This document shows positions 1 to 64,000 of a DNA stretch of 64,000 nucleotides, in pieces. The notes below the pieces were generated by a model. That model did no database searches and was not told the origin of the DNA. It saw nothing but the letters and a program-made list of their open reading frames with translations. The position numbers and the translations under genes are program-made. The stretch's first letter is position 1; the number at the start of each line of letters is the position of its first letter. The stretch comes from Microbacterium kyungheense (lineage in GTDB: Bacteria; Actinomycetota; Actinomycetes; Actinomycetales; Microbacteriaceae): contig NZ_VFPE01000002.1 in NCBI RefSeq assembly GCF_006783905.1, forward strand, positions 620,001-684,000. The letters are read 5' to 3'.

Positions 1-686
1 TGGCGGCGGGTGGCGCGCGCGTGGCCCTCGGCCACCCAGGGTGCGGTGGCGGTCTCGCGCAGCAGCAGGCCGACGCCGCGGTGCCCGCGCTCCGCCAGGT
101 GGTCGACCGCGAGCTGCGCGCCGAAGCCGTGATCCGAACGCACCGAGTCGACGCGCAGCGCGGTCGGCGCGCCGTCGGCCGAGCGCTCGACGAGCACGAC
201 CGGGGTGCGGATGTCGCCGATCGCCTGCCAGGTCGTCCCGTCGTCCATCCCCGGTCGCGCCGTGACGAGCATGATGGCGTCCACGCCCCCGGCATCCAGC
301 CGCGAGAGCTGGTGGATCTCCTCCCGCGGGTCGTAGTTCGTGGTGCCGAGCACGATGCGGATGCCGGCCCCACGCGCCGCTTCGCCGACGCCCCGGATGA
401 CGGGCGGGAAGTAGTAGGCGGCATCCGGGACGATGAGGCCGATCGTCGCGACAGGGCGCGAGACGGACCCGATGCGGCGCGAACCCGTCGCGGGGGCGTC
501 GGCCGTCTCGGGCAGGACGGCCCCGCCGTGCACCCGGCGGACGAGGCCGCGCTCGGCGAGGACGGCCAGGTCGCGCCGGATCGTCATGCCGCTGAGATCG
601 GTGCGGCGCGCGAAGTCCGCGACCTCGAGCCGGCCGCGCAGGACGATCTCTCGCAGGATGCGCTCCCTGCGCTGCTCGGCGATCAT
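1..686 (-). CDS. DeoR-type HTH / LacI-type sensor hybrid transcriptional regulator (partial, C-terminus beyond window)
   Basis: The ATG is at 686-684 and the frame is open to the window edge, giving 228 codons without the C-terminus. The N-terminus (MIAEQRRERILREIVLRG) and the following stretch with the core MTIRRDLAVL (about residues 18-45) form the winged helix of DeoR repressors, including the conserved RRVHGGA. From about residue 78 the protein switches to a periplasmic-binding-protein-like sensor of LacI type (VATIGLIVPDAAYYF, then DAIMLV and HLAERGHRGVGLL). Such hybrids are sugar-responsive repressors in actinobacteria. It is transcribed in the same direction as the secreted beta-helix protein upstream of it, so it may control that gene. 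Its ligand cannot be read from the sequence. Confidence 0.85.
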   Translation of the reverse strand, partial: MIAEQRRERILREIVLRGRLEVADFARRTDLSGMTIRRDLAVLAERGLVRRVHGGAVLPETADAPATGSRRIGSVSRPVATIGLIVPDAAYYFPPVIRGVGEAARGAGIRIVLGTTNYDPREEIHQLSRLDAGGVDAIMLVTARPGMDDGTTWQAIGDIRTPVVLVERSADGAPTALRVDSVRSDHGFGAQLAVDHLAERGHRGVGLLLRETATAPWVAEGHARATRR

Positions 687-810
687 CGGCTCACCCTAAC
701 CCGTGCGTGTTCGTCGACCCGTGCGTTCGTGTGCGGTCCGCCGAGCGGCGGCCCGTCCGGGCCGGCGGCGGGGACGACGCGTGCGCGCCGCCCCCGCCGC
801 CGAGTCGGCA

Positions 811-3800
811 TCAGCGACAGCCGATCCCGGTGTACGGCACCACGGTGGTGGTGCGTGCGCCGTCCGAGGTCGAGGCGACCACGGAGACGTCGCCGTCGGC
901 GAGGACGTCACGGATCTTGAACGACGACCGCGTGTCCTTGCCGGGGTTGAGCTTCACCTTGACGTCGTCGCCGAGCACGGTGTCGACGGCCACCGTGATG
1001 GGGGCGTCGTCATCGTTCGAGACGGTGACGTGCACCCACGCGTTCGGCCCACGGCACTCGGTCGTCACGGACGTCGTGGTCGGCACGGCACTGCCGGCGA
1101 GCTTCATCGCGAACAGGCTGAGGCCCTCGCCGGTCACCGGGCTGCCCTCGGGGAGCGTCACCGACGCCACCGGCTTGCCCGACAGCGGGATGCGCTGCGC
1201 GAACACCGACGCGGGTGCCGTGACCGTGGAGATCGTGCCGCCGAGGTAGGGCTTGGTCCGCTGCAGGTACGACCCCGCAGCGGCGAGCACGACCGTGTCG
1301 GCGGCATCCGTCGACGCGTCGCTCCACAGCGGCAGTGAGATCTGCACCTGTTCGCTCGTGCCGTCCTGGTAGTGCACCGTCGCCGTGCCCGACGAAGCCG
1401 CACCGGCCGAGAAGCCGGCGACGACGAGCTCGTCGCCCTCGCCGTCGAGCGACACCTGCTGTCCGGCGACCTTGACGGCGTCGGGGGTTCCGACGGCGGC
1501 CGGGTGCCAGTCCAGCTCGGCTCCGAACACGCCGGCCTTCTCGCCCACGACGAGTCCCGCGCCGGCGAGGGCCTCGGCCGAGAACACGCGGTAGTCGGTG
1601 GTCACGGCGCCGTTGCGCGGGTTGGCCGACGAGGCCACCGCGGTCTGGTTGACCAGCGCGTCGAACGGCAGCGGTGCGACCTCGGCACCCGCTCCCTGGT
1701 ACGCGCCGATGTTCGGGGTCGCGGGGACGGGGTTGCCGAAGAAGTCGCGCTCGCCGGCATCCGCGATCGCAACGCCCGCGCCCAGCAGCGGCGAACCGAC
1801 GGCGAGCTCGTAGCCGGGGAGCGCCCGGGTGAGCTGTCCGCTGCCCGCAGCGATGAGCTGCGGGTCGCCGACGATCGCGCCGGTCTCGGTCGCCGGAGGC
1901 TGGATGCCGCCGAAGTACGCGTTGTTCGCGTACACACCGTTCGTCGTCTTGAGCGATCCGCCCGTGGCGATGATGATGTTGTTCTTCACCTCGCGGGGCG
2001 CGGTCATGTCGTCTTCGAACGGCCGGTTCAGGCACGAGAAGGTGTTGTTGTAGATCAGGTGCAATCCGGGTCCGCCGCTCGCCCCGCCGAGGCGGCAGTC
2101 GTCCTGCGAGACGTTGTAGCGCAGGATCGCGTTGGTCGTCGTGGATGCGGTGCCGCATCCCGAGATGCAGTCCAGGTAGAACCCGCCCGCGTTGCCGTAC
2201 GAGTAGTTGTACTGGAACGTGCAGCTGCCCTTGATCTTCATGTCGCAGTCCCAGGCGGTGGAGTCGTAGGTCGATCCGACGCTGTTGCCCACCACGTTGT
2301 ACTGGAACAGCGGATCGACCGAGTTGTACGGCCACATGCCGGCGAAGTTGCCCTTCAGGAACGGGTACTCGCCGTGCCCGAGGTCGATCGCCGAGTTGTA
2401 CTCGATGACCGGCTTGTCGGAGTTGTGGATCACGATGCCGTCGCCGCCCACCGCGCGGATGTCGTTGCGCGCGATGTACACCTTCTCGTTGTAGTGCTTG
2501 GTGGTGTCGGGCGCCGACAGCTTGATGCCGCCCGCCGCGGTGTCGTTCACGACGTTGTCGGTGACGGTGATGCCGTCGAACCAGCCGATGCCGTCGCCGA
2601 GCACCGAGATGCCCGCCGAGCGCGAGAAGGCGTTGCCGAGGCTCGTCTTGTCGGACCAGCCGGCGACCTTCTCGACGTGGTTGCGCGTCAGCACGACCCC
2701 GCTGCGCTTGGTGCCGTCGTTGATTTCGTAGAGGATGCCGACACGTCGCTGGTCGGGGGTGCCCGGGTTGACCACGTGCATGCCGTCGACCGTCCAGTTG
2801 CTGACGTTGAGCAGGTGGATGCCGGCGAGCGCGCCGTCTCCGTTGATCGTGGCCTCCGCGTCGCCGTCGCCGTAGGGCGAGACGGTGATCGGCGCGGTGC
2901 CGAGGCCCGAGCCGGTCGGGGCGAAGGTGCCGAGGCATTCCGCGCCGCGCTTGAAGCGCACCGATTCGCCGGGCTGGAACGGCTGTACGCCCGAGAGCTG
3001 CTCGAGCGACGTGAACGGCGCGGCCTCGGAACCGTCGCCGGTGCCCGTGGCCGAGCAGTCGACGAAGTACGCCGTGTCGGAGACCGCGACGACGTGCGCG
3101 GCGATCTCGCCCTGCGCGATGGCGCCGAACAGGGACTCGGCGCGCGCGGTGATCGCGTACTCGCCGGCGGCAGTGCCGGCGGGCACCACGAACGAGGCGG
3201 TGGCGCGCCCGGCGTCATCGGCGTTCGCGACGACCTCGGTTCCGGCGAAGCCGACCGTCACCGGCACCTGCGCGTTCGCACCGGTCACGGTCACCGTCAC
3301 GGGTGAGCCTGCCGCCAGGAGCGAAAGGTCGACATCGGCTGCGGCCGTCACGGTGAGCGGCTGAGCCAGGTAGCCGTCGGCGCAGTTGATCCGCAGGTCG
3401 GCCCAGTCGGCGTGATCGTTGCCGTTGCCCTCGGGGCCCGGCTCGGCGATGAGCTCGACGGTGCTCGCGCCACGGAGATCCAGGTTCAGGCGGCCGGCAG
3501 GGTCCGTGCCGCCCCGCGCCATGCGGAACTTCTCGGCGCCGTCGATCTTGACCACGAAGTCGACGCGGCCCTTTCCCGACTGGCTGTCGTCGATGCCGAC
3601 GTAGCCGAGCAGCTGCGTGCACTGCTGCGCGACGTCGTAGACGACACGGGCGGGCGCATGCGTGCCGAGGCCCTTGGGGTACTGCACCCCGCGGATCGAC
3701 TGGATGGTCCGGGTCGTGTCGGGCACGGCCTTCGCGCCGTTGCTGAAGTCGCGCTCGACCGGTCCCCAGCCGTTGTCGGCCGAGACCCAGTCGAGGTCGC

Positions 3801-3918
3801 TCGCGTAGTGGATGTCGCCGGCGAGGCCGTCGGCGGCGAGAGCGGGCGCCGGAGCGCCCGTCAGACAGAGGGCGCCGACGGCTGCTGCGACGAGCAGCTC
3901 GGTCCGTTTCCTGGGCAA
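811..3918 (-). CDS. secreted NPCBM-domain right-handed parallel beta-helix protein
   Basis: The protein has 1,035 residues. The start is TTG at 3918 because a strong GAGGAGG lies six bases upstream. A Sec signal peptide (LLVAAAVGALCLTG, cleavage near ALA-ADG, residue 29) shows export. Residues about 32-180 resemble the NPCBM carbohydrate-binding module (YASDLDWVSADNGWGPVERD, GLGTHAPARVVYDV). An Ig-like segment follows, then from about 283 a parallel beta-helix with repeated rungs such as WTVDGMHVVNPG and FDGITVTDNVV, the fold of polysaccharide lyases and related hydrolases. The last 230 residues form a beta-rich module (GTATVHYQDGTSEQ). I infer that it binds and perhaps cleaves an extracellular polysaccharide; no catalytic residues are assigned. 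It is single-gene, between the DeoR/LacI regulator and the subtilase gene. Confidence 0.8.
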   Translation of the reverse strand: MPRKRTELLVAAAVGALCLTGAPAPALAADGLAGDIHYASDLDWVSADNGWGPVERDFSNGAKAVPDTTRTIQSIRGVQYPKGLGTHAPARVVYDVAQQCTQLLGYVGIDDSQSGKGRVDFVVKIDGAEKFRMARGGTDPAGRLNLDLRGASTVELIAEPGPEGNGNDHADWADLRINCADGYLAQPLTVTAAADVDLSLLAAGSPVTVTVTGANAQVPVTVGFAGTEVVANADDAGRATASFVVPAGTAAGEYAITARAESLFGAIAQGEIAAHVVAVSDTAYFVDCSATGTGDGSEAAPFTSLEQLSGVQPFQPGESVRFKRGAECLGTFAPTGSGLGTAPITVSPYGDGDAEATINGDGALAGIHLLNVSNWTVDGMHVVNPGTPDQRRVGILYEINDGTKRSGVVLTRNHVEKVAGWSDKTSLGNAFSRSAGISVLGDGIGWFDGITVTDNVVNDTAAGGIKLSAPDTTKHYNEKVYIARNDIRAVGGDGIVIHNSDKPVIEYNSAIDLGHGEYPFLKGNFAGMWPYNSVDPLFQYNVVGNSVGSTYDSTAWDCDMKIKGSCTFQYNYSYGNAGGFYLDCISGCGTASTTTNAILRYNVSQDDCRLGGASGGPGLHLIYNNTFSCLNRPFEDDMTAPREVKNNIIIATGGSLKTTNGVYANNAYFGGIQPPATETGAIVGDPQLIAAGSGQLTRALPGYELAVGSPLLGAGVAIADAGERDFFGNPVPATPNIGAYQGAGAEVAPLPFDALVNQTAVASSANPRNGAVTTDYRVFSAEALAGAGLVVGEKAGVFGAELDWHPAAVGTPDAVKVAGQQVSLDGEGDELVVAGFSAGAASSGTATVHYQDGTSEQVQISLPLWSDASTDAADTVVLAAAGSYLQRTKPYLGGTISTVTAPASVFAQRIPLSGKPVASVTLPEGSPVTGEGLSLFAMKLAGSAVPTTTSVTTECRGPNAWVHVTVSNDDDAPITVAVDTVLGDDVKVKLNPGKDTRSSFKIRDVLADGDVSVVASTSDGARTTTVVPYTGIGCR

Positions 3919-4005
3919 GGGATTCCTCCTCGAATCTCACGGTCCGCCGCCCGGGGTGGGCGGGAGCCGCAGTCATCGTGTCAGCCGCTGTGCGCTTGCG
4001 CGATC

Positions 4006-4025
4006 GAAATGAACAGAAGTGAACA
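4006..4025. promoter_or_regulatory. tandem 10-bp direct repeat, candidate DeoR-family operator
   Basis: Two adjacent decamers, GAAATGAACA (4006-4015) and GAAGTGAACA (4016-4025), match at 9 of 10 positions and lie about 90-110 bp upstream of the TTG start of the beta-helix gene. DeoR-family repressors characteristically bind A/G-rich direct repeats with roughly one-helical-turn spacing, and a DeoR-type regulator is encoded just beyond the beta-helix gene. The assignment of regulator to site is inference. Confidence 0.45.
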
Positions 4026-4046
4026 TGACCGACCCGACCGAGTCGA

Positions 4047-4080
4047 CGAAGGCCCCGTCGCGGGAGCGCCGGGGCCTTCG
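4047..4080 (-). terminator. rho-independent-type hairpin after the subtilase gene
   Basis: A perfect 10-bp inverted repeat, CGAAGGCCCC (4047-4056) and GGGGCCTTCG (4071-4080), encloses a 14-nt loop. It lies 16 bp past the stop codon of the subtilase gene, which reads leftward. No clear U-tract follows, as is usual in high-GC actinobacteria. Confidence 0.65.
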
Positions 4081-4095
4081 TTCGGGATCCCTGTG

Positions 4096-7000
4096 TCAGC
4101 GGACGCCCTTGGCCGGGGTGGCCTGGAACGCACGCTCTATCTCCTGCGAGAACGTGTTGCCGGCGGCATCCTTCGCCGTGACGCGCAGGTCGATCCACCC
4201 TCCCTTGTCGGACACCGGGATCTTGGCGGTGTACCCGCTCACCCATGCACGGCTGGCGACGAAGATGTCGCCGTCGCCCTCGACTGCTCCGGTGGGGGCG
4301 TCGGCCTCGGCCGGGCTCAGCGAGACCGGCTGCCACTCGCCGTTGCCGGCGCGGACCTCGAGGGTGGCCTCGGTGATCGCGCCGGCGGGCGCGGTGCCTG
4401 CGACGTGCCCGAGTTCCAGACCCAGCGCGATGGCAGACCCCTTCTTGCGCCCCTCGCCCGCGAGGTTCGCCGCGTTGACGTCGAGGTCGTAGTACGCCTG
4501 GATCATCGGCAGCAGCCGGTTGTTCCAGTCGCCCAGCTTGCCCTCAGACCGGAACGTCCAGTCGCTGACCGTCCTGGTGGATCCGGCGAGGTGGGTGCCG
4601 TCGTGCGTCGCCGTGCTGACCACGCGCCATTCCTGCTCACCGTCGGGCAGCTCGAAGACGTTCGCTCCCTGGTGCTCGGCCTGCTTGATCAGCTGCCCAT
4701 CGAGGTACACGTCCGTCGACTGGTGCACCGTCGAGGGCTCGATCCAGGTGTCGAACGTGCCGGTGTGCTCAGCGTTGCCGCCGTCGGCCCAGCTGGGGAT
4801 GTTGACCTGCGCGTAGTCCGAGACGCGATAGGGAACCCAGAAGCCGGTGGCGACGTACGGCCGCACGATGCCGCCGAAGTACTCCTCCGACATCCGCGCG
4901 CCCGGCTCGTACGTGCGCAGCTTGTCGCGGATCTCCCACATCACCGACATCACGGCGACCCACTGGTTCCATCGGAGGTTGTCGGTGTTCACCCACTCGG
5001 CTCGGTCCATGCCGCGCTCGGCGACGTAGGGGAACCCGGTTCCGTACTGCGCCCCCGGCACGAAGTCGTACCGGAACTCGCCGAGCTGCTCCCGCTGGCC
5101 GTGGTAGCGCGTGTCGATGCGGGCGAGATCCTTCGACGAGTGGCGGTAGGCCAGGTTCTCGGGGATCTCACCGTCGGCGTACTCGGCGATGTCGTAGACG
5201 ACCTTCGTCGAGGGCACGCCGACGGCAGACAGCGTCACCTTCTTCTTGTTCGCCAGTTGCGCGACGAGCGCGCGCCCGTCGACGCCGCTGATGCCCGCGA
5301 CCGGAATGCCGACGTCGCTGAAGTCGGTCTCCGAGCCGACCCAGTCGCTGAGCTCGCCGTCCTGGTCGTTGGCGAGCAGCAGCAGCTTCACCCCGGCGGC
5401 AGCGGCGTTGGCCGCCTGCTGGGATGCCGACAGCTCGGCGGTGCGCGTCACCACGGCGATCTTGCCGGCGACGCCGGCGGCGGCGAGCTGCTCGGGTGTA
5501 CCCGTCCCGCCGTCGACGGCCGTTGACTTGAAGGAGCCGTCCAGCAGTGTGGAACCGCCGAGCACGATCAGGTCGAGAGGCGTCTTGCCTGCCGTCACGG
5601 TCAGCAGCGGCGTCTGCAGGCGCCACCGCGTCGTGAAGCTGAAGCCGGCGTCGTCGATCTTCATCGGCTGCGCCCACATCTCGTCGGTCTTCACCGGCAT
5701 CATCGCGCTCGCGAGGAAGTCGCCCACCTTCATGTCCATGCGGCGGTGCACCGCGTCGAGCCCGTCGGCGCCGACGTCGACGGTGACCTCCTTGGCGGTG
5801 CGCGCGTCGAGGGCCACCGTCCGGTTCTGGTCGAGCTTCAGCGTGGGCTCGCCGACGAGGACGCTGGCGACGGTGTCGGGAGTCCGGTCGAGCTCCATGA
5901 ACGACACGACCGAGTAGTCGCCCTTCATGAGGCGCAGCGTGGTCTCGCCACCGACGTAGATCGGCTCGGCGAACTGCGTGGCCGGGTTCCACAGGAACGC
6001 GTAGGTCTCGGCCGGGTCGCCCTCGAAGTCCGTCGCGGTGATCGTCAGGTCGTACCGCTCCGCTTCCGAGATCGTTCCCAGGGCGGTCCGCGCCGCCGGC
6101 TGGCCGTCGACGAGCGCGACGAGTGCCCCCGACAGCTGCGTGCCCGCGGGAACCTTGGCGGGGTCGACGGTCATCGTGACCGCGCGGGTCTCGCCGGCGG
6201 GGATCGTCAGCGCCTCCGCGTCGAGTGTGAGCGCGTCGAAGGCGATGCCGCTCGCGAGAGGGCCGGGGCCTGCGCCGCCGCCTGGCGTGGTGTCGGTGAG
6301 CGAGGCCTCCAGCGCGACCGTGATGTCGGCATCCGTGCGGTTCGTGTACTCGATCGTCCGGGTCACCGGAACAGGCGCCTCGCCCCAGGCGAGCATGCCG
6401 AAGTCGCCCGAGCCCGCCGCCACGACGGGTGCATCGAGCGCCGCCGCGACGTTCACGACGCCGGTGCCGCCCTGGTACGGCGTGTACCCGAGGTCGACCG
6501 CCGTGCTGGCCAGGGCCGCCTTGAGCTGATCCTGGGTGTAGTCCGGATGCGCACCGAGCAGGATCGCTGCGGCGCCGGCGACATGGGGCGTCGCCATCGA
6601 CGTACCGCTCATCGAGATGTACGACCCCGAGCCCGCGCTGTCGGCCGAGCGTGCGGCGGTGACATCGTTGCCGGGACCGGTGAGGTCGGGCTTCATCGCC
6701 CCCGAGCGCGCCAGCGGACCCTGGCTCGTGAAGTACGACAGGGAGCCGGACGGGTCGTCGACCGACCCCACGGTGAGCGCTTCGGCGGCGGAGCCCGGGG
6801 CGCCGATCGTCTCGGCTGCGCCGGCGTTGCCGGCCGCGACGACGAACAGCGCGCCGGTGGACTCCGAGATCCGGTTGAGTGACTCGGCCATGAGGTCCTT
6901 GCCGTCCGAGGCCTCGGTCGAGCCGAGGCTCATCGACACGATCGGAGCGTGCTGGCCGGCCCATTCCATCGCCTCGATGATCCACGAGTCCTGGCCGTAG

Positions 7001-7941
7001 CCGTCGGCGCCGAGGACCTTGCCGACGAGCAGCTGCGCGCCGTCGGCGACCCCGCGGTGTGTGCCTGCGCTGGCGGCGCCCGTGCCGGCGATGGTCGACG
7101 CGACGTGCGTGCCATGGCCGTTGGGATCCGCGTCGACCTCTTCGCCGGGGACGAAGCTCTGCGATTCCGGGCTCACGCGGCCCTGCAGATCGGGGTGGGT
7201 GTCGTCGTATCCCGTGTCGAGCACCGCGACGGTGACTCCTTCACCCGTGTACCCCTCGGCCCAGGCGGCGGGCGCGTCGATGTACGGCACGCTCGAGTCG
7301 AGCGTCGCCTTCACCTTGCCGTCGAGGTGGATGGCCTGGATGCCGCCGGCCAGCGTCGGCGTGGCCGAGAGGCTGCGGGCGGTCGGAGCGGTGAGCGCCT
7401 GCCAGGCCGCGGCCGAGTCGTCATGGCCGAGGGTCGCCGCAGCGCCGCCGATGCTCGCGAGGGGCGTCTGGACGTCGAGCCCGGGGACGGGTGCCGAGAA
7501 CGCGCGCGCCGTCGCGTCGTCCTGCTCGACGATGACCGGCGTGGCGTCGACGGACGCGTCGTCGTAGCCGTAGTCCAGCAGCAGCGAGACGTTGAAGAGG
7601 TCTTCATCGAGCGCACCCGCCGCGAGGTAGGGCATGGCACCGTCCGGCACCACGTGCAGATCGTCGCCGACCTCGTAGGTCTTCACGCCGGCGCCGTCGA
7701 CGGCGGTGTCGACGAGCACGGTGTGGGTGCCGTCCGACATGTCGGTGACGGTGACACGGTCGCCGGTGATGAGGGTCACGGCGTGCGATTCGCCGGCAGT
7801 CGCGCTGGGCGCGGCCGCGGGCGCGGGGGTGGCCGCCGCAGGCAGGGACGCGAGGCCGATGCCTGCGATGCCGATCGCCAGTCCGCTTGTGGCGGCGACG
7901 ATCGGGCGCAGGCGGCGGCCGATGGGCTGGGGTCGTGTCAT
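4096..7941 (-). CDS. secreted S8 family serine peptidase (subtilase) with PA domain
   Basis: The protein has 1,281 residues with a signal peptide (GLAIGIAGIGLASLPAAATP, about residues 20-40) and a propeptide-like region starting with AVTLITGDRVTV. The subtilisin catalytic triad is complete: Asp242 in VAVLDTGYDDTHPDL, His276 in NGHGTHVAST and Ser448 in GTSMATPHVAG; the oxyanion-hole Asn372 is in AAGNAG. Beta-sandwich domains follow, and a protease-associated-like insert (GVAGKIAVVTRTAELS ... GVKLLLLAN) lies far downstream. It should act outside the cell as an endopeptidase on protein substrates. The gene is monocistronic and divergent from a TrmB/LuxR-type regulator 86 bp away, which is the natural candidate to control it. 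ATG start at 7941. Confidence 0.93.
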   Translation of the reverse strand: MTRPQPIGRRLRPIVAATSGLAIGIAGIGLASLPAAATPAPAAAPSATAGESHAVTLITGDRVTVTDMSDGTHTVLVDTAVDGAGVKTYEVGDDLHVVPDGAMPYLAAGALDEDLFNVSLLLDYGYDDASVDATPVIVEQDDATARAFSAPVPGLDVQTPLASIGGAAATLGHDDSAAAWQALTAPTARSLSATPTLAGGIQAIHLDGKVKATLDSSVPYIDAPAAWAEGYTGEGVTVAVLDTGYDDTHPDLQGRVSPESQSFVPGEEVDADPNGHGTHVASTIAGTGAASAGTHRGVADGAQLLVGKVLGADGYGQDSWIIEAMEWAGQHAPIVSMSLGSTEASDGKDLMAESLNRISESTGALFVVAAGNAGAAETIGAPGSAAEALTVGSVDDPSGSLSYFTSQGPLARSGAMKPDLTGPGNDVTAARSADSAGSGSYISMSGTSMATPHVAGAAAILLGAHPDYTQDQLKAALASTAVDLGYTPYQGGTGVVNVAAALDAPVVAAGSGDFGMLAWGEAPVPVTRTIEYTNRTDADITVALEASLTDTTPGGGAGPGPLASGIAFDALTLDAEALTIPAGETRAVTMTVDPAKVPAGTQLSGALVALVDGQPAARTALGTISEAERYDLTITATDFEGDPAETYAFLWNPATQFAEPIYVGGETTLRLMKGDYSVVSFMELDRTPDTVASVLVGEPTLKLDQNRTVALDARTAKEVTVDVGADGLDAVHRRMDMKVGDFLASAMMPVKTDEMWAQPMKIDDAGFSFTTRWRLQTPLLTVTAGKTPLDLIVLGGSTLLDGSFKSTAVDGGTGTPEQLAAAGVAGKIAVVTRTAELSASQQAANAAAAGVKLLLLANDQDGELSDWVGSETDFSDVGIPVAGISGVDGRALVAQLANKKKVTLSAVGVPSTKVVYDIAEYADGEIPENLAYRHSSKDLARIDTRYHGQREQLGEFRYDFVPGAQYGTGFPYVAERGMDRAEWVNTDNLRWNQWVAVMSVMWEIRDKLRTYEPGARMSEEYFGGIVRPYVATGFWVPYRVSDYAQVNIPSWADGGNAEHTGTFDTWIEPSTVHQSTDVYLDGQLIKQAEHQGANVFELPDGEQEWRVVSTATHDGTHLAGSTRTVSDWTFRSEGKLGDWNNRLLPMIQAYYDLDVNAANLAGEGRKKGSAIALGLELGHVAGTAPAGAITEATLEVRAGNGEWQPVSLSPAEADAPTGAVEGDGDIFVASRAWVSGYTAKIPVSDKGGWIDLRVTAKDAAGNTFSQEIERAFQATPAKGVR

Positions 7942-7980
7942 GCGCGAGCCTCTCGGTTCGGGGTGGGGGATCCGTACGCC

Positions 7981-8011
7981 CCAACTTTCGCGGCCTGCCC
8001 GCCTAAAGTGG
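7981..8011. promoter_or_regulatory. divergent promoter/operator region between subtilase and its neighbouring regulator
   Basis: An imperfect inverted repeat, CCAACTTT (7981-7988) and AAAGTGG (8005-8011), sits in the 86-bp gap between the divergent genes. TAAAGT (8004-8009) within it could be the -10 element of the rightward regulator gene, whose ATG at 8028 has GGAG seven bases upstream. Regulator binding here is inference. Confidence 0.3.
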
Positions 8012-8027
8012 ATGGCGGAGAACTGCC

Positions 8028-9044
8028 ATGTCCACCATCCGCCACGGTCGGCGGGTCACGATGGACGGCATGGGGACGGTCACTGTGCTCGACGCGCTCG
8101 GCCTCGACGAGGCCCACACCGCCGTCTATCGGTGTGTGCTGCAGCTGCCGTCTGCCTCGACTCCCGACATCGCGTCGGCCCTCAGCATGTCGTTGCCGCG
8201 CGTGCGTCCGATCGTGGCCGAACTCGAACGCCTGGGACTGCTGGCCCGCCAAGCCGCGAGCAGTGACCGGTTCGTGGCATCCCCGCCGTTCATCTCGCTG
8301 CGTCCGCTGCTGCTGGAGCGCGAACGCGGACTCACCCGCGCGCACGAGGCGCTGATCGAGCTGAGCGATCTCTACCGGCGGTCGGCGGAGCAGCGCAGTG
8401 TCGCCGACGTGGTGGACGTCGTGATCGGCGACGACGCCGTTCGGCAGCGCGTCGCCCAGCTGCAGGCGGCCGCGACGGATCAGGTGCGGGTGCTCGTGCT
8501 GAACGAGATCGCGCTGGTCAGCGGCGAGGACAACATCGAGGAGGATCGCGCGCTGGCGCGCGGTGTGCGCTACCGCGTGATCGTCGAGAGCGCGGTGCTC
8601 GAGCGGCCTGGCTTCCTCGCCGTCGCACGCGAGATGGCCGACATCGGCGAAGAGATCCGGGTGCTCCCCACTCTCCCTACGCGCATGTTCGTCGCCGACG
8701 ACCAGATGGCCCTGGTCCCGATGCACTCGCAGGGCAAGGATCAGGGGTTCGGGGCGCTGCTCATCCACCCGAGCGGGCTGCTGGATCTGGTCATCTCGAT
8801 CTTCGAGGAGTACTGGCGCACGGCGACCGCGTTCCTTCCGATCGCCGCCGTGCCCACGGCCGAAGAGGTCGACCGCGATCTGCTCCGTCTTCTTCTGCTG
8901 GGGGTCACGGATGCCGCGGCCGCGGCCCAGCTGGGGATCTCGCTGCGCACCGTGCAGCGCCGCGTGGCAGAGCTGATGGAGACCGCGGGGGTCACCACGC
9001 GCATGCAGCTCGGGGCCGAAGCCGTCAGGCGCTCCTGGGTCTGA
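8028..9044 (+). CDS. two-HTH transcriptional regulator (TrmB-like N-terminus, LuxR-type C-terminus)
   Basis: The protein has 338 residues. Residues about 18-75 (LDALGLDEAHTAVYRCVLQL ... LERLGLLARQ) form a TrmB-like winged helix, including the conserved opening in which a chain of alpha-helices reads 'domain decision'. The last 60 residues (AAAAQLGISLRTVQRRVAEL) form a LuxR/GerE-type HTH. The middle region (residues about 110-270) resembles the ligand-binding or phospholipase-D-like part of this family. It is divergent from the secreted subtilase, so control of that gene is likely but inferred. An alternative in-frame ATG at 8061 would remove eleven residues; I kept 8028 because GGAG precedes it at proper distance. 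Confidence 0.78.
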   Translation: MSTIRHGRRVTMDGMGTVTVLDALGLDEAHTAVYRCVLQLPSASTPDIASALSMSLPRVRPIVAELERLGLLARQAASSDRFVASPPFISLRPLLLERERGLTRAHEALIELSDLYRRSAEQRSVADVVDVVIGDDAVRQRVAQLQAAATDQVRVLVLNEIALVSGEDNIEEDRALARGVRYRVIVESAVLERPGFLAVAREMADIGEEIRVLPTLPTRMFVADDQMALVPMHSQGKDQGFGALLIHPSGLLDLVISIFEEYWRTATAFLPIAAVPTAEEVDRDLLRLLLLGVTDAAAAAQLGISLRTVQRRVAELMETAGVTTRMQLGAEAVRRSWV

Positions 9045-9048
9045 GTGC

Positions 9049-10356
9049 TCAGGTGCGGGAGCGCGGGACGTAGCGCGGCACCCACCGGATGAACGCGAGC
9101 GCGCCGAGCAGCCCGATCCCGCCCATGACCCCGGTCGCCAGCGCCAGCGATGCGATCGCGGCGAGGCCCGACACGATGAGCGGCGCGATCGCTCCACCGG
9201 CGTCGGTGAGCGTGCGCCATGAGCCGAGGAAGGCGGCCGGGTCGGACTTCGGAGCCACATCGGCGCCGAGCGTGAGCAGGATGCCGCTGGACAGGCCGTT
9301 GCCGACGCCGAGCACCGCGGCGAACATCGCGAACCACATCGCCGCCTGCGGCACGTCGTGCGTCAGCGACAGCGCGATGAACCCCGCGCCCATCAGGATC
9401 ATCGCCGGAAGCGCCGCCCACAGTCGGCCGAACCGGTCCATCACCTGGCCGCTCGCGTAGAACAGGGCGAAGTCGATGGCGCCCGAGATGCCGACGACGA
9501 GCGCGATGGTCTGCGCGTCGAGCCCGATCGACACGCCCCACAGCGGCAGGACCACCTGGCGGGCCGAGCGGACGGCCGAGAGGGATGCCGCCGCCAGGCC
9601 GAGCGTCGAGAGCACGCGCCGGTGGCGCCACATGGTGCGGATGACGCCCGTGGCGGGTCCGCGTGCGCCGTGGGTGGGCAGCGGGATCGACCCGGTGACC
9701 GCCTCACCGGTGTCCTCGGTGAGGTCCGCGTCGGCCGGACGCGGAGCCGGTGCCGGAACGGGCAGCTGCTTCTCGGGGTCGGGACCGAACAGCACGAGGA
9801 GGACCGTGGCGACGAGGCATCCTCCGAAGAACCAGATCGTCGCGTGTTCGTCGCCGACCACGGCCAGCAGCCCCGCGGCGATGAACGGCCCGACGAACAT
9901 GCCCAGGCGGAACGTGCCGCCCAGCAGCGACAGCGCCCGGGCGCGGAACGACAGCGGCACCCGCGTCGTCATGAACGAGTGGCGGGCCAGGCCGAATGCC
10001 GCCGCGCAGAACCCGATGAGGAACACCGCGATCGCGAACACGCCGAGCGACGGTGCGAGCGCCATGCCCAGGATGCCGCCGAGCGAGAGGACGCCCGCGA
10101 TCGCCATGGTCAGGCGCTCGCCGATGCGGGCGACCGCCCAGCCGGCGGGAAGATTGCCGCACAGCTGGCCGACCACGAGCGCCGAGGCGACCAGGGCCGC
10201 CGTCGCGACATCGGCTCCGAGCTGCGCCGCGATGACGGGCACGAGCGGGATGACCGCGCCCTCGCCGAGCGCGAACAGTACGGTGGGGCCGTAGACCATG
10301 GGCCCGAACCGCCACAGCACGTCGCGAGCGGTGGGGGACTCGGCGCGTTCACTCAT
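9049..10356 (-). CDS. MFS transporter
   Basis: The protein is about 435 residues with around twelve hydrophobic segments, the loop motif [12 protein letters not shown] after helix 2, and a cytoplasmic linker near the middle ([19 protein letters not shown]). These are features of major facilitator drug/metabolite antiporters; the substrate cannot be told. I start at ATG 10356 ([15 protein letters not shown]). A longer frame reaching 10479 would run over the divergent prfB start, and its extra residues do not look like a membrane protein. The start sits only 25 bp from prfB, so the two divergent promoters must be very compact. The stop lies four bases past the stop of the convergent TrmB/LuxR regulator. 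Confidence 0.85.
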
Positions 10357-10381
10357 CCCTTCCACGTTAGTCTGGAGTGTC

Positions 10382-11494
10382 ATGCTCGACTTCGATCCCT
10401 CCGCCGATATCCAGGCCCTGCGCTCCACGTTCGCCGACATCAAGGCCGTGGTCGACGTCGAGGCACTCACCGCCGACATCGCCCGTCTCAGCGAGGAGGC
10501 CGGCGCGCCCGACCTGTGGGACGACGTCGAGAAGGCTCAGAAGGTGACGAGCGCTCTCAGCCACCGCCAGGCCGAGCTCAAGCGCGTCACCGACGTCGAG
10601 CAGCGTCTCGACGACCTCGATGTGCTCGTCGAGCTCGCCAACGAGATGGACGACGAGGACTCCGCCGAAGAGGCCCGTCGCGAGATCGCCGAGCTCGAAG
10701 ACATCATCAGCCAGCTCGAGGTGCAGACGCTCCTCGACGGCGAGTACGACGACCGCTCGGCGGTCGTGACGATCCGCTCCGGCGCGGGCGGCGACGACGC
10801 CACCGACTTCGCCGAGATGCTCATGCGCATGTACCTGCGCTGGGCCGAGCGTCACAAGTACCCCGTGAAGGTGATGGACACCTCGTACGCCGAGGGCGCG
10901 GGCATCAAGTCGGCGACGTTCCAGGTCGACGCGCCCTATGCGTACGGCACTCTGTCGGTCGAGGCCGGCACGCACCGCCTCGCGCGCATCAGCCCCTTCG
11001 GATCGGCCGACAAGCGCCAGACGAGCTTCGCGGCCGTCGAAGTGATCCCGGTCATGGAAGAGGCCGTCGAGGTCGACGTGCCCGAGAGCGACATCCGCGT
11101 GGACGTGTTCCGTTCGTCGGGGCCGGGTGGGCAGTCCGTCAACACGACGGACTCGGCTGTGCGCATCACGCACCTCCCGACCGGCATCGTCGTGTCGATG
11201 CAGAACGAGAAGTCGCAGATCCAGAACCGCGCGGCCGCGATGCGCGTGCTCCAGACCCGCCTCATGCTGCTGCAGCGCGAAGAAGAGGCCGCCAAGAAGA
11301 AGGAGCTCGCCGGCGTCATCACCGCGAGCTGGGGCGACCAGATGCGCTCGTACTTCCTGTACGGCCAGCAGCTGGTGAAGGATCTGCGGACCGGCCACGA
11401 GGTCGGCAACCCCGCGGTCGTGTTCGACGGCGACCTCGACGGCTTCATCTCGGCGGGCATCCGGTGGCGCAAGCGCAAGGACGACGACGACTGA
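10382..11494 (+). CDS. prfB: peptide chain release factor 2
   Basis: The 370-residue protein recognises UGA and UAA stop codons and triggers peptide release on the ribosome. The GGQ catalytic motif is at residues 249-251 ([15 protein letters not shown]), and the SPF anticodon-like tripeptide that defines RF2 is at 204-206 ([15 protein letters not shown]). The start is ATG 10382 ([11 protein letters not shown]) with GGAG just upstream; TAGTCT further upstream may be the -10 box. The frame is uninterrupted, so the autoregulatory +1 frameshift found in many bacterial prfB genes is absent here. prfB-ftsE-ftsX-smpB is the usual actinobacterial order. Confidence 0.97.
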
Positions 11495-11564
11495 TCGAGC
11501 GGATGCTGCACCCGTGAGTGTCGCTGGAGGCCAGGAAGAGGCATCCGCATAGGCTCGATAGGCC

Positions 11565-12659
11565 ATGATCCGGTTCGAGAACGTCACGAAGCGCTATCGC
11601 GGCACTGCGAAGCCCGCCCTGACCGATGTCGACTTCGAGGTGCTCCGCGGCGAGTTCGTGTTCCTCGTCGGTGCGTCGGGGTCCGGCAAGTCGACGTGCC
11701 TGCGCATGATCCTCCGCGAAGAGACCCCCACTGACGGCAGGGTGGTCGTCCTCGGCCGCGACCTGCGGACGCTGTCGAACCGCAAGGTGCCGTACTTCCG
11801 GCGTCATGTCGGCGCCGTGTTCCAGGACTTCCGGCTGCTGCCCACCAAGACGGTGTTCCAGAACGTCGCGTTCACGCTGCAGGTGATCGGCTCGTCGCGC
11901 GGCTTCATCCAGCAGGCGGTGCCCGAAGTGCTCGCGCTCGTGGGCCTGGCAGGCAAAGAGAAGCGGTTCCCGCACGAGCTGTCCGGCGGTGAGCAGCAGC
12001 GTGTCGCGATCGCGCGCGCCCTGGCGAACCGTCCGCAGATCCTCCTCGCCGACGAGCCCACCGGAAACCTCGACCCCGGCACGTCTGTCGACATCATGCA
12101 GCTGCTGGCCCGCATCAACGCGGGCGGCACCACGGTCGTCATGGCCACGCACGAGGCGGGCTTCGTCGACCAGATGCAGCGGCGCGTGATCGAGCTGCGT
12201 CACGGCGAGATGGTCCGCGACGAGCGACACGGCGGCTACGGCGACACGTCGAGCCTGCCGAGCCTGGCGCCCGAACCCGAGCGCGGTGCGGCAGCCGTGG
12301 CGGCCCTCACCGCCGTGCTCGAGGTGCAGCGCGAGGCCGCGATCGCCGCTGCCGCGGGTCTCGATCCCACCGACGTGCCCGACGACGACGAGGATGCGCC
12401 TGCGGCCGCACCGTACCGGGATGCCGTCGCGCCGGCGCCCGCCCCGCCGGCCGTGCCCCCGGCACCCGCACCGATGGCGGCGGACGACGTCGCCGAGGAG
12501 CCCGAGGGCGAGGCATCCACCCCACCGACGGCGCCGCACACGCAATCCATCCCGGTCCAGCTGACCGAGGTCGATGTCGAGGAGCTCGGGCTGGCCGACC
12601 GGCTCGGGCTGCGGCGTGACGAATCCGACGGCGACGACGAAGTGGGGCCGACATCATGA
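11565..12659 (+). CDS. ftsE: cell division ATP-binding protein FtsE with long C-terminal extension
   Basis: FtsE is the cytoplasmic ATPase of the FtsEX complex that activates peptidoglycan hydrolysis at the division septum. Walker [10 protein letters not shown] is at residues 36-44, the signature LSGGEQQ at 139-145 and Walker B ILLADE at 159-164. The conserved ABC domain ends near residue 225. Typical FtsE proteins stop there, but this one continues for about 140 residues rich in Ala, Pro, Asp and Glu, ending with a predicted helix ([15 protein letters not shown]). The extension is low-complexity and probably disordered apart from that helix. The stop overlaps the ftsX start (ATGA), so the two are translationally coupled. 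Confidence 0.96.
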
Positions 12660-13570
12660 GGGCCGGGCTCATCCTGTCCGAGGCGTTCTCGGGCCTGCGG
12701 CGCAACCTGTCGATGGTGGTCTCGGTCGTCCTCGTGACCTTCGTGTCGCTGACGTTCGTGGGCGCGGCGATCCTCATGCAGATGCAGATCGCGACGATGC
12801 GCGACTTCTGGGTCGAGCGGGCGCAGGTCGCCGTGTACATGTGCACGACCATCTCGACGTCCGCGACGTGCGTGAACGGCGAGGCCACCCCCGAGCAGGT
12901 CGAGGACGTCAAGGCGAAGCTCGAGGGGAGCGCCCTCGCGCCGCTGATCCGCGAGATGGTGTTCCTCAACCACGAGCAGGCGTACCAGGAGTACGTCGAC
13001 CTCGCCGGTGAGGACAACGCCAGCGTCATCACGCCGGACCAGGTCAACGAGACGTTCCGCATCACGCTCGTCGATCCGTCGCAGTCCGACGTCCTGATCG
13101 AGGCCTTCAGCGGGATGCAGGGCGTCGAGGACGTGAAAGACCAGATGCAGTATCTCGATCCACTGTTCTCTGCCCTGACGATCGCGACCTACATCGCCGT
13201 CGGCATCGCGGCGCTCATGCTGATCGCCGCCGTCCTGCTGATCGCGACGACGATCCGGCTCTCGGCGTATGCGCGAAGGCGGGAGCTGGGCATCATGCGC
13301 CTGGTCGGGGCATCCAATCGGTTCATCCAGACGCCGTTCATCCTCGAGGGGGTGTTCGCGGCGCTTCTCGGATCGCTGCTGGCCAGTGCGGCGGTGCTCG
13401 CAGGCGTGTACTTCGGCGTCGACAAGTACCTGCGCAACCGCGTGGACTTCGTGACGACATGGGTCGATCTCGGCGATGCGTGGCTCGTGGTCCCGGTGCT
13501 GATCCTCGTCGGCGTCCTCTTGGCGGCGCTGTCGGCGGGATTCGCCATCCGGCGCTGGCTGCGTGCCTGA
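12656..13570 (+). CDS. ftsX: cell division permease-like protein FtsX
   Basis: The 304-residue membrane partner of FtsE. It has one transmembrane segment near the N-terminus (SMVVSVVLVTFVSLTFVGAA), an extracytoplasmic domain of about 120 residues with a Cys pair (YMCTTISTSATCVNG), and three C-terminal transmembrane segments of FtsX/MacB type (IAVGIAALMLIAAVLLIATT; ELGIMRLVGASNRFI precedes helix 3). FtsX carries the ATPase signal across the membrane to septal hydrolases of the NlpC/P60 type. It starts inside the ftsE stop codon. Confidence 0.96.
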   Translation: MRAGLILSEAFSGLRRNLSMVVSVVLVTFVSLTFVGAAILMQMQIATMRDFWVERAQVAVYMCTTISTSATCVNGEATPEQVEDVKAKLEGSALAPLIREMVFLNHEQAYQEYVDLAGEDNASVITPDQVNETFRITLVDPSQSDVLIEAFSGMQGVEDVKDQMQYLDPLFSALTIATYIAVGIAALMLIAAVLLIATTIRLSAYARRRELGIMRLVGASNRFIQTPFILEGVFAALLGSLLASAAVLAGVYFGVDKYLRNRVDFVTTWVDLGDAWLVVPVLILVGVLLAALSAGFAIRRWLRA

Positions 13571-13645
13571 GTCGGATAGACTGACAGGCTGCCGTGCACC
13601 CGGTGCGGCATGCTTCGACAAGCTCAGCAACCGTAGGAGACACGC

Positions 13646-14122
13646 ATGCCCAGGGAACGCGGGGAGAAGGTCGTGGCGACCAATCGTCGCGCGCGCTTCG
13701 AGTATGAGATCGAGAAGACGTACGAGGCGGGCCTGGTGCTCACCGGCACCGAGGTGAAGTCGCTGCGCGAAGGACGCGCCAACCTGTCGGACGGCTACGC
13801 GTACATCGACAACGGCGAGGCGTACCTCGATGCGGTGCACATCCCCGAGTACTCGCAGGGGCACTGGACGAACCACTCGTCCAAGCGCACCCGCAAGCTG
13901 CTGCTGCACAAGGCAGAGATCGTCAAGCTCTCGCACGCCATCGCGGCGGGCGGCTACACGCTGATCCCGTTGAAGCTGTACTTCTCGGACGGCCGTGCGA
14001 AGGTCGAGATCGCGGTCGCGAAGGGCAAGCGCGAGTACGAGAAGCGTCAGACGATCCGCGAGCGCGAAGACAAGCGCGAGGCTGAGCGCGCCATGCGCAG
14101 CCGCAACCGCCTCGGCGAATAG
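13646..14122 (+). CDS. smpB: SsrA-binding protein SmpB
   Basis: The 158-residue protein binds tmRNA and delivers it to stalled ribosomes for trans-translation. It shows the family landmarks VVATNRRARFEYEIEKTYEA, GTEVKSLREGRANL and the basic C-terminal tail (KGKREYEKRQTIRERE) that probes the empty mRNA channel. ATG 13646 follows TAGGAGA by a few bases. The tmRNA gene lies 4.8 kb downstream on the same strand. A possible -10 (TAGACT, 13577-13582) between ftsX and smpB suggests a separate promoter. Confidence 0.98.
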   Translation: MPRERGEKVVATNRRARFEYEIEKTYEAGLVLTGTEVKSLREGRANLSDGYAYIDNGEAYLDAVHIPEYSQGHWTNHSSKRTRKLLLHKAEIVKLSHAIAAGGYTLIPLKLYFSDGRAKVEIAVAKGKREYEKRQTIREREDKREAERAMRSRNRLGE

Positions 14123-14140
14123 AGGTGCCGGTCCCGCGGG

Positions 14141-14809
14141 TCAGCGGGCGACGAATCTCGCCTCGACCGCGGACGACACGACGATGTCTTCGGGCTGGAG
14201 CTGCACGGCGGGCCCACCGCCCGCATCGGCGGCGAAGGCCTTCGCCATCATCATGCGCGGTGCGGGTGCGGGTGCCTGCTCCTGGCGGGTGAGCAGCCCG
14301 ATGTCGGCGATCTCCAGTGCGGTCACGTTCGACAGGCCCAGGGCAGCGGCGTACGCCTGCGCCCGCGCCACCGCGACGCCGACGGCCTGCGTGGCGACGT
14401 CCTTCTCGGTCTGCGCCCGCGTCTCGGGCGTGAGGAGCCACTCGATCCAGGCCAGCTGCACGCCCTCGCGCTCCGCGACCTCGCCGGCCCACCACGACAG
14501 CACCGTGAAGTCCGTGAAGGTGACCGAGAAGTCCACGCTGGCGTAGTGCACCGGTGCGAGGCGCTTGCCCTCGTTGTTCCAGGGGCGCTCCGACCACACC
14601 GACACGCGCTGGCTCGTCCACTCGGGCACCGTGCCCGCGGCCTTGCGGGCGGCGAGGTCGTCGCGGACGGGTTCGGTGAGCGCGGCCATCCGCTCGACGA
14701 CCGCGCCGCGCTCGGGGCCCTCCGCGCGGATGGTGAGGTGCGCGATGGCACGCTCGGGGGCGATGCGGGTCTCGTGCTCACCGCGGACCGTGATGACGAC
14801 GTCGCTCAT
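14141..14809 (-). CDS. SIMPL domain-containing protein (DUF541)
   Basis: The protein has 222 residues and lacks a signal peptide, unlike many SIMPL proteins that are periplasmic. Family features are the opening VVITVRGEHETRIAPERAIA, the central VSVWSERPWN and the segment VGVAVARAQAYAAALGLS followed by a Met/Ala-rich strand. Its molecular role is not known in general; homologues are associated with stress responses and signalling. The chosen ATG at 14809 lies seven bases after a TAGAGT -10 box, consistent with a leaderless transcript, and the frame further upstream has no family similarity. It converges with smpB, ending 18 bp from the smpB stop. Confidence 0.8.
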   Translation of the reverse strand: MSDVVITVRGEHETRIAPERAIAHLTIRAEGPERGAVVERMAALTEPVRDDLAARKAAGTVPEWTSQRVSVWSERPWNNEGKRLAPVHYASVDFSVTFTDFTVLSWWAGEVAEREGVQLAWIEWLLTPETRAQTEKDVATQAVGVAVARAQAYAAALGLSNVTALEIADIGLLTRQEQAPAPAPRMMMAKAFAADAGGGPAVQLQPEDIVVSSAVEARFVAR

Positions 14810-14816
14810 GACGCCG

Positions 14817-14822
14817 ACTCTA
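14817..14822 (-). promoter_or_regulatory. -10 element, probable leaderless promoter of SIMPL gene
   Basis: Reads TAGAGT on the minus strand, followed by seven bases and the ATG at 14809. The spacing puts the transcription start at or next to the start codon; no Shine-Dalgarno sequence is present. Confidence 0.5.
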
Positions 14823-14925
14823 ACCCGCCTGTGCCACAACGCGGCGGGCGGCGCAAGCCTGTCCGACGCGCCGGCCGGTCGTCGTATCGTCGCGGCATCG
14901 GGATCGTGCGAGGAGGAGGGATGCG

Positions 14926-15585
14926 ATGTCGCGCAACGTGAGGGTGCTGCAGTGCAGCCCCGAGGATGTGTTCGACGTGCTGGGCGATGCATGGCTGTAC
15001 CCGTCATGGGTGGTCGGGGCCTCGCGCATGCGCGAGGTGGATGAGACGTGGCCCATGGCCGGTGCCGAGCTGCACCACTCCGTCGGGGTGTGGCCGGCCC
15101 TCATCGACGACAAGACCGTGGTCGAGCAGTTCGTGCCGTCACGGATGCTGGTGATGCGCGCACGAGGGTGGCCGCTCGGCGAAGCCCGCGTCACGATCGA
15201 GGTCAAGCCCCGCGACGACCGAGCGGTGGTGCGCATCCAGGAGGAGGCGATCGCCGGCCCGGCGCGGCTGGTGCCGCGGCAGCTGATGGACATGCTCCTG
15301 TTCTGGCGCAACGCCGAGACCCTGCATCGGCTCGCCTACCTCGCCGAAGGGCGGGCAGAGGGACGCACCCCGATGTCGTCCGCGCAGCGCGAGATGTCCG
15401 GCGGCGAGGCGGCGGCGACGGATGCCGCAGGCCCGGCGCCGGCCGGCGAACAAGACCTCTCGGCAACCCCCGACCCCGGGCGGATCGACATCGAGGCCAA
15501 CGAGAATCCGCTGGGCGAGGCATCCGCGAGCACTCCGCCCTCAGAGAATCTCGACAACGGCGACTCCGCACCACCGGCATCGTGA
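14926..15585 (+). CDS. SRPBCC family protein
   Basis: The protein has 219 residues. Residues 1-140 match the START/polyketide-cyclase-like SRPBCC fold: an N-terminal strand (SRNVRVLQCSPEDVFDVL), the following helix-bounded segment ending in YPSWVVGASRMR, and a long C-terminal helix that closes the hydrophobic cavity (LMDMLLFWRNAETLHRLAYL). These proteins bind small hydrophobic ligands; many are uncharacterised. The last 70 residues are acidic, Ala/Pro-rich and probably disordered. GAGGAGGAGGG precedes the start. The next gene begins inside its stop codon (GTGA), so it is probably cotranslated with the FAD oxidoreductase. Confidence 0.82.
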   Translation: MSRNVRVLQCSPEDVFDVLGDAWLYPSWVVGASRMREVDETWPMAGAELHHSVGVWPALIDDKTVVEQFVPSRMLVMRARGWPLGEARVTIEVKPRDDRAVVRIQEEAIAGPARLVPRQLMDMLLFWRNAETLHRLAYLAEGRAEGRTPMSSAQREMSGGEAAATDAAGPAPAGEQDLSATPDPGRIDIEANENPLGEASASTPPSENLDNGDSAPPAS

Positions 15586-17054
15586 ACGTCCGGCGTTCTC
15601 CGGCCGAGCTGGACGCGGTGGTCGTCGGCGCCGGCCCGAACGGCCTGGCCGCAGCGGTGACGCTCGCGCGGGCGGGCCTGCGCGTCCGCGTCTACGAGCG
15701 AGCGGACGCGCCGGGCGGCGGGACTGCGACGCGCGAGCTGACGATGCCGGGATTCCGTCACGACGTGTGCTCGGCCGTGCACCCGATGGCATTCGAGTCG
15801 CGGTTCTTCCGCGAATTCGGGCTGCGCCGCCGCGTGGAGTTCGTGACGCCCGACGTGTCGTTCGGCCACCCGCTCGGTCTCGGCCGGGCAGGCATCGCGT
15901 ACCGCGACCTCTCGCGCACGCGGGACGCCCTCGGAGCGGATGGCCGGGCGTACGAGCGGCTGATGCGGCCACTGGTCGAGCGCTCGACGGCGGTGGCGGA
16001 CTTCACCGGATCGTCTCTGGTGCGCGTCCCCGACGACCTTCGCACGGCGATCTCCTTCGGACGGCGCGCGCTGGAGCAGGGCACGCGCGCGTGGAACCTG
16101 CGCTTCCGCGAAGCCGCGGCGCCGGCGATGCTCACCGGTGTCGCCGCGCACACGATCCTCTCGCAGCCGAGCATCGCGGGCGCGGGAGCAGGCCTCGCGC
16201 TGACCGCCTACGCCCACGCGCGCGGCTGGCCGATCCCGGTCGGGGGCAGTCAGGCGATCGCCGACGCGCTCGTCGACGATCTGCGCGCCCACGGCGGCGA
16301 GCTCGTCGTCGACCACGAGGTCACCACGCTCGCCGCGCTGCCCGCGGCGACCGTCACGCTGCTGGACGTCACGCCCAAGGCCCTCGTCCGTCTCGCCGGC
16401 GCGGCGATGCCGGCCGGGTACCGGCGGGCGCTGGAGCGCTTCCGCTACGGCGACGGCGTCGCCAAGGTCGACTTCGCGCTGAGCGCGCCCGTGCCCTGGA
16501 CGCATCCGGAGCTGAGCCGCGCCGGCACCGTCCATGTCGGAGGCACACGCGCGGACGTCGCGGATGCCGAGAACGAGGTGCACCGTGGGCGTCTGCCGGA
16601 GCACCCCTACGTGCTGGTGTCGCAGCCCTCGCTGTTCGACGAGACCCGGGCGCCCGCGGGGATGCACACGCTGTGGACGTACACGCATGTGCCCGCCGGC
16701 AGCCCTGCCGATCGCCGCGAAGCCGTCGTACGGCAGATCGAACGCTTCGCCCCGGGCTTCCGTGACGTGATCATCGCCAGCAGCTCTCGCAGCGCGCGCG
16801 AGGTCGAAGAGCACAATCCCAACTACCCGGGCGGCGACATCGCAGCGGGCGCGCCGAACCTGTGGCAGCTGTTCCGGCGGCCCGTGCTCAGCATGGATCC
16901 GTGGCGCACGCCGATGAGTGGCGTGTACCTCGCGTCGGCATCCGCCGCGCCCGGTCCGGGCGTCACGGGCATGCCCGGCTGGTTCGCCGCGCTGAGCGCG
17001 CTCCGTCACGAGTTCGGCACGCACGCGCTGCCGGACCTCTCGCCACGGGACTGA
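15582..17054 (+). CDS. FAD-dependent NAD(P)-binding oxidoreductase of the phytoene-desaturase-like family
   Basis: About 490 residues, starting at GTG 15582 in a four-base overlap with the SRPBCC gene. The N-terminal dinucleotide-binding motif is VVVGAGPNGLAAAVTLARAG (residues about 13-32), followed by the ERADAPGGGTATRE signature of the amine oxidase/desaturase superfamily. The end carries the second FAD contact typical of this group (GVYLASASAAPGPGVTGMPG). The family includes desaturases and isomerases of prenyl or retinoid-like substrates, but no carotenoid genes are nearby, so the substrate is unknown. Coupling with an SRPBCC ligand-binding protein suggests a shared hydrophobic substrate (inference). 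Confidence 0.82.
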   Translation: MNVRRSPAELDAVVVGAGPNGLAAAVTLARAGLRVRVYERADAPGGGTATRELTMPGFRHDVCSAVHPMAFESRFFREFGLRRRVEFVTPDVSFGHPLGLGRAGIAYRDLSRTRDALGADGRAYERLMRPLVERSTAVADFTGSSLVRVPDDLRTAISFGRRALEQGTRAWNLRFREAAAPAMLTGVAAHTILSQPSIAGAGAGLALTAYAHARGWPIPVGGSQAIADALVDDLRAHGGELVVDHEVTTLAALPAATVTLLDVTPKALVRLAGAAMPAGYRRALERFRYGDGVAKVDFALSAPVPWTHPELSRAGTVHVGGTRADVADAENEVHRGRLPEHPYVLVSQPSLFDETRAPAGMHTLWTYTHVPAGSPADRREAVVRQIERFAPGFRDVIIASSSRSAREVEEHNPNYPGGDIAAGAPNLWQLFRRPVLSMDPWRTPMSGVYLASASAAPGPGVTGMPGWFAALSALRHEFGTHALPDLSPRD

Positions 17055-17124
17055 GCCGAGTCGCTCCGCGAACCGGATGTCAAGGGGGAGTGCGGACGCC
17101 GGGATGCCGCCTACCGTCGCCGAT

Positions 17125-17412
17125 ATGGACCCGCAACACGAGGACAACCCGGCATCCGGTCCGACTGGCCGCGACGCTGCACCCGGCCCGCTGTCGGAGC
17201 GCGAATCGCTGCGTAAGGACATGAGCTACAGTCCCGCCAGCGAAGCCGAGACGCGCCAGAAGCAGGCTGATCCGGTGCCGCAGACGCTCGACCCCGACAT
17301 CGAGGCCGACGTCCGGCTGGCTCCCGGCACCGGCGGTCCCGATGATCCGGGGGACGTGGAGGTGGAGCCGGGCGACGTCCATCTGCCGACGGCGCCGCCC
17401 GAGAAGACGTGA
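17125..17412 (+). CDS. small acidic hypothetical protein
   Basis: About 95 residues, strongly acidic and Pro-rich, with no membrane segment or recognisable domain; it opens MDPQHEDNPASGPTG and ends near HLPTAPPEKT. The start is uncertain: in-frame ATG codons also occur at 17077 and 17104, and GGGGGAG at 17084-17090 is too far from any of them to decide. Coding potential is supported by the third-position GC pattern and by overlap of its end with the start of the following SDR pseudogene. No function can be assigned. Confidence 0.55.
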   Translation: MDPQHEDNPASGPTGRDAAPGPLSERESLRKDMSYSPASEAETRQKQADPVPQTLDPDIEADVRLAPGTGGPDDPGDVEVEPGDVHLPTAPPEKT

Positions 17413-18160
17413 TCCCCGCGCACCCCGTGGTGGTCATCACGGGTGCCTCCAGCGGGATCGGCCGTGCCACCGCACGGCTCTACACCGGTCGCGGCGCGTC
17501 TCTCGTGCTGGCATCGCGGAGCAGGGATGCGCTCGAGACGGTCGCGGAGGAGTGCCGCCGACGCGGTGCACCGGTCCTCGTCGTGCCGACGGACGTGACG
17601 CGCGAGACCGAAGTGCACGCGCTTGCCGAAGCGGCGGTCGCAGAGTTCGATCGCCGGCCGTCTCGTCGTACGTCGCGAGCAATTGGGGGCTGCTCGGGTT
17701 TGCAGAGTCGCTCCAGCAGGAGCTTCGCGGCACGCGGATCCGCGTGAGCGTGGTGCTCCCGGCCACGATGGACACGCCCATCTACCAGCACGCCGCGAAC
17801 GTCACGGGTCGGCGTGTGCACCCTCTGCCACCCGTGTCGTCGCCGGAGCGTGCGGCTCGGGCGATCGCTCGCGCCGCGCATCGCCCGCATCGGACCGCGC
17901 TCGTCGGCCGCACGCAGGCCGCCGTCATCCCGGTGCACCGGCTGTCGCGGCGGCTCTACGACCCCCTCGTCGGCTGGCTGATGGATGCCGTCGAGCTGCG
18001 GGGGAGCGGCGTCGAGCCCACCACCGGGACCGTGTTCGATGCGCCGCGCACGGCGGGTCGGACGAGCGGCGGCTGGCGGTCGTCGCGTCCGGCTCTGCTG
18101 GCGGGATTCGCCGGTGCTGCGCTGCTCTTGGGGACGGCCGTCGCGCGAGGCCGGCGCTGA
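17409..18160 (+). pseudogene. short-chain dehydrogenase gene, inactivated by internal deletion and frameshift
   Basis: The first part, from GTG 17409, reads a normal SDR cofactor site (VVVITGASSGIGRATARLYT) up to HALAEAAVAEF near 17650. There the family sequence stops. It resumes in another frame with SSYVASNWGLLGFAESL, continuing to a C-terminal hydrophobic tail (LLAGFAGAALLLGTAVARG). The missing block corresponds to the NNAG motif, the central strands and the catalytic Ser, roughly 80 residues, and its length is not a multiple of three. Even the surviving YxxxK motif has Asn in place of Lys (YVASN). Two lesions in the active site make this a pseudogene with good confidence. The downstream half was once a membrane-tethered SDR. 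Confidence 0.8.
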
Positions 18161-18179
18161 CGCCCGCCTCGCGGTGCCC

Positions 18180-18689
18180 TCAGCGGAAGCCCTCCATCTG
18201 CGTGCGCTCGTCGGCCACGCGCACCCCGTACCGATACGCGAGCTTGCCGCCCAGCCAACCCGAGATGCCGAGGACGCCCAGGCCGACGATGCTCAGGATG
18301 AAGCCGACGATGTTGACCTCGTCGTGGTCGTCGGCCGAGAGCCTGACCAGCAGATTGACGACGAAGAGGACGATCACGCCCAGGTTGAGCGCCATGTGCA
18401 CGGTCCCTGTTCGGCGGGCGGCGGTGCTGCGACCCAGTTGCACGTAGTCGATGAGGCCCCAGATGGCCGCCAGCACCGCGCCCACGAGGCCGATGACGAT
18501 GAGGATCCAGGCGCCTCGCACGTACGGTGCGGGATCGTCTGAGACGAGCCCGATGATGTCGAGCACGAGGCTCGCGACCCAGGTTCCGATCGGAATGGTC
18601 ACGAGGATCGGGTGGAAGGGATGCCCGTACGGGCCGGCGAGAGCGGTACGGGGATGCTTGGACCGAGCGTGCGGGGTGTTCTGGGACAT
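18180..18689 (-). CDS. DUF2231 family membrane protein
   Basis: A 169-residue protein with four predicted transmembrane helices (for example AWILIVIGLVGAVLAAIWGL and MALNLGVIVLFVVNLLVRL). The GHPFHPILVTIPIGTWVASL signature at about residues 22-41 marks DUF2231, whose His residues are thought to contact haem or metal in some relatives, although no function is established. AAGGAG precedes the ATG at 18689. It is monocistronic and divergent from ssrA. Confidence 0.85.
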   Translation of the reverse strand: MSQNTPHARSKHPRTALAGPYGHPFHPILVTIPIGTWVASLVLDIIGLVSDDPAPYVRGAWILIVIGLVGAVLAAIWGLIDYVQLGRSTAARRTGTVHMALNLGVIVLFVVNLLVRLSADDHDEVNIVGFILSIVGLGVLGISGWLGGKLAYRYGVRVADERTQMEGFR

Positions 18690-18890
18690 TTCTCACTCCT
18701 TCGGTGGGGCTCCAGCCGATTAGATCGTGGGATGCCGTGGAGGGGGATTGACAACGCCGGGTCGCCGGGAATGGCGGGGTGGTGGCATCCGTTGTAGACT
18801 GATGTGCTCGGTAGCCACGGCTGCCGGGGATTGGCAACTCCACAGTGTGACAACGGCCCTTCGACAGAAGGAACACCTCGAAAGAGGCAC

Positions 18891-19258
18891 GGGGATGATC
18901 GGTTTCGACATCGCCTGTGAATCTGCGAGAAGCGGGCCGAGGATGCAGGGTTATCTCGTGAACGCCCCCTGCAAACCAATAACTGCCGAAAAGAAGCAGT
19001 CCGACTTCGCCCTCGCTGCCTGAGCAGCGAGCCCGAGTCCGTCAATCCGTGACTGATCCCGTCACGGGTATTGGCGTCATTTAGGGATCTCGCTGCGTGA
19101 CGACGCCTGAGCGTCACGCGGGACTCTTATCAGGCTGGGCTCGTCGACTTAGGTGTCTGTGACAAAGGTCGGAGCCGAGCAGAACGCTCGCACAGACTGC
19201 GCCCGGAGAAGCCGCCGTTACTCAGCGATGGACGGGGGTTCGATTCCCCCCATCTCCA
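18891..19258 (+). ncRNA. ssrA: tmRNA (ssrA)
   Basis: The 5' end GGGGATGATCGGTTTCGAC and the 3' end GGGGTTCGATTCCCCC-CATCTCCA form the tRNA-like half: acceptor stem GGGGATG pairs with CATCTCC and the T-arm is canonical. The resume codon is GCC at 18985 and the open frame ends at TGA 19021, giving the degradation tag AEKKQSDFALAA, which ends in the protease-recognised ALAA. Pseudoknot-forming repeats follow the tag. The 3' CCA is not encoded (genome reads ACT), so it must be added after transcription. It works with SmpB to rescue stalled ribosomes. A TTGACA at 18748 and a TAGACT at 18795 lie upstream but are not correctly spaced to each other. Confidence 0.97.
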
Positions 19259-19275
19259 CTGCCGTTGTCATTCGA

Positions 19276-19321
19276 CGAAGGTCTCCACTTCCGCGTAATT
19301 CCGCGGAAGTTGAGGCCTTCG
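19276..19321 (+). terminator. ssrA terminator hairpin
   Basis: Two 20-nt arms (19276-19295 and 19302-19321) pair at 18 of 20 positions around a TAATTC loop. The cores ACTTCCGCG and CGCGGAAGT are perfect. It lies 17 bp past the tmRNA 3' end. Confidence 0.85.
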
Positions 19322-19350
19322 TTCGTTGTGTGCGAGGCGGCGCCAAACTG

Positions 19351-19372
19351 AATCGCCCACAAATCGCCCACA
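19351..19372. repeat. exact tandem direct repeat of 11 bp
   Basis: AATCGCCCACA occurs twice without spacer, at 19351-19361 and 19362-19372, about 95 bp beyond the tmRNA 3' end. Only two copies are present. Confidence 0.7.
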
Positions 19373-19533
19373 AACCGCTCGAGCATGTAGATCGAACACC
19401 GTGTCAAGCGTGGCGTCGCCGACAAGAGCTAGAGCGTCACGCGTCGCCAGCCGACGGGGCTGTCGGCCGGGGTGTTGGTTCGTCGTCCTAAGACGACAGC
19501 TTTTCGGACGGCGCGGCGGACAAAGAGGCAGAA

Positions 19534-19551
19534 TATGACTCTGAAGTCATA
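19534..19551. promoter_or_regulatory. palindromic candidate operator of the XRE/NTase pair
   Basis: TATGACT (19534-19540) and AGTCATA (19545-19551) are perfect inverted repeats around CTGA, ending 19 bp before the ATG of the XRE gene and probably overlapping its promoter. XRE-type antitoxins usually repress their own operon by binding such palindromes. Confidence 0.6.
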
Positions 19552-19570
19552 CTGCAGATCGGAGGGTGCA

Positions 19571-20143
19571 ATGACCGCTTCAACGCTCATCCGCGCCGCT
19601 CGCAAAAGTCGGCGACTCACGCAAAAGCAACTCGCAGAGCGAGCTCGCATCGATCAGAGCCGTGTTTCCAAATCTGAGGGTGGCCGCGATACGGAGTTCG
19701 GCACGGTAGAGCGATTGCTCGCAGGTGCGGGGCATCGGCTGTACTCCGCGCCTACCCAGCGCGACGACGCGGCGACCGCGGGCGAAGAGATCGGGCGTCG
19801 CCTGGCGGAGGGCGACAAGGACCGCGCTCTCCGTGCGCTCCTGCAGCTCAACGACAACCTGCTGGCCGAGCGAGGACTGGTGCGAGGAATTCTCGGACTC
19901 GCCGAGCCGGCATCGACGCAGCACCAAGTGTGGGATGCCGCGCTTGCCGGTCTCGTCGCCTGGCGGCTGCGCGAGGAAGGGCTGCCCGCACCTGAGTGGG
20001 TGTCCGATCCCAGCCGATATCTCCGTACGCCCGCGACGCTCGAGGTCGACCCGGCCGACCCGACTCCGCCCACGTCGGAAGTGCCCGACGAGTTCGCCGA
20101 GCGCGGCGTGCTCGTCTGGCGTGACACTTTCGCGAGCGTCTAA
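19571..20143 (+). CDS. XRE-family HTH protein, putative antitoxin
   Basis: The protein has 190 residues, starting at ATG 19571 with GGAGGG upstream. Residues about 1-60 form a Cro/CI helix-turn-helix (SRRLTQKQLAERARIDQSRV SKSE region). The rest is helical without a familiar domain, except a Trp/Leu-rich segment (WDAALAGLVAWRLREEGL). It lies three bases ahead of a nucleotidyltransferase-like gene. This pairing, regulator first and DUF-type nucleotidyltransferase second, is typical of AbiE/MenAT-like (type IV) toxin-antitoxin modules, where the first protein represses and counteracts the second. A palindrome sits in front of the pair. The antitoxin role is inferred from layout. Confidence 0.72.
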   Translation: MTASTLIRAARKSRRLTQKQLAERARIDQSRVSKSEGGRDTEFGTVERLLAGAGHRLYSAPTQRDDAATAGEEIGRRLAEGDKDRALRALLQLNDNLLAERGLVRGILGLAEPASTQHQVWDAALAGLVAWRLREEGLPAPEWVSDPSRYLRTPATLEVDPADPTPPTSEVPDEFAERGVLVWRDTFASV

Positions 20144-20145
20144 GC

Positions 20146-20730
20146 ATGGCGACGACTCTCGGCAGAGAGGACATCCTCGACGGGCTCAGGGCGCTCATCA
20201 CGGAGCTGCGTGCCTCTCGCCAGGTCGCAGGTATCCGGATCGTCGGCGGACCTGCTCTGGCGCTCCGCTATTTCGACCGTGGCACGACGCAGGATCTCGA
20301 CTCGCTCCACATCGATCCGGGAAGCGACGACGAAGTCACAGCGGCTGCCGCGAAGGTGGCTCAGTCCCGCGGGTGGGATCCAGGCTGGCTGAACTTCGAC
20401 GTCGAAAAGGCTGATGCGCTTCCCACGTTCGGCCGCAGGCCGGTCGAGTGGGAGACCATCTACGACCACGACGGCATCGTCATCCAGGTTGCGGCGAAGG
20501 AGGCGATGCTGGCGATGAAGCTGCGTGCCAACCGGCCCGGTCGCGATACCAACGACATCCGCCAGCTCCTGCGACTCTGCGACGTCACGACACTCGATGA
20601 AGCCGAAGAGCTCTACGAAGACTTCTATCCGGGGGATGCACTCTCGGACCGTGCCGTGAAGATGTTCGTCGCCATCCTCGAGGGCGGGCTGCCGGATGAG
20701 GTTCCCTCGCCGGGGCCGATCGACCTCTAG
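20146..20730 (+). CDS. nucleotidyltransferase-fold protein, AbiEii/DUF6036-like, putative toxin
   Basis: The protein has 194 residues. The region GIRIVGGPALALRYFDRGTT followed by QDLDSLHI resembles the GG...R.T.D(L/I)D core of the minimal nucleotidyltransferase fold found in AbiEii/MenT toxins. The later segment AAKEAMLAMKLRANRPGRDT, with a downstream NDIRQLLRLC, matches the conserved K.....R...D motif of that family. MenT-type enzymes add nucleotides to tRNA acceptor ends, and AbiEii is linked to phage abortive infection; which applies here is unknown. The arrangement of acidic residues around TQDLD is slightly different from the textbook D.D. It is cotranscribed with the XRE gene (3-bp gap). 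Confidence 0.7.
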   Translation: MATTLGREDILDGLRALITELRASRQVAGIRIVGGPALALRYFDRGTTQDLDSLHIDPGSDDEVTAAAAKVAQSRGWDPGWLNFDVEKADALPTFGRRPVEWETIYDHDGIVIQVAAKEAMLAMKLRANRPGRDTNDIRQLLRLCDVTTLDEAEELYEDFYPGDALSDRAVKMFVAILEGGLPDEVPSPGPIDL

Positions 20731-20827
20731 CGACGCGATCGAGATGACACCTCGATGAGTGCTCCGACGGCGAGAGGACAGTGGTCGGACCCGCCTCCGT
20801 TCCCGCCCGCTCGCTCGCTCTTAGCGC

Positions 20828-21166
20828 ATGTCGTGCGATCTCGATGCAGACCCCACATCGAAGCTGCGCACCGCCCTGTCAGCATCCCGCGCCCCGACGG
20901 CGATCGTGGCGAACCACGACGAACTCGCGTCCCGGGCCCTGAGGGGCCTCGTTCGCGAGGGACTGTGGGTGCCCGACGACGTCGCGATCATGGGGTTCGA
21001 CGATGGACCGCTCGCCGAGGGCCTCGGGTTGACGACCGTGCGTCAGCCGTTCGAGGAGTCGGGTCGCGCAGCGCTCGATCTCCTGCCCGGCATGATCGCC
21101 GGAACCGGTGCTGCCGTGGGTCGCGTGGATCTGCTGCCCTCGCTCGTCGTACGAGGCAGCACCTGA
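20828..21166 (+). pseudogene. 3' remnant of a LacI-family regulator gene
   Basis: About 100 codons encode the C-terminal end of a LacI-type sensor domain: PTAIVANHDELASRALRGL, then VPDDVAIMGFDDGPLAEGL, and a closing VDLLPSLVVRGST. The HTH and the first two thirds of the sensor are missing, and the sequence before about 20850 has no similarity to the family. The remnant lies directly after the XRE/NTase pair. Confidence 0.75.
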
Positions 21167-21233
21167 CACGACTGCGGATCGCCGTCGTGCGCTGACGCGA
21201 TGGAGCGCCTACCCACGTGGCACACTGACGCTT

Positions 21234-21440
21234 GTGCTTGGAAACCTAGGCGGATGGCACCTGCTCATCCTCTCCGTCGTTTGGATCGTCCCCTTTGTGA
21301 TCACTGTCGTGAGCATCGCCCGAAATCGCGTCGCTTCGGGGACGGCCAAGGCTGTCTGGGTGCTCATCCCTCTGCTGTTCCCATGGCTTGGCTTGATCCT
21401 GTGGTTCACGATCGGTCGCAAGCCGGCCCCGGCGCGGTAA
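21234..21440 (+). CDS. small two-helix membrane protein with PLDc_N-like domain
   Basis: About 68 residues starting at GTG 21234. Two transmembrane helices (HLLILSVVWIVPFVITVVSI and VLIPLLFPWLGLILWFTIG) and the ending WFTIGRKPAPAR match the phospholipase-D nuclease N-terminal (PLDc_N) family, small membrane proteins of unknown role. There is no clear ribosome-binding site, and upstream GTG/ATG codons are possible, so the start is uncertain. Confidence 0.68.
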   Translation: MLGNLGGWHLLILSVVWIVPFVITVVSIARNRVASGTAKAVWVLIPLLFPWLGLILWFTIGRKPAPAR

Positions 21441-21775
21441 ACGGAGACCGTCGGAATCAGCCTGTGCCGACCCCCGCCACCGCCGAGCGCGCGGATGCCG
21501 GTCGCCCGGCGCGCGATGCGTCGGCCACACTTGCCTACGGTCGGTATCCATCCCTGCGTGCGGGCCGCTGCATCCGCAGCGACCTTCTCCATGCCTGATG
21601 GTCTCCATTCCCCCGGTCGAGTACGAGAACCCGACGATCGGCTTTCGCGGACGGTACCGGTTCGGCGCGCGCGCCCGGCCAGACAGCGACGCGTATTCAG
21701 CGTGCTCCGCCGTGGCTGCCGTCGAGCGCGGGATCATAGTCGTCACGTCGCCACAGAGCGGCCCCAGTCGGGGTG
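21441..21775. other. non-coding stretch, no supportable feature
   Basis: Short open frames on both strands show no RBS and no family similarity. It separates the PLDc_N-like gene from the convergent RidA gene. I see no promoter or repeat I would defend. Confidence 0.5.
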
Positions 21776-22156
21776 TCACGCGGTGACGGCGGTCATCCGA
21801 ATGGACACGAGGATGCCGGGCAACTCGACACCGAGCTTCGCAACGTACCGCGCTGGCGGGGCCGACGGGAACCACTGTGCGAACTCTTCGTTGAGGCCCG
21901 TGAAGTCCTCGGGCTTCGCGAGGAGGACGCCGACCTCTACGACATCATCGAGTCCGGCGCCAGCCGCTTTCAAGACCGTCTCGCAGTTCGCGAACGCCTG
22001 TCGTGTCTGCTGCTGGACGGTGTCTCCGACGATGGCACCCGTGGCAACGTCTACGCCCACCATGCCCGAAACGACCACGTGAGTGCCCGCGCGCACCGCC
22101 TGACTGTACAGCGGCGAACTCGGCGCGTCCGGCGTGGTGATGATCTCCCTGGGCAT
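21776..22156 (-). CDS. RidA family protein
   Basis: The 126-residue protein starts at ATG 22156 (MPREIITTPDAPSSPLYSQA) with AGGAGG six bases upstream. RidA proteins are trimeric deaminases that hydrolyse reactive enamine/imine intermediates; family landmarks are the SQAVRAGTHVVVSGMVGVD segment, the central QQQTRQAFANCETVLKAAG helix and the final IRMTAV strand. The usual catalytic Arg lies in the C-terminal region (SIRMTAVT), which is retained. It is a stand-alone gene within the accessory stretch. Confidence 0.88.
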   Translation of the reverse strand: MPREIITTPDAPSSPLYSQAVRAGTHVVVSGMVGVDVATGAIVGDTVQQQTRQAFANCETVLKAAGAGLDDVVEVGVLLAKPEDFTGLNEEFAQWFPSAPPARYVAKLGVELPGILVSIRMTAVTA

Positions 22157-22303
22157 GGCGAGCCTCCTCGCTAGGCGTAATGCCTTTGCTGTGCATGGTC
22201 CCAGACGATCCCACGCAGTTCCAGGGCTCACGCTCGATGCGCCGCATGTGATGCGGACGCGGACGGCAGTGGATCACCGCGCCGAATGTGCTGACGCCAA
22301 AAC

Positions 22304-22522
22304 GTGAACGTTCCGGCTCCGATTGCGCGTGCCGGACTGAAGCGTGCTTCCGATACCCAGCCCGCGCCGCATCCCGTATTGCTCCCACTCGCCGTCTCGG
22401 ATCGGGATCTGTCGACCGACGCGTTGTGGACGCGCGGCGTAGCCGGTGACAGTATGGCCTTCGGGCTCATCCTCGACGCGCGCCAGGACCGGGTGTTCCG
22501 TCACGCCTGCCGCATCTTGTAG
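22304..22522 (+). pseudogene. 5' remnant of an ECF sigma-factor gene
   Basis: The last 30 codons before the stop at 22520-22522 encode GDSMAFGLILDARQDRVFRH ACRIL, the region-2.1 start of group-4 sigma factors (consensus D..AF..lfd.h..rVf.hA.rLl). Nothing of regions 2.2-4 follows. The frame ahead, from ATG 22304, is not recognisable. It is a truncated gene rather than a small protein. Confidence 0.6.
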
Positions 22523-22541
22523 AACGCCATCGGCGTTCGGG

Positions 22542-22898
22542 TCAGTAGCGCCCCTTGCTCAGGTCTACGAGGACCAGTCGATTGCCGAACGGATCCTCGA
22601 CGATGGCGACCCTGCCGACCGGTATGTTCCGGATCTCAGTGACGAGACGGCCGCCCGCCTGCACGATGTCGGCAGCCCGGTCCGCGGAATTCACCAGCCA
22701 ATTGGCCTCAGCGGGAAGCGTCGTCGAGAGCACGATCTCGGTCTCGCTGTCTGGACAGCGCAAGCCCACTTGACCGACGGCATCGTTGCGCCAGAGCACC
22801 TCGTGCCCGAGGAGGTCACCGTAGAAGGAGAGTCCCACATCGAGTGTAGGGACGGTGAAGGTGACGGCGTCGACCGCTCGAAGAAGTGGCTCGCTCAT
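22542..22898 (-). CDS. VOC family (glyoxalase-like) protein
   Basis: A 118-residue single-domain protein of the vicinal oxygen chelate superfamily, with the two beta-alpha-beta-beta-beta units visible: VTFTVPTLDVGLSFYGDLLG at the start and VAIVEDPFGNRLVLVDL at the end, the latter carrying the metal-binding Glu/Asp-containing EDPFGN motif. Such proteins are metal-dependent enzymes or binding/resistance proteins; the substrate is unknown. ATG at 22898. Monocistronic. Confidence 0.83.
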   Translation of the reverse strand: MSEPLLRAVDAVTFTVPTLDVGLSFYGDLLGHEVLWRNDAVGQVGLRCPDSETEIVLSTTLPAEANWLVNSADRAADIVQAGGRLVTEIRNIPVGRVAIVEDPFGNRLVLVDLSKGRY

Positions 22899-22995
22899 CC
22901 GTCCGGTCTACCCTCGGACGGCACGAGACGCCAGTGCATCGTTTCGACTGCTCGGCGGGGCGGACTCTCAGCACCGTCCAGCATCACGGCATCCG

Positions 22996-24333
22996 CTACG
23001 GGGCGTCCCAGAGGCGATCGATCGGGACGTCGTCGCCCAGGACGCGGCACGCGGCGCGGTGGCCCGAGAGCATCGCGGCCGGGACGGTGGCGGGGTCATC
23101 GGTCCAGGTGGCTTCACCCGCGAGATGCAGGATGCCGCCGATCGGGGTGGCGAGGTCGTCGTGGTCGGCGGTGGTCGAGCCCACGGTCATGTAGGCGTAC
23201 GAGCCGAGTGAGAACGGGTCGTCCTGCCACGCGGTGATGTCGACGCGGGTCGGCTGCTCGACGTGATCGCCGTACAGCCGGCGCAGCTGCGCGAGGACGG
23301 ATTCGACGACGTCGCATTCGGCCCAGCGGCGCGTCGCGATCGCGGCAGGACCCGCGGCGAAGGTGAGCAGCGTGGGGACTGCGTGCAGAGCGGTGAGGTC
23401 GTACCAGGAGTGCCACCACACGCCCTCGGGACCCTGCTGGCGGATGGCGTAGACGTCGTCGTCCCAGAACCTGGCCGGAAAGCGCAGGAACACCTTCTCG
23501 AAGGCGTTCATCCGCAACCGAGCGAGGGCCCCGCCGACGGGCTCTGGCAGCGGCGGCTCGATGACGAAGGCGTCGGACTGCAGCACGCCCACGGGCACCG
23601 TCACGATCGCGCTGTCGGCCGTGAAGGTGGCGCGGTCCGTGGTCACGGTCACCGATCCTCGCGACCAGTCCACGTGCGACACGATGTGCTGCAGCCGGAC
23701 GTCGAGCCCTTCCGCCAGTCGAGCCGGCAGCGCGTCGTACCCGTCCGGGAAGACGACTTCGTCCCCGTCGATCGAATCGTCGTCGAGTCCGTGCGCCGCG
23801 AGATCCGCGATCCAGGCGCCGTACTGCTCCTCCGAACGATGCTCCAGGTACTCGCGCACCCGCTGCGTCCGCTCGTCGTCCCAGTCCTGCAGCGCGAGGG
23901 CGCGATCGGTGACGTCGCGGTACGACTCGTCGGGGCCCGACGCCGCCACGACGTCGACCAGCGCCGCGTCGACGGCTCGGATGTCGTCGATGAAGCGCCG
24001 GGCGGCGGCATCCGTCAACCTTTTGCCATCCAGGCCGTAGTACGCGATCGGACGGCTGTCGGGCTGGTACCCGCCCACCGTGAACTCGACCGTGCGCATG
24101 CCAAAGGCTTCGGCCGCGGCGGCGACCGGGCTCCCTATGACGCCGTGGATCCACGAGGCGCCGAGGTCGGTCGCGAGCCCGTCGACCCGGTCGGTGACCA
24201 CGCGGCCGCCGACGCGGTCACGCGCTTCGAGGACCACCACCCTGCGCCCCGAGCCGACCAGCAGCTTGGCCGCAGAGAGCCCGGCGACACCGGCGCCGAC
24301 GACGATCGTGTCGAGATGTTCCACGTTCGCCAT
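22996..24333 (-). CDS. flavin-dependent amine oxidase family protein
   Basis: The 445-residue protein starts at ATG 24333 (MANVEHLDTIVVGAGVAGLS). The FAD-binding motif is VVGAGVAGLSAAKLL, followed by LEARDRVGGRV, the hallmark of monoamine/polyamine oxidases. SWIHGVIGSP and the C-terminal HLAGEATWTDDPATVPAAML, containing the flavin-contacting segment, complete the family pattern. It would oxidise an amine or polyamine with release of hydrogen peroxide. No signal peptide is seen, so it should be cytoplasmic. The gene is divergent from the ABC-F gene with a 59-bp gap. Confidence 0.88.
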   Translation of the reverse strand: MANVEHLDTIVVGAGVAGLSAAKLLVGSGRRVVVLEARDRVGGRVVTDRVDGLATDLGASWIHGVIGSPVAAAAEAFGMRTVEFTVGGYQPDSRPIAYYGLDGKRLTDAAARRFIDDIRAVDAALVDVVAASGPDESYRDVTDRALALQDWDDERTQRVREYLEHRSEEQYGAWIADLAAHGLDDDSIDGDEVVFPDGYDALPARLAEGLDVRLQHIVSHVDWSRGSVTVTTDRATFTADSAIVTVPVGVLQSDAFVIEPPLPEPVGGALARLRMNAFEKVFLRFPARFWDDDVYAIRQQGPEGVWWHSWYDLTALHAVPTLLTFAAGPAAIATRRWAECDVVESVLAQLRRLYGDHVEQPTRVDITAWQDDPFSLGSYAYMTVGSTTADHDDLATPIGGILHLAGEATWTDDPATVPAAMLSGHRAACRVLGDDVPIDRLWDAP

Positions 24334-24392
24334 CCTCGCGCACGCCGGTGCTCGTCGCCGACCCGCGCTGCGCGCGCTGAGAGAATCGAAGC

Positions 24393-26057
24393 ATGACCGC
24401 AACACTCGTGGCCCGCGGGCTGGCCGGCGGGTACGGCCACCGCACGCTCTTCGACTCGCTCGATCTGACAGTGGCCGCGGGCGACGTCGTCGGTGTGGTC
24501 GGCGCCAACGGCGCCGGGAAGTCCACGCTGCTGCGCCTTCTCGCAGGAATCGACGAGCCGCAGGCCGGCTCCGTGACCTTCTCACCGGCGGACGCGTTCG
24601 TCGGCTGGCTGCCGCAGGAGCACGAGTGCATCGAGGGCGAGTCGGTCGCGGACTACATCGCCCGGCGGACGGGCTGCGCGCAGGCGACGAGGGACATGGA
24701 TGACGCGGCCGCCGCCCTCGGCGACCCATCACTGTCGGTCGGCGATGCCGATCCCGCCGACGTGTACTCGGCGGCGCTCGACCGCTGGCTGGCCAGCGGC
24801 GCCGCCGACCTCGACGAGCGGCTCCCCGTCGTCCTCGCCGACCTCGGCCTGGACCTCGGCGGGACGCCTGCCGACCAGGCGACCATGCTGTCGCTCTCGG
24901 GCGGTCAGGCCGCCCGTGTCGGCCTGGCCGCGCTCCTGCTCTCACGGTTCGACATCGTCCTGCTGGACGAGCCCACCAACGATCTCGACCTCGACGGACT
25001 CGAGCGGCTGGAGGCGTTCGTGCGAGGACTGCGCGGCGGAGTGGTGCTGGTCAGTCACGACCGCGAATTCCTCGCGCGCAGCGTCACGCGCGTGCTGGAA
25101 CTCGACCTCGCGCAGCATTCGAACCGGGTCTTCGGCGGTGGCTACGACGCGTACCTCGAAGAGCGGGAGACCGTCCGGCGGCATGCGCGCGAGAGGTACG
25201 ACGAGTTCGCGGGCAAGAAGGCCGACCTCGTCGCGCGGGCGCGCACGCAGCGCGAGTGGTCGAGCCAGGGCGTCCGCAACGCGATGAGGAAGTCGCCCGA
25301 CAACGACAAGATCCGTCGCAAGGCGGCGATGGAGTCCAGCGAGAAGCAGGCGCAGAAGGTGCGCCAGATGGAGAGCCGGATCGCTCAGCTCGAAGAGGTC
25401 GAGGAGCCCCGCAAGGAGTGGCGGCTCGAGTTCACCATCGGCGCGTCGCCGCGGTCGAGCACCGTCGTCTCGACACTGGGCGCGGCAGTCCTGCGGCAGG
25501 GTGGGTTCACCCTCGGCCCGGTGTCGCTGCAGGTGAACGCGGGGGAGCGGATCGGCATCACAGGCCCCAACGGCGCCGGCAAGTCGACGCTTCTTCGAGC
25601 GCTGCTGGGCAGGCAGCAGCCTGACGAGGGGACCGCGAGCCTCGGCGCGAACGTCGAGATCGGCGAGATCGATCAGGCGCGGTCGCTCCTGGTCGGCGAA
25701 CAGCCGCTCGCGACCGCGTTCGAGGAGCTCGTGCCGTCGATGGAATCGGGCGAGGTTCGGACGCTGCTCGCGAAGTTCGGTCTCAAAGCCGACCATGTGG
25801 GCCGACCGGTCGGCGAACTGTCTCCGGGTGAGCGCACCCGCGCAGCGCTCGCACTCCTCCAGGGCCGCGGCGTGAACGTCCTGGTACTGGACGAGCCGAC
25901 GAACCACCTCGATCTGCCGGCGATCGAGCAGCTGGAGCAGGCGCTGGCGTCGTACCGCGGGACCTTGCTTCTGGTCACTCACGACCGGCGGATGCTCGAC
26001 GCCGTCGAACTCGACCGGCGCTGGCGGGTCGACGGCAGCCGCGTCACCGAACTCTAG
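24393..26057 (+). CDS. ABC-F family ATPase (ribosome-associated or antibiotic-resistance type)
   Basis: The 554-residue protein contains two ABC domains without membrane segments: domain 1 with GANGAGKSTLL, LSGGQAARVGLAALLLS and LLDEPTNDLD; domain 2 with GPNGAGKSTLL, LSPGERTRAALALL and LVLDEPTNHLD. A charged linker of about 80 residues (KKADLVARARTQREW ... KAAMESSEKQAQKVRQME) corresponds to the P-site interaction motif. ABC-F proteins act on the ribosome E-site to relieve stalling or displace antibiotics. This short-linker type resembles the Msr/Lsa-related resistance and EttA-like groups, but the drug cannot be named. GAGAAT six bases before the ATG suggests leaderless transcription. Confidence 0.92.
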   Translation: MTATLVARGLAGGYGHRTLFDSLDLTVAAGDVVGVVGANGAGKSTLLRLLAGIDEPQAGSVTFSPADAFVGWLPQEHECIEGESVADYIARRTGCAQATRDMDDAAAALGDPSLSVGDADPADVYSAALDRWLASGAADLDERLPVVLADLGLDLGGTPADQATMLSLSGGQAARVGLAALLLSRFDIVLLDEPTNDLDLDGLERLEAFVRGLRGGVVLVSHDREFLARSVTRVLELDLAQHSNRVFGGGYDAYLEERETVRRHARERYDEFAGKKADLVARARTQREWSSQGVRNAMRKSPDNDKIRRKAAMESSEKQAQKVRQMESRIAQLEEVEEPRKEWRLEFTIGASPRSSTVVSTLGAAVLRQGGFTLGPVSLQVNAGERIGITGPNGAGKSTLLRALLGRQQPDEGTASLGANVEIGEIDQARSLLVGEQPLATAFEELVPSMESGEVRTLLAKFGLKADHVGRPVGELSPGERTRAALALLQGRGVNVLVLDEPTNHLDLPAIEQLEQALASYRGTLLLVTHDRRMLDAVELDRRWRVDGSRVTEL

Positions 26058-26069
26058 ACGGCGCCCGCC

Positions 26070-26420
26070 TCATCGGCCCTGGCGCTTCTTGAACGGCCTC
26101 GGCTGGCCCTTCACGACAGGGGCGCGACCCTTGCCCTTCGACGCCTTGGCCTTGCCGCCCGCCGGCACCGCGGGCTTGGCGACCGGTGCCGGGGCGTCCG
26201 CGATCCGCTGCCGAGCCTCGGCCAGAAGCAGCGTTCCCGGCGCGGTCAGCGACCACCCGGACTTGCTGCGCGTGAAGAGGGGATGCCCCACCTCGGCTTC
26301 GAGCTTCTCGATGGTCGAGGAGAGCGCGGCCATCGGCATCCCGAGCGCCTCCGCGGCGCGCGGAACGTGCAGACCGTTGTCGACGACGGCGACGAACTGC
26401 TCGAGCTGGGTGGGCTTCAC
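26070..26420 (-). CDS. LysR-type HTH-only protein with basic C-terminal tail
   Basis: A 116-residue protein starting at GTG 26420. Residues 1-65 match the LysR DNA-binding domain (LEQFVAVVDNGLHVPRAAEA ... LEAEVGHPLFTRSKSGWSLT). The effector domain of about 200 residues that LysR regulators normally carry is absent. Instead the protein ends with a Lys/Arg/Pro-rich tail (KASKGKGRAPVVKGQPRPFK). The frame ends cleanly and keeps high coding bias, so this looks like a real short protein rather than a pseudogene. It may act as a nucleoid-type or DNA-bridging protein; inference only. It converges with the ABC-F gene, and the IS256 remnant lies about 50 bp upstream of its start. Confidence 0.7.
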   Translation of the reverse strand: MKPTQLEQFVAVVDNGLHVPRAAEALGMPMAALSSTIEKLEAEVGHPLFTRSKSGWSLTAPGTLLLAEARQRIADAPAPVAKPAVPAGGKAKASKGKGRAPVVKGQPRPFKKRQGR

Positions 26421-26469
26421 GGTGGGGCCTTTCGCGCGTGGTGTCGTCGGATGTCATCGACGTCTCGCC

Positions 26470-27145
26470 CTAAGACCGTATCGTCCTCTCCTGTGTCTGT
26501 GACAGCTTGGGTGGGGACCCCCACTTCGCGTCGAACTCGCGGAACCGTTCCGCCGCGGCCGCTTCGGTCGGGGCGGTGTAGACGGGGCGGAGGTCCCATC
26601 TCTTCCCAGTAGTGGCGGGACGCGAACCGGAACGTGTTGCGGATCAGGTGGATGATGCATGTCTGCACCGTCGCAAGCGGCCAAGCGGTGTTGATCGACT
26701 CCGGGAGTCCCTTGAGACCGTCACAGACGACGACGCAGACATCCTCGGCGCCACGGTTCTTGATCTCGGTCATCACGCCGAGCCAGAACTTCGCGCCCTC
26801 GCCGCCATCGCCGGCCCAGATCCCGAGGATGTCCCTCAACGACCCGTCCCGGTCCCTCGGGACATCGATCTGCACCGGGCCGACCTCGGTGAGCACCGTC
26901 TTCGACCTGGTGCCGTTGCGGATGTTCCCACCGTCGGCGGGCTGGTGCTTGTCGCGGCCGAGGTGCTCGGTCATCTCCGCATCCAGCGCGGTCTCAAGCA
27001 CCCGCTTGGTCAGTCCGTTCAGCAGCCCGTCCGGGCCCAGCAGATCGACCCTCTGTTCCTTCGCTTGCTTCAACAGCTGCTCCGCGAGCTGCTGCTCATC
27101 GATGATCTCCCCAGTCACAGGATCGATGATCTCGGTCGTGTCCAT
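26470..27145 (-). pseudogene. IS256-family transposase, internally deleted, frameshifted and C-terminally truncated
   Basis: From ATG 27145 the frame encodes the N-terminal region (GLLNGLTKRVLETALDAEMT, EVGPVQIDVPRDRDGS). It jumps at DGS-LRDILGIWAG: about 90 residues containing the first catalytic Asp are gone, in frame. DVCVVVCDGLKGLPES (second Asp region) and VQTCIIHLIRNTFRF follow. After HYWEEM the reading frame shifts: the neighbouring frame continues VYTAPTEAAAAERFREFDA, then KWGSPPKLSQTQERTIRS, and ends at TAG near 26470. The catalytic Glu region and the rest of the C-terminus are missing. It cannot encode an active transposase. Confidence 0.85.
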
Positions 27146-27202
27146 CACGGCCTGTTCCTTCCGGTCAGGCCGACCCAGAAACACCGGAAATCAGACAGTC
27201 CC
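26470..27202 (-). mobile_element. IS256-family insertion sequence remnant
   Basis: The element contains a broken IS256-type transposase gene. The sequence at the right edge, read inward on the minus strand from 27202 as GGGACTGTCTGATTTCCGG, has the look of an IS256-type terminal inverted repeat. No inverted copy of it is found near 26420-26470, so the left end, including about 150 C-terminal codons, has been lost. Confidence 0.6.
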
Positions 27203-27369
27203 GTGAATGTGACGTGGGCCGCGTGATCGGATGCCGAGGGGAGATGCCAGCCCGCATCCGCGGCGGGACGTCGTCTCTGAGTGGTGCCCCTGCGGATCGC
27301 GCCCGGCGTAGTCGAACGCACTGTCCTGTCGCCCGTGAGTTCGGACGACAGGACAGCGTGGTACTCAGT

Positions 27370-27843
27370 TCACCCGTTCGCTGCGGGTTCGAAGCACTTC
27401 TGGACGTCGAGGCTGCTCTCCTCGATCTGCGCCAGAACCGTGTCGGCGTCCTTGCCCGGTTCCACGCCGATCTCGGTCAGGCATTCGCGGTACCGGATGA
27501 ATGTCTCGGAGTCGTAGGAGTGGGCGATCTGCCACTGGTAGTCGACCGGTGCGAAGTCGACGTAGCACTTGTCGTATACCGGTTCCGCGTCCGCCAGGTA
27601 GGAGAACTCGTACACACCGCCGACGACACGCGTGCCAGCGAGCGCCGCGCCGCCTTCCTTCATGCACGCCTCGAACTTGGCGAAGGCCTCGTCGTACACC
27701 TTCTGCGTGACGACGGTGACACCTTCGGGAAGTGGGCCTGCCTCGGGGTTGGTGAATGCTCCACCCACCGCGGCCACGCCGCCGACTGCCACCAGGCCGG
27801 CCGCGGCCACGAGAGCGCCGGTGATGATCGTTCGCTTCTTCAT
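27370..27843 (-). CDS. secreted hypothetical protein
   Basis: A 157-residue protein with an N-terminal Lys/Arg-rich start and a long hydrophobic segment (GALVAAAGLVAVGGVAAVGG, residues about 9-28), indicating export or a membrane anchor. The mature part carries four Cys residues (EACMKEGG, YDKCYVDF, RECLTEIG, VQKCFEPA), enough for two disulphides, and is acidic. No family is recognised. It follows 9 bp behind the other secreted gene (27853-28242), so they form an operon. No clue to function beyond extracellular location. Confidence 0.65.
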   Translation of the reverse strand: MKKRTIITGALVAAAGLVAVGGVAAVGGAFTNPEAGPLPEGVTVVTQKVYDEAFAKFEACMKEGGAALAGTRVVGGVYEFSYLADAEPVYDKCYVDFAPVDYQWQIAHSYDSETFIRYRECLTEIGVEPGKDADTVLAQIEESSLDVQKCFEPAANG

Positions 27844-27852
27844 GTCCCGCCC

Positions 27853-28242
27853 CTACGAGTTCGTCGAGCCGACTTGAACGCCGCTGCCGTTGTAGGCCTT
27901 GTGGCGGCCGTTCCAGGTTCCGGTCTGCGTCAGGGCGACCTGCGAGCCCTGGACCAGCTTCTGAGACGTCCAGTAGTACGGCCCGCCGGGGTACGCCTGG
28001 TAGTAGAGCTGGATGCCGGTGGACGCGCCGCCAGCGCAACCATTGTCGGCGTAGGTGTTCCCGCTGGCGTTGGAGAAAGTGACCTGATACGAGCGGCCAG
28101 ATAGCTGCCCGCCTCCTGAGCAGTTCACCACCGGGCTCCAGCCCAGGGCGTAGGCCGCCGGTGCGCCTCCCAGCAGCACAGCTGCAGCGAATGCGACCAC
28201 CGCCAGCACCCGCGGTGTCTTCCTGCGCTTAGTAGATGCCAT
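27853..28242 (-). CDS. secreted hypothetical protein, Gly/Ser/Tyr-rich
   Basis: A 129-residue protein with a clear signal peptide: basic start KRRKTPRV, hydrophobic core LAVVAFAAAVLLGGAPA, cleavage after AYA. The mature domain has two Cys residues (VNCSGGG, DNGCAGG) and a beta-rich composition with repeated Tyr (LYYQAYPGGPYYW), ending WNGRHKAYNGSGVQVG. It resembles neither enzymes nor known bacteriocins closely enough to name. It is the first gene of a two-gene operon of exported proteins, behind a near-consensus promoter. The RBS GGAGG is 12 bases upstream of the ATG, a little far. Confidence 0.6.
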   Translation of the reverse strand: MASTKRRKTPRVLAVVAFAAAVLLGGAPAAYALGWSPVVNCSGGGQLSGRSYQVTFSNASGNTYADNGCAGGASTGIQLYYQAYPGGPYYWTSQKLVQGSQVALTQTGTWNGRHKAYNGSGVQVGSTNS

Positions 28243-28296
28243 GTCTCATCCCAACCTCCTCGCTGAAAAACCCCCGCGACCGGGGCTAATTCCGGA

Positions 28297-28326
28297 ACCT
28301 ATCAGCACGGGCCCGGGACTTGTCAA
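28297..28326 (-). promoter_or_regulatory. promoter of the two-gene secreted-protein operon
   Basis: On the minus strand TTGACA (28326-28321), an 18-bp spacer and ATAGGT (28302-28297) form a sigma-70-type promoter; the start would be near 28290, giving a leader of about 50 nt ahead of the ATG at 28242. Confidence 0.55.
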
Positions 28327-28550
28327 CAGTTGAAGGGGTAAGCGGTGGAGGTCGGTGGCATTCTCCGCACCTTACCGCTCGGCTCGGAGTTACTGACGCC
28401 GGCACTTGCAGTCGCGGTGCGCACCGTCGATTCCGACTTTGCCCGGGCGAAGCCCCATGTACCAGGGGCACTCGACCTTGAGACCCCAGCTCCTGACACT
28501 CCTCTCAGAACCACGCGCAAGTAGGGTTCTGGATACCCACCTGGATGGTC

Positions 28551-28578
28551 CTAGACCAAACCGTCATACGGGGTCTAG
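28551..28578. promoter_or_regulatory. interrupted palindrome, candidate operator upstream of NmrA-like gene
   Basis: Outer arms CTAGACC (28551-28557) and GGTCTAG (28572-28578) are perfect inverted repeats; inside lies a second one, CCGT-CAT-ACGG. A TTGACA starts seven bases downstream. The binding protein is not known. Confidence 0.4.
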
Positions 28579-28710
28579 ATCAGGTTGACAATCTCACTCC
28601 TGCAACATCACGCGCGCGCGTTTCGGCGAACCTGTCACATCCGCGGTCGGCATCCGGTCTGTGCTGATGACGTGCGCGCAGGGGCGTGCGATGAGCAGAG
28701 AGGGTTCGAC

Positions 28711-29502
28711 ATGAGGATCGCTGTCATCGGGGGAACAGGGCTGATCGGATCGAGGGTCGTCGCGGGGCTGCGCGCGACCGGCCACGACGTGGTCGTCGTC
28801 GCGCGAGCCGTCGGTGTGGACTCGTTCACCGGCGACGGCCTCGCGGAGGCGCTCGCCGGAGTGGAGACGATCGTCGACGTCTCGAACTCGTCGTACACCG
28901 ACGAGGCCGGTGCGCGGGAGTTCTTCTCGGGCTCGACCCTGAACCTCATCACCTACGGCGAGGCCGCGGGGGTGCGCCACCACGTCGTGCTCTCGGTGGT
29001 GGGCACGGATCGGCTCGCCGCATCCGAGGGCGGGTACTTCCAGGCCAAGGCCGAGCAGGAGCGCCTGCTGACGGCATCCGGTCGCCCGTTCTCGATCGTG
29101 CACGCGACGCAGTTCTTCGAGTTCGTCCGCAGCATCACCGATGCCGCCACCCGGCAGGGCATCGCGCACGTGGCGGACGTCCTCATCCAGCCGATGGCAG
29201 CCGACGATGTCGCCGCCGCGGTCGCGCGGACGGCGCTCGGCCGTCCCACCGCGGGCATCGTCGAGTTCGCCGGGCCCGAGGTGTTCGAGCTGGGGTATCT
29301 GGCGGCACGAGAGCTGCGCTTCCGGCGCGACCGGCGCGAGGTGCTCTCGGATCCGCTCGCGACGTACTTCGGTGCTCGCCTGGACCGCTGGGAGCTCCTG
29401 CCCGACGTCGACGCGACGATCGCGCCCACGCACTTCCACGACTGGCAGGTCGCCTCGCACGACGGCGAGGCCGCGCTGTCGGCGGCGGTGGCGACGCTCT
29501 GA
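28711..29502 (+). CDS. NmrA-like / atypical SDR NAD(P)-binding protein
   Basis: The 263-residue protein starts at ATG 28711 after AGAGAGGG. The Rossmann motif MRIAVIGGTGLIGSRVVAGL is N-terminal, and the segment VRHHVVLSVVGTDRLAASEG, followed by YFQAKAEQERLL, is typical of the NmrA/TMR-like atypical SDR group, which includes NAD(P)H-sensing proteins and quinone reductase-like enzymes. YFQAK keeps the YxxxK arrangement. Its substrate is unknown. A palindrome and TTGACA lie in the upstream intergenic region. Confidence 0.85.
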   Translation: MRIAVIGGTGLIGSRVVAGLRATGHDVVVVARAVGVDSFTGDGLAEALAGVETIVDVSNSSYTDEAGAREFFSGSTLNLITYGEAAGVRHHVVLSVVGTDRLAASEGGYFQAKAEQERLLTASGRPFSIVHATQFFEFVRSITDAATRQGIAHVADVLIQPMAADDVAAAVARTALGRPTAGIVEFAGPEVFELGYLAARELRFRRDRREVLSDPLATYFGARLDRWELLPDVDATIAPTHFHDWQVASHDGEAALSAAVATL

Positions 29503-29510
29503 AGGTCGGC

Positions 29511-29735
29511 CTAGTCGGTCGGAGTCTCGCGCGGCCGCCGCGGTGCGGGCGGCGGCGGGACCTCTTTGGCGGCGATGATCGCGCCCCGCGGGATGCGCTC
29601 GATGCCGCGCTTGCCGTCCACGACGACCGTCGTGGCGTCCGCGCTCAGCAGTTCGCCGAGGGCATCGGTCGCTTGACCCGTCGGCAGGAGGTACCGCACG
29701 ACCACACGGTGCCCAGGCAGCGGCAGATTCACCAT
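29511..29735 (-). CDS. small SH3-like protein related to the N-terminus of Rv0428c-type acetyltransferases
   Basis: A 74-residue protein starting at ATG 29735, seven bases inside the end of the upstream SDR gene. Its sequence (LPLPGHRVVVRYLLPTGQAT, DALGELLSADATTVVVDGKR, IPRGAIIAAKEVPPPPAPRR) resembles the SH3-like beta-barrel that precedes the GNAT domain in Rv0428c-like proteins. Here it is alone, without any acetyltransferase domain. Translational coupling to the zinc-ribbon SDR suggests that the two products work together; the role is unknown. Confidence 0.65.
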   Translation of the reverse strand: MVNLPLPGHRVVVRYLLPTGQATDALGELLSADATTVVVDGKRGIERIPRGAIIAAKEVPPPPAPRRPRETPTD

Positions 29736-31243
29736 GCGCCGGGGGCGTAGTCCTTGAGGAACACCCCGAACAGGTCTTCGCCGGCCTCGCCGCGCACGAT
29801 CGGGTCGTACACGCGTGCGGCACCGTCGACGAGGTCCAGCGGCGCGTGGAAGCCTTCCTCGGCCAGACGCACCTTCGTGGGATGCGGACGCTCGTCGGTG
29901 ATCCACCCGGTGTCGACGCTCGTCATCAGGATGCGGTCCGTCTCGAACAGCTCGCGGGCGCTGGTGCGGGTCAGCATGTTGACCGCCGCCTTGGCCATGT
30001 TCGTGTGCGGGTGTCCTGGCCCCTTGTACCCGCGGTTGAACACCCCCTCCATCGCGCTGACGTTGACGATGTAGGTGCGACGTGCGCTCGACGCGGCGAG
30101 CGAGGGCCGCAGCTTGGAGACCAGCAGGAACGGCGCGGTCGTGTTGGCGAGCTGCACCTCGAGCATCTCGAGCGGGTCGACCTCGTCGACGCTCTGCACC
30201 CACGAGTTGGTGTGGTCGAGGTCGGGGATGAGACCGCCGGCGTCGATCGCCGTGCCCGCGGCGAGGCGCTCCAGCGAGCTGGAACCTGCCGCCATCGCCT
30301 GCTCGGTGAGCTCATCGGCGCGTGAGGCCGCCGCGGCCAGGATGGGATGCGCCGTCACCGAGCGCTCCAGCGCCTGCGGGTGGCGGTCGTTCGTGTGGCC
30401 GAACGTGACGAGCTCGGGAAGCGGCCCGTTCGGAAGCGGCGCGAGCTCCGCGTCCACCAGCGGCTGATAGGCGCCCGGCGAGCGACGGACGGTCTGCGTG
30501 GCGTTGTTGATGAGGATGTCGAGCGGACCCGCGGCGGCCACGTCCTCGGCAAGGCCGATGACCTGGGCGGGGTCGCGCAGGTCGATGCCCACGATCTTGA
30601 GCCGATCGATCCACTCGGGCGCGTCGGGCAGGCTGCTGAAGCGCCGGACCGCGTCGCGCGGGAATCGCGTCGTGATCGTGGTGTGCGCGCCGTCGCGCAG
30701 GAGGCGCAGCGCGATGTACATGCCGATCTTCGCGCGCCCGCCGGTCAGCAGTGCGCGCTTGCCGCTCAGGTCGGCGCGCGCGTTGCGCTTGGCGTGGCTC
30801 ATGGCCGCGCACTCCGGGCAGAGCTGGTGGTAGAACGCGTCGACGACCGTATACGGCTGCTTGCAGATGTAGCAGGCGCGCGCCTTGATGAGGGTTCCCG
30901 CGGTGGGCGCCGTCGTGGACGAGCTGATCGGGATGCCGCGCGTCTCGTCGTCGATGCGATCGGGCGCTCCGGTGGCCGTCGCCGCCACGACCGCCTTGTC
31001 GGCAGCGGCGATCGCATCGCGGATCTCGCGGCGGCGGTGGCGCTTGACCGCCTTGAACATCTTGGCCGTCGCGCGGCGGACCGCGACGAAGTCGGGGTGC
31101 GTCTCGTCGATGCCCGCCATGCTGTCCAGCACGCGCAGGGCGACGGCGAGGTCGTCCGGATCGATGCCGCTGGGCGGCAGGTCGGAGGGGACGGAGGATT
31201 CGGGAGGCACACGTGATTCTACGCCGGACGAGGTGGACGCCAC
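29729..31243 (-). CDS. zinc-ribbon SDR-family protein with non-canonical active site
   Basis: The protein has 504 residues if it starts at GTG 31243; GTG 31210 (MPPESSVPSDL) is an alternative. Residues about 120-146 form a treble-clef-like zinc ribbon (Cys124/Cys127 in CYICKQPY, Cys142/Cys145 in CPEC). An SDR domain follows: GKRALLTGGRAKIGMYIALR with the glycine motif at 168-174, and INNAT at 245-249. The catalytic YxxxK is not present: the aligned segment reads TNMAKAAVNML, with Thr where Tyr is expected, though the Lys is kept. The first 120 residues are helical and without a family. The combination suggests a nucleotide-binding protein whose activity differs from ordinary dehydrogenases. 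It is divergent from the NUDIX gene with a 16-bp gap. Confidence 0.8.
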   Translation of the reverse strand: MASTSSGVESRVPPESSVPSDLPPSGIDPDDLAVALRVLDSMAGIDETHPDFVAVRRATAKMFKAVKRHRRREIRDAIAAADKAVVAATATGAPDRIDDETRGIPISSSTTAPTAGTLIKARACYICKQPYTVVDAFYHQLCPECAAMSHAKRNARADLSGKRALLTGGRAKIGMYIALRLLRDGAHTTITTRFPRDAVRRFSSLPDAPEWIDRLKIVGIDLRDPAQVIGLAEDVAAAGPLDILINNATQTVRRSPGAYQPLVDAELAPLPNGPLPELVTFGHTNDRHPQALERSVTAHPILAAAASRADELTEQAMAAGSSSLERLAAGTAIDAGGLIPDLDHTNSWVQSVDEVDPLEMLEVQLANTTAPFLLVSKLRPSLAASSARRTYIVNVSAMEGVFNRGYKGPGHPHTNMAKAAVNMLTRTSARELFETDRILMTSVDTGWITDERPHPTKVRLAEEGFHAPLDLVDGAARVYDPIVRGEAGEDLFGVFLKDYAPGAW

Positions 31244-31247
31244 CTGT

Positions 31248-31253
31248 TAGCGT
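31248..31253 (+). promoter_or_regulatory. -10 element, probable leaderless promoter of NUDIX gene
   Basis: TAGCGT is followed by six bases and the GTG at 31260. No Shine-Dalgarno sequence is present and there is no room for a leader. Confidence 0.55.
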
Positions 31254-31259
31254 GCCAGG

Positions 31260-31676
31260 GTGACGACCTCGAACCCCGCCGAAGCCCCCGTACGCAGCAT
31301 CCATGTCTCGGCCGCGGTCATCCTGAACAACGCGGGCGAGCTGCTGCTCGTGCGCAAGGCCGGCACGACCGCGTTCATGCAGCCGGGAGGCAAGCCCGAA
31401 CCGGGGGAGTCGGCTGCCCAGACGCTCTCGCGCGAGCTCTTCGAAGAACTGGGCATCCGGGTGGCGCCCGACGACCTCGAGTCGCTCGGGTCGTTCACCG
31501 CGGCTGCCGCCAACGAGCCCGGATTCCTCGTCGTGGCCGACGTGTTCGCCGCCGACATCGGTGCGCAGGAGCCGGTCGTCGCCGCCGAGATCGAAGAGCT
31601 GCGCTGGGTCGGCCGCCGCGAGGCCGACCGGCTCGACGTCGCGCCGCTCGCGCGCGAGAACTTCCTGCCTGCGTGA
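31260..31676 (+). CDS. NUDIX hydrolase
   Basis: A 138-residue protein starting at GTG 31260. The Nudix box GX5EX7REUXEEXGU is intact as GGKPEPGESAAQTLSRELFEELGI-like sequence at residues about 43-66 (key residues Gly, Glu, Arg-Glu-Leu, Glu-Glu, Gly), which coordinates the metal for hydrolysis of nucleoside diphosphate derivatives. The substrate cannot be inferred. Small, cytoplasmic, monocistronic. Confidence 0.92.
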   Translation: MTTSNPAEAPVRSIHVSAAVILNNAGELLLVRKAGTTAFMQPGGKPEPGESAAQTLSRELFEELGIRVAPDDLESLGSFTAAAANEPGFLVVADVFAADIGAQEPVVAAEIEELRWVGRREADRLDVAPLARENFLPA

Positions 31677-31695
31677 CGGCGCCGCGCGACCCGTC

Positions 31696-32235
31696 TCAGG
31701 CGGCGGTCTGCGTGTGGATGTCGCTCTCGAGGCTCGTGCCGCCGTGGTCGAGGTAGATCCGCCGTTCCGTGACCGACAGCGTCATCGCGCTGCGGCGCTC
31801 GACGAGCGCCGCAGCCGCGTCGACGAAGCCGGGATCGAAGCTGTGCAGCAGGATCTCGTCGCCGCGGTGGATGCGCTTGCCCGCCCATGGAGCCGCGACC
31901 TTCGCGGGGTCCCGGTGCGTGTACACGGCGGTGCGGCCGGCCTGCATGCTGCCGGAGTGCAGGCGTGCGGCATCCGGAGCACCCACTTCGATCCACGCGG
32001 TCAGTGCGCCGGTCAGGTCGCGCACCAGCACGGCGGGCTCATCGGTGGCCGAGATGCCGTCGCTGAACGCGATGCCCTCTTCGTACTCCAGGCAGTACGC
32101 GAGCACGCGCGTCATCATGAACGCGTCGGTCTCGGAGGGATGCCGCGCGACGCGCAGCGACAGCTCCTCGTAGACGCCGCGGTCGACGTCCGCCAGCTGC
32201 ACCGTGAACGTGTGCATCGTCGCGCCGACGGCCAT
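31696..32235 (-). CDS. YaeQ family protein
   Basis: A 179-residue protein with the YaeQ landmarks MHTFTVQLADVDRGVYEEL, LRVARHPSETDAFMMTRVLA and WIEVGAPDAARLH. The fold is a variant of PD-(D/E)XK nucleases; YaeQ complements transcription-elongation defects of RfaH in enterobacteria, but its biochemical activity is not settled. It converges with the NUDIX gene and sits four bases past the end of the lipoprotein gene upstream, so the two probably share a transcript. Confidence 0.9.
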   Translation of the reverse strand: MAVGATMHTFTVQLADVDRGVYEELSLRVARHPSETDAFMMTRVLAYCLEYEEGIAFSDGISATDEPAVLVRDLTGALTAWIEVGAPDAARLHSGSMQAGRTAVYTHRDPAKVAAPWAGKRIHRGDEILLHSFDPGFVDAAAALVERRSAMTLSVTERRIYLDHGGTSLESDIHTQTAA

Positions 32236-32238
32236 GGG

Positions 32239-32817
32239 TCAGGCCTTCGGCCACTCGATGAGCAGCAGTCCCTGCTTGGTGTCGGCGACCGTCACCTGCC
32301 CGGCGGCGAACAGGTACGTCATGCCGTAGCCCTCGTCATCGGTGACGATGGCGGTGTCGTGGCTCTCGGTGATGTACACGCCGCCGTCGGCGGCATCCTC
32401 GCGCACCCAGCCTTCGGCCAGCAGCGCCTGCTGCGCGGCGTCGGCGTCGGCGTCCGACATCTTCGCCCAGCCGTAGATCTGGCCCGAGTCGCCCGCCGGC
32501 TGATCGAAGTTCGCCCACATGCACCGCAGGCCTCCCTCGATCGCTTGACCCGCGATGTAGAACGGCGACTCCTGCGCGGTGACGCCGATCTTCTCGTAGT
32601 CGGCCACGAGGCTGTCCGAGATGAGCGTCTCGCACGTGGGTGCGGCGTCGGCGGTCGGCTCGGGTGCCGCCGAGGCCGACGGCTCGGGCGCGGCCGTCGT
32701 CGGAACCGACGACGTCGTCGGATCGGGGTTCGCTTCGGGGCTTCCGGCGCACGCGGTCAGGGCGAGCGCGGACAGCGCCAGGACGGCAACGGTGCCGAGG
32801 AGGCGGTTAGCAGGCAT
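32239..32817 (-). CDS. lipoprotein, hypothetical
   Basis: A 192-residue protein with a lipobox at residues 20-23 (LTAC; preceded by VAVLALSALA), so it is exported and anchored by a lipid. A Thr/Pro/Ala/Ser-rich linker (residues 30-60) leads to a globular domain with two Cys (TCETLIS, LRCMWANF). No family is recognised. It lies directly upstream of yaeQ-like and downstream of the HisN-like gene, all three reading left. Confidence 0.75.
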   Translation of the reverse strand: MPANRLLGTVAVLALSALALTACAGSPEANPDPTTSSVPTTAAPEPSASAAPEPTADAAPTCETLISDSLVADYEKIGVTAQESPFYIAGQAIEGGLRCMWANFDQPAGDSGQIYGWAKMSDADADAAQQALLAEGWVREDAADGGVYITESHDTAIVTDDEGYGMTYLFAAGQVTVADTKQGLLLIEWPKA

Positions 32818-32861
32818 CGGGGGAGTCTCCGTGGGGGGTGGGAGCGGGATGGGGAGGGGGA

Positions 32862-33689
32862 TCAGGACTGGTGCAGCAGGCTGAGGTACGCGTCGTGCAG
32901 GACGCGATTGGTGGCCAGCGACGAACGCGCCGACAGGGTGTCCTCACCGTCGAACGAGGTGAAGCGGCCACCGGCCTCGGTCACGATCGGCACGAGGGCG
33001 GCGATGTCGTACTCCTTGACATCGAATTCGGCGACGAACTCCAGACGGCCCTCGGCGAGCAGCATGTAAGGCCAGGCGTCGCCGTAGCCGCGGTCGCGCC
33101 AGACCGATGAGGTGAGGCGTTCGAGAGCGTCGAGCCTGCCGGCATCCCGCCACTGGCCGATGCTCTGGAAGCTCACGCTCGACGCGCCGATCGTGTCGAC
33201 GGTCGACACCGCGAGTCGCTTCGGCTCGCCGTCGGGCCCATCGGTCCACGCGCCGAGTCCGCTCGCCGCCCACCAGCGGCGGCCGATGGCGGGCTGGCTC
33301 GCGACGCCGACGCGCGGGATGCCGTCGATCGAGAGCGCGATGAGGGTCGTCCACATCGGGATGCCCTTGAGGTAGTTCGCCGTGCCGTCGATCGGGTCGA
33401 TGATCCACTGCCGCGTCGAGTCGCCGCTGACCCCGTACTCCTCGCCGAACACGCCGTCATCGGGACGCTCGGCCTGCAGCAGCGAGCGGATGGCGCGCTC
33501 GGTCGCGAGATCCGCCTCGGTGACGTGTGTCGCGTCGGACTTCAGGCTGACGTCGAGGTCGTCGGCGTCGAAGCGGGACATGGATGCCGCATCCGCCGCG
33601 TCGGCCAGACGCATGGCGAGTTCGAGATCGGCCCTGAGGTCTCCGTCGAACGGCGCATCGAACGTCTGAGCGGAGGATCGGGTGGTCAC
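32862..33689 (-). CDS. hisN: inositol-monophosphatase family phosphatase, probably histidinol-phosphatase HisN
   Basis: The 275-residue protein starts at GTG 33689. Motifs of Mg/Li-sensitive phosphatases are clear: DVSLKSDATHVTEADLATER, EEYGVSGD (metal Glu), DPIDGTANYLKGIPMW (metal Asp motif) and the C-terminal YGDAWPYMLLAEGRLEFV, with EYDIAALVPIVTEAGG in place of the usual WDxAAG. In actinobacteria this subfamily includes HisN, the histidinol-phosphate phosphatase of histidine synthesis. No other his genes are in the window, so an inositol-phosphatase role remains possible. TATCCT six bases before the GTG suggests a leaderless transcript. Confidence 0.72.
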   Translation of the reverse strand: MTTRSSAQTFDAPFDGDLRADLELAMRLADAADAASMSRFDADDLDVSLKSDATHVTEADLATERAIRSLLQAERPDDGVFGEEYGVSGDSTRQWIIDPIDGTANYLKGIPMWTTLIALSIDGIPRVGVASQPAIGRRWWAASGLGAWTDGPDGEPKRLAVSTVDTIGASSVSFQSIGQWRDAGRLDALERLTSSVWRDRGYGDAWPYMLLAEGRLEFVAEFDVKEYDIAALVPIVTEAGGRFTSFDGEDTLSARSSLATNRVLHDAYLSLLHQS

Positions 33690-33695
33690 AGGACC

Positions 33696-33701
33696 AGGAT
33701 A
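33696..33701 (-). promoter_or_regulatory. -10 element, probable leaderless promoter of hisN-like gene
   Basis: Minus-strand TATCCT, six bases, then GTG at 33689. No ribosome-binding site is visible. Confidence 0.5.
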
Positions 33702-33782
33702 CCGGGGCCCCTCCCGTCTCGATTTCACCTCCGGCCGATCCTCATGTAATGTTGTCCCTCGTGTTCGGGTCATCCGAACCAC

Positions 33783-33858
33783 GCGCCTCTAGCTCAATCG
33801 GCAGAGCAATTGACTCTTAATCAATGGGTTCAGGGTTCAAGTCCCTGGGGGCGCACCA
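33783..33858 (+). tRNA. tRNA-Lys (anticodon CTT)
   Basis: A 76-nt tRNA with all arms paired: acceptor GCGCCTC/GGGGCGC, anticodon stem ATTGA/TCAAT around loop CTCTTAA with anticodon CTT, T-arm CAGGG-TTCAAGT-CCCTG. CCA is encoded (33856-33858). TGTAAT at 33745-33750 may be its -10. Confidence 0.97.
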
Positions 33859-33862
33859 GCTC

Positions 33863-33892
33863 AGAAGGGCGGTCCGGAAGGACCGCCCTTCT
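33863..33892 (+). terminator. tRNA-Lys terminator
   Basis: A perfect 13-bp stem, AGAAGGGCGGTCC and GGACCGCCCTTCT, around a GGAA loop, starts four bases after the encoded CCA and is followed by GTCGTTTC. Confidence 0.85.
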
Positions 33893-33941
33893 GTCGTTTC
33901 TGGCTCGTTCGCGCCCTGCGGGCCCCGGCGAGCCGGGCGAC

Positions 33942-35087
33942 TCAGCCGTGTCGGCGCCGATCCCGCGCGATGGCGCGCGCGGCAGCACGCGCGTCGAGGT
34001 TGATCTGCAGCAGAAGCCCCTTCAGGGGGCTGCGCACGCCCACGAACCGCAGTCGTGGCGCGGCCGCGTGCGAGCGCCCGCGGGTGAGCAGCGGCGCACC
34101 GTGCGCGTCGAGGACGCCGAGGTGCCCCACGACCGGCCGGAGGCCCGTCGAGTAGCCGGTGGCGGCGATGACCGCGTCCGGGGCGCAGCGGGTGCCGTCG
34201 GCGAGGACCGCCTCAGAACCTTCGAAGCGATCGAGCGCCGCGCCCGGTGTCACCGTGCCCGCGCGCAGCGCCGCCACGAGGCCGACATCGATCGTCGGCG
34301 TCACCGCCGTCGACCGCTGCTGGGCGACCACACCCGCTCGCGGCGAGGGCATTCCATAGCGCGTCAGGTCGCCGAGGACGACCCGCTGGAGCAGACGGTT
34401 CACAGGGTCGGTGCTCCACGCGGGCAGGAAGTCCATCGGGACGGCGAGCATCGTCGTGGGGATCGGGCCGAGCTGCCGCGGGATGATGTTCGGCGGAGTC
34501 CGGATCGCCAGCCTCACCTCTGCGGCGCCCTGCTCGGCCAGGTCCGCCGCGATCTCGGCACCGGAGTTGCCCGCGCCGACCACGAGGATCCGCTGCCCGA
34601 CATAGGGCGCGGCGTCGCGGTACTCCGACGCGTGCAGCACCGCTCCGGGGAAGGATTCCTGACCCGGCCACTGCGGTTCGATCGCCTGACTGCTGAAGCC
34701 GGTGGCCAGGACCACCTCGTCGGCGGTGATCGCACCGCCGTCGGTCACCACGCGCCAGCGTGCCCCGTCGGGCTCGACGCGGCGCACCCGGATCCCGAAC
34801 CGGGGCTGCAGGTCGTGCACGCGTGCGTAGACGCGAAGATAGTGCGCCATGTCGTCCTTGGCCACCCAGCGGCCGAAGCGGCGAGGCATGCGCAGTCCGG
34901 GGAGCGCGGACTGGATGCGCGGTGTGTGCAGATGCAGGCGCTCGTAGCGTCGCTCCCACGTCTCGCCGACCCGTTCGCCGGCGTCGACGATCATCGCGTC
35001 GATGCCACGGCGACGCAGGCACGCGGCGACTGCCAGCCCAGCCGGGCCCGCGCCGACCACGAGCACCTCGGTGTGCTGATCGTCCAC
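33942..35087 (-). CDS. flavin-containing monooxygenase-like NAD(P)/FAD oxidoreductase (CzcO/TrkA-C type)
   Basis: The 381-residue protein starts at GTG 35087. N-terminal FAD motif VLVVGAGPAGLAVAACLRRR, the segment GETWERRYERLHLHTP and a second GxGxxG for NADPH (ILVVGAGNSGAEIAADLAEQ) near the middle are typical of the YUCCA/CzcO-like branch of flavin monooxygenases. The ATG-box-like VIAATGYSTGLRP follows. It would hydroxylate or oxidise a small molecule using NADPH and oxygen; the substrate is unknown. TAGCGT seven bases ahead of the GTG points to leaderless transcription. Confidence 0.88.
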   Translation of the reverse strand: MDDQHTEVLVVGAGPAGLAVAACLRRRGIDAMIVDAGERVGETWERRYERLHLHTPRIQSALPGLRMPRRFGRWVAKDDMAHYLRVYARVHDLQPRFGIRVRRVEPDGARWRVVTDGGAITADEVVLATGFSSQAIEPQWPGQESFPGAVLHASEYRDAAPYVGQRILVVGAGNSGAEIAADLAEQGAAEVRLAIRTPPNIIPRQLGPIPTTMLAVPMDFLPAWSTDPVNRLLQRVVLGDLTRYGMPSPRAGVVAQQRSTAVTPTIDVGLVAALRAGTVTPGAALDRFEGSEAVLADGTRCAPDAVIAATGYSTGLRPVVGHLGVLDAHGAPLLTRGRSHAAAPRLRFVGVRSPLKGLLLQINLDARAAARAIARDRRRHG

Positions 35088-35094
35088 GACTCAG

Positions 35095-35100
35095 ACGCTA
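35095..35100 (-). promoter_or_regulatory. -10 element, probable leaderless promoter of flavin monooxygenase gene
   Basis: Minus-strand TAGCGT, seven bases, then GTG at 35087. Confidence 0.5.
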
Positions 35101-35122
35101 GTGAGTGGCGGGCGGCAAAGCG

Positions 35123-35156
35123 AGCGCCCCGGCCCTGCGAACAGGACCGGGGCGCT
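35123..35156 (-). terminator. terminator of the MarR-MFS operon
   Basis: Arms AGCGCCCCGGCCCTG (35123-35137) and CAGGACCGGGGCGCT (35142-35156) pair at 14 of 15 positions around CGAA, 10 bp past the MFS stop codon. Confidence 0.75.
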
Positions 35157-35165
35157 GGGCGCGGC

Positions 35166-36398
35166 TCAGGCGGCGTCGCCGACGAGCACGGCGGCTGCCT
35201 CGTCGGCGGCATCCGCTTCGCGCTCGTCGATGCGCGCGAGCGCGCGGCGTCCGATGGCGATCGTCGCCGTCGCGATGAGGACGGATGCCGCGGCGAACAC
35301 GTACGGGACGGTCGCACCGTACGCGTGCCACAGCCAGGCGGCCAGGGGCGGGGCCGCAGCGCCGCCGAGGAACCGCACGGCCGAGTAGGCCGACGACGCG
35401 ACCGAGCGCGGCAGGTCCGTCGCCTCCATGACCGACTCCGTCAGCACGGTGTTCATGATGCCGAGCAGCAGGCCGCCGACGATGATGCACACCACGAGAG
35501 CCGTCGCGTTCTCGACGAGGATCCCGGCGACGACGAGGTCGATCGCGAGCAGCGGCAGCGTCAGCAGCATGACGGTCGTTCGGGCCAGGAAGCGCAGCAG
35601 CAGCGGCGCGACCCACACGCTCGTGATGGCGAGGGCCACGCCCCACCCGAAGAAGGTGAAGCCGATGCCCATCGCCCCGAACCCGAGGGGGAACGGAGAG
35701 AAGGCCAGCAGCACGAAGAAGCCGATGTTGTAGAACAGCGCCGTGACCGCCAGCACCGCGAGTGCCGGGATGCGCAGGGCCTTGAACGGGGCCGACAGCG
35801 GGACGGGGACGGGCTTCTCGCCCGGCCCGCGCAGGAGCGCCAGCACGGCCACGAACGCGATCGCCATGAGCGCGACGACACCGAAGAACGGGCCGCGCCA
35901 GCTCACCTCGCCGAGCAGACCGCCCAGCAGGGGGCCGATGGCGATGCCGAGACCGAGCGCGGCTTCGTACAGGACGATCGCCGCGCTGCTGCCGCCCGAG
36001 GCGGCGCCCACGATGGTCGCGAGAGCTGTCGAGATGAACAGGGCGTTGCCGAGGCCCCAGCCCGCGCGGAAGCCGATGATGGCGTCCACGCTGCCCGAGA
36101 GCGAGCAGGCGAGAGCGAAGACCACGATGAGCGCGAGGCCGATGAGCAGCGTCGCCTTCGCGCCGATGCGGCTGGAGATCCAGCTCGTGATGAGCATCGC
36201 GAGGCCGGTGACGAGCAGGTAGCTCGTGAACAGCAGCTCGGTCTGCACCGGCGTCGCCTCGAGCGACTCGGCGATCGCCGGCAGGATCGGGTCGACCAGG
36301 CCGATGCCCATGAAGGCGACGACACAGGCGAACGCGACAGCCCACACCTGTGCGGGCTGACGCCAGACCGAGACCTTTGCGGAGCCGTGCGCGCTCAT
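35166..36398 (-). CDS. MFS transporter, MarR-linked
   Basis: A 410-residue protein with about twelve membrane helices. It resembles the ACDE/EmrB-like single-domain drug exporters: DPILPAIAESLEATPVQTEL after helix 1, SRIGAKATLLIG in the loop 2-3 motif and GPLLGGLLGEVSWRGPFF as antiporter motif C. ATG 36398 overlaps the stop of the MarR gene upstream (ATGA), so synthesis is coupled. A MarR regulator in the same operon suggests inducible export of a toxic, possibly aromatic, compound. Confidence 0.88.
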   Translation of the reverse strand: MSAHGSAKVSVWRQPAQVWAVAFACVVAFMGIGLVDPILPAIAESLEATPVQTELLFTSYLLVTGLAMLITSWISSRIGAKATLLIGLALIVVFALACSLSGSVDAIIGFRAGWGLGNALFISTALATIVGAASGGSSAAIVLYEAALGLGIAIGPLLGGLLGEVSWRGPFFGVVALMAIAFVAVLALLRGPGEKPVPVPLSAPFKALRIPALAVLAVTALFYNIGFFVLLAFSPFPLGFGAMGIGFTFFGWGVALAITSVWVAPLLLRFLARTTVMLLTLPLLAIDLVVAGILVENATALVVCIIVGGLLLGIMNTVLTESVMEATDLPRSVASSAYSAVRFLGGAAAPPLAAWLWHAYGATVPYVFAAASVLIATATIAIGRRALARIDEREADAADEAAAVLVGDAA

Positions 36399-36838
36399 CG
36401 GGCGACCTCCGCGCTGGCGGTGGCGCGGGCGAGGTTCCGCGTCAGCACCTGGGCCGTGGTGCGCAGGGCGTCCCATTCCTGCTCGGTGAGGTCCGCGAAG
36501 TGCGGGGCGAGCGCCGACGTCAGGTGCAGCAGCCAGGTCTGGAGCGCCTCCAGGCCGAGCGGGGTCACCGCCAGGACGGTGGCGCGCGAGTCGGCGGCAT
36601 CCGTCGCACGCGTCAGCAGTCCCTGCTCGACCATCTGGCCGGTCAGCCGGGTCATGCCGGGCTGCGTCACGCGGCTCAGCCGGGCGAGCTCGCCGACGCG
36701 CAGCGGACCGTGGTCGCGCAGGATCGTCAGCGTTCGCCACTGGGCGGAAGGGGTTTCGTTCGCTGTCTCGAGCGCCGCCAGCCGCGAGAGCGTGTGGGCG
36801 GCGACGAAGAGGGTCTCGATGTCCTGACCGTGTGTCAC
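36395..36838 (-). CDS. MarR-family transcriptional regulator
   Basis: A 147-residue winged-helix regulator starting at GTG 36838. The DNA-binding domain reads QWRTLTILRDHGPLRVGELA, then VTQPGMTRLTGQMVEQGLLT and the wing DAADSRATVLAVTPLG. These proteins are homodimeric repressors that release DNA on binding small, often phenolic, ligands. It is the first gene of a two-gene operon with the MFS exporter. A CATACC/GGTATG palindrome lies 11-38 bp ahead of the start, overlapping the probable -10 (TATGCT at 36852-36847), so autorepression is likely. Confidence 0.9.
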   Translation of the reverse strand: MTHGQDIETLFVAAHTLSRLAALETANETPSAQWRTLTILRDHGPLRVGELARLSRVTQPGMTRLTGQMVEQGLLTRATDAADSRATVLAVTPLGLEALQTWLLHLTSALAPHFADLTEQEWDALRTTAQVLTRNLARATASAEVAR

Positions 36839-36848
36839 GTCGACCAAG

Positions 36849-36876
36849 CATACCAGCGATATATACCCACGGTATG
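36849..36876. promoter_or_regulatory. palindromic candidate MarR operator/promoter
   Basis: CATACC (36849-36854) and GGTATG (36871-36876) are perfect inverted repeats with an AT-rich centre (ATATATA). The left arm overlaps a TATGCT -10 box on the minus strand that is eight bases from the MarR GTG. Confidence 0.5.
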
Positions 36877-36934
36877 AAAAACCCGGATGCCGCGCCCTGC
36901 CGTATCGCGATTCGGTAACGCCGCCCGCTCCGAC

Positions 36935-36963
36935 TTGACCGTGTGCGCCGTTCTTTCTAGATT
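36935..36963 (+). promoter_or_regulatory. sigma-70-type promoter of the liv-type transport/catabolic operon
   Basis: TTGACC (36935-36940), 17 bp, TAGATT (36958-36963). Transcription would start near 36970, leaving a leader of about 65 nt ahead of the ATG at 37034. Confidence 0.65.
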
Positions 36964-37033
36964 GCAAATACCTGAATCGGATTTCATGTTGAGTTCGATG
37001 CACCAGATCCTTCCGATGGGGAAAGGCACGCAC

Positions 37034-38236
37034 ATGCGGGTTACGAAGAAGTTGCTCCTGGGCTCCGTGGTCGTCACGGCAGCGCTCGCCATGGTGGCCT
37101 GCGCACCGACCGCCGAGTCGCCGTCCGGCGAATCCACAGACGGCGGTCCGTCCGAGGTCACCGTCGGCATCGTCACGAGCGAGTCCGGTCCGCTGGCCGG
37201 CTACGGCAAGCAGTACCTCGATGCCTTCAAGGCCGGGCTCGACTACGCCACCGACGGCACCGGCGAGATCGGCGACACGAAGATCACGGTCGAGTACCGC
37301 GACGACGCGGGCGACCCCGACAAGGCGGTCACGGCCGTCAAGGAGCTCATCGGCGAGGGCGTCAACATCATCGCCGGGACGGCGTCGTCGGGCGTCGCGC
37401 TGGCCGTCGCGGAGCAGGCGGCTCAGAACAAGGTGCTCTACATCTCGGGTCCGGCCGCCGCCGACGCGATCACCGGCATCAACGACTACACGTTCCGCTC
37501 GGGCCGCCAGAGCGCCCAGGACGTCGCGACGGCCGGAACCTTCCTCGACGACATCGAGGGCAAGAAGGTCACCGTCTTCGCGCAGGACAACGCGTTCGGC
37601 CAGGGCAACGTCGCCGCCGTCCAGGCGATCCTCGGCGGCAAGGGCGCGACGGTCGAATCGGTGCTCGTCGCCGAGGATGCCACCGAGTTCACGCCGTTCG
37701 CGCAGCAGGTGCTGGCGGGCGCTCCCGACCTCGTGTTCGTCGCCTGGGCGGGCGCCACCTCGGGCGCCATGTGGCAGGCGATGAGCCAGCAGGGCGTGAT
37801 GGACGAGATCCCCGTCGTCACCGGCCTCGGCGACTCCGCGACGTTCGGCGCCTACGGCGAGGCAGCCGAGAAGATCAGCTTCCTCAACCACTACTTCCCG
37901 GGCGCTCCCGACAACGACGTCAACGCCGCGATGGTGAAGGCGATCGAGGACGCGGGGGGCACTCCCGACCTGTTCAGCCCCGACGGCTTCAACGCGGCCA
38001 TCATGATCGTCCACGCGATCGAAGAGGGCAAGGGCGACGTGGACGCGATGGTGTCCTCGCTCGAGGGCTTCGAGTTCGAGGGTCCGAAGGGCACGATGAC
38101 GGTCCGCGCGAGCGACCACGCCCTCATCCAGGAGATGTACCAGGCGAAGCTCGTCGCCAAGGACGGCACGTTCGTCCCCGAACTGGTCGACACGGTGGCG
38201 GCCGACGACGTCGCGCCCGCCGAGGCGACGAAGTAG
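37034..38236 (+). CDS. ABC transporter substrate-binding lipoprotein, branched-chain-amino-acid type
   Basis: A 400-residue lipoprotein (LALAMVAC lipobox-like site, Cys near residue 23) of the type-I periplasmic-binding fold used by LivJ/LivK-like importers. The opening of the mature domain (VTVGIVTSESGPLAGYGKQY) and KAVTAVKELIGEGVNIIAGT are typical. Family members bind leucine/isoleucine/valine, but also amides, urea, short-chain acids and aromatic acids. The downstream acyl-CoA synthetase and 3-hydroxybutyrate genes argue for a carboxylic acid rather than an amino acid. It heads a chain of eight or nine overlapping genes. GAAAGG precedes the ATG by eight bases. Confidence 0.9.
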   Translation: MRVTKKLLLGSVVVTAALAMVACAPTAESPSGESTDGGPSEVTVGIVTSESGPLAGYGKQYLDAFKAGLDYATDGTGEIGDTKITVEYRDDAGDPDKAVTAVKELIGEGVNIIAGTASSGVALAVAEQAAQNKVLYISGPAAADAITGINDYTFRSGRQSAQDVATAGTFLDDIEGKKVTVFAQDNAFGQGNVAAVQAILGGKGATVESVLVAEDATEFTPFAQQVLAGAPDLVFVAWAGATSGAMWQAMSQQGVMDEIPVVTGLGDSATFGAYGEAAEKISFLNHYFPGAPDNDVNAAMVKAIEDAGGTPDLFSPDGFNAAIMIVHAIEEGKGDVDAMVSSLEGFEFEGPKGTMTVRASDHALIQEMYQAKLVAKDGTFVPELVDTVAADDVAPAEATK

Positions 38237-38256
38237 TCCGGAGCGGCAGGAGAACG

Positions 38257-39072
38257 ATGAGCACCCCCGTCCCGTCCGCGCCCGCTGCGGAGGCCGCGCG
38301 CCGCGGCTCCCCGCTGAAGATCGAGGGCCTCGGCCTGCAGATCGGCGGCGCGACGATCCTCAAGGACGTCGAACTCGACGTCGCCGCCGGCTCCCTCGTG
38401 GGCGTCATCGGTCCCAACGGCGCCGGAAAGACCACGCTCTTCAACGTGATCTCGGGGCTCATGAAGCCCACGGCCGGCCGCGTCCTGCTGGACGACCGAG
38501 ACATCACGGCGGCGTCGGTGCCCGCGCGGGCGCGGGCGGGACTGGGGCGCACCTTCCAGACCTCGAGCATCTTCCCGAAGCTGTCGGTGCTCGAGAACGT
38601 GCGCCTCGCGGCACAGGTGTCGCTCGGCGGCTCCGGCTCGCTGCTGCACTTCCCGAAGCGGACGGATGCCGCCACCGAGCTCGCTGTCGCGAAGCTCGAC
38701 GCGGTCGGGCTCGGTCACATGCGCGACGCGCTCGCGGGCGACATCTCGCACGGCGACAAGCGCAAGCTCGAGATCGCCGTGCTGCTGGCCACCGAGGCGA
38801 GCATCGTGCTGCTGGACGAGCCCATGGCCGGCGTCGCGTCGGGCGACGTTCCCGGCCTCGTCGAGAACATCCGCGACATGCAGCGCGAGAAGGGGTGCAC
38901 GCTGCTCATGGTCGAGCACCACATCGACGTGCTCATGGGGCTCGTCGAGAAGGTGGCGGTGATGTACTTCGGCACGATCATCGCGTACGACACCCCGCAG
39001 CGGATCATGGAGAACCCGCTCGTGCAGAGCGCGTACCTCGGCGCCGGATCGGCCGGGACGGAGGCGGCATGA
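38257..39072 (+). CDS. livG: ABC transporter ATP-binding protein LivG-type
   Basis: A 271-residue ATPase with Walker A GPNGAGKTTLF, the signature region ISHGDKRKLEIAVLLA and Walker B IVLLDEPMAGV. The His-Gly-Asp form of the signature (SHGDKR) and the Met-Ala-Gly after the Walker B are characteristic of LivG. AGGAGAACG precedes the ATG. The stop overlaps livF (ATGA). Confidence 0.92.
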   Translation: MSTPVPSAPAAEAARRGSPLKIEGLGLQIGGATILKDVELDVAAGSLVGVIGPNGAGKTTLFNVISGLMKPTAGRVLLDDRDITAASVPARARAGLGRTFQTSSIFPKLSVLENVRLAAQVSLGGSGSLLHFPKRTDAATELAVAKLDAVGLGHMRDALAGDISHGDKRKLEIAVLLATEASIVLLDEPMAGVASGDVPGLVENIRDMQREKGCTLLMVEHHIDVLMGLVEKVAVMYFGTIIAYDTPQRIMENPLVQSAYLGAGSAGTEAA

Positions 39073-39782
39073 GCGGGGAGCCCATCCTGACCGTCCGCGG
39101 CCTGCGCTGCACGATCGCCGGCCAGCAGGTCGTCGAGGACGTCTCGTTCGACGTGCCCGCGACCGGCATCACCGCGGTGCTCGGGCGCAACGGCGTCGGC
39201 AAGACGTCGACCCTCCGCGGCATCCTCGGTCTCATCTCACGCCGTGGCGAGGTGCGCCTCGCCGGCGAGCGCATCGACGGCCTGCCCACGCACCGCATCG
39301 TGCGACGGGGGGTCGGCTACGTGCCCGAGGATCGTGAGGTCTTCTCGAAGCTCACCGTCGCCGAGAACCTGGCGCTGGCCGAACGGCAGCGCACGCCGCG
39401 GCGCGAGTTCGTGGCCGAGCTGTTCCCCGACCTCGTCGCACGACGCGATCAGGCCGCGGGCACGCTGTCAGGGGGTCAGCAGCAGATGGTGTCGGTCGCC
39501 CGCGCCCTGCTCAACGACAACCGGCTGCTGCTCGTCGACGAGCCCACGAAGGGCCTCGCGCCGAAGATCGTCACCGAGGTCGCCGACGCGCTCGAAGAGG
39601 CGTCCAAGACCGTCCCCATCCTCCTCGTCGAGCAGAACCTCGAGGTCGTGCGGCGCCTCGCCGACGACGCCGTCGTGATCGCCGGCGGCCGGGTCGCGCA
39701 CGTCGGCAAGGCGCGCGAGATCCTCGACGACGAAGACCTCACCCGTCGCCTGCTGGGCGTCCACGTGGAGCATGCCCAATGA
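39069..39782 (+). CDS. livF: ABC transporter ATP-binding protein LivF-type
   Basis: A 237-residue ATPase with GRNGVGKTSTLRGI, signature LSGGQQQMVSVARALL and LLVDEPTKGLAPKIV, the last being a LivF hallmark. It pairs with LivG as the second ATPase of the heterodimer. Its start overlaps the livG stop, and its stop overlaps the livH start. Confidence 0.93.
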   Translation: MSGEPILTVRGLRCTIAGQQVVEDVSFDVPATGITAVLGRNGVGKTSTLRGILGLISRRGEVRLAGERIDGLPTHRIVRRGVGYVPEDREVFSKLTVAENLALAERQRTPRREFVAELFPDLVARRDQAAGTLSGGQQQMVSVARALLNDNRLLLVDEPTKGLAPKIVTEVADALEEASKTVPILLVEQNLEVVRRLADDAVVIAGGRVAHVGKAREILDDEDLTRRLLGVHVEHAQ

Positions 39783-40654
39783 GCACCCTCGTCCTCACCC
39801 TCATCACCGGCGTCGGCCTGGGTGCCCTCTACTTCCTTGTCGCGAGCGGGCTGAGCCTCATCTACGGCCTCATGCACGTGCTGAACTTCGCGCACGGCGC
39901 ATTCCTCACCCTCAGCGCGTTCATCGGGTGGATGGTCGCACAGGCGCTCGGCACCGACTCGTGGGGGTCGTTCCTGCTCTCGATCCTGGTGGGCGCGGCC
40001 GTGGGCGCCGTGTTCGCGACGCTCACCGAGCTCGTGCTCATCCGCCCGCTGTACGAGCGGCACATCGAGCAGGTGCTCGTCACCGTCGGCCTCTCGTTCG
40101 CCGCGGTGGCGCTGTTCGAAGGGATCTGGGGAACGGACCCGGTGCACATCTCGGGGCCGTCGTGGCTCACGCAGACGACCGAGGTGCTGGGTGCCCGCAT
40201 CCCGAACACGTACTGGGTCCTCATGATCGCCGCGGTGCTCGTGCTGACCGCGCTGGTGCTGTTCCTGCAGAAGACCCGCTACGGCATGATCATCCGCGCC
40301 GGCGTCGAGAACCGCTCGATGGTGACGGCGCTCGGAATCGATGTGCGGCGGTCGTTCACGCTGGTCTTCGCGATCGGTGGCGCGGCGGCGGGCATCGGGG
40401 GAGTGCTCGCCATGCACTACTCGACGTTCGTGTCGGCGCATCTCGGCCAGACGCTGCTCATCTTCGCGTTCATCGTGACTGTCGTGGGCGGCCTCGGCTC
40501 GCTGACCGGCGCTGCGGTGGCGTCCGTCCTCGTGGCCGTGCTGCAGCAGTTCGCGAACTTCTACCTCGGCGGCACCGGCGACTTCATCGTCGTGATCCTG
40601 CTGGCCCTCGTGCTGCTGGTGCGGCCGACCGGACTCCTCGGAAGGAGGGCATGA
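39779..40654 (+). CDS. livH: ABC transporter permease LivH-type
   Basis: A 291-residue permease with about eight hydrophobic segments. The family marker GLSLIYGLMHVLNFAHGAFL is near the N-terminus, and GMIIRAGVENRSMVTALGID is the cytoplasmic coupling (EAA-like) loop. It forms the channel with LivM. Overlaps livF by four bases and livM by four bases. Confidence 0.93.
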   Translation: MSTLVLTLITGVGLGALYFLVASGLSLIYGLMHVLNFAHGAFLTLSAFIGWMVAQALGTDSWGSFLLSILVGAAVGAVFATLTELVLIRPLYERHIEQVLVTVGLSFAAVALFEGIWGTDPVHISGPSWLTQTTEVLGARIPNTYWVLMIAAVLVLTALVLFLQKTRYGMIIRAGVENRSMVTALGIDVRRSFTLVFAIGGAAAGIGGVLAMHYSTFVSAHLGQTLLIFAFIVTVVGGLGSLTGAAVASVLVAVLQQFANFYLGGTGDFIVVILLALVLLVRPTGLLGRRA

Positions 40655-41754
40655 TGCGCCGTTACGTCCCCGCTGTCGTGGGCGCCGCGCTCGTCGTGTT
40701 CATGGCGGTGCTGCCGCTGCTGAACCTGTCGCTGCCCGGCATCCTCCCCACTCCCACGTACATGCCGGGCACGCTCGCCCTGCTGTCGCTGTGCATGGTG
40801 TTCGCCGCGCTGGCGCTGTCGTACAACCTGCTGCTCGGATCGGGAGGGATGCTGTCGTTCGGCCATGCCCTGTACTTCGGGGCGGGCGCGTACGGGCTCG
40901 GCATCGCGCTCGAGCACTTCGGCGTGCCGCTGTGGCCGGGCGTGTTCATCGCCCTCATCGGCGGGATGGTCATCGCTCTGGTGACCGGGGCCGTGTCGAT
41001 GCGGGTGTCGGGCATCCCGTTCGCGATGGTGACCCTCGCGTTCGCGCAGGCCGGGTCGGTGCTGGTGCGCCGCAACTCGCAGGTGACCGGCGGCGAAGAG
41101 GGGTTGAGCCTGAACACCGAGCAGGTGCCCGACTTCCTCATCGGCGTCGTCAACACGCGCAACCTGTACTGGTTCACCCTCGCCGTGCTCGTGGTGGTCT
41201 ATCTCGTGACGCTCTGGGTCGACACCTCCCGTCTCGGCCACCTCGCCCGGGCGACGCGAGAGAACGAGCAGCGCGTGCGTGTGCTGGGCCTCTCGCCGTA
41301 CCGCGTGAAGCTCATCGTGTTCGTCATCGCGGCGGGACTCGCGAGTCTCGCCGGCGTCGCCTACATGCTGCTGCAGTCGGGCACCGTGCCGCGCTCGGTG
41401 TCGGCGGACCTCACGATCACGGTGCTGGTCATGGTGGTGCTGGGTGGTGTGGGGTTCCGCTGGGGTGCCATCGTCGGTGGTGTGCTGTACACGCTCCTCG
41501 ACCAGCGACTCACCGTGCTCGCGGGATCTGACGCGATCGCAGGTCTTCCGGACTGGCTGCGCGTCCCGCTGTCGGAGCCGCTGTTCCTCCTCGGCGTGCT
41601 GTTCATCGTCGTGGTGATGTTCCTCCCGGGCGGCATCGCCGGCACGATCGACGCGGCGGTGCGACGGCGGCGCGGCGAGCGGGCGCGAGGCGCTCTGCGG
41701 CAGCTGGACGACGCGGACGACGCGGCTGAGATCCCCGCGGAGGTGCGGGCATGA
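40651..41754 (+). CDS. livM: ABC transporter permease LivM-type
   Basis: A 367-residue permease with about ten hydrophobic segments. NLLLGSGGMLSFGHALYFGA and the coupling loop ATRENEQRVRVLGLSPYRVK are LivM-specific. GAAGGAGGG lies just ahead of the start. The polar C-terminal tail (RRRRGERARGALRQLDDADD) is longer than usual. The stop overlaps the acyl-CoA synthetase start (ATGA). Confidence 0.92.
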   Translation: MMRRYVPAVVGAALVVFMAVLPLLNLSLPGILPTPTYMPGTLALLSLCMVFAALALSYNLLLGSGGMLSFGHALYFGAGAYGLGIALEHFGVPLWPGVFIALIGGMVIALVTGAVSMRVSGIPFAMVTLAFAQAGSVLVRRNSQVTGGEEGLSLNTEQVPDFLIGVVNTRNLYWFTLAVLVVVYLVTLWVDTSRLGHLARATRENEQRVRVLGLSPYRVKLIVFVIAAGLASLAGVAYMLLQSGTVPRSVSADLTITVLVMVVLGGVGFRWGAIVGGVLYTLLDQRLTVLAGSDAIAGLPDWLRVPLSEPLFLLGVLFIVVVMFLPGGIAGTIDAAVRRRRGERARGALRQLDDADDAAEIPAEVRA

Positions 41755-43352
41755 GCTGGACCTCCGACGCCGAGATCGACGACGGGCCGCACACGATCGG
41801 CCGGTGGCTGGTGGACAGCGCCGCGCGCTCGCCCGAGCGCGTCGCGATCGACGACCGCGGTGTCACGACCGACTACGCCACGCTCGCGGCACGATCCCTC
41901 GCGCTCGCCGACGGGCTGCGCGACGCCGGATACGGGCCCGGCGACCGGGTCGCGACGGTGTCGGGCAACTCGACCGACCACGTCGTCGCGTTCTTCGCCT
42001 GCGCCATCGCCGGCATCGCGTTCGTGCCGCTCTCGTGGCGGCTGACGCCGCGCGAGCTCTCGGACGTGCTGACGCGCTCGGACCCGTCGCTCGTGCTCGT
42101 CGAGGACGAGTACGAGGCTCTCGCGGGCGAGGCGCTGCGCCGGAGCGACCGGATGCCGCGGGCCGCGGTGCTCGGGACGACCGGGGTCGAGACGGCCGTG
42201 CCCCGGGCGCCGCGTCCGGGCACCTGGCGGCCCGTCCGCGACGACGATCCGCTGCTCATCATCTTCACGTCGGGGAGTGAGGCGGCGCCCAAGGGAGTCG
42301 TGCTCACGCACGCGAACTGCTTCTGGAACAACCTCGCCCTCGCGCAGGCGCTGCCCCTCACGCAGGACGACGTGGTGCTGGCGATGCTTCCGCAGTTCCA
42401 CGTCGCGGCGTGGAACTGCCAGCCGCTGCTGGCGTGGTGGACCGGTGCGACGGTCGTGCTGGAGCGGTCGTTCCAGCCCGCCCGCATCCTGCAGCTCATC
42501 GCCGACCGGCACGTCACCGCCATGATGGGCGTGCCCACGCAGTACGCCATGCTCGCCGCCGACGGTGACACGACGGCGGCCGACACCTCGTCGCTGCGTC
42601 TGGCCTTGGTGGGGGGCGCCACGATGCCCGTCGAGCTGCAGCGGGCGTGGACCGAGAGGGGCGTGCCGCTCACGCAGGGATACGGCCTGACCGAGGCGGG
42701 ACCCAACGTGCTTCACCTGCCCGCCGCCGAGGCCGCAGACGCACCGGGCGCCGTCGGCCGCCCGTACCCGCACGTGTCGGTGCGCGTCGTCGACCCGGGG
42801 ACCGGCCTGCCGCTGGACGGGCCGGCGACCGGTGAGCTGTGGGTGCGCGGGCCCAGCGTGTTCGCCGGATTCCTCGGTGATGAGGCCGCGACGTCGCGCG
42901 CGCTGAGCGACGGGTGGCTGCGCACCGGCGACCTGGTCTCGCGCGACGCCGGCGGCGTGTATCGGATCGTCGACCGGCTCAAGGACATCTACATCTCGGG
43001 CGGCGAGAACGTCGCGCCCGCCGAGGTCGAATACGCGCTGTGCCTGCACCCGCTCGTCGAGGCGGCCGCCGTGGTGGGCGTGCCCGACGAGGTGTGGGGC
43101 GAGCGCGGGATCGCCTTCGTCGTGCGCAGCCCCGGTGCCGCCCTGTCGGCCGATGAGCTCCTCGCGCACGCCCGACGGAACCTCGCGGCGTTCAAGATCC
43201 CGGTGCACGTCGAGTTCGTCGACGAGCTGCCGCGCTCGACGATCGAGAAGCTCGCGCGCTCACGGCTGGGCGAACGGGCGCGGGCGCTGCGCGCCCACTC
43301 CGACCCACGCGAACAGGCCGAGACCCGTTCGCCGAGCAGGGGGGAATCCTGA
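41751..43352 (+). CDS. acyl-CoA synthetase (AMP-forming, class I adenylate-forming)
   Basis: A 533-residue enzyme that activates a carboxylic acid with ATP and CoA. The P-loop is IIFTSGSEAAPKGVVLTHAN; later motifs are QGYGLTEAGPNVLHLP, GWLRTGDLVSRDAGG and DRLKDIYISGGENVAPAE. The C-terminal catalytic-Lys region reads LPRSTIEKLARSRL, with Glu instead of Gly before the Lys. The family resembles long/medium-chain acyl-CoA ligases and benzoate/cyclohexanecarboxylate-like ligases, so the acid cannot be pinned down. Its start overlaps the livM stop, linking uptake directly with activation. Confidence 0.9.
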   Translation: MSWTSDAEIDDGPHTIGRWLVDSAARSPERVAIDDRGVTTDYATLAARSLALADGLRDAGYGPGDRVATVSGNSTDHVVAFFACAIAGIAFVPLSWRLTPRELSDVLTRSDPSLVLVEDEYEALAGEALRRSDRMPRAAVLGTTGVETAVPRAPRPGTWRPVRDDDPLLIIFTSGSEAAPKGVVLTHANCFWNNLALAQALPLTQDDVVLAMLPQFHVAAWNCQPLLAWWTGATVVLERSFQPARILQLIADRHVTAMMGVPTQYAMLAADGDTTAADTSSLRLALVGGATMPVELQRAWTERGVPLTQGYGLTEAGPNVLHLPAAEAADAPGAVGRPYPHVSVRVVDPGTGLPLDGPATGELWVRGPSVFAGFLGDEAATSRALSDGWLRTGDLVSRDAGGVYRIVDRLKDIYISGGENVAPAEVEYALCLHPLVEAAAVVGVPDEVWGERGIAFVVRSPGAALSADELLAHARRNLAAFKIPVHVEFVDELPRSTIEKLARSRLGERARALRAHSDPREQAETRSPSRGES

Positions 43353-44047
43353 TGAGCACGTCCGACGAACTCGTCGACCACCACGAGGGGCTCGTGTCGT
43401 CCGCGACCGGGCGGCCGCTCACCAAGCGGGGCGAGGCGACCCGCCACAGGCTGCTCGAGGCGGCGGAGCTGGTGTTCGCCGAACAGGGCTACCACGAGGC
43501 ATCCATCGTCAAGATCACCGAACGAGCGGGCATCGGGCTCGGGACGTTCTACCTGTACTTCGACAGCAAGCAGACGATCTTCGAGGCGCTCGTGCTCGAC
43601 CTGAACCGTCGCGTGCGCCACTCGATGTCGGAGGCGATGGCCGGCGCGCCCGGCCGGCTCGAGGCCGAGCGGGCGGGTTTCGCGGGATTCTTCCGGTTCA
43701 CGGCCGAGCATCCTGCGCTGTACCGCGTGGTGCGAGAGGCGGAGTTCGTCTCGCCCGACGTGCTGCGCACGCACTACACGCGGATCGTGGAGGGCTATGA
43801 GGCGGGCCTGCGTGCGGCCCAGGCGACGGGCGACGTCGACCGTGCCCTCGACCCCGAGACCACCGCGTGGGCGCTCATGGGCATGGGCGAGCTCATCGGC
43901 ATGCGGTTCCTGCTGTGGGAGCGCGACGCCGACGGCCGGCCCCCGGCGGAGCTGGACGCGCGCGTGTTCGCCGGCATGACGCGGTTCATCGACAACGCCC
44001 TCGCACCGCGACCGGTGACGGGCACAGACACCGAGGAGGACCGATGA
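43352..44047 (+). CDS. TetR-family transcriptional regulator
   Basis: A 231-residue regulator with the TetR HTH at residues about 24-75 (TKRGEATRHRLLEAAELVFA, ITERAGIGLGTFYLYFDSKQ). The start shares one base with the acyl-CoA synthetase stop (TGATG), so it is made from the operon it probably controls. The ligand domain (residues 85-210) is unspecific, but related regulators sense acyl-CoA esters, a fitting signal here (inference). Its operator may lie at the operon promoter near 36935. Confidence 0.88.
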   Translation: MSTSDELVDHHEGLVSSATGRPLTKRGEATRHRLLEAAELVFAEQGYHEASIVKITERAGIGLGTFYLYFDSKQTIFEALVLDLNRRVRHSMSEAMAGAPGRLEAERAGFAGFFRFTAEHPALYRVVREAEFVSPDVLRTHYTRIVEGYEAGLRAAQATGDVDRALDPETTAWALMGMGELIGMRFLLWERDADGRPPAELDARVFAGMTRFIDNALAPRPVTGTDTEEDR

Positions 44048-44796
44048 TCGACCACGATCTGACCGGCAAGCGCGCCCTGGTCACAGGAGGCGCGAGCGGC
44101 ATCGGTCTCGCGTGCGCGCGCGAGTTCGCCGCGCGCGGCGCCCACGTCATCATCGCGGACTTGAACGCCGACGCCGCGACGGATGCCGCCACCACCGTCG
44201 GCGGCGAGCCCTGGGTGGTCGACCTGTCGGACACGACGGCGCTCGACGACCTCACGCTCGACGTCGACATCCTGGTCAACAACGCCGGCATCCAGCGGGT
44301 GTCGCCGATCACCGAATTCGACCCCGACACGTTCCGGCTGCTCCTGCGCCTCATGCTCGAGTCGCCGTTCCTGCTGATCCGCGCGGCGCTTCCGGCGATG
44401 TACGAGCGCGGCTGGGGTCGTGTCGTCAACGTCTCCAGCGCGCACGGCCTGCGCGCGAGCGCCTTCAAGTCGGCCTACGTGTCGGCCAAGCACGGGCTCG
44501 AAGGGCTCTCGAAGGTCACGGCGCTCGAAGGCGCCGCCCACGGCGTGACGAGCAACTGCATCAACCCCGCCTACGTGCGCACGCCGCTGGTCGAGAAGCA
44601 GATCGCCGACCAGGCGAAGGTGCACGGCATACCCGAGAGCGAAGTGGTCGAGCAGATCATGCTCACCGAGAGCGCCGTCAAGCGGCTCGTCGAGGCCGAC
44701 GAGGTCGCCTCGCTCGCCGGCTGGCTGGTGTCCGACAAGGCCGGCATGGTCACGGGTGCCTCGTACACGATCGACGGCGGATGGACGGCGCGGTGA
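44044..44796 (+). CDS. bdhA: 3-hydroxybutyrate dehydrogenase (SDR)
   Basis: A 250-residue classical SDR. The cofactor motif is RALVTGGASGIGLACAREFA; the NNAG motif is in DILVNNAGIQRVSPITEF; the active site is SSAHGLRASAFKSAYVSAKH with the catalytic Tyr and Lys in YVSAK. The stretches NNAGIQ..SPI, TPLVEKQIADQAKVHGI and the ending GASYTIDGGWTAR are characteristic of D-3-hydroxybutyrate dehydrogenase, which makes acetoacetate with NAD+. It overlaps the TetR stop (ATGA) and the hydrolase start (GTGA). Confidence 0.85.
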   Translation: MIDHDLTGKRALVTGGASGIGLACAREFAARGAHVIIADLNADAATDAATTVGGEPWVVDLSDTTALDDLTLDVDILVNNAGIQRVSPITEFDPDTFRLLLRLMLESPFLLIRAALPAMYERGWGRVVNVSSAHGLRASAFKSAYVSAKHGLEGLSKVTALEGAAHGVTSNCINPAYVRTPLVEKQIADQAKVHGIPESEVVEQIMLTESAVKRLVEADEVASLAGWLVSDKAGMVTGASYTIDGGWTAR

Positions 44797-45719
44797 GCCA
44801 CGGTTATCGCGAGATCGACGTGCCCGTCGACGGCGGCCTGCTGCACGCCGCCGTGTGGGATCCGGATGCTTCGTCTCGTGCCTCGCTCAGCACAAGTGCC
44901 GGTCCCGATGCGCCGACCGTGCTGCTCGTGCACGGGGTCACCGCCTCGCACCTGGCGTGGCCGTTCGTCGTCGACCGGCTCCCCGGCGTGCGGGTCGTCG
45001 CGCCCGACCTGCGCGGACGCGGACGCAGCAACGGGATCGACGGCGCCGCGGGCATGGCCGCGCACGCCGCTGATCTGGCCGCGCTGCTCGACGCGCTCGG
45101 CATCGACCGCACGATTGTCGTCGGGCACTCGATGGGCGCGTTCGTCTCGGTCGTGTTCGCTCACCGGCATCCCGGACGGGTCTCGCGACTCGTGCTGGTC
45201 GACGGCGGTCTGCCGCTCGACGTGCCCGCGGGGCTCAGCGCCGACGAGCTGGTCGCGGGCATCCTCGGGCCCACCGCCGCGCGGCTGTCGATGAGGTTCA
45301 CCGGCCTGGCCGACTACCTCGACTTCTGGCGCTCGCACCCCGCTTTCGCGGACGCGTGGACGCCCGAGCTGGAGCGATATCTCGCCTACGACCTGGTGCC
45401 CGACGGCGAGGGCGCGTTCCGCCCCGCCACGAGCTACGCCACGACGGCCGACGACACCGTCGACATGAACACGGGGAGCGCGCTGCCGGACGCGCTCGCC
45501 GCACTGCGGCATCCCACTCGACTGCTCACGGTGCCGCGCGGCCTGCAGGACGAGCCGCCGGGGCTGTACGCCCCCGATCACCTCGAGCGGCTGCTGGGGG
45601 AGTACCCCGGGGTGCGGCACGAGCGGATCGACGGCTTCAACCACTACACGATCGTGATGTCGCCCGCCGGCGCCGACGTCGTGGCCGATGTCGTGCGCGA
45701 GGAGCTGGCCGCTTCCTGA
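44793..45719 (+). CDS. alpha/beta hydrolase
   Basis: A 308-residue protein starting at GTG 44793. The nucleophile elbow is VVGHSMGAFV (Ser in GHSMG), the oxyanion HG lies in LLVHGVTASHLAWP, and the terminal catalytic His is in IDGFNHYTIVMS. These enzymes cleave esters, lactones or C-C bonds. Because it is the last gene of the operon with 3-hydroxybutyrate dehydrogenase, an esterase that releases a hydroxy acid from an ester or oligomer is plausible, but this is inference. A strong hairpin follows. Confidence 0.85.
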   Translation: MSHGYREIDVPVDGGLLHAAVWDPDASSRASLSTSAGPDAPTVLLVHGVTASHLAWPFVVDRLPGVRVVAPDLRGRGRSNGIDGAAGMAAHAADLAALLDALGIDRTIVVGHSMGAFVSVVFAHRHPGRVSRLVLVDGGLPLDVPAGLSADELVAGILGPTAARLSMRFTGLADYLDFWRSHPAFADAWTPELERYLAYDLVPDGEGAFRPATSYATTADDTVDMNTGSALPDALAALRHPTRLLTVPRGLQDEPPGLYAPDHLERLLGEYPGVRHERIDGFNHYTIVMSPAGADVVADVVREELAAS

Positions 45720-45735
45720 GCGGACGCGGTTCGCT

Positions 45736-45796
45736 CGGAGATCGCGCCTGTCTCGGACGTTCCGACGCGGATCGTCCGAGACAGGCGGGATCTCCG
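45736..45796. terminator. bidirectional terminator between convergent hydrolase and IclR genes
   Basis: Two 24-nt arms (45736-45759 and 45773-45796) are complementary at 23 of 24 positions, with a 13-nt loop. It lies 17 bp after the hydrolase stop and 24 bp after the IclR stop on the other strand. Confidence 0.85.
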
Positions 45797-45819
45797 AATC
45801 ACCAGGGGGCCGGCACCGG

Positions 45820-46605
45820 CTAGCGCGACGCCGCGATGCGCGTCGTCAGCTGGTGCGCGTGCGCGAGCAGCGTGCGACCCAGTTCCGGCAGCCGGTCGGG
45901 GCCGAAGCGGAACTGGACCCCGGTCAGGCTCAGCGCCCACTGCGGGTGCCCCTCACGCGTGAACACGGCCGCACCGAGACCGTACGACCCTTCGACGATG
46001 AGCCCGGGGTTGACGGCGTAGCCGCGCTCCTGCGTGTCGCGCAGCCGGGTGCGCAGCCGCTGCTCGCCGTGAGCGACGCCCCAGTCGTCGGAGAGGGAAG
46101 GGTGGCGTTCGAAGTACGCGTCCACATCGTGGGGCGGCAGGAACGCCAGGATGGCGAGGCCGGCCGAGGCCACTCCGAGCGGGAAGCGGACGCCCTCAGA
46201 CAGCACGAACGACCGGATCGGAAAGCTGCCCTCCTCGCGCAGCAGGCAGACCGTCTCGTCGCCGCGGCGCACCGACAGGAACGCGCTCTCTTCGGTGCGC
46301 ACCGCGAGGGAGCGGACGATGTCGCGCGCGATCGCGGTGATGTCGTATCGGGATGCCGCGACCGTGCCCATCAGGTAGAGCTCGGGGCCGGGCATCCACC
46401 GCCCCGTCCGCTCGTCCTGGTCGACGAGGCCCTCATGCCGCAATGCCGTGAGCAGCCGGTGGGTGGTGGGCCGGGTGAGGTCGGCGCGACGGGCGAGCTC
46501 GGCCACCGGCATCCCCTCGTCGCCGGCGGAGGTGACCAGCCGCAGCAGCTGCGCCGCACGGGCGACCGACTGCGCGCCGGGGATGCTGCGCTTCGCCGTG
46601 TCCAC
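45820..46605 (-). CDS. IclR-family transcriptional regulator
   Basis: The 261-residue protein starts at GTG 46605 (MDTAKRSIPGAQSVARAAQL). The winged HTH reads VAELARRADLTRPTTHRLLT; the C-terminal effector domain contains VCLLREEGSFPIRSFVLSEG and GLIVEGSYGLGAAVFTREG. It is divergent from the CoA-transferase/thiolase operon, as IclR regulators of acid catabolism usually are. Its own -10 (TACCGT at 46618-46613) is seven bases from the GTG, so a leaderless message is likely. An upstream palindrome (46626-46641) is a likely shared operator. Confidence 0.9.
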   Translation of the reverse strand: MDTAKRSIPGAQSVARAAQLLRLVTSAGDEGMPVAELARRADLTRPTTHRLLTALRHEGLVDQDERTGRWMPGPELYLMGTVAASRYDITAIARDIVRSLAVRTEESAFLSVRRGDETVCLLREEGSFPIRSFVLSEGVRFPLGVASAGLAILAFLPPHDVDAYFERHPSLSDDWGVAHGEQRLRTRLRDTQERGYAVNPGLIVEGSYGLGAAVFTREGHPQWALSLTGVQFRFGPDRLPELGRTLLAHAHQLTTRIAASR

Positions 46606-46612
46606 GATATGG

Positions 46613-46641
46613 ACGGTAGGCGATGTGCCATCCACATGGCA
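46613..46641. promoter_or_regulatory. IclR promoter (-10) and palindromic candidate operator
   Basis: TGCCAT (46626-46631) and ATGGCA (46636-46641) are perfect inverted repeats around CCAC. They abut the minus-strand TACCGT -10 (46618-46613) of the IclR gene and lie 69 bp upstream of scoA. A second small palindrome TCCA/TGGA sits at 46601-46613. Confidence 0.55.
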
Positions 46642-46709
46642 AGCGGCGCCTCGCGTGCGACCCCCGGACCGGAAGAGGATGAGGGGGATCCGCAACGAAG
46701 GAGTGGCAC

Positions 46710-47495
46710 GTGATCGACAAGACCTGGGGCTCGGCGGCCGAGGCCGTCGCCGACATCCCCGACGGGGCGTCTCTCGCGGTGGGAGGGTTCGGGCTCTCGG
46801 GCAACCCCATCGCGCTCATCGAGGCGCTGCTCGCACAGGGCACGAGCGACCTGCGCATCGTCAGCAACAACTGCGGCGTCGACGACTGGGGACTCGGCGT
46901 GCTGCTGAACGCCAAGCGCATCAGCAAGATGACCTCGTCGTACGTGGGCGAGAACAAGGAGTTCGAGCGGCAGTTCCTCTCGGGCGAGCTCGAGCTCGAG
47001 CTCACACCGCAGGGCACGCTCGCCGAGAAGCTGCGGGCCGGCGGCTCGGGCATCGCCGCCTTCTACACGCAGACCGGCGTCGGCACCCAGGTCGCCGAGG
47101 GCGGCCTGCCGCGCAAGTACGCCGCGGACGGCAGCATCGCCGTCGCATCGCCCGTCAAGGACGTGCGCACGTTCGACGTCGGCGGCAGGGCCCGCGACTT
47201 CGTGCTCGAAGAGGCCATCGTCACCGACTTCGCGCTCGTGCACGCGCTGCGCGGCGACCGCCACGGCAACCTCGTCTTCAACAAGGCCGCCCGCAACTTC
47301 AACCCGCTGGCAGCGATGGCCGGCCGCGTGTGCATCGCGCAGGTCGAAGAGCTCGTGGAGCCGGGTGAGCTCGACCCCGACGGCATCCACCTCCCCGGCA
47401 TCTACGTGCACCGCATCGTCGAGGTCGGCACAGGCATCGAGAAGCGCATCGAGCGACGCACCGTCGCCGCCCCCGCGAACACGGAAGGAGCCTGA
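46710..47495 (+). CDS. scoA: succinyl-CoA:3-oxoacid CoA-transferase subunit A
   Basis: A 261-residue subunit. The sequence [20 protein letters not shown] and [20 protein letters not shown], followed by [19 protein letters not shown], are typical of ScoA of ketone-body metabolism and differ from the 3-oxoadipate transferase PcaI. With ScoB it transfers CoA from succinyl-CoA to acetoacetate. AAGGAG precedes the GTG/ATG region; start is GTG at 46710. Confidence 0.9.
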
Positions 47496-47496
47496 C

Positions 47497-48162
47497 ATGC
47501 CGCTCACCCGCACCGAGATGGCCGCCCGCGCGGCCCGCGAGCTCGCCGACGGCGCGTACGTCAACCTCGGGATCGGGCTGCCGACCCTGGTGCCCAACTA
47601 CGTGCCCGACGGCGTGACGGTCGTGCTGCAGTCAGAGAACGGCATCCTCGGCGTCGGCCCGTATCCGACGGACGAGAACGTGGACCCGGACCTCATCAAC
47701 GCCGGCAAAGAGACGGTGACGACGCTCCCCGGCGCGGCGTTCTTCGACTCGGCGACGAGCTTCGGCATGATCCGCGGCGGCAAGATCGACGCCGCGATCC
47801 TCGGCGCCATGCAGGTCTCGGCCACCGGCGACCTCGCGAACTGGATGATCCCCGGCAAGATGGTCAAGGGACCGGGCGGGGCGATGGACCTCGTCCACGG
47901 CGCCGCGAAGGTCATCGTGCTCATGGAGCACGTCGCCAAGGACGGCTCGGCCAAGATCGTGGACGAGTGCTCGCTGCCCCTCACGGGGCGCGGCGTCGTC
48001 GACCGGATCATCACGGACCTCGCGGTCATCGACGTGACGGATGCCGGACTCGTGCTGGTCGAGACCGCCCCCGGTGTCACCGTGGCCGACGTGATCGCGG
48101 CCACCGAACCCGAACTGCAGGTCGCGGATGCGCTCCTGGTAGGCATCAAGGAGGAATCATGA
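47497..48162 (+). CDS. scoB: succinyl-CoA:3-oxoacid CoA-transferase subunit B
   Basis: A 221-residue subunit with the CoA-transferase active site [12 protein letters not shown], whose Glu forms the covalent enzyme-CoA intermediate, and the characteristic [20 protein letters not shown] segment. AAGGAG precedes the ATG. The stop overlaps the thiolase start (ATGA), and scoA ends one base ahead, so the three genes form an operon. Confidence 0.93.
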
Positions 48163-49343
48163 ACCACGACGACATCGTCATCGTCGCCGCCGCCCGCACG
48201 CCGCAGGGCCGGCTGAAGGGTCAGCTCGCGCCGCTCACCGCGGTGCAGCTCGGCAGCGCCGCCATCCGCGGTGCGCTGTCGCAGGGCGGCATCCCCGCCG
48301 ACGCCGTCGACGCCGTGCTGGTCGGTCAGGTGCTCGCCGCCGGAGCCGGCCAGAACCCTGCCCGTCAGGCCGCGGTGGGAGCCGGCATCCCGTGGGACGT
48401 GCATTCGGGCTCGGTCAACAAGGTGTGCCTGTCCGGTCTCACGGCCATCATCGACGGCGCGCGGATGCTGGCCGTCGGCGACGCGACGGTGGTCGTCGCC
48501 GCCGGCATGGAGTCGATGACCCGCGCGCCGCACCTGCTGATGGGCTCGCGCGAAGGGTGGGCGTACGGCTCGGTCGAGGTGCTCGACCACATGGCGTACG
48601 ACGGTCTCACCGACGCGTACGACGCCGAGAGCATGGGCGCCTCGACCGAGCGGCACAACGAGCGCTTCGAGGTGACGCGTGAGGATCAGGATGCCGTCGC
48701 CGCGCGCTCGCACCAGCGCGCCGCCGCCGCGCAGGAGGCCGGCGTGTTCGACGCCGAGATCGTTCCCGTCGAGATCCCGCAGCGGCGAGGGGAACCTGTG
48801 GTCGTCACGAAGGACGAGGGCATCCGGCCTGGGACCACGGTCGAGACCCTCGGCGGCCTGCGCCCCGCCTTCGCGTCGGGCGGCTCGATCACCGCCGGCA
48901 ATTCGTCGCAGATCTCGGACGGCGCGTCGGCGGTGGTGCTCACCACCCGCTCGCACGCCGACGCGAACGGCTGGTCGGTGCTCGCCGTGGTCGGCGCGTC
49001 CGGGCAGGTCGCCGGCCCAGACAACTCGCTGCACGCGCAGCCCGCCCGGGCGATCGAGAAGGCTTGCACCAAGCAGGGCATCTCGCCGGCCGATCTCGAT
49101 CTGGTCGAGATCAACGAGGCCTTCGGTGCGGTCGTCGCCCGCTCGCAGCGCGAGCTCGGCCTCTCCGACGACGTGGTCAACCCGCACGGCGGCGGCATCG
49201 CGATCGGGCACCCGATCGGCGCGTCCGGCAACCGGCTCGTCGTCCACGCGGTGCACGAGCTGGTCCGCCGCGGCGGCGGCACCGCGGCCGTCGCACTGTG
49301 CGGCGGCGGCGGTCAGGGCGACGCGCTGATCCTCACGCGCTGA
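48159..49343 (+). CDS. acetyl-CoA acetyltransferase (thiolase)
   Basis: A 394-residue thiolase. The nucleophilic Cys is in [14 protein letters not shown] (usual NKVCGSG; here Leu replaces the Gly), the catalytic His in [17 protein letters not shown], and the second Cys in [14 protein letters not shown]. It splits acetoacetyl-CoA into two acetyl-CoA, the last step after the CoA-transferase. Overlaps scoB by four bases and is followed by a strong terminator. Confidence 0.93.
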
Positions 49344-49364
49344 TCCCAGGCCGGGCCGCAGCCA

Positions 49365-49404
49365 TACGCCGAGGGGCGGGGCATGTGCCCCGCCCCTCGG
49401 CGTA
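49365..49404. terminator. terminator after the thiolase gene (bidirectional)
   Basis: A perfect 19-bp inverted repeat (49365-49383 and 49386-49404) with a tiny loop; core CGCCGAGGGGCGGGG. It also serves the convergent small membrane-protein gene that ends 12 bp further on. Confidence 0.88.
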
Positions 49405-49415
49405 CCTCCGATGCG

Positions 49416-49670
49416 TCAGCTCTCCAGCCGACGCTTGAGCAGCTTCTTCTCACGACCGTGCACGGGGGAGTCGCCCGCGATGAGGTGGCCGCGCGACGCG
49501 CGGCGCACATCGACGATCGCGCCGACCGCCAGCGCCAGCGAGATGCCCCAGCTGGCCCACGCCAGCGCGGTGCGCCACGTGAACGGCTCGTTCTCGCGCA
49601 GTGCGCGAAGCAGCGTGAGTCCTCCCGTGAACGCCGTGATGATGCCGGTGCCGAAGAGGTACTTGCGCAT
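49416..49670 (-). CDS. small membrane protein, hypothetical
   Basis: An 84-residue protein with two predicted hydrophobic segments (YLFGTGIITAFTGGLTLL and ALAWASWGISLALAVGAIV) and a basic C-terminal tail (GREKKLLKRRLES). No family is recognised. It starts at ATG 49670 and is convergent with the thiolase gene. Confidence 0.65.
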   Translation of the reverse strand: MRKYLFGTGIITAFTGGLTLLRALRENEPFTWRTALAWASWGISLALAVGAIVDVRRASRGHLIAGDSPVHGREKKLLKRRLES

Positions 49671-49803
49671 GCCGCAACGTTAGCGCCACGGGCCGTCCGC
49701 GGGGTGCCCTTGACATGCCGAGGCGCGGCAGTCAAGGGACGTCAGGGGCCTGGACGCCGCTGTTAGCCTGAGCGTGCCGCGTCCACGAACCGTCAGGAGC
49801 CCC

Positions 49804-51318
49804 GTGACAGTGCCGAAAGCCGCCGAGCCGGCAGAGCCCGCGCCGAGAGGTCAGAGCCGAGGATCCGCACCGGAGCAGGTGTCGGAGGCCGACCGCCGCG
49901 CGGATCTGGTCGTCGTCGCGAACCGCCTCCCGGTCGACAAGGTGATGGAGCCCGACGGTGACACGGAGTGGCGGCGGTCGCCCGGCGGGCTCGTCACCGC
50001 GCTGGAACCCGTCATGCGGCGCGCGGACGGCGCGTGGGTGGGCTGGCCCGGTCAGCCCGACATCGAGGTCGAGCCGTTCGAGTTCGAGGGCACGCACCTG
50101 GTGCCGGTCTCGCTGAGCGCCGACGAGATCGAGAACTACTACGAAGGCATGTCGAACGACACCTTCTGGCCGCTGTACCACGACGTCATCTCGCCGCCCC
50201 GGTACCGCCGCGTGTGGTGGGACGCCTACGTGCGCGTGAACCGCCGCTTCGCCGAAGCCGCCGCCTCGGTCGCGGCGGAGGGGGCCACCGTCTGGGTGCA
50301 GGACTACCAGCTGCAGCTCGTGCCCGCGATGCTCCGCGAGGCGCGGCCCGACCTCACGATCGGCTACTTCCACCACATCCCCTTCCCGGCATACGGCCTG
50401 TACTCGCAGCTCCCGTGGCGCCGCCAGGTGCTCGAGGGACTCCTCGGCGCCGACGTCATCGGCTTCCAGCGGGTGGCGGATGCGGGCAACTTCGCGCGTG
50501 CCGTCAGGCGCCAGCTGCGGTACCAGACGAAGGCGACGGGCATCACGGTGCCGCAGGCCGACGGCACCACGCGCAACGCGCTCGCGAAGGCGTTCCCCAT
50601 CTCGATCGACACATCGTCGTACATCGAGCTCGCGGAGCGGCCGGACATCGTCGCCCGGGCGGCCGAGATCCGCGAGAGCCTCGGCAACCCGAAGAAGATC
50701 CTCCTGGGCGTCGACCGCCTCGACTACACCAAGGGCATCCGCCACCGCCTCAAGGCCTTCGGCGAGCTGCTCGAGGACGGGCGGCTGAACGTCGAGGACG
50801 TGACGCTCGTCCAGGTCGCCAGTCCCAGCCGTGAACGCGTCGACGCGTACATGCAGCTGCGGGACGAGATCGAGCTCACCGTCGGACGCATCAACGGCGA
50901 CCACGACACCATGGGGCACACCGCGATCCGCTACCTGCACCAGGCGTACCCCCGGGAAGAGATGGTCGCGCTCTTCCGCGCCGCCGACGTCATGCTCGTC
51001 ACGGCGCTGCGCGACGGCATGAACCTCGTCGCGAAGGAGTACGTCGCCACGCGCACCGACAACCGGGGCGTCCTCGTGCTGAGCGAGTTCGCGGGCGCCG
51101 CAGACGAGCTGCCGAGCGCGATCCGCATCAACCCTCACGACATCGGCGGCATGAAAGAGGCGATCATGCGCGCCATCGAGATGCCGGCCGCCGAGCAGGG
51201 GCGCCGCATGCGGGCGCTGCGCAAGAAGGTGCTCGAGAACGACGTCGACCGGTGGTCGCGGTCGTTCCTGGACGCGCTCGACGAGGCGCGCCGCGCCAAG
51301 AAGCGGGGCCGCGCGTGA
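49804..51318 (+). CDS. otsA: trehalose-6-phosphate synthase
   Basis: A 504-residue GT20 glycosyltransferase that joins glucose from UDP-glucose (or another NDP-glucose) to glucose-6-phosphate. [68 protein letters not shown] and [15 protein letters not shown] are the family motifs. The start is GTG 49804 with CAGGAG upstream; TAGCCT (49764-49769) may be the -10. A 30-residue N-terminal extension precedes the catalytic domain. otsB begins inside its stop codon. Confidence 0.95.
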
Positions 51319-52094
51319 GCGCTGCGGACGACGCGATCGCCCGGCTCGCGGCATCCTCCCGCCTCCTGGTCGCGCTGGACTTCGACGGCACGCTCTCGCC
51401 GCTGGAGGACGAGCCGATGGACGCGCGCATGCTGCCCGCCGCACGGGTGGCGATCGACGCCCTCCTCGCCGCGCCCGAGACGGTGGTGGCCTTCGTGTCA
51501 GGGCGCAGTCTCGTCGACCTGCGGGTCATCGCCGAGCACGACGACGGGGCCGGCGTGTGGCTGGCGGGGTCGCACGGGGCGGAGTTCTGGATCCCCGGGG
51601 AGGGACTCGTCAGCCACGGCGAGGACCAGGGCGCCGCTGCGCTGCGCGACGCCCTGCGCGCTCACGCCGAACGCGCGACAGCACACCTGGACGGCGTGTG
51701 GATCGAGCCGAAGACGTTCGGGTTCGGCGTGCACACCCGCCGCGCCGACGCCGCGGACGCCGAGGAGGCGAACCGCCTCGTCGACGCCATCGTCGCCGAG
51801 GAGGCGCCGCAGTGGCGTCGGCGCACCGGTCACAACATCGTCGAGTTCGCGTTCCGCCACGAGGGCAAGGACTCCGCCGTCGCGGAGCTGCGTGAGCGCG
51901 TGGGCGCGACGGCCGTGCTGTTCGCCGGCGACGACGTCACGGACGAGGACGCCATCGCGAGCCTCGGGGCCGGCGACGTCGGGGTGCGGGTCGGCGACGG
52001 GCCGTCCGCAGCGGCCGTCCGGGTGCCCGACATCGCCGCGCTGGCGGCGCTGCTGGCCCGTCTCGCACGGGAGCGCACGCGCGCGCTGGGCTGA
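51315..52094 (+). CDS. otsB: trehalose-6-phosphate phosphatase
   Basis: A 259-residue HAD-family enzyme that dephosphorylates trehalose-6-phosphate to trehalose. HAD motif I is LVALDFDGTLSPL, motif II FVSGRSL, and motif IV ATAVLFAGDDVTDEDA. GTG start at 51315 overlaps the otsA stop by three bases, so the two steps are coupled. Confidence 0.94.
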   Translation: MSAADDAIARLAASSRLLVALDFDGTLSPLEDEPMDARMLPAARVAIDALLAAPETVVAFVSGRSLVDLRVIAEHDDGAGVWLAGSHGAEFWIPGEGLVSHGEDQGAAALRDALRAHAERATAHLDGVWIEPKTFGFGVHTRRADAADAEEANRLVDAIVAEEAPQWRRRTGHNIVEFAFRHEGKDSAVAELRERVGATAVLFAGDDVTDEDAIASLGAGDVGVRVGDGPSAAAVRVPDIAALAALLARLARERTRALG

Positions 52095-52130
52095 GGCGTC
52101 ATGCCGGACGAGCGGGTGCCGGAGCGGGAA

Positions 52131-52136
52131 TAGACT
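52131..52136 (+). promoter_or_regulatory. -10 element, probable leaderless promoter of ilvD
   Basis: TAGACT, six bases (GCAACA), then ATG at 52143. There is no Shine-Dalgarno sequence, so transcription probably starts at the ATG. Confidence 0.6.
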
Positions 52137-52142
52137 GCAACA

Positions 52143-53864
52143 ATGGCCCGGCCCGATTCACCCGCAGCTGATAACTCCATCGACATCAAGCCCCGCAGCC
52201 GCGTCGTCACCGACGGCATCGAAGCGACGACGTCCCGCGGAATGCTCCGCGCCGTCGGCATGGGCGACGAGGACTGGGACAAGCCCCAGATCGGCATCGC
52301 GTCCAGCTGGAACGAGATCACCCCCTGCAACCTGAGCCTGGACCGGCTCGCGCAGGGCGCCAAGGAGGGCGTGCACGCCGGCGGCGGCTACCCGCTGCAG
52401 TTCGGCACGATCTCGGTGTCGGACGGCATCTCGATGGGCCACGAGGGCATGCACTTCTCGCTCGTCTCGCGCGAGGTCATCGCCGACTCCGTCGAGACCG
52501 TCATCATGGCCGAGCGGCTCGACGGCTCGGTGCTGCTCGCCGGCTGCGACAAGTCGATCCCCGGCATGCTGATGGCCTCCGCCCGGCTCGACCTGTCGAG
52601 CGTCTTCCTGTACGCCGGTTCGATCGCGCCCGGCTGGGTCAAGCTCTCGGACGGCACCGAGAAGGACGTCACGATCATCGACTCGTTCGAGGCCGTCGGC
52701 GCGTGCCTGGCCGGCAAGATGAGCGAGGCCGACCTCAAGCGCATCGAGTGCGCGATCGCGCCCGGCGAGGGCGCGTGCGGCGGCATGTACACCGCCAACA
52801 CGATGGCGTCGGTCGCCGAGGCGCTCGGACTCAGCCTGCCGGGCTCCGCCGCTCCGCCGTCGGCGGACCGCCGCCGCGACTACTTCGCCCACCGCTCGGG
52901 CGAGGCCGTCGTGAACCTGCTGCGCCAGGGCATAACGACCCGCGACATCCTGACGAAGGAGGCGTTCGAGAACGCCATCGCCCTCGCGATGGCGCTCGGC
53001 GGCTCGACCAACGTCGTGCTCCACCTGCTCGCCATCGCGCGCGAGGCCGACGTCGAGCTGAGCCTGCACGACTTCAACCGCATCGGCGACAAGGTGCCGC
53101 ACGTGGCCGACATGAAGCCGTTCGGCAAGTACGTCATGAACGACGTCGATCGCCACGGCGGCATCCCCGTGATCATGAAGGCCATGCTCGACGAGGGCCT
53201 GCTCCACGGCGACGCGCTCACCGTGACCGGCAAGACGCTCGCCGAGAACCTGGCGGACCTGAACCCCGACCCGGTGGACGGCACGGTCATCCACTCGTTC
53301 GACGACCCGATCCACGCCAAGGGCGGCATCACGATCCTCCACGGCTCGATCGCCCCCGAGGGTGCGGTCGTGAAGAGCGCGGGCTTCGACGCCGACGTGT
53401 TCGAGGGTCCCGCCCGCGTGTTCGAGCGCGAGCGCGCCGCCATGGACGCGCTGGAGGCCGGCGAGATCAACGCCGGCGATGTCGTCGTGATCCGCTACGA
53501 GGGCCCCAAGGGCGGCCCGGGCATGCGCGAGATGCTCGCCATCACCGCGGCCATCAAGGGCGCGGGGCTCGGAAAAGATGTACTACTCTTGACGGACGGA
53601 CGATTCTCAGGCGGCACAACCGGCCTGTGCATCGGCCACATAGCACCCGAAGCGGTGGACGCAGGTCCCATCGCCTTCGTGCGCGATGGTGATCTGATAC
53701 GGGTCGATATCGCGGCTCGCACTCTCGACCTACTCGTCGATGAGACCGAGCTGAGCTCCCGCCGCTCTGGCTGGGAGCCGCTTCCCCCGCGCTATACCCG
53801 TGGCGTCCTTGCCAAGTACTCCCGTCTCGTGCGCTCCGCTGCGGAGGGCGCGACGACCGGTTGA
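52143..53864 (+). CDS. ilvD: dihydroxy-acid dehydratase
   Basis: A 573-residue Fe-S enzyme that makes the branched-chain 2-oxo acids for valine, isoleucine and (via KIV) leucine and pantothenate. Cluster/active-site Cys residues are in [13 protein letters not shown] and [26 protein letters not shown]-like and [20 protein letters not shown] segments are conserved. From codon 477 (53571) to the end, codon choice changes sharply: AAA, GTA, CTA, ATA, TCA, ACA and GCA appear, which are nearly absent from the first 476 codons and from ilvB downstream, yet the protein remains conserved. This suggests a recombined 3' segment. The leaderless start follows TAGACT. Confidence 0.94.
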
Positions 53865-53911
53865 GTGCTGGCTTCCGACATCCCCTCCGACAGGAATCAG
53901 AGGATCCCTTC

Positions 53912-55714
53912 ATGTCAGCCGACACCGCCGCCATTCCGCGGCCGCCAGCCCGCACCGCTTCGACGCCCGTGCTCACGGGCGCGGAGGCGGTCGTCCGTTC
54001 CCTCGATCTGCTGGGGGTGACCGACGTCTTCGGTCTTCCCGGCGGCGCGATCATGCCCGTGTACGACCCGCTCATGGACGATGAGTCGGTCCGCCACATC
54101 CTCGTCCGGCACGAGCAGGGTGCGGGCCACGCCGCGGAGGGCTATGCCGCGGCGTCCGGACGCGTCGGCGTCGCGATCGCGACGTCCGGCCCCGGCGCGA
54201 CGAACCTCGTGACCGCGATCGCGGACGCGTACATGGACTCCGTCCCGATCGTGTGCATCACGGGCCAGGTCTTCTCGACCCTCATGGGGACGGATGCCTT
54301 CCAGGAGGCCGACATCGTCGGCATCACGATGCCGATCACGAAGCACTCCTTCCTCGTGAAGCGTGCGGAAGACATCCCCGGGGCGATCGCCGCCGCGTTC
54401 GAGATCGCCGCGACGGGCCGTCCGGGCCCGGTGCTGGTGGACATCACGAAGGACGCGCAGCAGGCTGAGGCGCCCTTCGTGTGGCCGCCGAAGATCGATC
54501 TGCCCGGGTACCGCCCGGTGACGAAGGCGCACGGCAAGCAGATCCAGGCGGCCGCGCAGCTGATCGCCGAGGCCAGGAAGCCGGTCCTGTACGTCGGCGG
54601 CGGTGTCATCCGCGCGCAGGCGTCGGACGAGCTCCGCACGCTCGCCGAGGCGACCGGCGCCCCCGTGGTGACCACGCTGATGGCGCGCGGCGCGTTCCCC
54701 GACTCGCACGCGCAGCACCTCGGCATGCCGGGCATGCACGGCACCGTGCCGGCCGTGCTGGCGCTGCAGGAGTCGGATCTGATCGTGGCACTCGGCGCGC
54801 GCTTCGACGACCGCGTCACGGGCAAGGCGTCGCTGTTCGCACCGCACGCCAAGGTGGTGCACGTCGACATCGACCCCGCCGAGATCTCGAAGATCCGCAC
54901 GGCCGACGTGCCGATCGTGGGCGACCTGAAGGACGTCCTCGTCGACCTGGACGCGGCGTACCGCGTCGCGGCGGCGGAGACGACGGCCGACATCACCGAG
55001 TGGTGGTCGTTCCTCGACGGCCTGCGTGACGAGTTCCCCCTCGGGTACTCGCAGCCCACCGACGGCCTGATGTCGCCGCAGTACGTGATCCAGCGCATCG
55101 GCGAGCTGACCGGTCCCGAGGGCATCTACGCCGCGGGCGTGGGCCAGCACCAGATGTGGGCCGCGCAGTTCATCAAGTACGAGCGGCCCAATGCCTGGCT
55201 GAACTCGGGCGGCGCGGGAACGATGGGCTACTCGGTGCCGGCCGCCATGGGCGCGAAGGTCGCCGAACCCGACCGCGTGGTGTGGGCGATCGACGGCGAC
55301 GGATGCTTCCAGATGACCAATCAGGAGCTCGCCACCTGCGCGATCAACAACATCCCGATCAAGGTCGCGATCATCAACAACTCGTCGCTGGGCATGGTGC
55401 GGCAGTGGCAGACGCTGTTCTACGACGGACGCCACTCCAACACGGACCTCAACACCGGCCACGGCACGGTCCGCATCCCCGACTTCGTCAAGCTCGCCGA
55501 GGCCTACGGATGCCTCGCGCTGCGCGTCGAGAAGGAGGAGGACGTGGATGCCGCGATCAAGACCGCACTGGAGACGAACGACCGGCCGGTCGTGATCGAC
55601 TTCGTGGTGAGCGCCGACGCCATGGTGTGGCCGATGGTGCCGCAGGGCGTCAGCAACAGCTACGTCCAGTACGCGCGGGACCACTCGCCCGCCTTCGCAG
55701 AGCAGGAGGACTGA
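53912..55714 (+). CDS. ilvB: acetolactate synthase large subunit
   Basis: A 600-residue thiamine-diphosphate enzyme. ATG 53912 is preceded by AGAGGA; an upstream in-frame ATG at 53861 would overlap ilvD and lacks a better RBS. The catalytic Glu is in [16 protein letters not shown]; the ThDP/Mg motif is [22 protein letters not shown]-site segments are also present. It condenses two pyruvates, or pyruvate with 2-oxobutyrate, and works with IlvN. Confidence 0.95.
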
Positions 55715-55717
55715 GAC

Positions 55718-56227
55718 ATGACGAGTCACGTGCTGAGCCTCCTCGTCGAGGACAAGCCGGGTCTGCTGACCCGCGTCGCCGGACTGTTCGCCCGCCGCGG
55801 GTTCAACATCGAGTCGCTCGCGGTGGGTGTGACCGAGGTGCCGGGCCTCTCGCGCATCACGGTGGTCGTGGACGTCGACGAGCTGCCCCTGGAGCAGGTC
55901 ACGAAGCAGCTCAACAAGCTGATCAACGTGATCAAGATCGTCGAGCTCGACCCGGCAGGGTCGGTGCAGCGCGAGCACATGCTCATCAAGGTGCGCGCCG
56001 ACAACCAGACCCGCTCCAACGTGCTGGAGGTCGTGAACCTCTTCCGTGCGCAGATCGTCGACTACGCCCCGGACGCGCTCGTGGTCGAGGTGACCGGCGA
56101 CAAGGGCAAGGTCGAGGCCTTCCTGCGCGCCCTCGAGCCGTTCGGCATCAAGGAGCTGGCCCAGTCGGGCCTCGTCGCGATCGGTCGCGGCGGAAAGAGC
56201 ATCACCGAGCGCGTGCTGCGCGGCTGA
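55718..56227 (+). CDS. ilvN: acetolactate synthase small (regulatory) subunit
   Basis: A 169-residue protein with an N-terminal ACT domain (HVLSLLVEDKPGLLTRVAGL, RRGFNIESLAVGVTE) that mediates valine feedback inhibition, and the C-terminal stimulatory domain. It lies three bases after ilvB and is certainly cotranscribed. Confidence 0.96.
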   Translation: MTSHVLSLLVEDKPGLLTRVAGLFARRGFNIESLAVGVTEVPGLSRITVVVDVDELPLEQVTKQLNKLINVIKIVELDPAGSVQREHMLIKVRADNQTRSNVLEVVNLFRAQIVDYAPDALVVEVTGDKGKVEAFLRALEPFGIKELAQSGLVAIGRGGKSITERVLRG

Positions 56228-57319
<1,092 letters not shown>

Positions 57320-57332
57320 CCCGAACGCTGTC

Positions 57333-57372
57333 CAGAAGGCCCGGCTCCCGTCCGCGGGGGCCGGGTCTTCTG
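57333..57372 (+). terminator. terminator of the ilv operon
   Basis: CAGAAGGCCCGGC (57333-57345) pairs with GCCGGGTCTTCTG (57360-57372), with one G-U pair, around a GC-rich loop; 14 bp after the ilvC stop. Confidence 0.75.
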
Positions 57373-57472
57373 CGTGTCACCAGGTGTTCGCGGATTGCTG
57401 AGAGTTTCCTCATCGTCGACCTCTTGTCGCGGGCGGCCCGCGCGTGGTGTGATCCTCGCCATGGGAGAACAC

Positions 57473-59308
57473 ATGCCTGACCACGCATCCGACGACCTCA
57501 CCCCGCTCACGGATGACCCACCGCGGTCCGGCATCAGCCGCCGCACCCTGCTCGTCGGCGCCTCGGCGGCGAGCGTGCTCGCGGCCGCCGGCTGGGGAGC
57601 CGCCCCGAAGGCGGTCGCCGCGCCGGGCGAGAAGGTCGTCAAGATCGCGATCATGGGCACGTCCGACATCCACTCGAACGCGCTCAACTGGGACTACTAC
57701 AAGGACGCCGCTTACACCGACAGCGCGAAGAACTCGATCGGCCTGGCCCGCGTGTCGAGCCTGGTCAACCAGGTGCGCGCCGACGTCGGCCGCGAGCGCA
57801 CCCTGCTGTTCGACGCGGGCGACACGATCCAGGGAACGCCCCTCGGGTTCTACTACGCGACGGTCGAGCCGGTGACGACCACCGGCGCGATCCACCCGAT
57901 GGCGGCGCAGTTCAACGCGATCGGCTACGACGCCGTCGCGCTCGGCAACCACGAGTTCAACTACGGGCTCGACTTCCTCGACAACTGGATCTCGCAGCTG
58001 GACGCTCCGGCGCTGGCGGCGAACGCCGTGTACGCGGGCACGACGGTGCCGCGATTCGAGCCGTTCGTCATCAAGAACATGCACGCGGGTCCCGGGCTGC
58101 CCGCGATCCGCGTCGGCGTCCTCGGCCTCACCAACCCCGGTGTCGTCATCTGGGACAAGGCGAACGTCAGCGGCCGCGTGGACGTGCTCGACGTCGTCGA
58201 GACGGCGGCGCGCTGGGTGCCGGTGATGCGCCGCCGCGGCGTCGACGTGATCGTGGTGAGCGTGCACGCCGGCGACAGCGGCCTGTCGTCGTACGGGAGC
58301 GATCTGCCCGTCGAGAACGCGGCCGGGCTCCTGGCCGAGCAGGTGCCGGACATCGATGTGATCCTGTTCGGACACGCGCATCTGGACAAGCCCGAGGTCT
58401 TCGTCACGAACACGCAGACGGGTCAGCAGGTGGTCATGAGCGAGCCGGCCAAATGGGGGCAGCGGCTCAGCGTCTTCGATCTCGACCTCGCGTTCTCGCG
58501 GGGGACGTGGAAGGTGGTCTCGAAGTCCGCCCACTCCGTCAACGCGAACACGGTCGAGGACGACCCCGCGCTGGTGGCGGTCGTGAAGGCGCAGCACGAC
58601 GCGGTCGTCGCCTACGTGAACACCGCGGTCGCGACCTCCACCGAGGTGCTCTCGGCGGCGGAGTCGTGCTGGAAGGACACCGCGATCCTCGACTACGTGA
58701 ACCACGTGCAGGTCGAGACCGTCACGCAGGCGATCGCGGGCACGCCCGAGGCATCCCTCCCGGTCATCTCGATCGCGGCGCCCTTCAACCGCGCGGCCAC
58801 CTTCCCGGCCGGCCAGGTGACGATCAAGGATGTGGCCGGGCTCTACATCTACGACAACACGCTCATGGCCTCCGTCCTCACCGGCGCGCAGATCAAGGAC
58901 TACCTCGAGTACTCGGCGAAGTACTTCCAGAAGGTCGCGCCCGATGCGCCGGTCGTGCCCGAGACGTGGACGAACGCGCTGAACACGCCCGACTACAACT
59001 ACGACCAGTTCTCGGGTGTGACCTACGACGTCGACATCTCACAGGATCAGGGATTCCGCATCCTGAACCTCGCCTACGGAGGCGTCGCCGTGGCGCCCGA
59101 CCAGCAGTTCGTCGTCGCGGTCAACAACTACCGCCAGTCCGGCGGCGGCGGGTTCCCGCACATCGCCACGGCACCGGTCGTGTACAACGCTCAGGTCGCG
59201 ATCCGCGAGGCGATCGTCGCGTTCGCGTCGGCGGCGGGCGAGATCGACCCGGCCGACTTCCACGTCGTGAACTGGCAGCTGGTGCGGGCGGGCACGCCGG
59301 TCTTCTAG
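57473..59308 (+). CDS. secreted bifunctional metallophosphatase/5'-nucleotidase (UshA/CpdB-like)
   Basis: A 611-residue protein with a Tat-type signal (SGISRRTLLVGASAASVLAA). The metallophosphatase domain shows GTSDIHSNALNW, LLFDAGDTIQGT, LGNHEFNYGLDFL and FGHAHLDKP; the C-terminal nucleotide-binding domain carries VTIKDVAGLYIYDNTLMA and the FPHIATAPVVYN-like stacking region. It probably degrades extracellular nucleotides or cyclic phosphates to recover phosphate and nucleosides. I chose ATG 57473 because GGGAGA precedes it; ATG 57461 lies in frame too. Its stop TAG shares CTAG with the stop of the convergent regulator gene. Confidence 0.88.
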   Translation: MPDHASDDLTPLTDDPPRSGISRRTLLVGASAASVLAAAGWGAAPKAVAAPGEKVVKIAIMGTSDIHSNALNWDYYKDAAYTDSAKNSIGLARVSSLVNQVRADVGRERTLLFDAGDTIQGTPLGFYYATVEPVTTTGAIHPMAAQFNAIGYDAVALGNHEFNYGLDFLDNWISQLDAPALAANAVYAGTTVPRFEPFVIKNMHAGPGLPAIRVGVLGLTNPGVVIWDKANVSGRVDVLDVVETAARWVPVMRRRGVDVIVVSVHAGDSGLSSYGSDLPVENAAGLLAEQVPDIDVILFGHAHLDKPEVFVTNTQTGQQVVMSEPAKWGQRLSVFDLDLAFSRGTWKVVSKSAHSVNANTVEDDPALVAVVKAQHDAVVAYVNTAVATSTEVLSAAESCWKDTAILDYVNHVQVETVTQAIAGTPEASLPVISIAAPFNRAATFPAGQVTIKDVAGLYIYDNTLMASVLTGAQIKDYLEYSAKYFQKVAPDAPVVPETWTNALNTPDYNYDQFSGVTYDVDISQDQGFRILNLAYGGVAVAPDQQFVVAVNNYRQSGGGGFPHIATAPVVYNAQVAIREAIVAFASAAGEIDPADFHVVNWQLVRAGTPVF

Positions 59309-62300
59309 CCGGTCGCCAGGGGAGCGAGCACGCCCTCACAGAGCGGGTGCTGCGCGCCCAGATCGCCGAGGTGCGTCTGCCACTCGTCGGCCGTGGGTTC
59401 ACGGCCGGCGAGCCGGCAGGCGGCCCCCAGCTGCGCATCCGGCGACAGACGCCACACGATCACCCCGTCCCTGCCGGCCAGCGCCAACGCCGAACCGTCG
59501 CCCGCCAGCGAGGACCTGCCCGGCCCCGGCGTGGCGAGCCGATCGCCCAGCGCGAGTCCGCCGACGTTGTCGTACAGCGCCGCGATACCGGGACCCTGGT
59601 TGAAGAACAGGATCGTCCGGGCGTCGTGGGACGCCGAATAGGCGAGGATCCCTCCGATCGAAATGGGAACGCCGCTGAGCCGGGCGAAGTCCTCGTCGAA
59701 CCGGCTCACGCTCTGCAGATTCGACGCGATGATCTCGCCGTCCGGAAGTGCGATCGATGAGACATATGTGGCCAGCCCCGTGTCGCGGAGGGCGCCGGAG
59801 GCCGCGTCGTAGACGCTCGTCTCGGCCTGGCTCTGCGCGTCGGAGATGTACGTGACGACGATGCGTTCGCCGTCGGCCGTGTCACCGGCCGTGAGGATCC
59901 AGTCTGGCGCGTGGACGGGTGGACCGACGGGTGCGAGCGTGGCCACGTCGATCGGCACCACATCGTTGTCGGGCCGGAGCACCGCCAGGAGCCGGCCGTC
60001 GACCGCGGAGGGGAAGACATCCTGCGTCTCGGGTGGCAGCTGGTGCGGGACGAAGCGGCCGGTGGCGACATCGATGACGTGTGGGGTGAAGTGCTCGACG
60101 TCGTCGGCGTCGACGACGGACGACCACGTGAGCACGTGCTCGTCGCCGAGCCATCTCAGACCCACCAGCACACCTTCATAGGGATCGATGATGTCATCGG
60201 GGATGCGCAGCAGAGGCTGATCCGTCGCGACATCCCAGACCGCGAACGCCGGCGGGGTCGCCTCATCGGTCCAGTTGCGCAGCGCCTCGACGAGGATCCG
60301 CTTCCCGTCTTCGTCCAGCCCCCCGTCCGGGGTGTAGCCCTGGGCGATCAGCCGGCTCGACGGTCCCGCTCCGTCGAGACGGAGATGTCCGACCGCGGGG
60401 GCGATCGCGCTCAGCAGCAGGAGCTCGTGCCCGCCGTCCACGAAGGCGAGGTCGCCGGAACCGCCGAGCTGATACGACGTCGGCGCGAGGACGCGCTCGC
60501 CCGTCGACAGGCGCCACGCCTGCACGGTGCCGGTCTCGTCGCCGCACGCCACGACGTCGCTGAGCGACGACGCCGCCAGGCGCGTGCATTCGTCCGGGCG
60601 TTCGTCCGGGCGATGCCAGAGCTCGGTGCCGGCGGCATCCCAGACCGACACGCCCGACGCGCCCATCGACGCGACGAGCCCGCCGGCGGTGACGACCACC
60701 GCCCATCCGACGAAGCCGGGACGACCCGGAAAGCTGGACTGCACCGTCATCGCGGCGGGGTCGACGACGTCGATGACGCCGTCGGCGGTGCCGACGATGA
60801 CGCGGCCGTCGGGGAGGAAAGCCGAAGTCGCCAGCGTTCCCTCGTCGACATCCCCCGTGGCGAGCCCGGCGAGCGTGCGCACGGCCCCCGTGTCGCGATC
60901 GACGACGGCGAGCGTCCCCGGCGTGGCCCAGGTCGCGTACCGGCCGTCAGCGGTCAGCGTGAACATCTCGCTGCGGACGTCCACCGGGATGGGCGCGCCG
61001 TGCGGGCGGCCCGTGGCGGTGTCGAAGAAGTGCATCACCTCTTCGTCGTCGTCGACGAGGCCGAGGTCGTTCCTGCGGTGCTGCAGCACGGCGATCGTCG
61101 AGCCGTCCGCGCTCACGCGCACCCAGGGGCGCACCACGTCGTCGCTCGCCACCAGGTCGTCGGTGATGCGGCGCTTGACCGTGCCGGACGTGCCGTCATA
61201 CACGCTGAGCGTGGTGCCGCGCGCCACGGCGAGTTCGTCGGTGCCGGGGATGGGGGCGATCCCGGCGCGCCAGTCGATCCCATCCAGATACGTGATCCCC
61301 GTGACGGCGCCGGCACCGGTCAGCGTGCTCATCAGCGCGGCACGGCTGCGCACGTCGTCGGGCCAGCGGCGGGCGGCGGCGACCGCCATGAGCGCCGCGA
61401 TGTCGCGGTTGGTGGGTCGCAGCGAGACCGACCGGGCCGTGACCGCCTCGATCAGGCGGTCCTCGGCGGACGCCGCCGCGTCTGCTGCCGACGTGGCCGC
61501 CTCGCGGCCGCGCACCGCGGCGACGCCGCCTGACACGAGCGCGACGATCAGCAGGACGGCGGCGCCCGCGAGGGCTCCGCGCAGCCGGCGGTTGCTGCGT
61601 GCCTCGTGCGCGGCCTGGTCGGCCAGAGCGCGCATCTCGTTCTGCTCGCGCGCGGTCGAGGCCTCGACGAGCGCGCGTTCGGACTCGGTGAGATCAGGAT
61701 GGGATGCCTCGACCCACTCGACCGCGGCCTGCAGGCGCGCACCGCGCAGCAGATCCTCATCGCGTCGTCCGTCGGAGTCCCACACTTCGGCGGTCGTGGC
61801 GACCAGGGCCATCACGCGCGCGTTCGCGGCGTCCCGCTCGAGCCACCCGTCCAGCCGCGGCCAGGCGCCTGCGACGGCTTCGTGCGCGACCATGACGCGG
61901 TCGCCGTCGACCGTGAGCAGGCGCGCCGCGACGAGCCGGTCGAGCACCCGCCGACGGGTCGGGTCGGCGATCAGCGGCTCGAGGTGTGCGATGCGGCGCA
62001 CCGATGCGCCGTCCGGCCCGCGCTGCACGAGCCGCAGCATCAGCGCGCGGCAGGCGTCGGCCTCGTCCGGCTCGAACGAGCGGTAGAGCGTCTCAGCCGA
62101 CTGTGCGATGGCGCCGGCGATCCCGCCTGACGCCTCGTAACCGGCCACCGTGAGGGTCGCGCCCTCGCGGCGCAGCCACGTCTCGACCAGGGCGTGCGAG
62201 ACATGGGGGAGCGTCGCACGCCGATCGCCGGCATCCCTCATGATCACTTCGACCAGCCCCGGTTCCAGCCGCAGCCCGGCGCGAGCAGCGGGCCGCTCGA

Positions 62301-63552
62301 TGGCCGCGCGAAGGCCCTCGACCGAGAGCGGCCCGAGGGCGTACACCCCGCCGCCGACGGCCGCGCCGATGCGGGGGAGGCCGGTGGCCCGATCGAGGAA
62401 GTCGCTGCGGAGGGTCATCAGCACGGTCGCGCCGCCGGCGAGCGCGTCGGCGACGATGGCGCACAACTCGTCGCGCTCCGGCGGGTCGAGCTGGAACACC
62501 GCCTCGGACTGGTCGATGACGATCACGTCCGCGACGCCGCGCCTCGACATCCGCGCCCGCAGCTCGACCGCGGTGTCGCGGCCCGCCGCCACGACGGCGA
62601 GGCGTCGTCCCTCTGCGATGCGGGGGACGACGCCCGCGAGGACGAGCGACGACTTGCCCGAGCCGGACGCGCCCACGACGGTGGTCAGCGAGCCGGGCCG
62701 CGCGCGGTCGCGGATCGCGGCGATGTCGGACTCGCGGCCGAAGAACTCATCCGCGTCGGCGGACGAGAACGCCGACAGCCCGCGATACGGGCAGCTGTCA
62801 CTGACCCGGTGCAGTGTCCGCACCGCCGCGAGCGCCGGATCCTGCTGCAGCATCGCAGCCTCCAGCGTCCGCAGGCGTTCGCCGAGGTCGATCCCCAGCT
62901 CGTCCGCCAGCCGCTCGCGCGCGGCGCGCACGGTCGCCAGCGCCTCGGCCTGACGCCCGGCCCGGTAGTTGGCCATCGCGAGGACGGCCCAGCGGTTCTC
63001 ACGCAGCGGGCGCGCCCTCACGAGGCGCTCGGCGTCGGCGATGACGGCGCGGTGCTCGCCATCGGCCAACCGTGCCTCGAGCAGCTCCTCCTCCGCGCTG
63101 TCGCGGATCTCGGCGAGCCGTTCCGACTCGACGGCTGCCGGCTCCCAGTCGGCGAGCTCGGGGTACGGCCGCCCCCGCCACAGCGCCAGCGCACGACGGT
63201 ACGCGTCGATCGCGCGGTCGTGCTCCTCGTGGAGCGACTGCAGCCGGGCGGCGGACACGAGCCGCTCGAACTCGAACGCGTCGATCGTCGCGGGGTCGAT
63301 TCCGAGCGCGTACTCCGATCCCCGGGTGACCACTGCCGCCGCTCCGAGGCCGGAGCGGATGCGGGCGACCGAGGTCTTCACCTGCTGAGGCCAGGTGCGC
63401 GGCGGAGCCTCGCCCCAGTACGCCTCGGCGAGCTCGCCGGGCGCGACGGCGCGTCCCGCGCACACGATCAGTGCGGCGAGCACCGCCCGCTCCCGCGGGC
63501 TCAGGGCGTGCTCGTTCCCCGTATCGAGCGGCCCCAGCACCCTGATGGCCAT
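59305..63552 (-). CDS. SARP (BTAD)-nSTAND NTPase-membrane-beta-propeller regulator
   Basis: A 1,415-residue fusion. Residues 1-95 form an OmpR-like winged helix and 96-245 the bacterial transcriptional activation domain (BTAD) of SARP regulators (RALALWRGRPYPELADWEPA; LADELGIDLGERLRTLEAAM). Residues about 255-640 form an nSTAND NTPase: CPYRGLSAFSSADADEFFGR, Walker [10 protein letters not shown] at 294-302, Walker B VIVIDQSE with Asp347. A single membrane segment follows (GALAGAAVLLIVALVSGGVA), then a coiled linker and 600 residues of WD40-type beta-propeller repeats. The propeller would lie outside the cell and the DNA-binding part inside, making this a membrane-bound one-component sensor. 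It is divergent from a mini-peptide gene and faces heptamer repeats. No Shine-Dalgarno precedes ATG 63552. Confidence 0.9.
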   Translation of the reverse strand: MAIRVLGPLDTGNEHALSPRERAVLAALIVCAGRAVAPGELAEAYWGEAPPRTWPQQVKTSVARIRSGLGAAAVVTRGSEYALGIDPATIDAFEFERLVSAARLQSLHEEHDRAIDAYRRALALWRGRPYPELADWEPAAVESERLAEIRDSAEEELLEARLADGEHRAVIADAERLVRARPLRENRWAVLAMANYRAGRQAEALATVRAARERLADELGIDLGERLRTLEAAMLQQDPALAAVRTLHRVSDSCPYRGLSAFSSADADEFFGRESDIAAIRDRARPGSLTTVVGASGSGKSSLVLAGVVPRIAEGRRLAVVAAGRDTAVELRARMSRRGVADVIVIDQSEAVFQLDPPERDELCAIVADALAGGATVLMTLRSDFLDRATGLPRIGAAVGGGVYALGPLSVEGLRAAIERPAARAGLRLEPGLVEVIMRDAGDRRATLPHVSHALVETWLRREGATLTVAGYEASGGIAGAIAQSAETLYRSFEPDEADACRALMLRLVQRGPDGASVRRIAHLEPLIADPTRRRVLDRLVAARLLTVDGDRVMVAHEAVAGAWPRLDGWLERDAANARVMALVATTAEVWDSDGRRDEDLLRGARLQAAVEWVEASHPDLTESERALVEASTAREQNEMRALADQAAHEARSNRRLRGALAGAAVLLIVALVSGGVAAVRGREAATSAADAAASAEDRLIEAVTARSVSLRPTNRDIAALMAVAAARRWPDDVRSRAALMSTLTGAGAVTGITYLDGIDWRAGIAPIPGTDELAVARGTTLSVYDGTSGTVKRRITDDLVASDDVVRPWVRVSADGSTIAVLQHRRNDLGLVDDDEEVMHFFDTATGRPHGAPIPVDVRSEMFTLTADGRYATWATPGTLAVVDRDTGAVRTLAGLATGDVDEGTLATSAFLPDGRVIVGTADGVIDVVDPAAMTVQSSFPGRPGFVGWAVVVTAGGLVASMGASGVSVWDAAGTELWHRPDERPDECTRLAASSLSDVVACGDETGTVQAWRLSTGERVLAPTSYQLGGSGDLAFVDGGHELLLLSAIAPAVGHLRLDGAGPSSRLIAQGYTPDGGLDEDGKRILVEALRNWTDEATPPAFAVWDVATDQPLLRIPDDIIDPYEGVLVGLRWLGDEHVLTWSSVVDADDVEHFTPHVIDVATGRFVPHQLPPETQDVFPSAVDGRLLAVLRPDNDVVPIDVATLAPVGPPVHAPDWILTAGDTADGERIVVTYISDAQSQAETSVYDAASGALRDTGLATYVSSIALPDGEIIASNLQSVSRFDEDFARLSGVPISIGGILAYSASHDARTILFFNQGPGIAALYDNVGGLALGDRLATPGPGRSSLAGDGSALALAGRDGVIVWRLSPDAQLGAACRLAGREPTADEWQTHLGDLGAQHPLCEGVLAPLATG

Positions 63553-63604
63553 GCAGAAAGTGTGGGATGCCCCGGGCGCTGCGTCAACGGGCGCACCCGG
63601 CGAC

Positions 63605-63644
63605 GAGTACCGGATGAGTACCGCGGGGTCCGCGGACGGATACC
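63605..63644. promoter_or_regulatory. heptamer direct repeats at 11-bp spacing, candidate SARP operator
   Basis: GAGTACC at 63605-63611 and 63616-63622 and GGATACC at 63638-63644 lie in register at multiples of 11 bp (the 63627 position is degenerate). SARP activators bind heptamer direct repeats with 11-bp spacing. The block sits between the SARP-nSTAND gene and the divergent mini-peptide gene. Confidence 0.5.
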
Positions 63645-63711
63645 GGCGCCGGCGAACCTCGGATCACGGCATCGCGGAGGGGCCGCTGCCGTCCAGGGAA
63701 AGGAAGCCATC

Positions 63712-63870
63712 ATGAACGCCACCACGACAATGCGCCGCGCGGGGCTCGCCGTCATCGGAGCGGTCGTCGCCACGGTGCTCGCGGCGGCCGCGATCACGGC
63801 CTCGGCCGTCTCGGGCGACGGCGGCGGCCACGGCGGCGGCTCGGCCCGCTCGTCGATGCTGTTCCGCTGA
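63712..63870 (+). CDS. tiny secreted Gly/His peptide
   Basis: A 52-residue protein starting at ATG 63712 behind a strong RBS (GGGAAAGGAAG). The N-terminus has a basic MRR and a long hydrophobic core (AGLAVIGAVVATVLAAAAI) with a likely cleavage site after ASA, leaving about 20 residues: VSGDGGGHGGGSARSSMLFR. The mature peptide is Gly/His/Ser-rich with three C-terminal basic residues. No family is recognised. It is divergent from the SARP-nSTAND regulator, with the repeat array between them, and may be its target. Confidence 0.65.
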   Translation: MNATTTMRRAGLAVIGAVVATVLAAAAITASAVSGDGGGHGGGSARSSMLFR

Positions 63871-63960
63871 CCGGACCCGCGATGTATCACTGCGGACTCC
63901 GGTCCGCTCACCACTGAGCACAACGCCGAGACCCGGCGAACCCGAAGGAAAGGAAAGGCC

Positions 63961-64000
63961 ATGGACGCCACCACCCTGACCCTGGCCGACCGCATCCACC
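63961..64000 (+). CDS. start of the next gene, truncated by window end
   Basis: ATG 63961 follows GAAGGAAAGGAAAGG, a strong ribosome-binding region. Only 13 codons are visible (MDATTLTLADRIH). Its start resembles that of the preceding mini-gene (MNATTT), and the 90-bp gap suggests the same transcript. The identity is unknown. Confidence 0.45.
   Translation, partial: MDATTLTLADRIH

Follow-up and report, generated by a model that had tools for sequence, protein, structure and literature searches.

Can a single polypeptide carry a signal from outside the cell to DNA? This question is raised by a locus at the end of the 64,000-nucleotide stretch of the Microbacterium kyungheense genome analyzed in this work (hereafter the window). 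The initial annotation described a 1,415-residue regulator joining a SARP DNA-binding/BTAD half, an nSTAND NTPase, one transmembrane helix and a propeller, with a 52-codon gene divergent from it and 11-bp-spaced repeats in between. All of these features were recovered (Table 1), and Pfam, hydropathy and the structure model agree on the protein, in which the sensor part comprises two propellers. In our reading, which we consider probable, the regulator spans the membrane and acts as receptor and transcription activator in one protein, with a small exported protein as its divergent target. Judged from its sequences, the group to which it belongs is a family of predicted membrane-spanning SARP receptors, each with a dedicated exported target.

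Table 1. Features of the regulator locus; positions refer to the window.
Feature	Position	Strand	Description and basis
Regulator ORF	59305..63552	−	1415 aa; domains, membrane helix and propellers by profile search, hydropathy and structure model
Regulator layout	Residues		SARP DNA-binding/BTAD 1-235; nSTAND1 NTPase 255-598; membrane helix ~656-681
Regulator layout, C-terminal half	Residues		Double propeller ~750-1370, then helical hairpin with invariant Cys pair
Transmembrane segment, residues ~656-681	61510..61587	−	Basic before, neutral after; hydropathy and low pLDDT
Regulator −10, CACACT	63559..63564	−	6 nt ahead of ATG, predicted leaderless; sequence
Regulator −35, TTGACG	63582..63587	−	Sequence
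SARP heptamer 1, GAGTACC	63605..63611	+	Pattern search and alignment
SARP heptamer 2, GAGTACC	63616..63622	+	11 bp on; pattern search and alignment
SARP heptamer 3, GGATACC	63638..63644	+	22 bp on; alignment of regions
Weak −10 of small gene, GAACCT	63654..63659	+	9 bp past heptamer 3; sequence
52-aa gene	63712..63870	+	Predicted exported mini-protein; ORF and family comparison
67-aa type-B gene, start	63961..64000	+	Runs to L003:8164, 164 bases past the window

In the Pfam search, nSTAND1 scored 309.1 bits (cut-off 27.1) over profile positions 1-378 of 379, and BTAD scored 102.4 bits (cut-off 22.1) at residues 90-235. The OmpR-type DNA-binding domain Trans_reg_C, at residues 12-71, fell just below its cut-off (23.4 vs. 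26.2 bits). No TPR was detected at E<=1, the C-terminus being formed by propellers instead. An nSTAND1 domain joined to sensor repeats, in tandem paralogues with fast-changing sensors, could also belong to a STAND protein that acts in defense or conflict and retains only a vestigial SARP part. We consider this highly improbable, as the DNA-binding half is retained with matching operators, and an anti-phage system was rejected on finding no effector domain with Pfam and, as the sole PADLOC match, a weak hit to mad8 (18.4 bits, E 3e-4).

The C-terminal half was modelled with pLDDT 88.8 and pTM 0.87. A fold search matched it to the double propeller of Apaf-1 over 548 residues (Z 26.9, rmsd 10.7) and to the T. 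curvata WD40 domain 5yzv over 280 aligned residues (Z 28.3, rmsd 2.9), and for this reason it is read as two propellers. Upstream of it, residues 662-680 form the most hydrophobic 19-aa window of the protein (KD 2.41), preceded by a basic stretch. Among the 40 family proteins of the genus, the corresponding helix ranks first in hydrophobicity in 39, where the 15 preceding residues carry a net charge of +2 to +6, and second in the remaining one (L083). It was modelled inside long helices with pLDDT ~44-67, as expected for an unpacked helix. These features predict one membrane helix and an N-in/C-out topology. The cysteines point the same way: their number in the propeller half is even (4, 6 or 8) in 24 of 24 family proteins, which supports a location outside the cell, and it is odd in the N-terminal half of 11 of 22. 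C689 and C715 of the propeller half occur in all 24 proteins and C299/C313 are both present in 22; the two proteins without C313 still carry six cysteines there. A vicinal CC is found in 15 of the 24, and every protein has both of its cysteines or neither.

Apaf-1 is itself a cytosolic protein in which an NTPase is followed by a double propeller. Given the fold match to it and the moderate hydrophobicity of the helix across the genus (KD 1.75-2.8), the stretch might not be inserted, leaving the whole regulator cytosolic like AfsR or Apaf-1 with a propeller that senses or oligomerizes inside. This is quite unlikely, because the helix and its basic flank are kept across paralogues whose propellers average only 29% alike, because even, paired cysteines are confined to the propeller half, and because most partner products are predicted to be exported. 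Helix, cysteine parity and model thus strongly suggest, as the initial annotation had proposed, that the sensor half lies outside the cell beyond a single membrane helix and the DNA-binding half inside.

Between the two genes, the heptamers stand at 0/11/33 bp. Known SARP sites consist of direct repeats 11 or 22 bp apart, the last ~8 bp from the −10, according to the text available from PMC10936776. The present spacing, with 9 bp from heptamer 3 to GAACCT, gave a positive result in a test of this geometry, and the near-fixed distance of the weak −10 from heptamer 3 fits the published rule. The sequence therefore supports a putative AfsR-like promoter logic. The pattern GRGTACC-N4-GRGTACC has a single exact match in 4.28 Mb and one further site at one mismatch; a reversed control pattern likewise has one site. 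Since the proximal repeat pair lies ~17 bp upstream of the regulator −35 in most loci, the repeats might instead serve autorepression or autoactivation of the regulator, with the small gene as a bystander. We regard this as improbable: the regulator promoter is kept without the pair at L095_2, L096, L107, L108 and L110, heptamer 3 and the weak −10 are directed toward the divergent gene, and a remote second copy of the site points toward a lipoprotein gene. Activation of the divergent gene by the regulator is thus strongly suggested, and the regulator mRNA is probably leaderless.

This remote copy is the sole other site within one mismatch in the whole genome. It was located by sequence alone and served as a check of the prediction; it lies 5.2 kb away, upstream of the lipoprotein gene, and its exact counterpart in G028 is likewise upstream of a lipoprotein gene. 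A scan site in G173 (C181:9037) is not upstream of a small exported gene and counts against the rule. Homology between the second-site lipoprotein and the type-A lipoproteins was rejected for the window genome (E 0.025, inside the shuffled range), and the G028 protein gave E 7e-5, above all shuffles; by sequence, what the second-site and type-A lipoproteins appear to have in common is layout alone. Across the family, RN in the recognition helix pairs with GATATCC or CATATCC in 11 of 11 cases and K with GGTAC or GGTATCC in 12 of 12, GGTATCC also being found with Q (L210). The RN proteins are compatible with one clade (AU p 0.46), so independent origins of this match are unsupported, and it may rest on few independent events.

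To place the locus in context, 51 family members were compared: 40 from the genus and 11 from other genera or families (L202-L207, L209, L210 and L213-L215). Omitted were a contig-end fragment (L099_2), two proteins outside the family (L116/L117), one whose start lies outside the locus (L208), three with no start found (L112/L114/L115), one lacking the SARP part (L211), a later find (L275), and weaker or unlisted matches, together with the distant SARP-nSTAND relatives L216/L217, which have neither promoter nor repeats and count against. Copy numbers of the regulator are lower bounds because three candidates were scored per genome. Of the 51 regions, 41 carry a heptamer pair spaced 11 bp apart, where shuffled sequences gave a mean of 2.5 and a maximum of 10 and other spacings gave 0-5; a TTGAC-N17-CACACT-like regulator promoter is present in 46. 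Among 20 control SARPs, whose starts were picked by rule (1 of 21 had none), the counts were 4 and 0. A divergent small gene is present in 41 of 51 by a lenient count made by eye, encoding 22 lipoproteins, 12 proteins with a signal peptide or membrane helix, and 7 cytosolic ones. A strict script detects exported products in 30 of 51; it detects none at the 20 control SARPs and one at 1.4% of 3000 randomly chosen positions. Heptamers co-occur with a divergent exported gene (p 1e-4). The search windows and patterns behind the heptamer, promoter and exported-gene counts were set after viewing the regions.

These comparisons shift the emphasis from the 52-aa peptide itself: by sequence, the family conserves a divergent gene whose small product is in most cases predicted to be exported. 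The initial annotation had proposed checking whether the mini-gene and its follower accompany the regulator in every related genome; neither does. The 52-aa type, defined by layout rather than homology, comes first among the divergent genes in just 4 of 51 family members (L003, L082, L084_2 and L085). At E<=0.01, and with weak and unlinked matches counted, the 67-aa type B, which the interval in that annotation cuts and which continues beyond the window, turns up in 17 of the 26 genomes that have a regulator and in 24 of the other 269; in several genomes it occupies the same place without a regulator. Relatives that keep the regulator without the small gene or the repeats, held there to speak against a module, do occur: 10 of 51 have no recognized divergent gene and 7 of these also lack the repeats, but 41 keep each. 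Seven of the 51 modules are type-B-first, with a first product that is not exported. Other targets are possible, as a 5'-nucleotidase gene adjoins the regulator at four loci (convergent at L003, L082 and L083; divergent at L096). The contig scan listed mostly nSTAND proteins, and nSTAND relatives are plentiful. Among the matches listed that reach the SARP part, the best are L131 (44% identical, residues 3-414) and L120 (35% identical, residues 5-641).

By eye, the 52-aa protein has an Arg-rich start, a hydrophobic helix or possible signal peptide (ASA), and a Gly-rich tail ending in SSMLFR, and none of the Pfam or NCBIfam families gave it a score above cut-off. Its G028 homologue is 79% alike; the other matches in 58 genomes, with E no better than 2.8e-4, were rejected as homologues and not used because they are weak and mostly lie within long open frames. 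The 67-aa type-B protein is charged, with ADR motifs and, by eye, no hydrophobic segment.

On our favored reading, the regulator gene would be transcribed from its own SARP-independent promoter as a leaderless mRNA, and insertion would place a disulfide-bonded double propeller outside the cell while SARP and nSTAND1 stay in the cytoplasm. Once the propeller binds a signal, the nSTAND ATP switch would be altered via the membrane helix, and the SARP domains would then occupy the three in-phase heptamers and draw RNA polymerase to the divergent gene at its weak −10. The output would be a small protein for export, which at this locus is the 52-aa one, plus the lipoprotein 5.2 kb off via the second site. 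The destination of this product would also be the side of the membrane on which the propeller sits, so that an action on the propeller, or jointly with it, is its most likely role, in feedback or co-sensing. The domains, heptamers, promoter geometry and conserved divergent gene with its mostly exported product are apparent in the sequences; ATP switching, the signal and product-propeller contact are what we infer from them.

The exported proteins could instead be effectors in envelope, competition or adhesion functions that make no receptor contact, with the propeller sensing another thing. We give this a little less than an even chance. The products are very diverse, one has a sub-threshold cupin match (22.6 bits vs. 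cut-off 27.2), and the L213 ORF, open at a contig end, resembles by eye the start of a phosphoesterase; no product in two scans (8, then 6; some incomplete) reaches a family cut-off, however, and their small size disfavors an enzyme role. An internal repeat is present in the tail of 14 of all 34 exported first-gene products (shuffles: mean 1.9, max 6), which speaks against effectors, and absent in 20, which speaks for them. An earlier count on 21 chosen proteins (20 first genes and one second gene) gave a repeat in 12 and ADR in 13, the motif being defined after inspection of the proteins. Candidate tail motifs include repeated ADR[ILV], DDLSP, TPADL or DPRGRHG; an alternative form has a Gly linker and a hydrophobic C-terminal end (e.g., SSMLFR, KYIVR or HFKVR). 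More tentatively, and rather doubtfully, each locus may be a self-contained receptor-ligand pair in which the exported flexible tail is the ligand of its own double propeller. The cell would then be monitoring how much of a surface peptide of its own making is present, where it lies or whether it is intact, and paralogous pairs with separate operator sequences would be diversifying as tandem copies at a single chromosomal site next to ilvC. Such self-surveillance, by a receptor whose diversity arises through tandem duplication, would be unusual in bacteria. As a membrane-spanning receptor and activator, the family would place SARP signal input outside the cell, linked to DNA by a STAND switch without a kinase. 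Each regulator gains a predicted operator and a nearby target, which makes input, switch, operator and output accessible to testing at one 5-kb locus.

Among known systems, the AfsR/afsS module of Streptomyces (SARP-NOD-TPR), to which the initial annotation likened the locus, combines a SARP domain and a STAND-type ATPase with a small neighboring target and with 11/22-bp repeats directly upstream of a weak −10 (available text of PMC10936776). AfsS carries three short repeats, as described in the portion seen of PMC2267785, compared with 2-3 in some exported products here. The promoter analogy stands, but kinship with AfsR does not: the equivalog model gave 116.8 bits (cut-off 1430) over residues 5-300 only. 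In place of the TPR, our regulator has one membrane helix and a double propeller, its target is divergent and exported, and a kinase is not in evidence. Bacterial nSTAND proteins with WD40 propellers are common. They share the order of nSTAND1 followed by propellers, and our regulator differs in that a SARP activator, with an operator and target of its own, precedes them at the N-terminus. SARPs are best known for activating antibiotic genes, and the large ones have received little study; those listed in the accessible text of a review are the NB-ARC/TPR and LAL types, which likewise join a SARP to a large regulatory C-terminus, and the words "WD40", "transmembrane" and "membrane" have no occurrence in that text (PMC10972967). 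The transmembrane activators ToxR/ToxS, VtrA/VtrC and CadC, co-component systems in the sections available of PMC9214523, share a cytoplasmic DNA-binding domain, one membrane helix and a fast-evolving extracytoplasmic sensor with a small extracytoplasmic companion, a layout that our regulator has by prediction. They differ in that our regulator has an NTPase between its DNA-binding part and the membrane and a double propeller as its sensor, the host is actinobacterial, and the companion, rather than an operon partner (none was found with the regulator), is a divergent target.

We found that the regulator matches the Pfam domains BTAD (102 bits) and nSTAND1 (309 bits), whereas its Trans_reg_C match lies under the Pfam cut-off. 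The window (bases 620001-684000 of contig C2) belongs to a 4.28-Mb genome. The stop codons of the regulator and of the 5'-nucleotidase-like gene overlap, and the product of the latter has a Tat-like leader by eye. In genome G122 (locus L096), a 72% identical nucleotidase homologue sits divergent from the regulator instead. Downstream of cutC, three peptidoglycan-binding stretches make up the protein at L003:9119-9964 (L003 being the window's own locus).

Features around the regulator gene (window positions)
Feature	Position	Strand	Remark
5'-nucleotidase-like metallophosphoesterase gene	57374..59308	+	Pfam assignment
Regulator ORF	59305..63552	-	1415 aa
52-aa gene	63712..63870	+	
67-aa gene	starts 63961		after the 52-aa gene; cutC comes next

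Within the genus, 26 of 295 genomes carry a relative of the N-terminal half (E<=1e-40), several of them two or three in tandem. Profile matches at 1e-80 occurred in 12 of 398 genomes of the family and 49 of 394 of the class, two overlapping sets; the class-level matches mostly cover the nSTAND part alone. Among 24 full-length proteins, mean likeness is 55% for the N-halves vs 29% for the propellers, and the N-half is the more alike in 273 of 276 protein pairs. In the close group (L003 and L082-L101), ilvC, the nucleotidase gene or cutC lies within the DNA examined at 13 of 21 loci. A second regulator group (L102-L111, L206, and L209), about 41% identical in the genus, has the operator GATATCA and divergent genes that encode 171-244-aa lipoproteins or membrane proteins in 7 of 12 rows.

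In 39 of the 40 family proteins of the genus, the most hydrophobic 19-residue window begins at residues 636-665 and is preceded by a basic stretch; in the remaining one (L083) it ranks second. The two other SARPs compared (L116 and L117) have no such window at that place. The half behind the helix (725 aa) is well predicted as a model (pLDDT 88.8, pTM 0.87), and its best structural matches are WD40 domains, which cover the first propeller, and Apaf-1, which spans both. When more of the protein was modelled, the hydrophobic segment fell within long low-confidence helices (pLDDT 44-67), as would be expected of an unpacked helix. The propeller half has 4, 6, or 8 cysteines in all 24 sequences, which are related and thus lend support rather than 24 independent tests; the N-half number is odd in 11 of 22. 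By positions of alignment A2, C689 and C715 are present in all 24 sequences, C299 and C313 jointly in 22, and a CC pair in 15, every row having both residues or neither. The propellers are taken to be outside the cell.

We compared 51 upstream regions, 40 from the genus and 11 from outside. A promoter of the form TTGA-N16..18-xACA, or near it, ends 4-8 nt before the regulator start in 46 of these (typically TTGAC[GC]-N17-CACACT-N6-ATG), and the regulator mRNA is therefore predicted to be leaderless. A pair of near-identical heptamers (at least 6/7 positions equal) 11 bp apart was found at -80 to -50 in 41 regions, compared with a mean of 2.5 and a maximum of 10 in shuffles and 0-5 at spacings of 8-10 and 12-15. 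Among 20 control SARPs, four have such a pair and none the regulator-type promoter. The heptamers mostly lie at 0/11/33 toward the divergent gene and are followed 9 bp on by a weak -10, [GC]ANNNT. Heptamer type follows residues of the helix that we presume to be the recognition helix: K with GGTAC or GGTATCC (12/12), RN with GATATCC or CATATCC (11/11), Q with GGTATTC (2/2), and P with GATATCA (4/4). In the 11 outside-genus rows, K, Q, and P again accompany GGTAC, GGTAT, and GATATC, with the exception of L210 (Q with GGTATCC). A single clade for the RN rows is compatible with the tree (AU p 0.46), and independent events may therefore be few.

Site scans served as a predictive check. In the window's genome, GRGTACC-N4-GRGTACC has one exact site and one with a single mismatch 5.2 kb away; the reversed control pattern also has one site. 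The second site has an exact counterpart in genome G028, and the lipoprotein genes behind the two encode 117 and 101 aa, respectively. By eye, each second site also shows a third repeat resembling the heptamers, plus a [CG]ANNNT box at near-equal distance. Exact GAGTACC pairs numbered nine across 7 of 12 genomes, eight at modules (regulator, heptamers, and divergent small gene) and one being the G028 second site, with none in the five genomes without the regulator and one control match, in G132. Exact GGATATC pairs numbered eight across 7 of 10 genomes (zero in G109, G245, and G312); seven are at modules, and the gene behind the eighth (G173, contig C181) is not of the small exported kind.

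A divergent small gene was recognized by eye in 41 of the 51 regions, 22 first genes having a lipobox, 12 a signal peptide or membrane helix, and seven being type B (the type of the window's 67-aa gene) without export signal. Heptamer pair and gene co-occur (38 both, 3 and 3 with one only, 7 neither; p 1e-4). A strict script, composed after the regions had been seen, found an exported-type ORF in 30/51 regions vs 0/20 control SARPs and 1.4% of 3000 random positions. Internal tail repeats occur in 14 of the 34 exported first products (shuffles: mean 1.9, maximum 6), and ADR[ILVMA] occurs in 12 of them, in 20 copies (shuffles: 0.83 proteins); the window's 52-aa protein has neither. That the exported tail is the ligand of its own propeller appears unlikely, and we rate it a shade lower than before because the repeated-motif share fell from 12/21 chosen products to 14/34 when all were counted.

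The 52-aa type (L003, L082, L084_2, and L085) consists of a hydrophobic helix and a Gly-rich stretch, with an end like SSMLFR or KYIVR in three of four members. L098_1 and L101 show a fusion of a type-B N-terminus with a membrane helix and tail of this type; a profile made without these rows still detects both (41 bits; shuffles <=6.3), and all 12 type-B rows each score above their own 200 shuffles. This fusion suggests that the window's two small proteins work together. A GTATCA...CTCA motif (by eye), in the stretch 63871..63960, precedes the 67-aa gene and recurs before its type-B relatives at L270, L272-L274, L276, L278, and L279, which are the same chromosomal place in other genomes without the regulator; the motif is probably a second promoter. 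Further type-B genes (L280-L285) share a different upstream motif, CTTAG..GAG...CCTGTCAGCA (by eye), with no regulator of the SARP-nSTAND-propeller kind in the DNA examined. In L269 and L271, a type-B gene and heptamer-like remains (by eye) occur with no regulator in the DNA examined; the receptor was possibly lost.

The regulator layout is real and conserved, built of known domains, and its predicted operator and targets are unusually clear. It is apparently undescribed so far: among the papers listed by a literature search, with most subscription journals and preprints outside its coverage, none describes a membrane helix or propeller in a SARP, a silence that is a weak sign of absence. In the accessible part of a SARP review (PMC10972967), WD40, transmembrane, and membrane have zero occurrences, and those of PMC2751784, PMC10907252, and PMC10663231 deal with other subjects. 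According to the portion available of PMC10936776, the rule for SARPs is direct repeats at a spacing of 11 or 22 bp, with 8 bp between the final one and the -10, and the afsS -10 is suboptimal (CACTGT). The AfsR/afsS likeness proposed in the initial annotation holds for the promoter, in its 11-bp heptamer spacing and weak -10, and fails as kinship. For the cysteines, the intramolecular disulphide of CadC (PMC3096576, in part) is a known analogue. AfsR is nearest in promoter logic, and ToxR/VtrA-type membrane activators, from the part of PMC9214523 available, are nearest in signal path.
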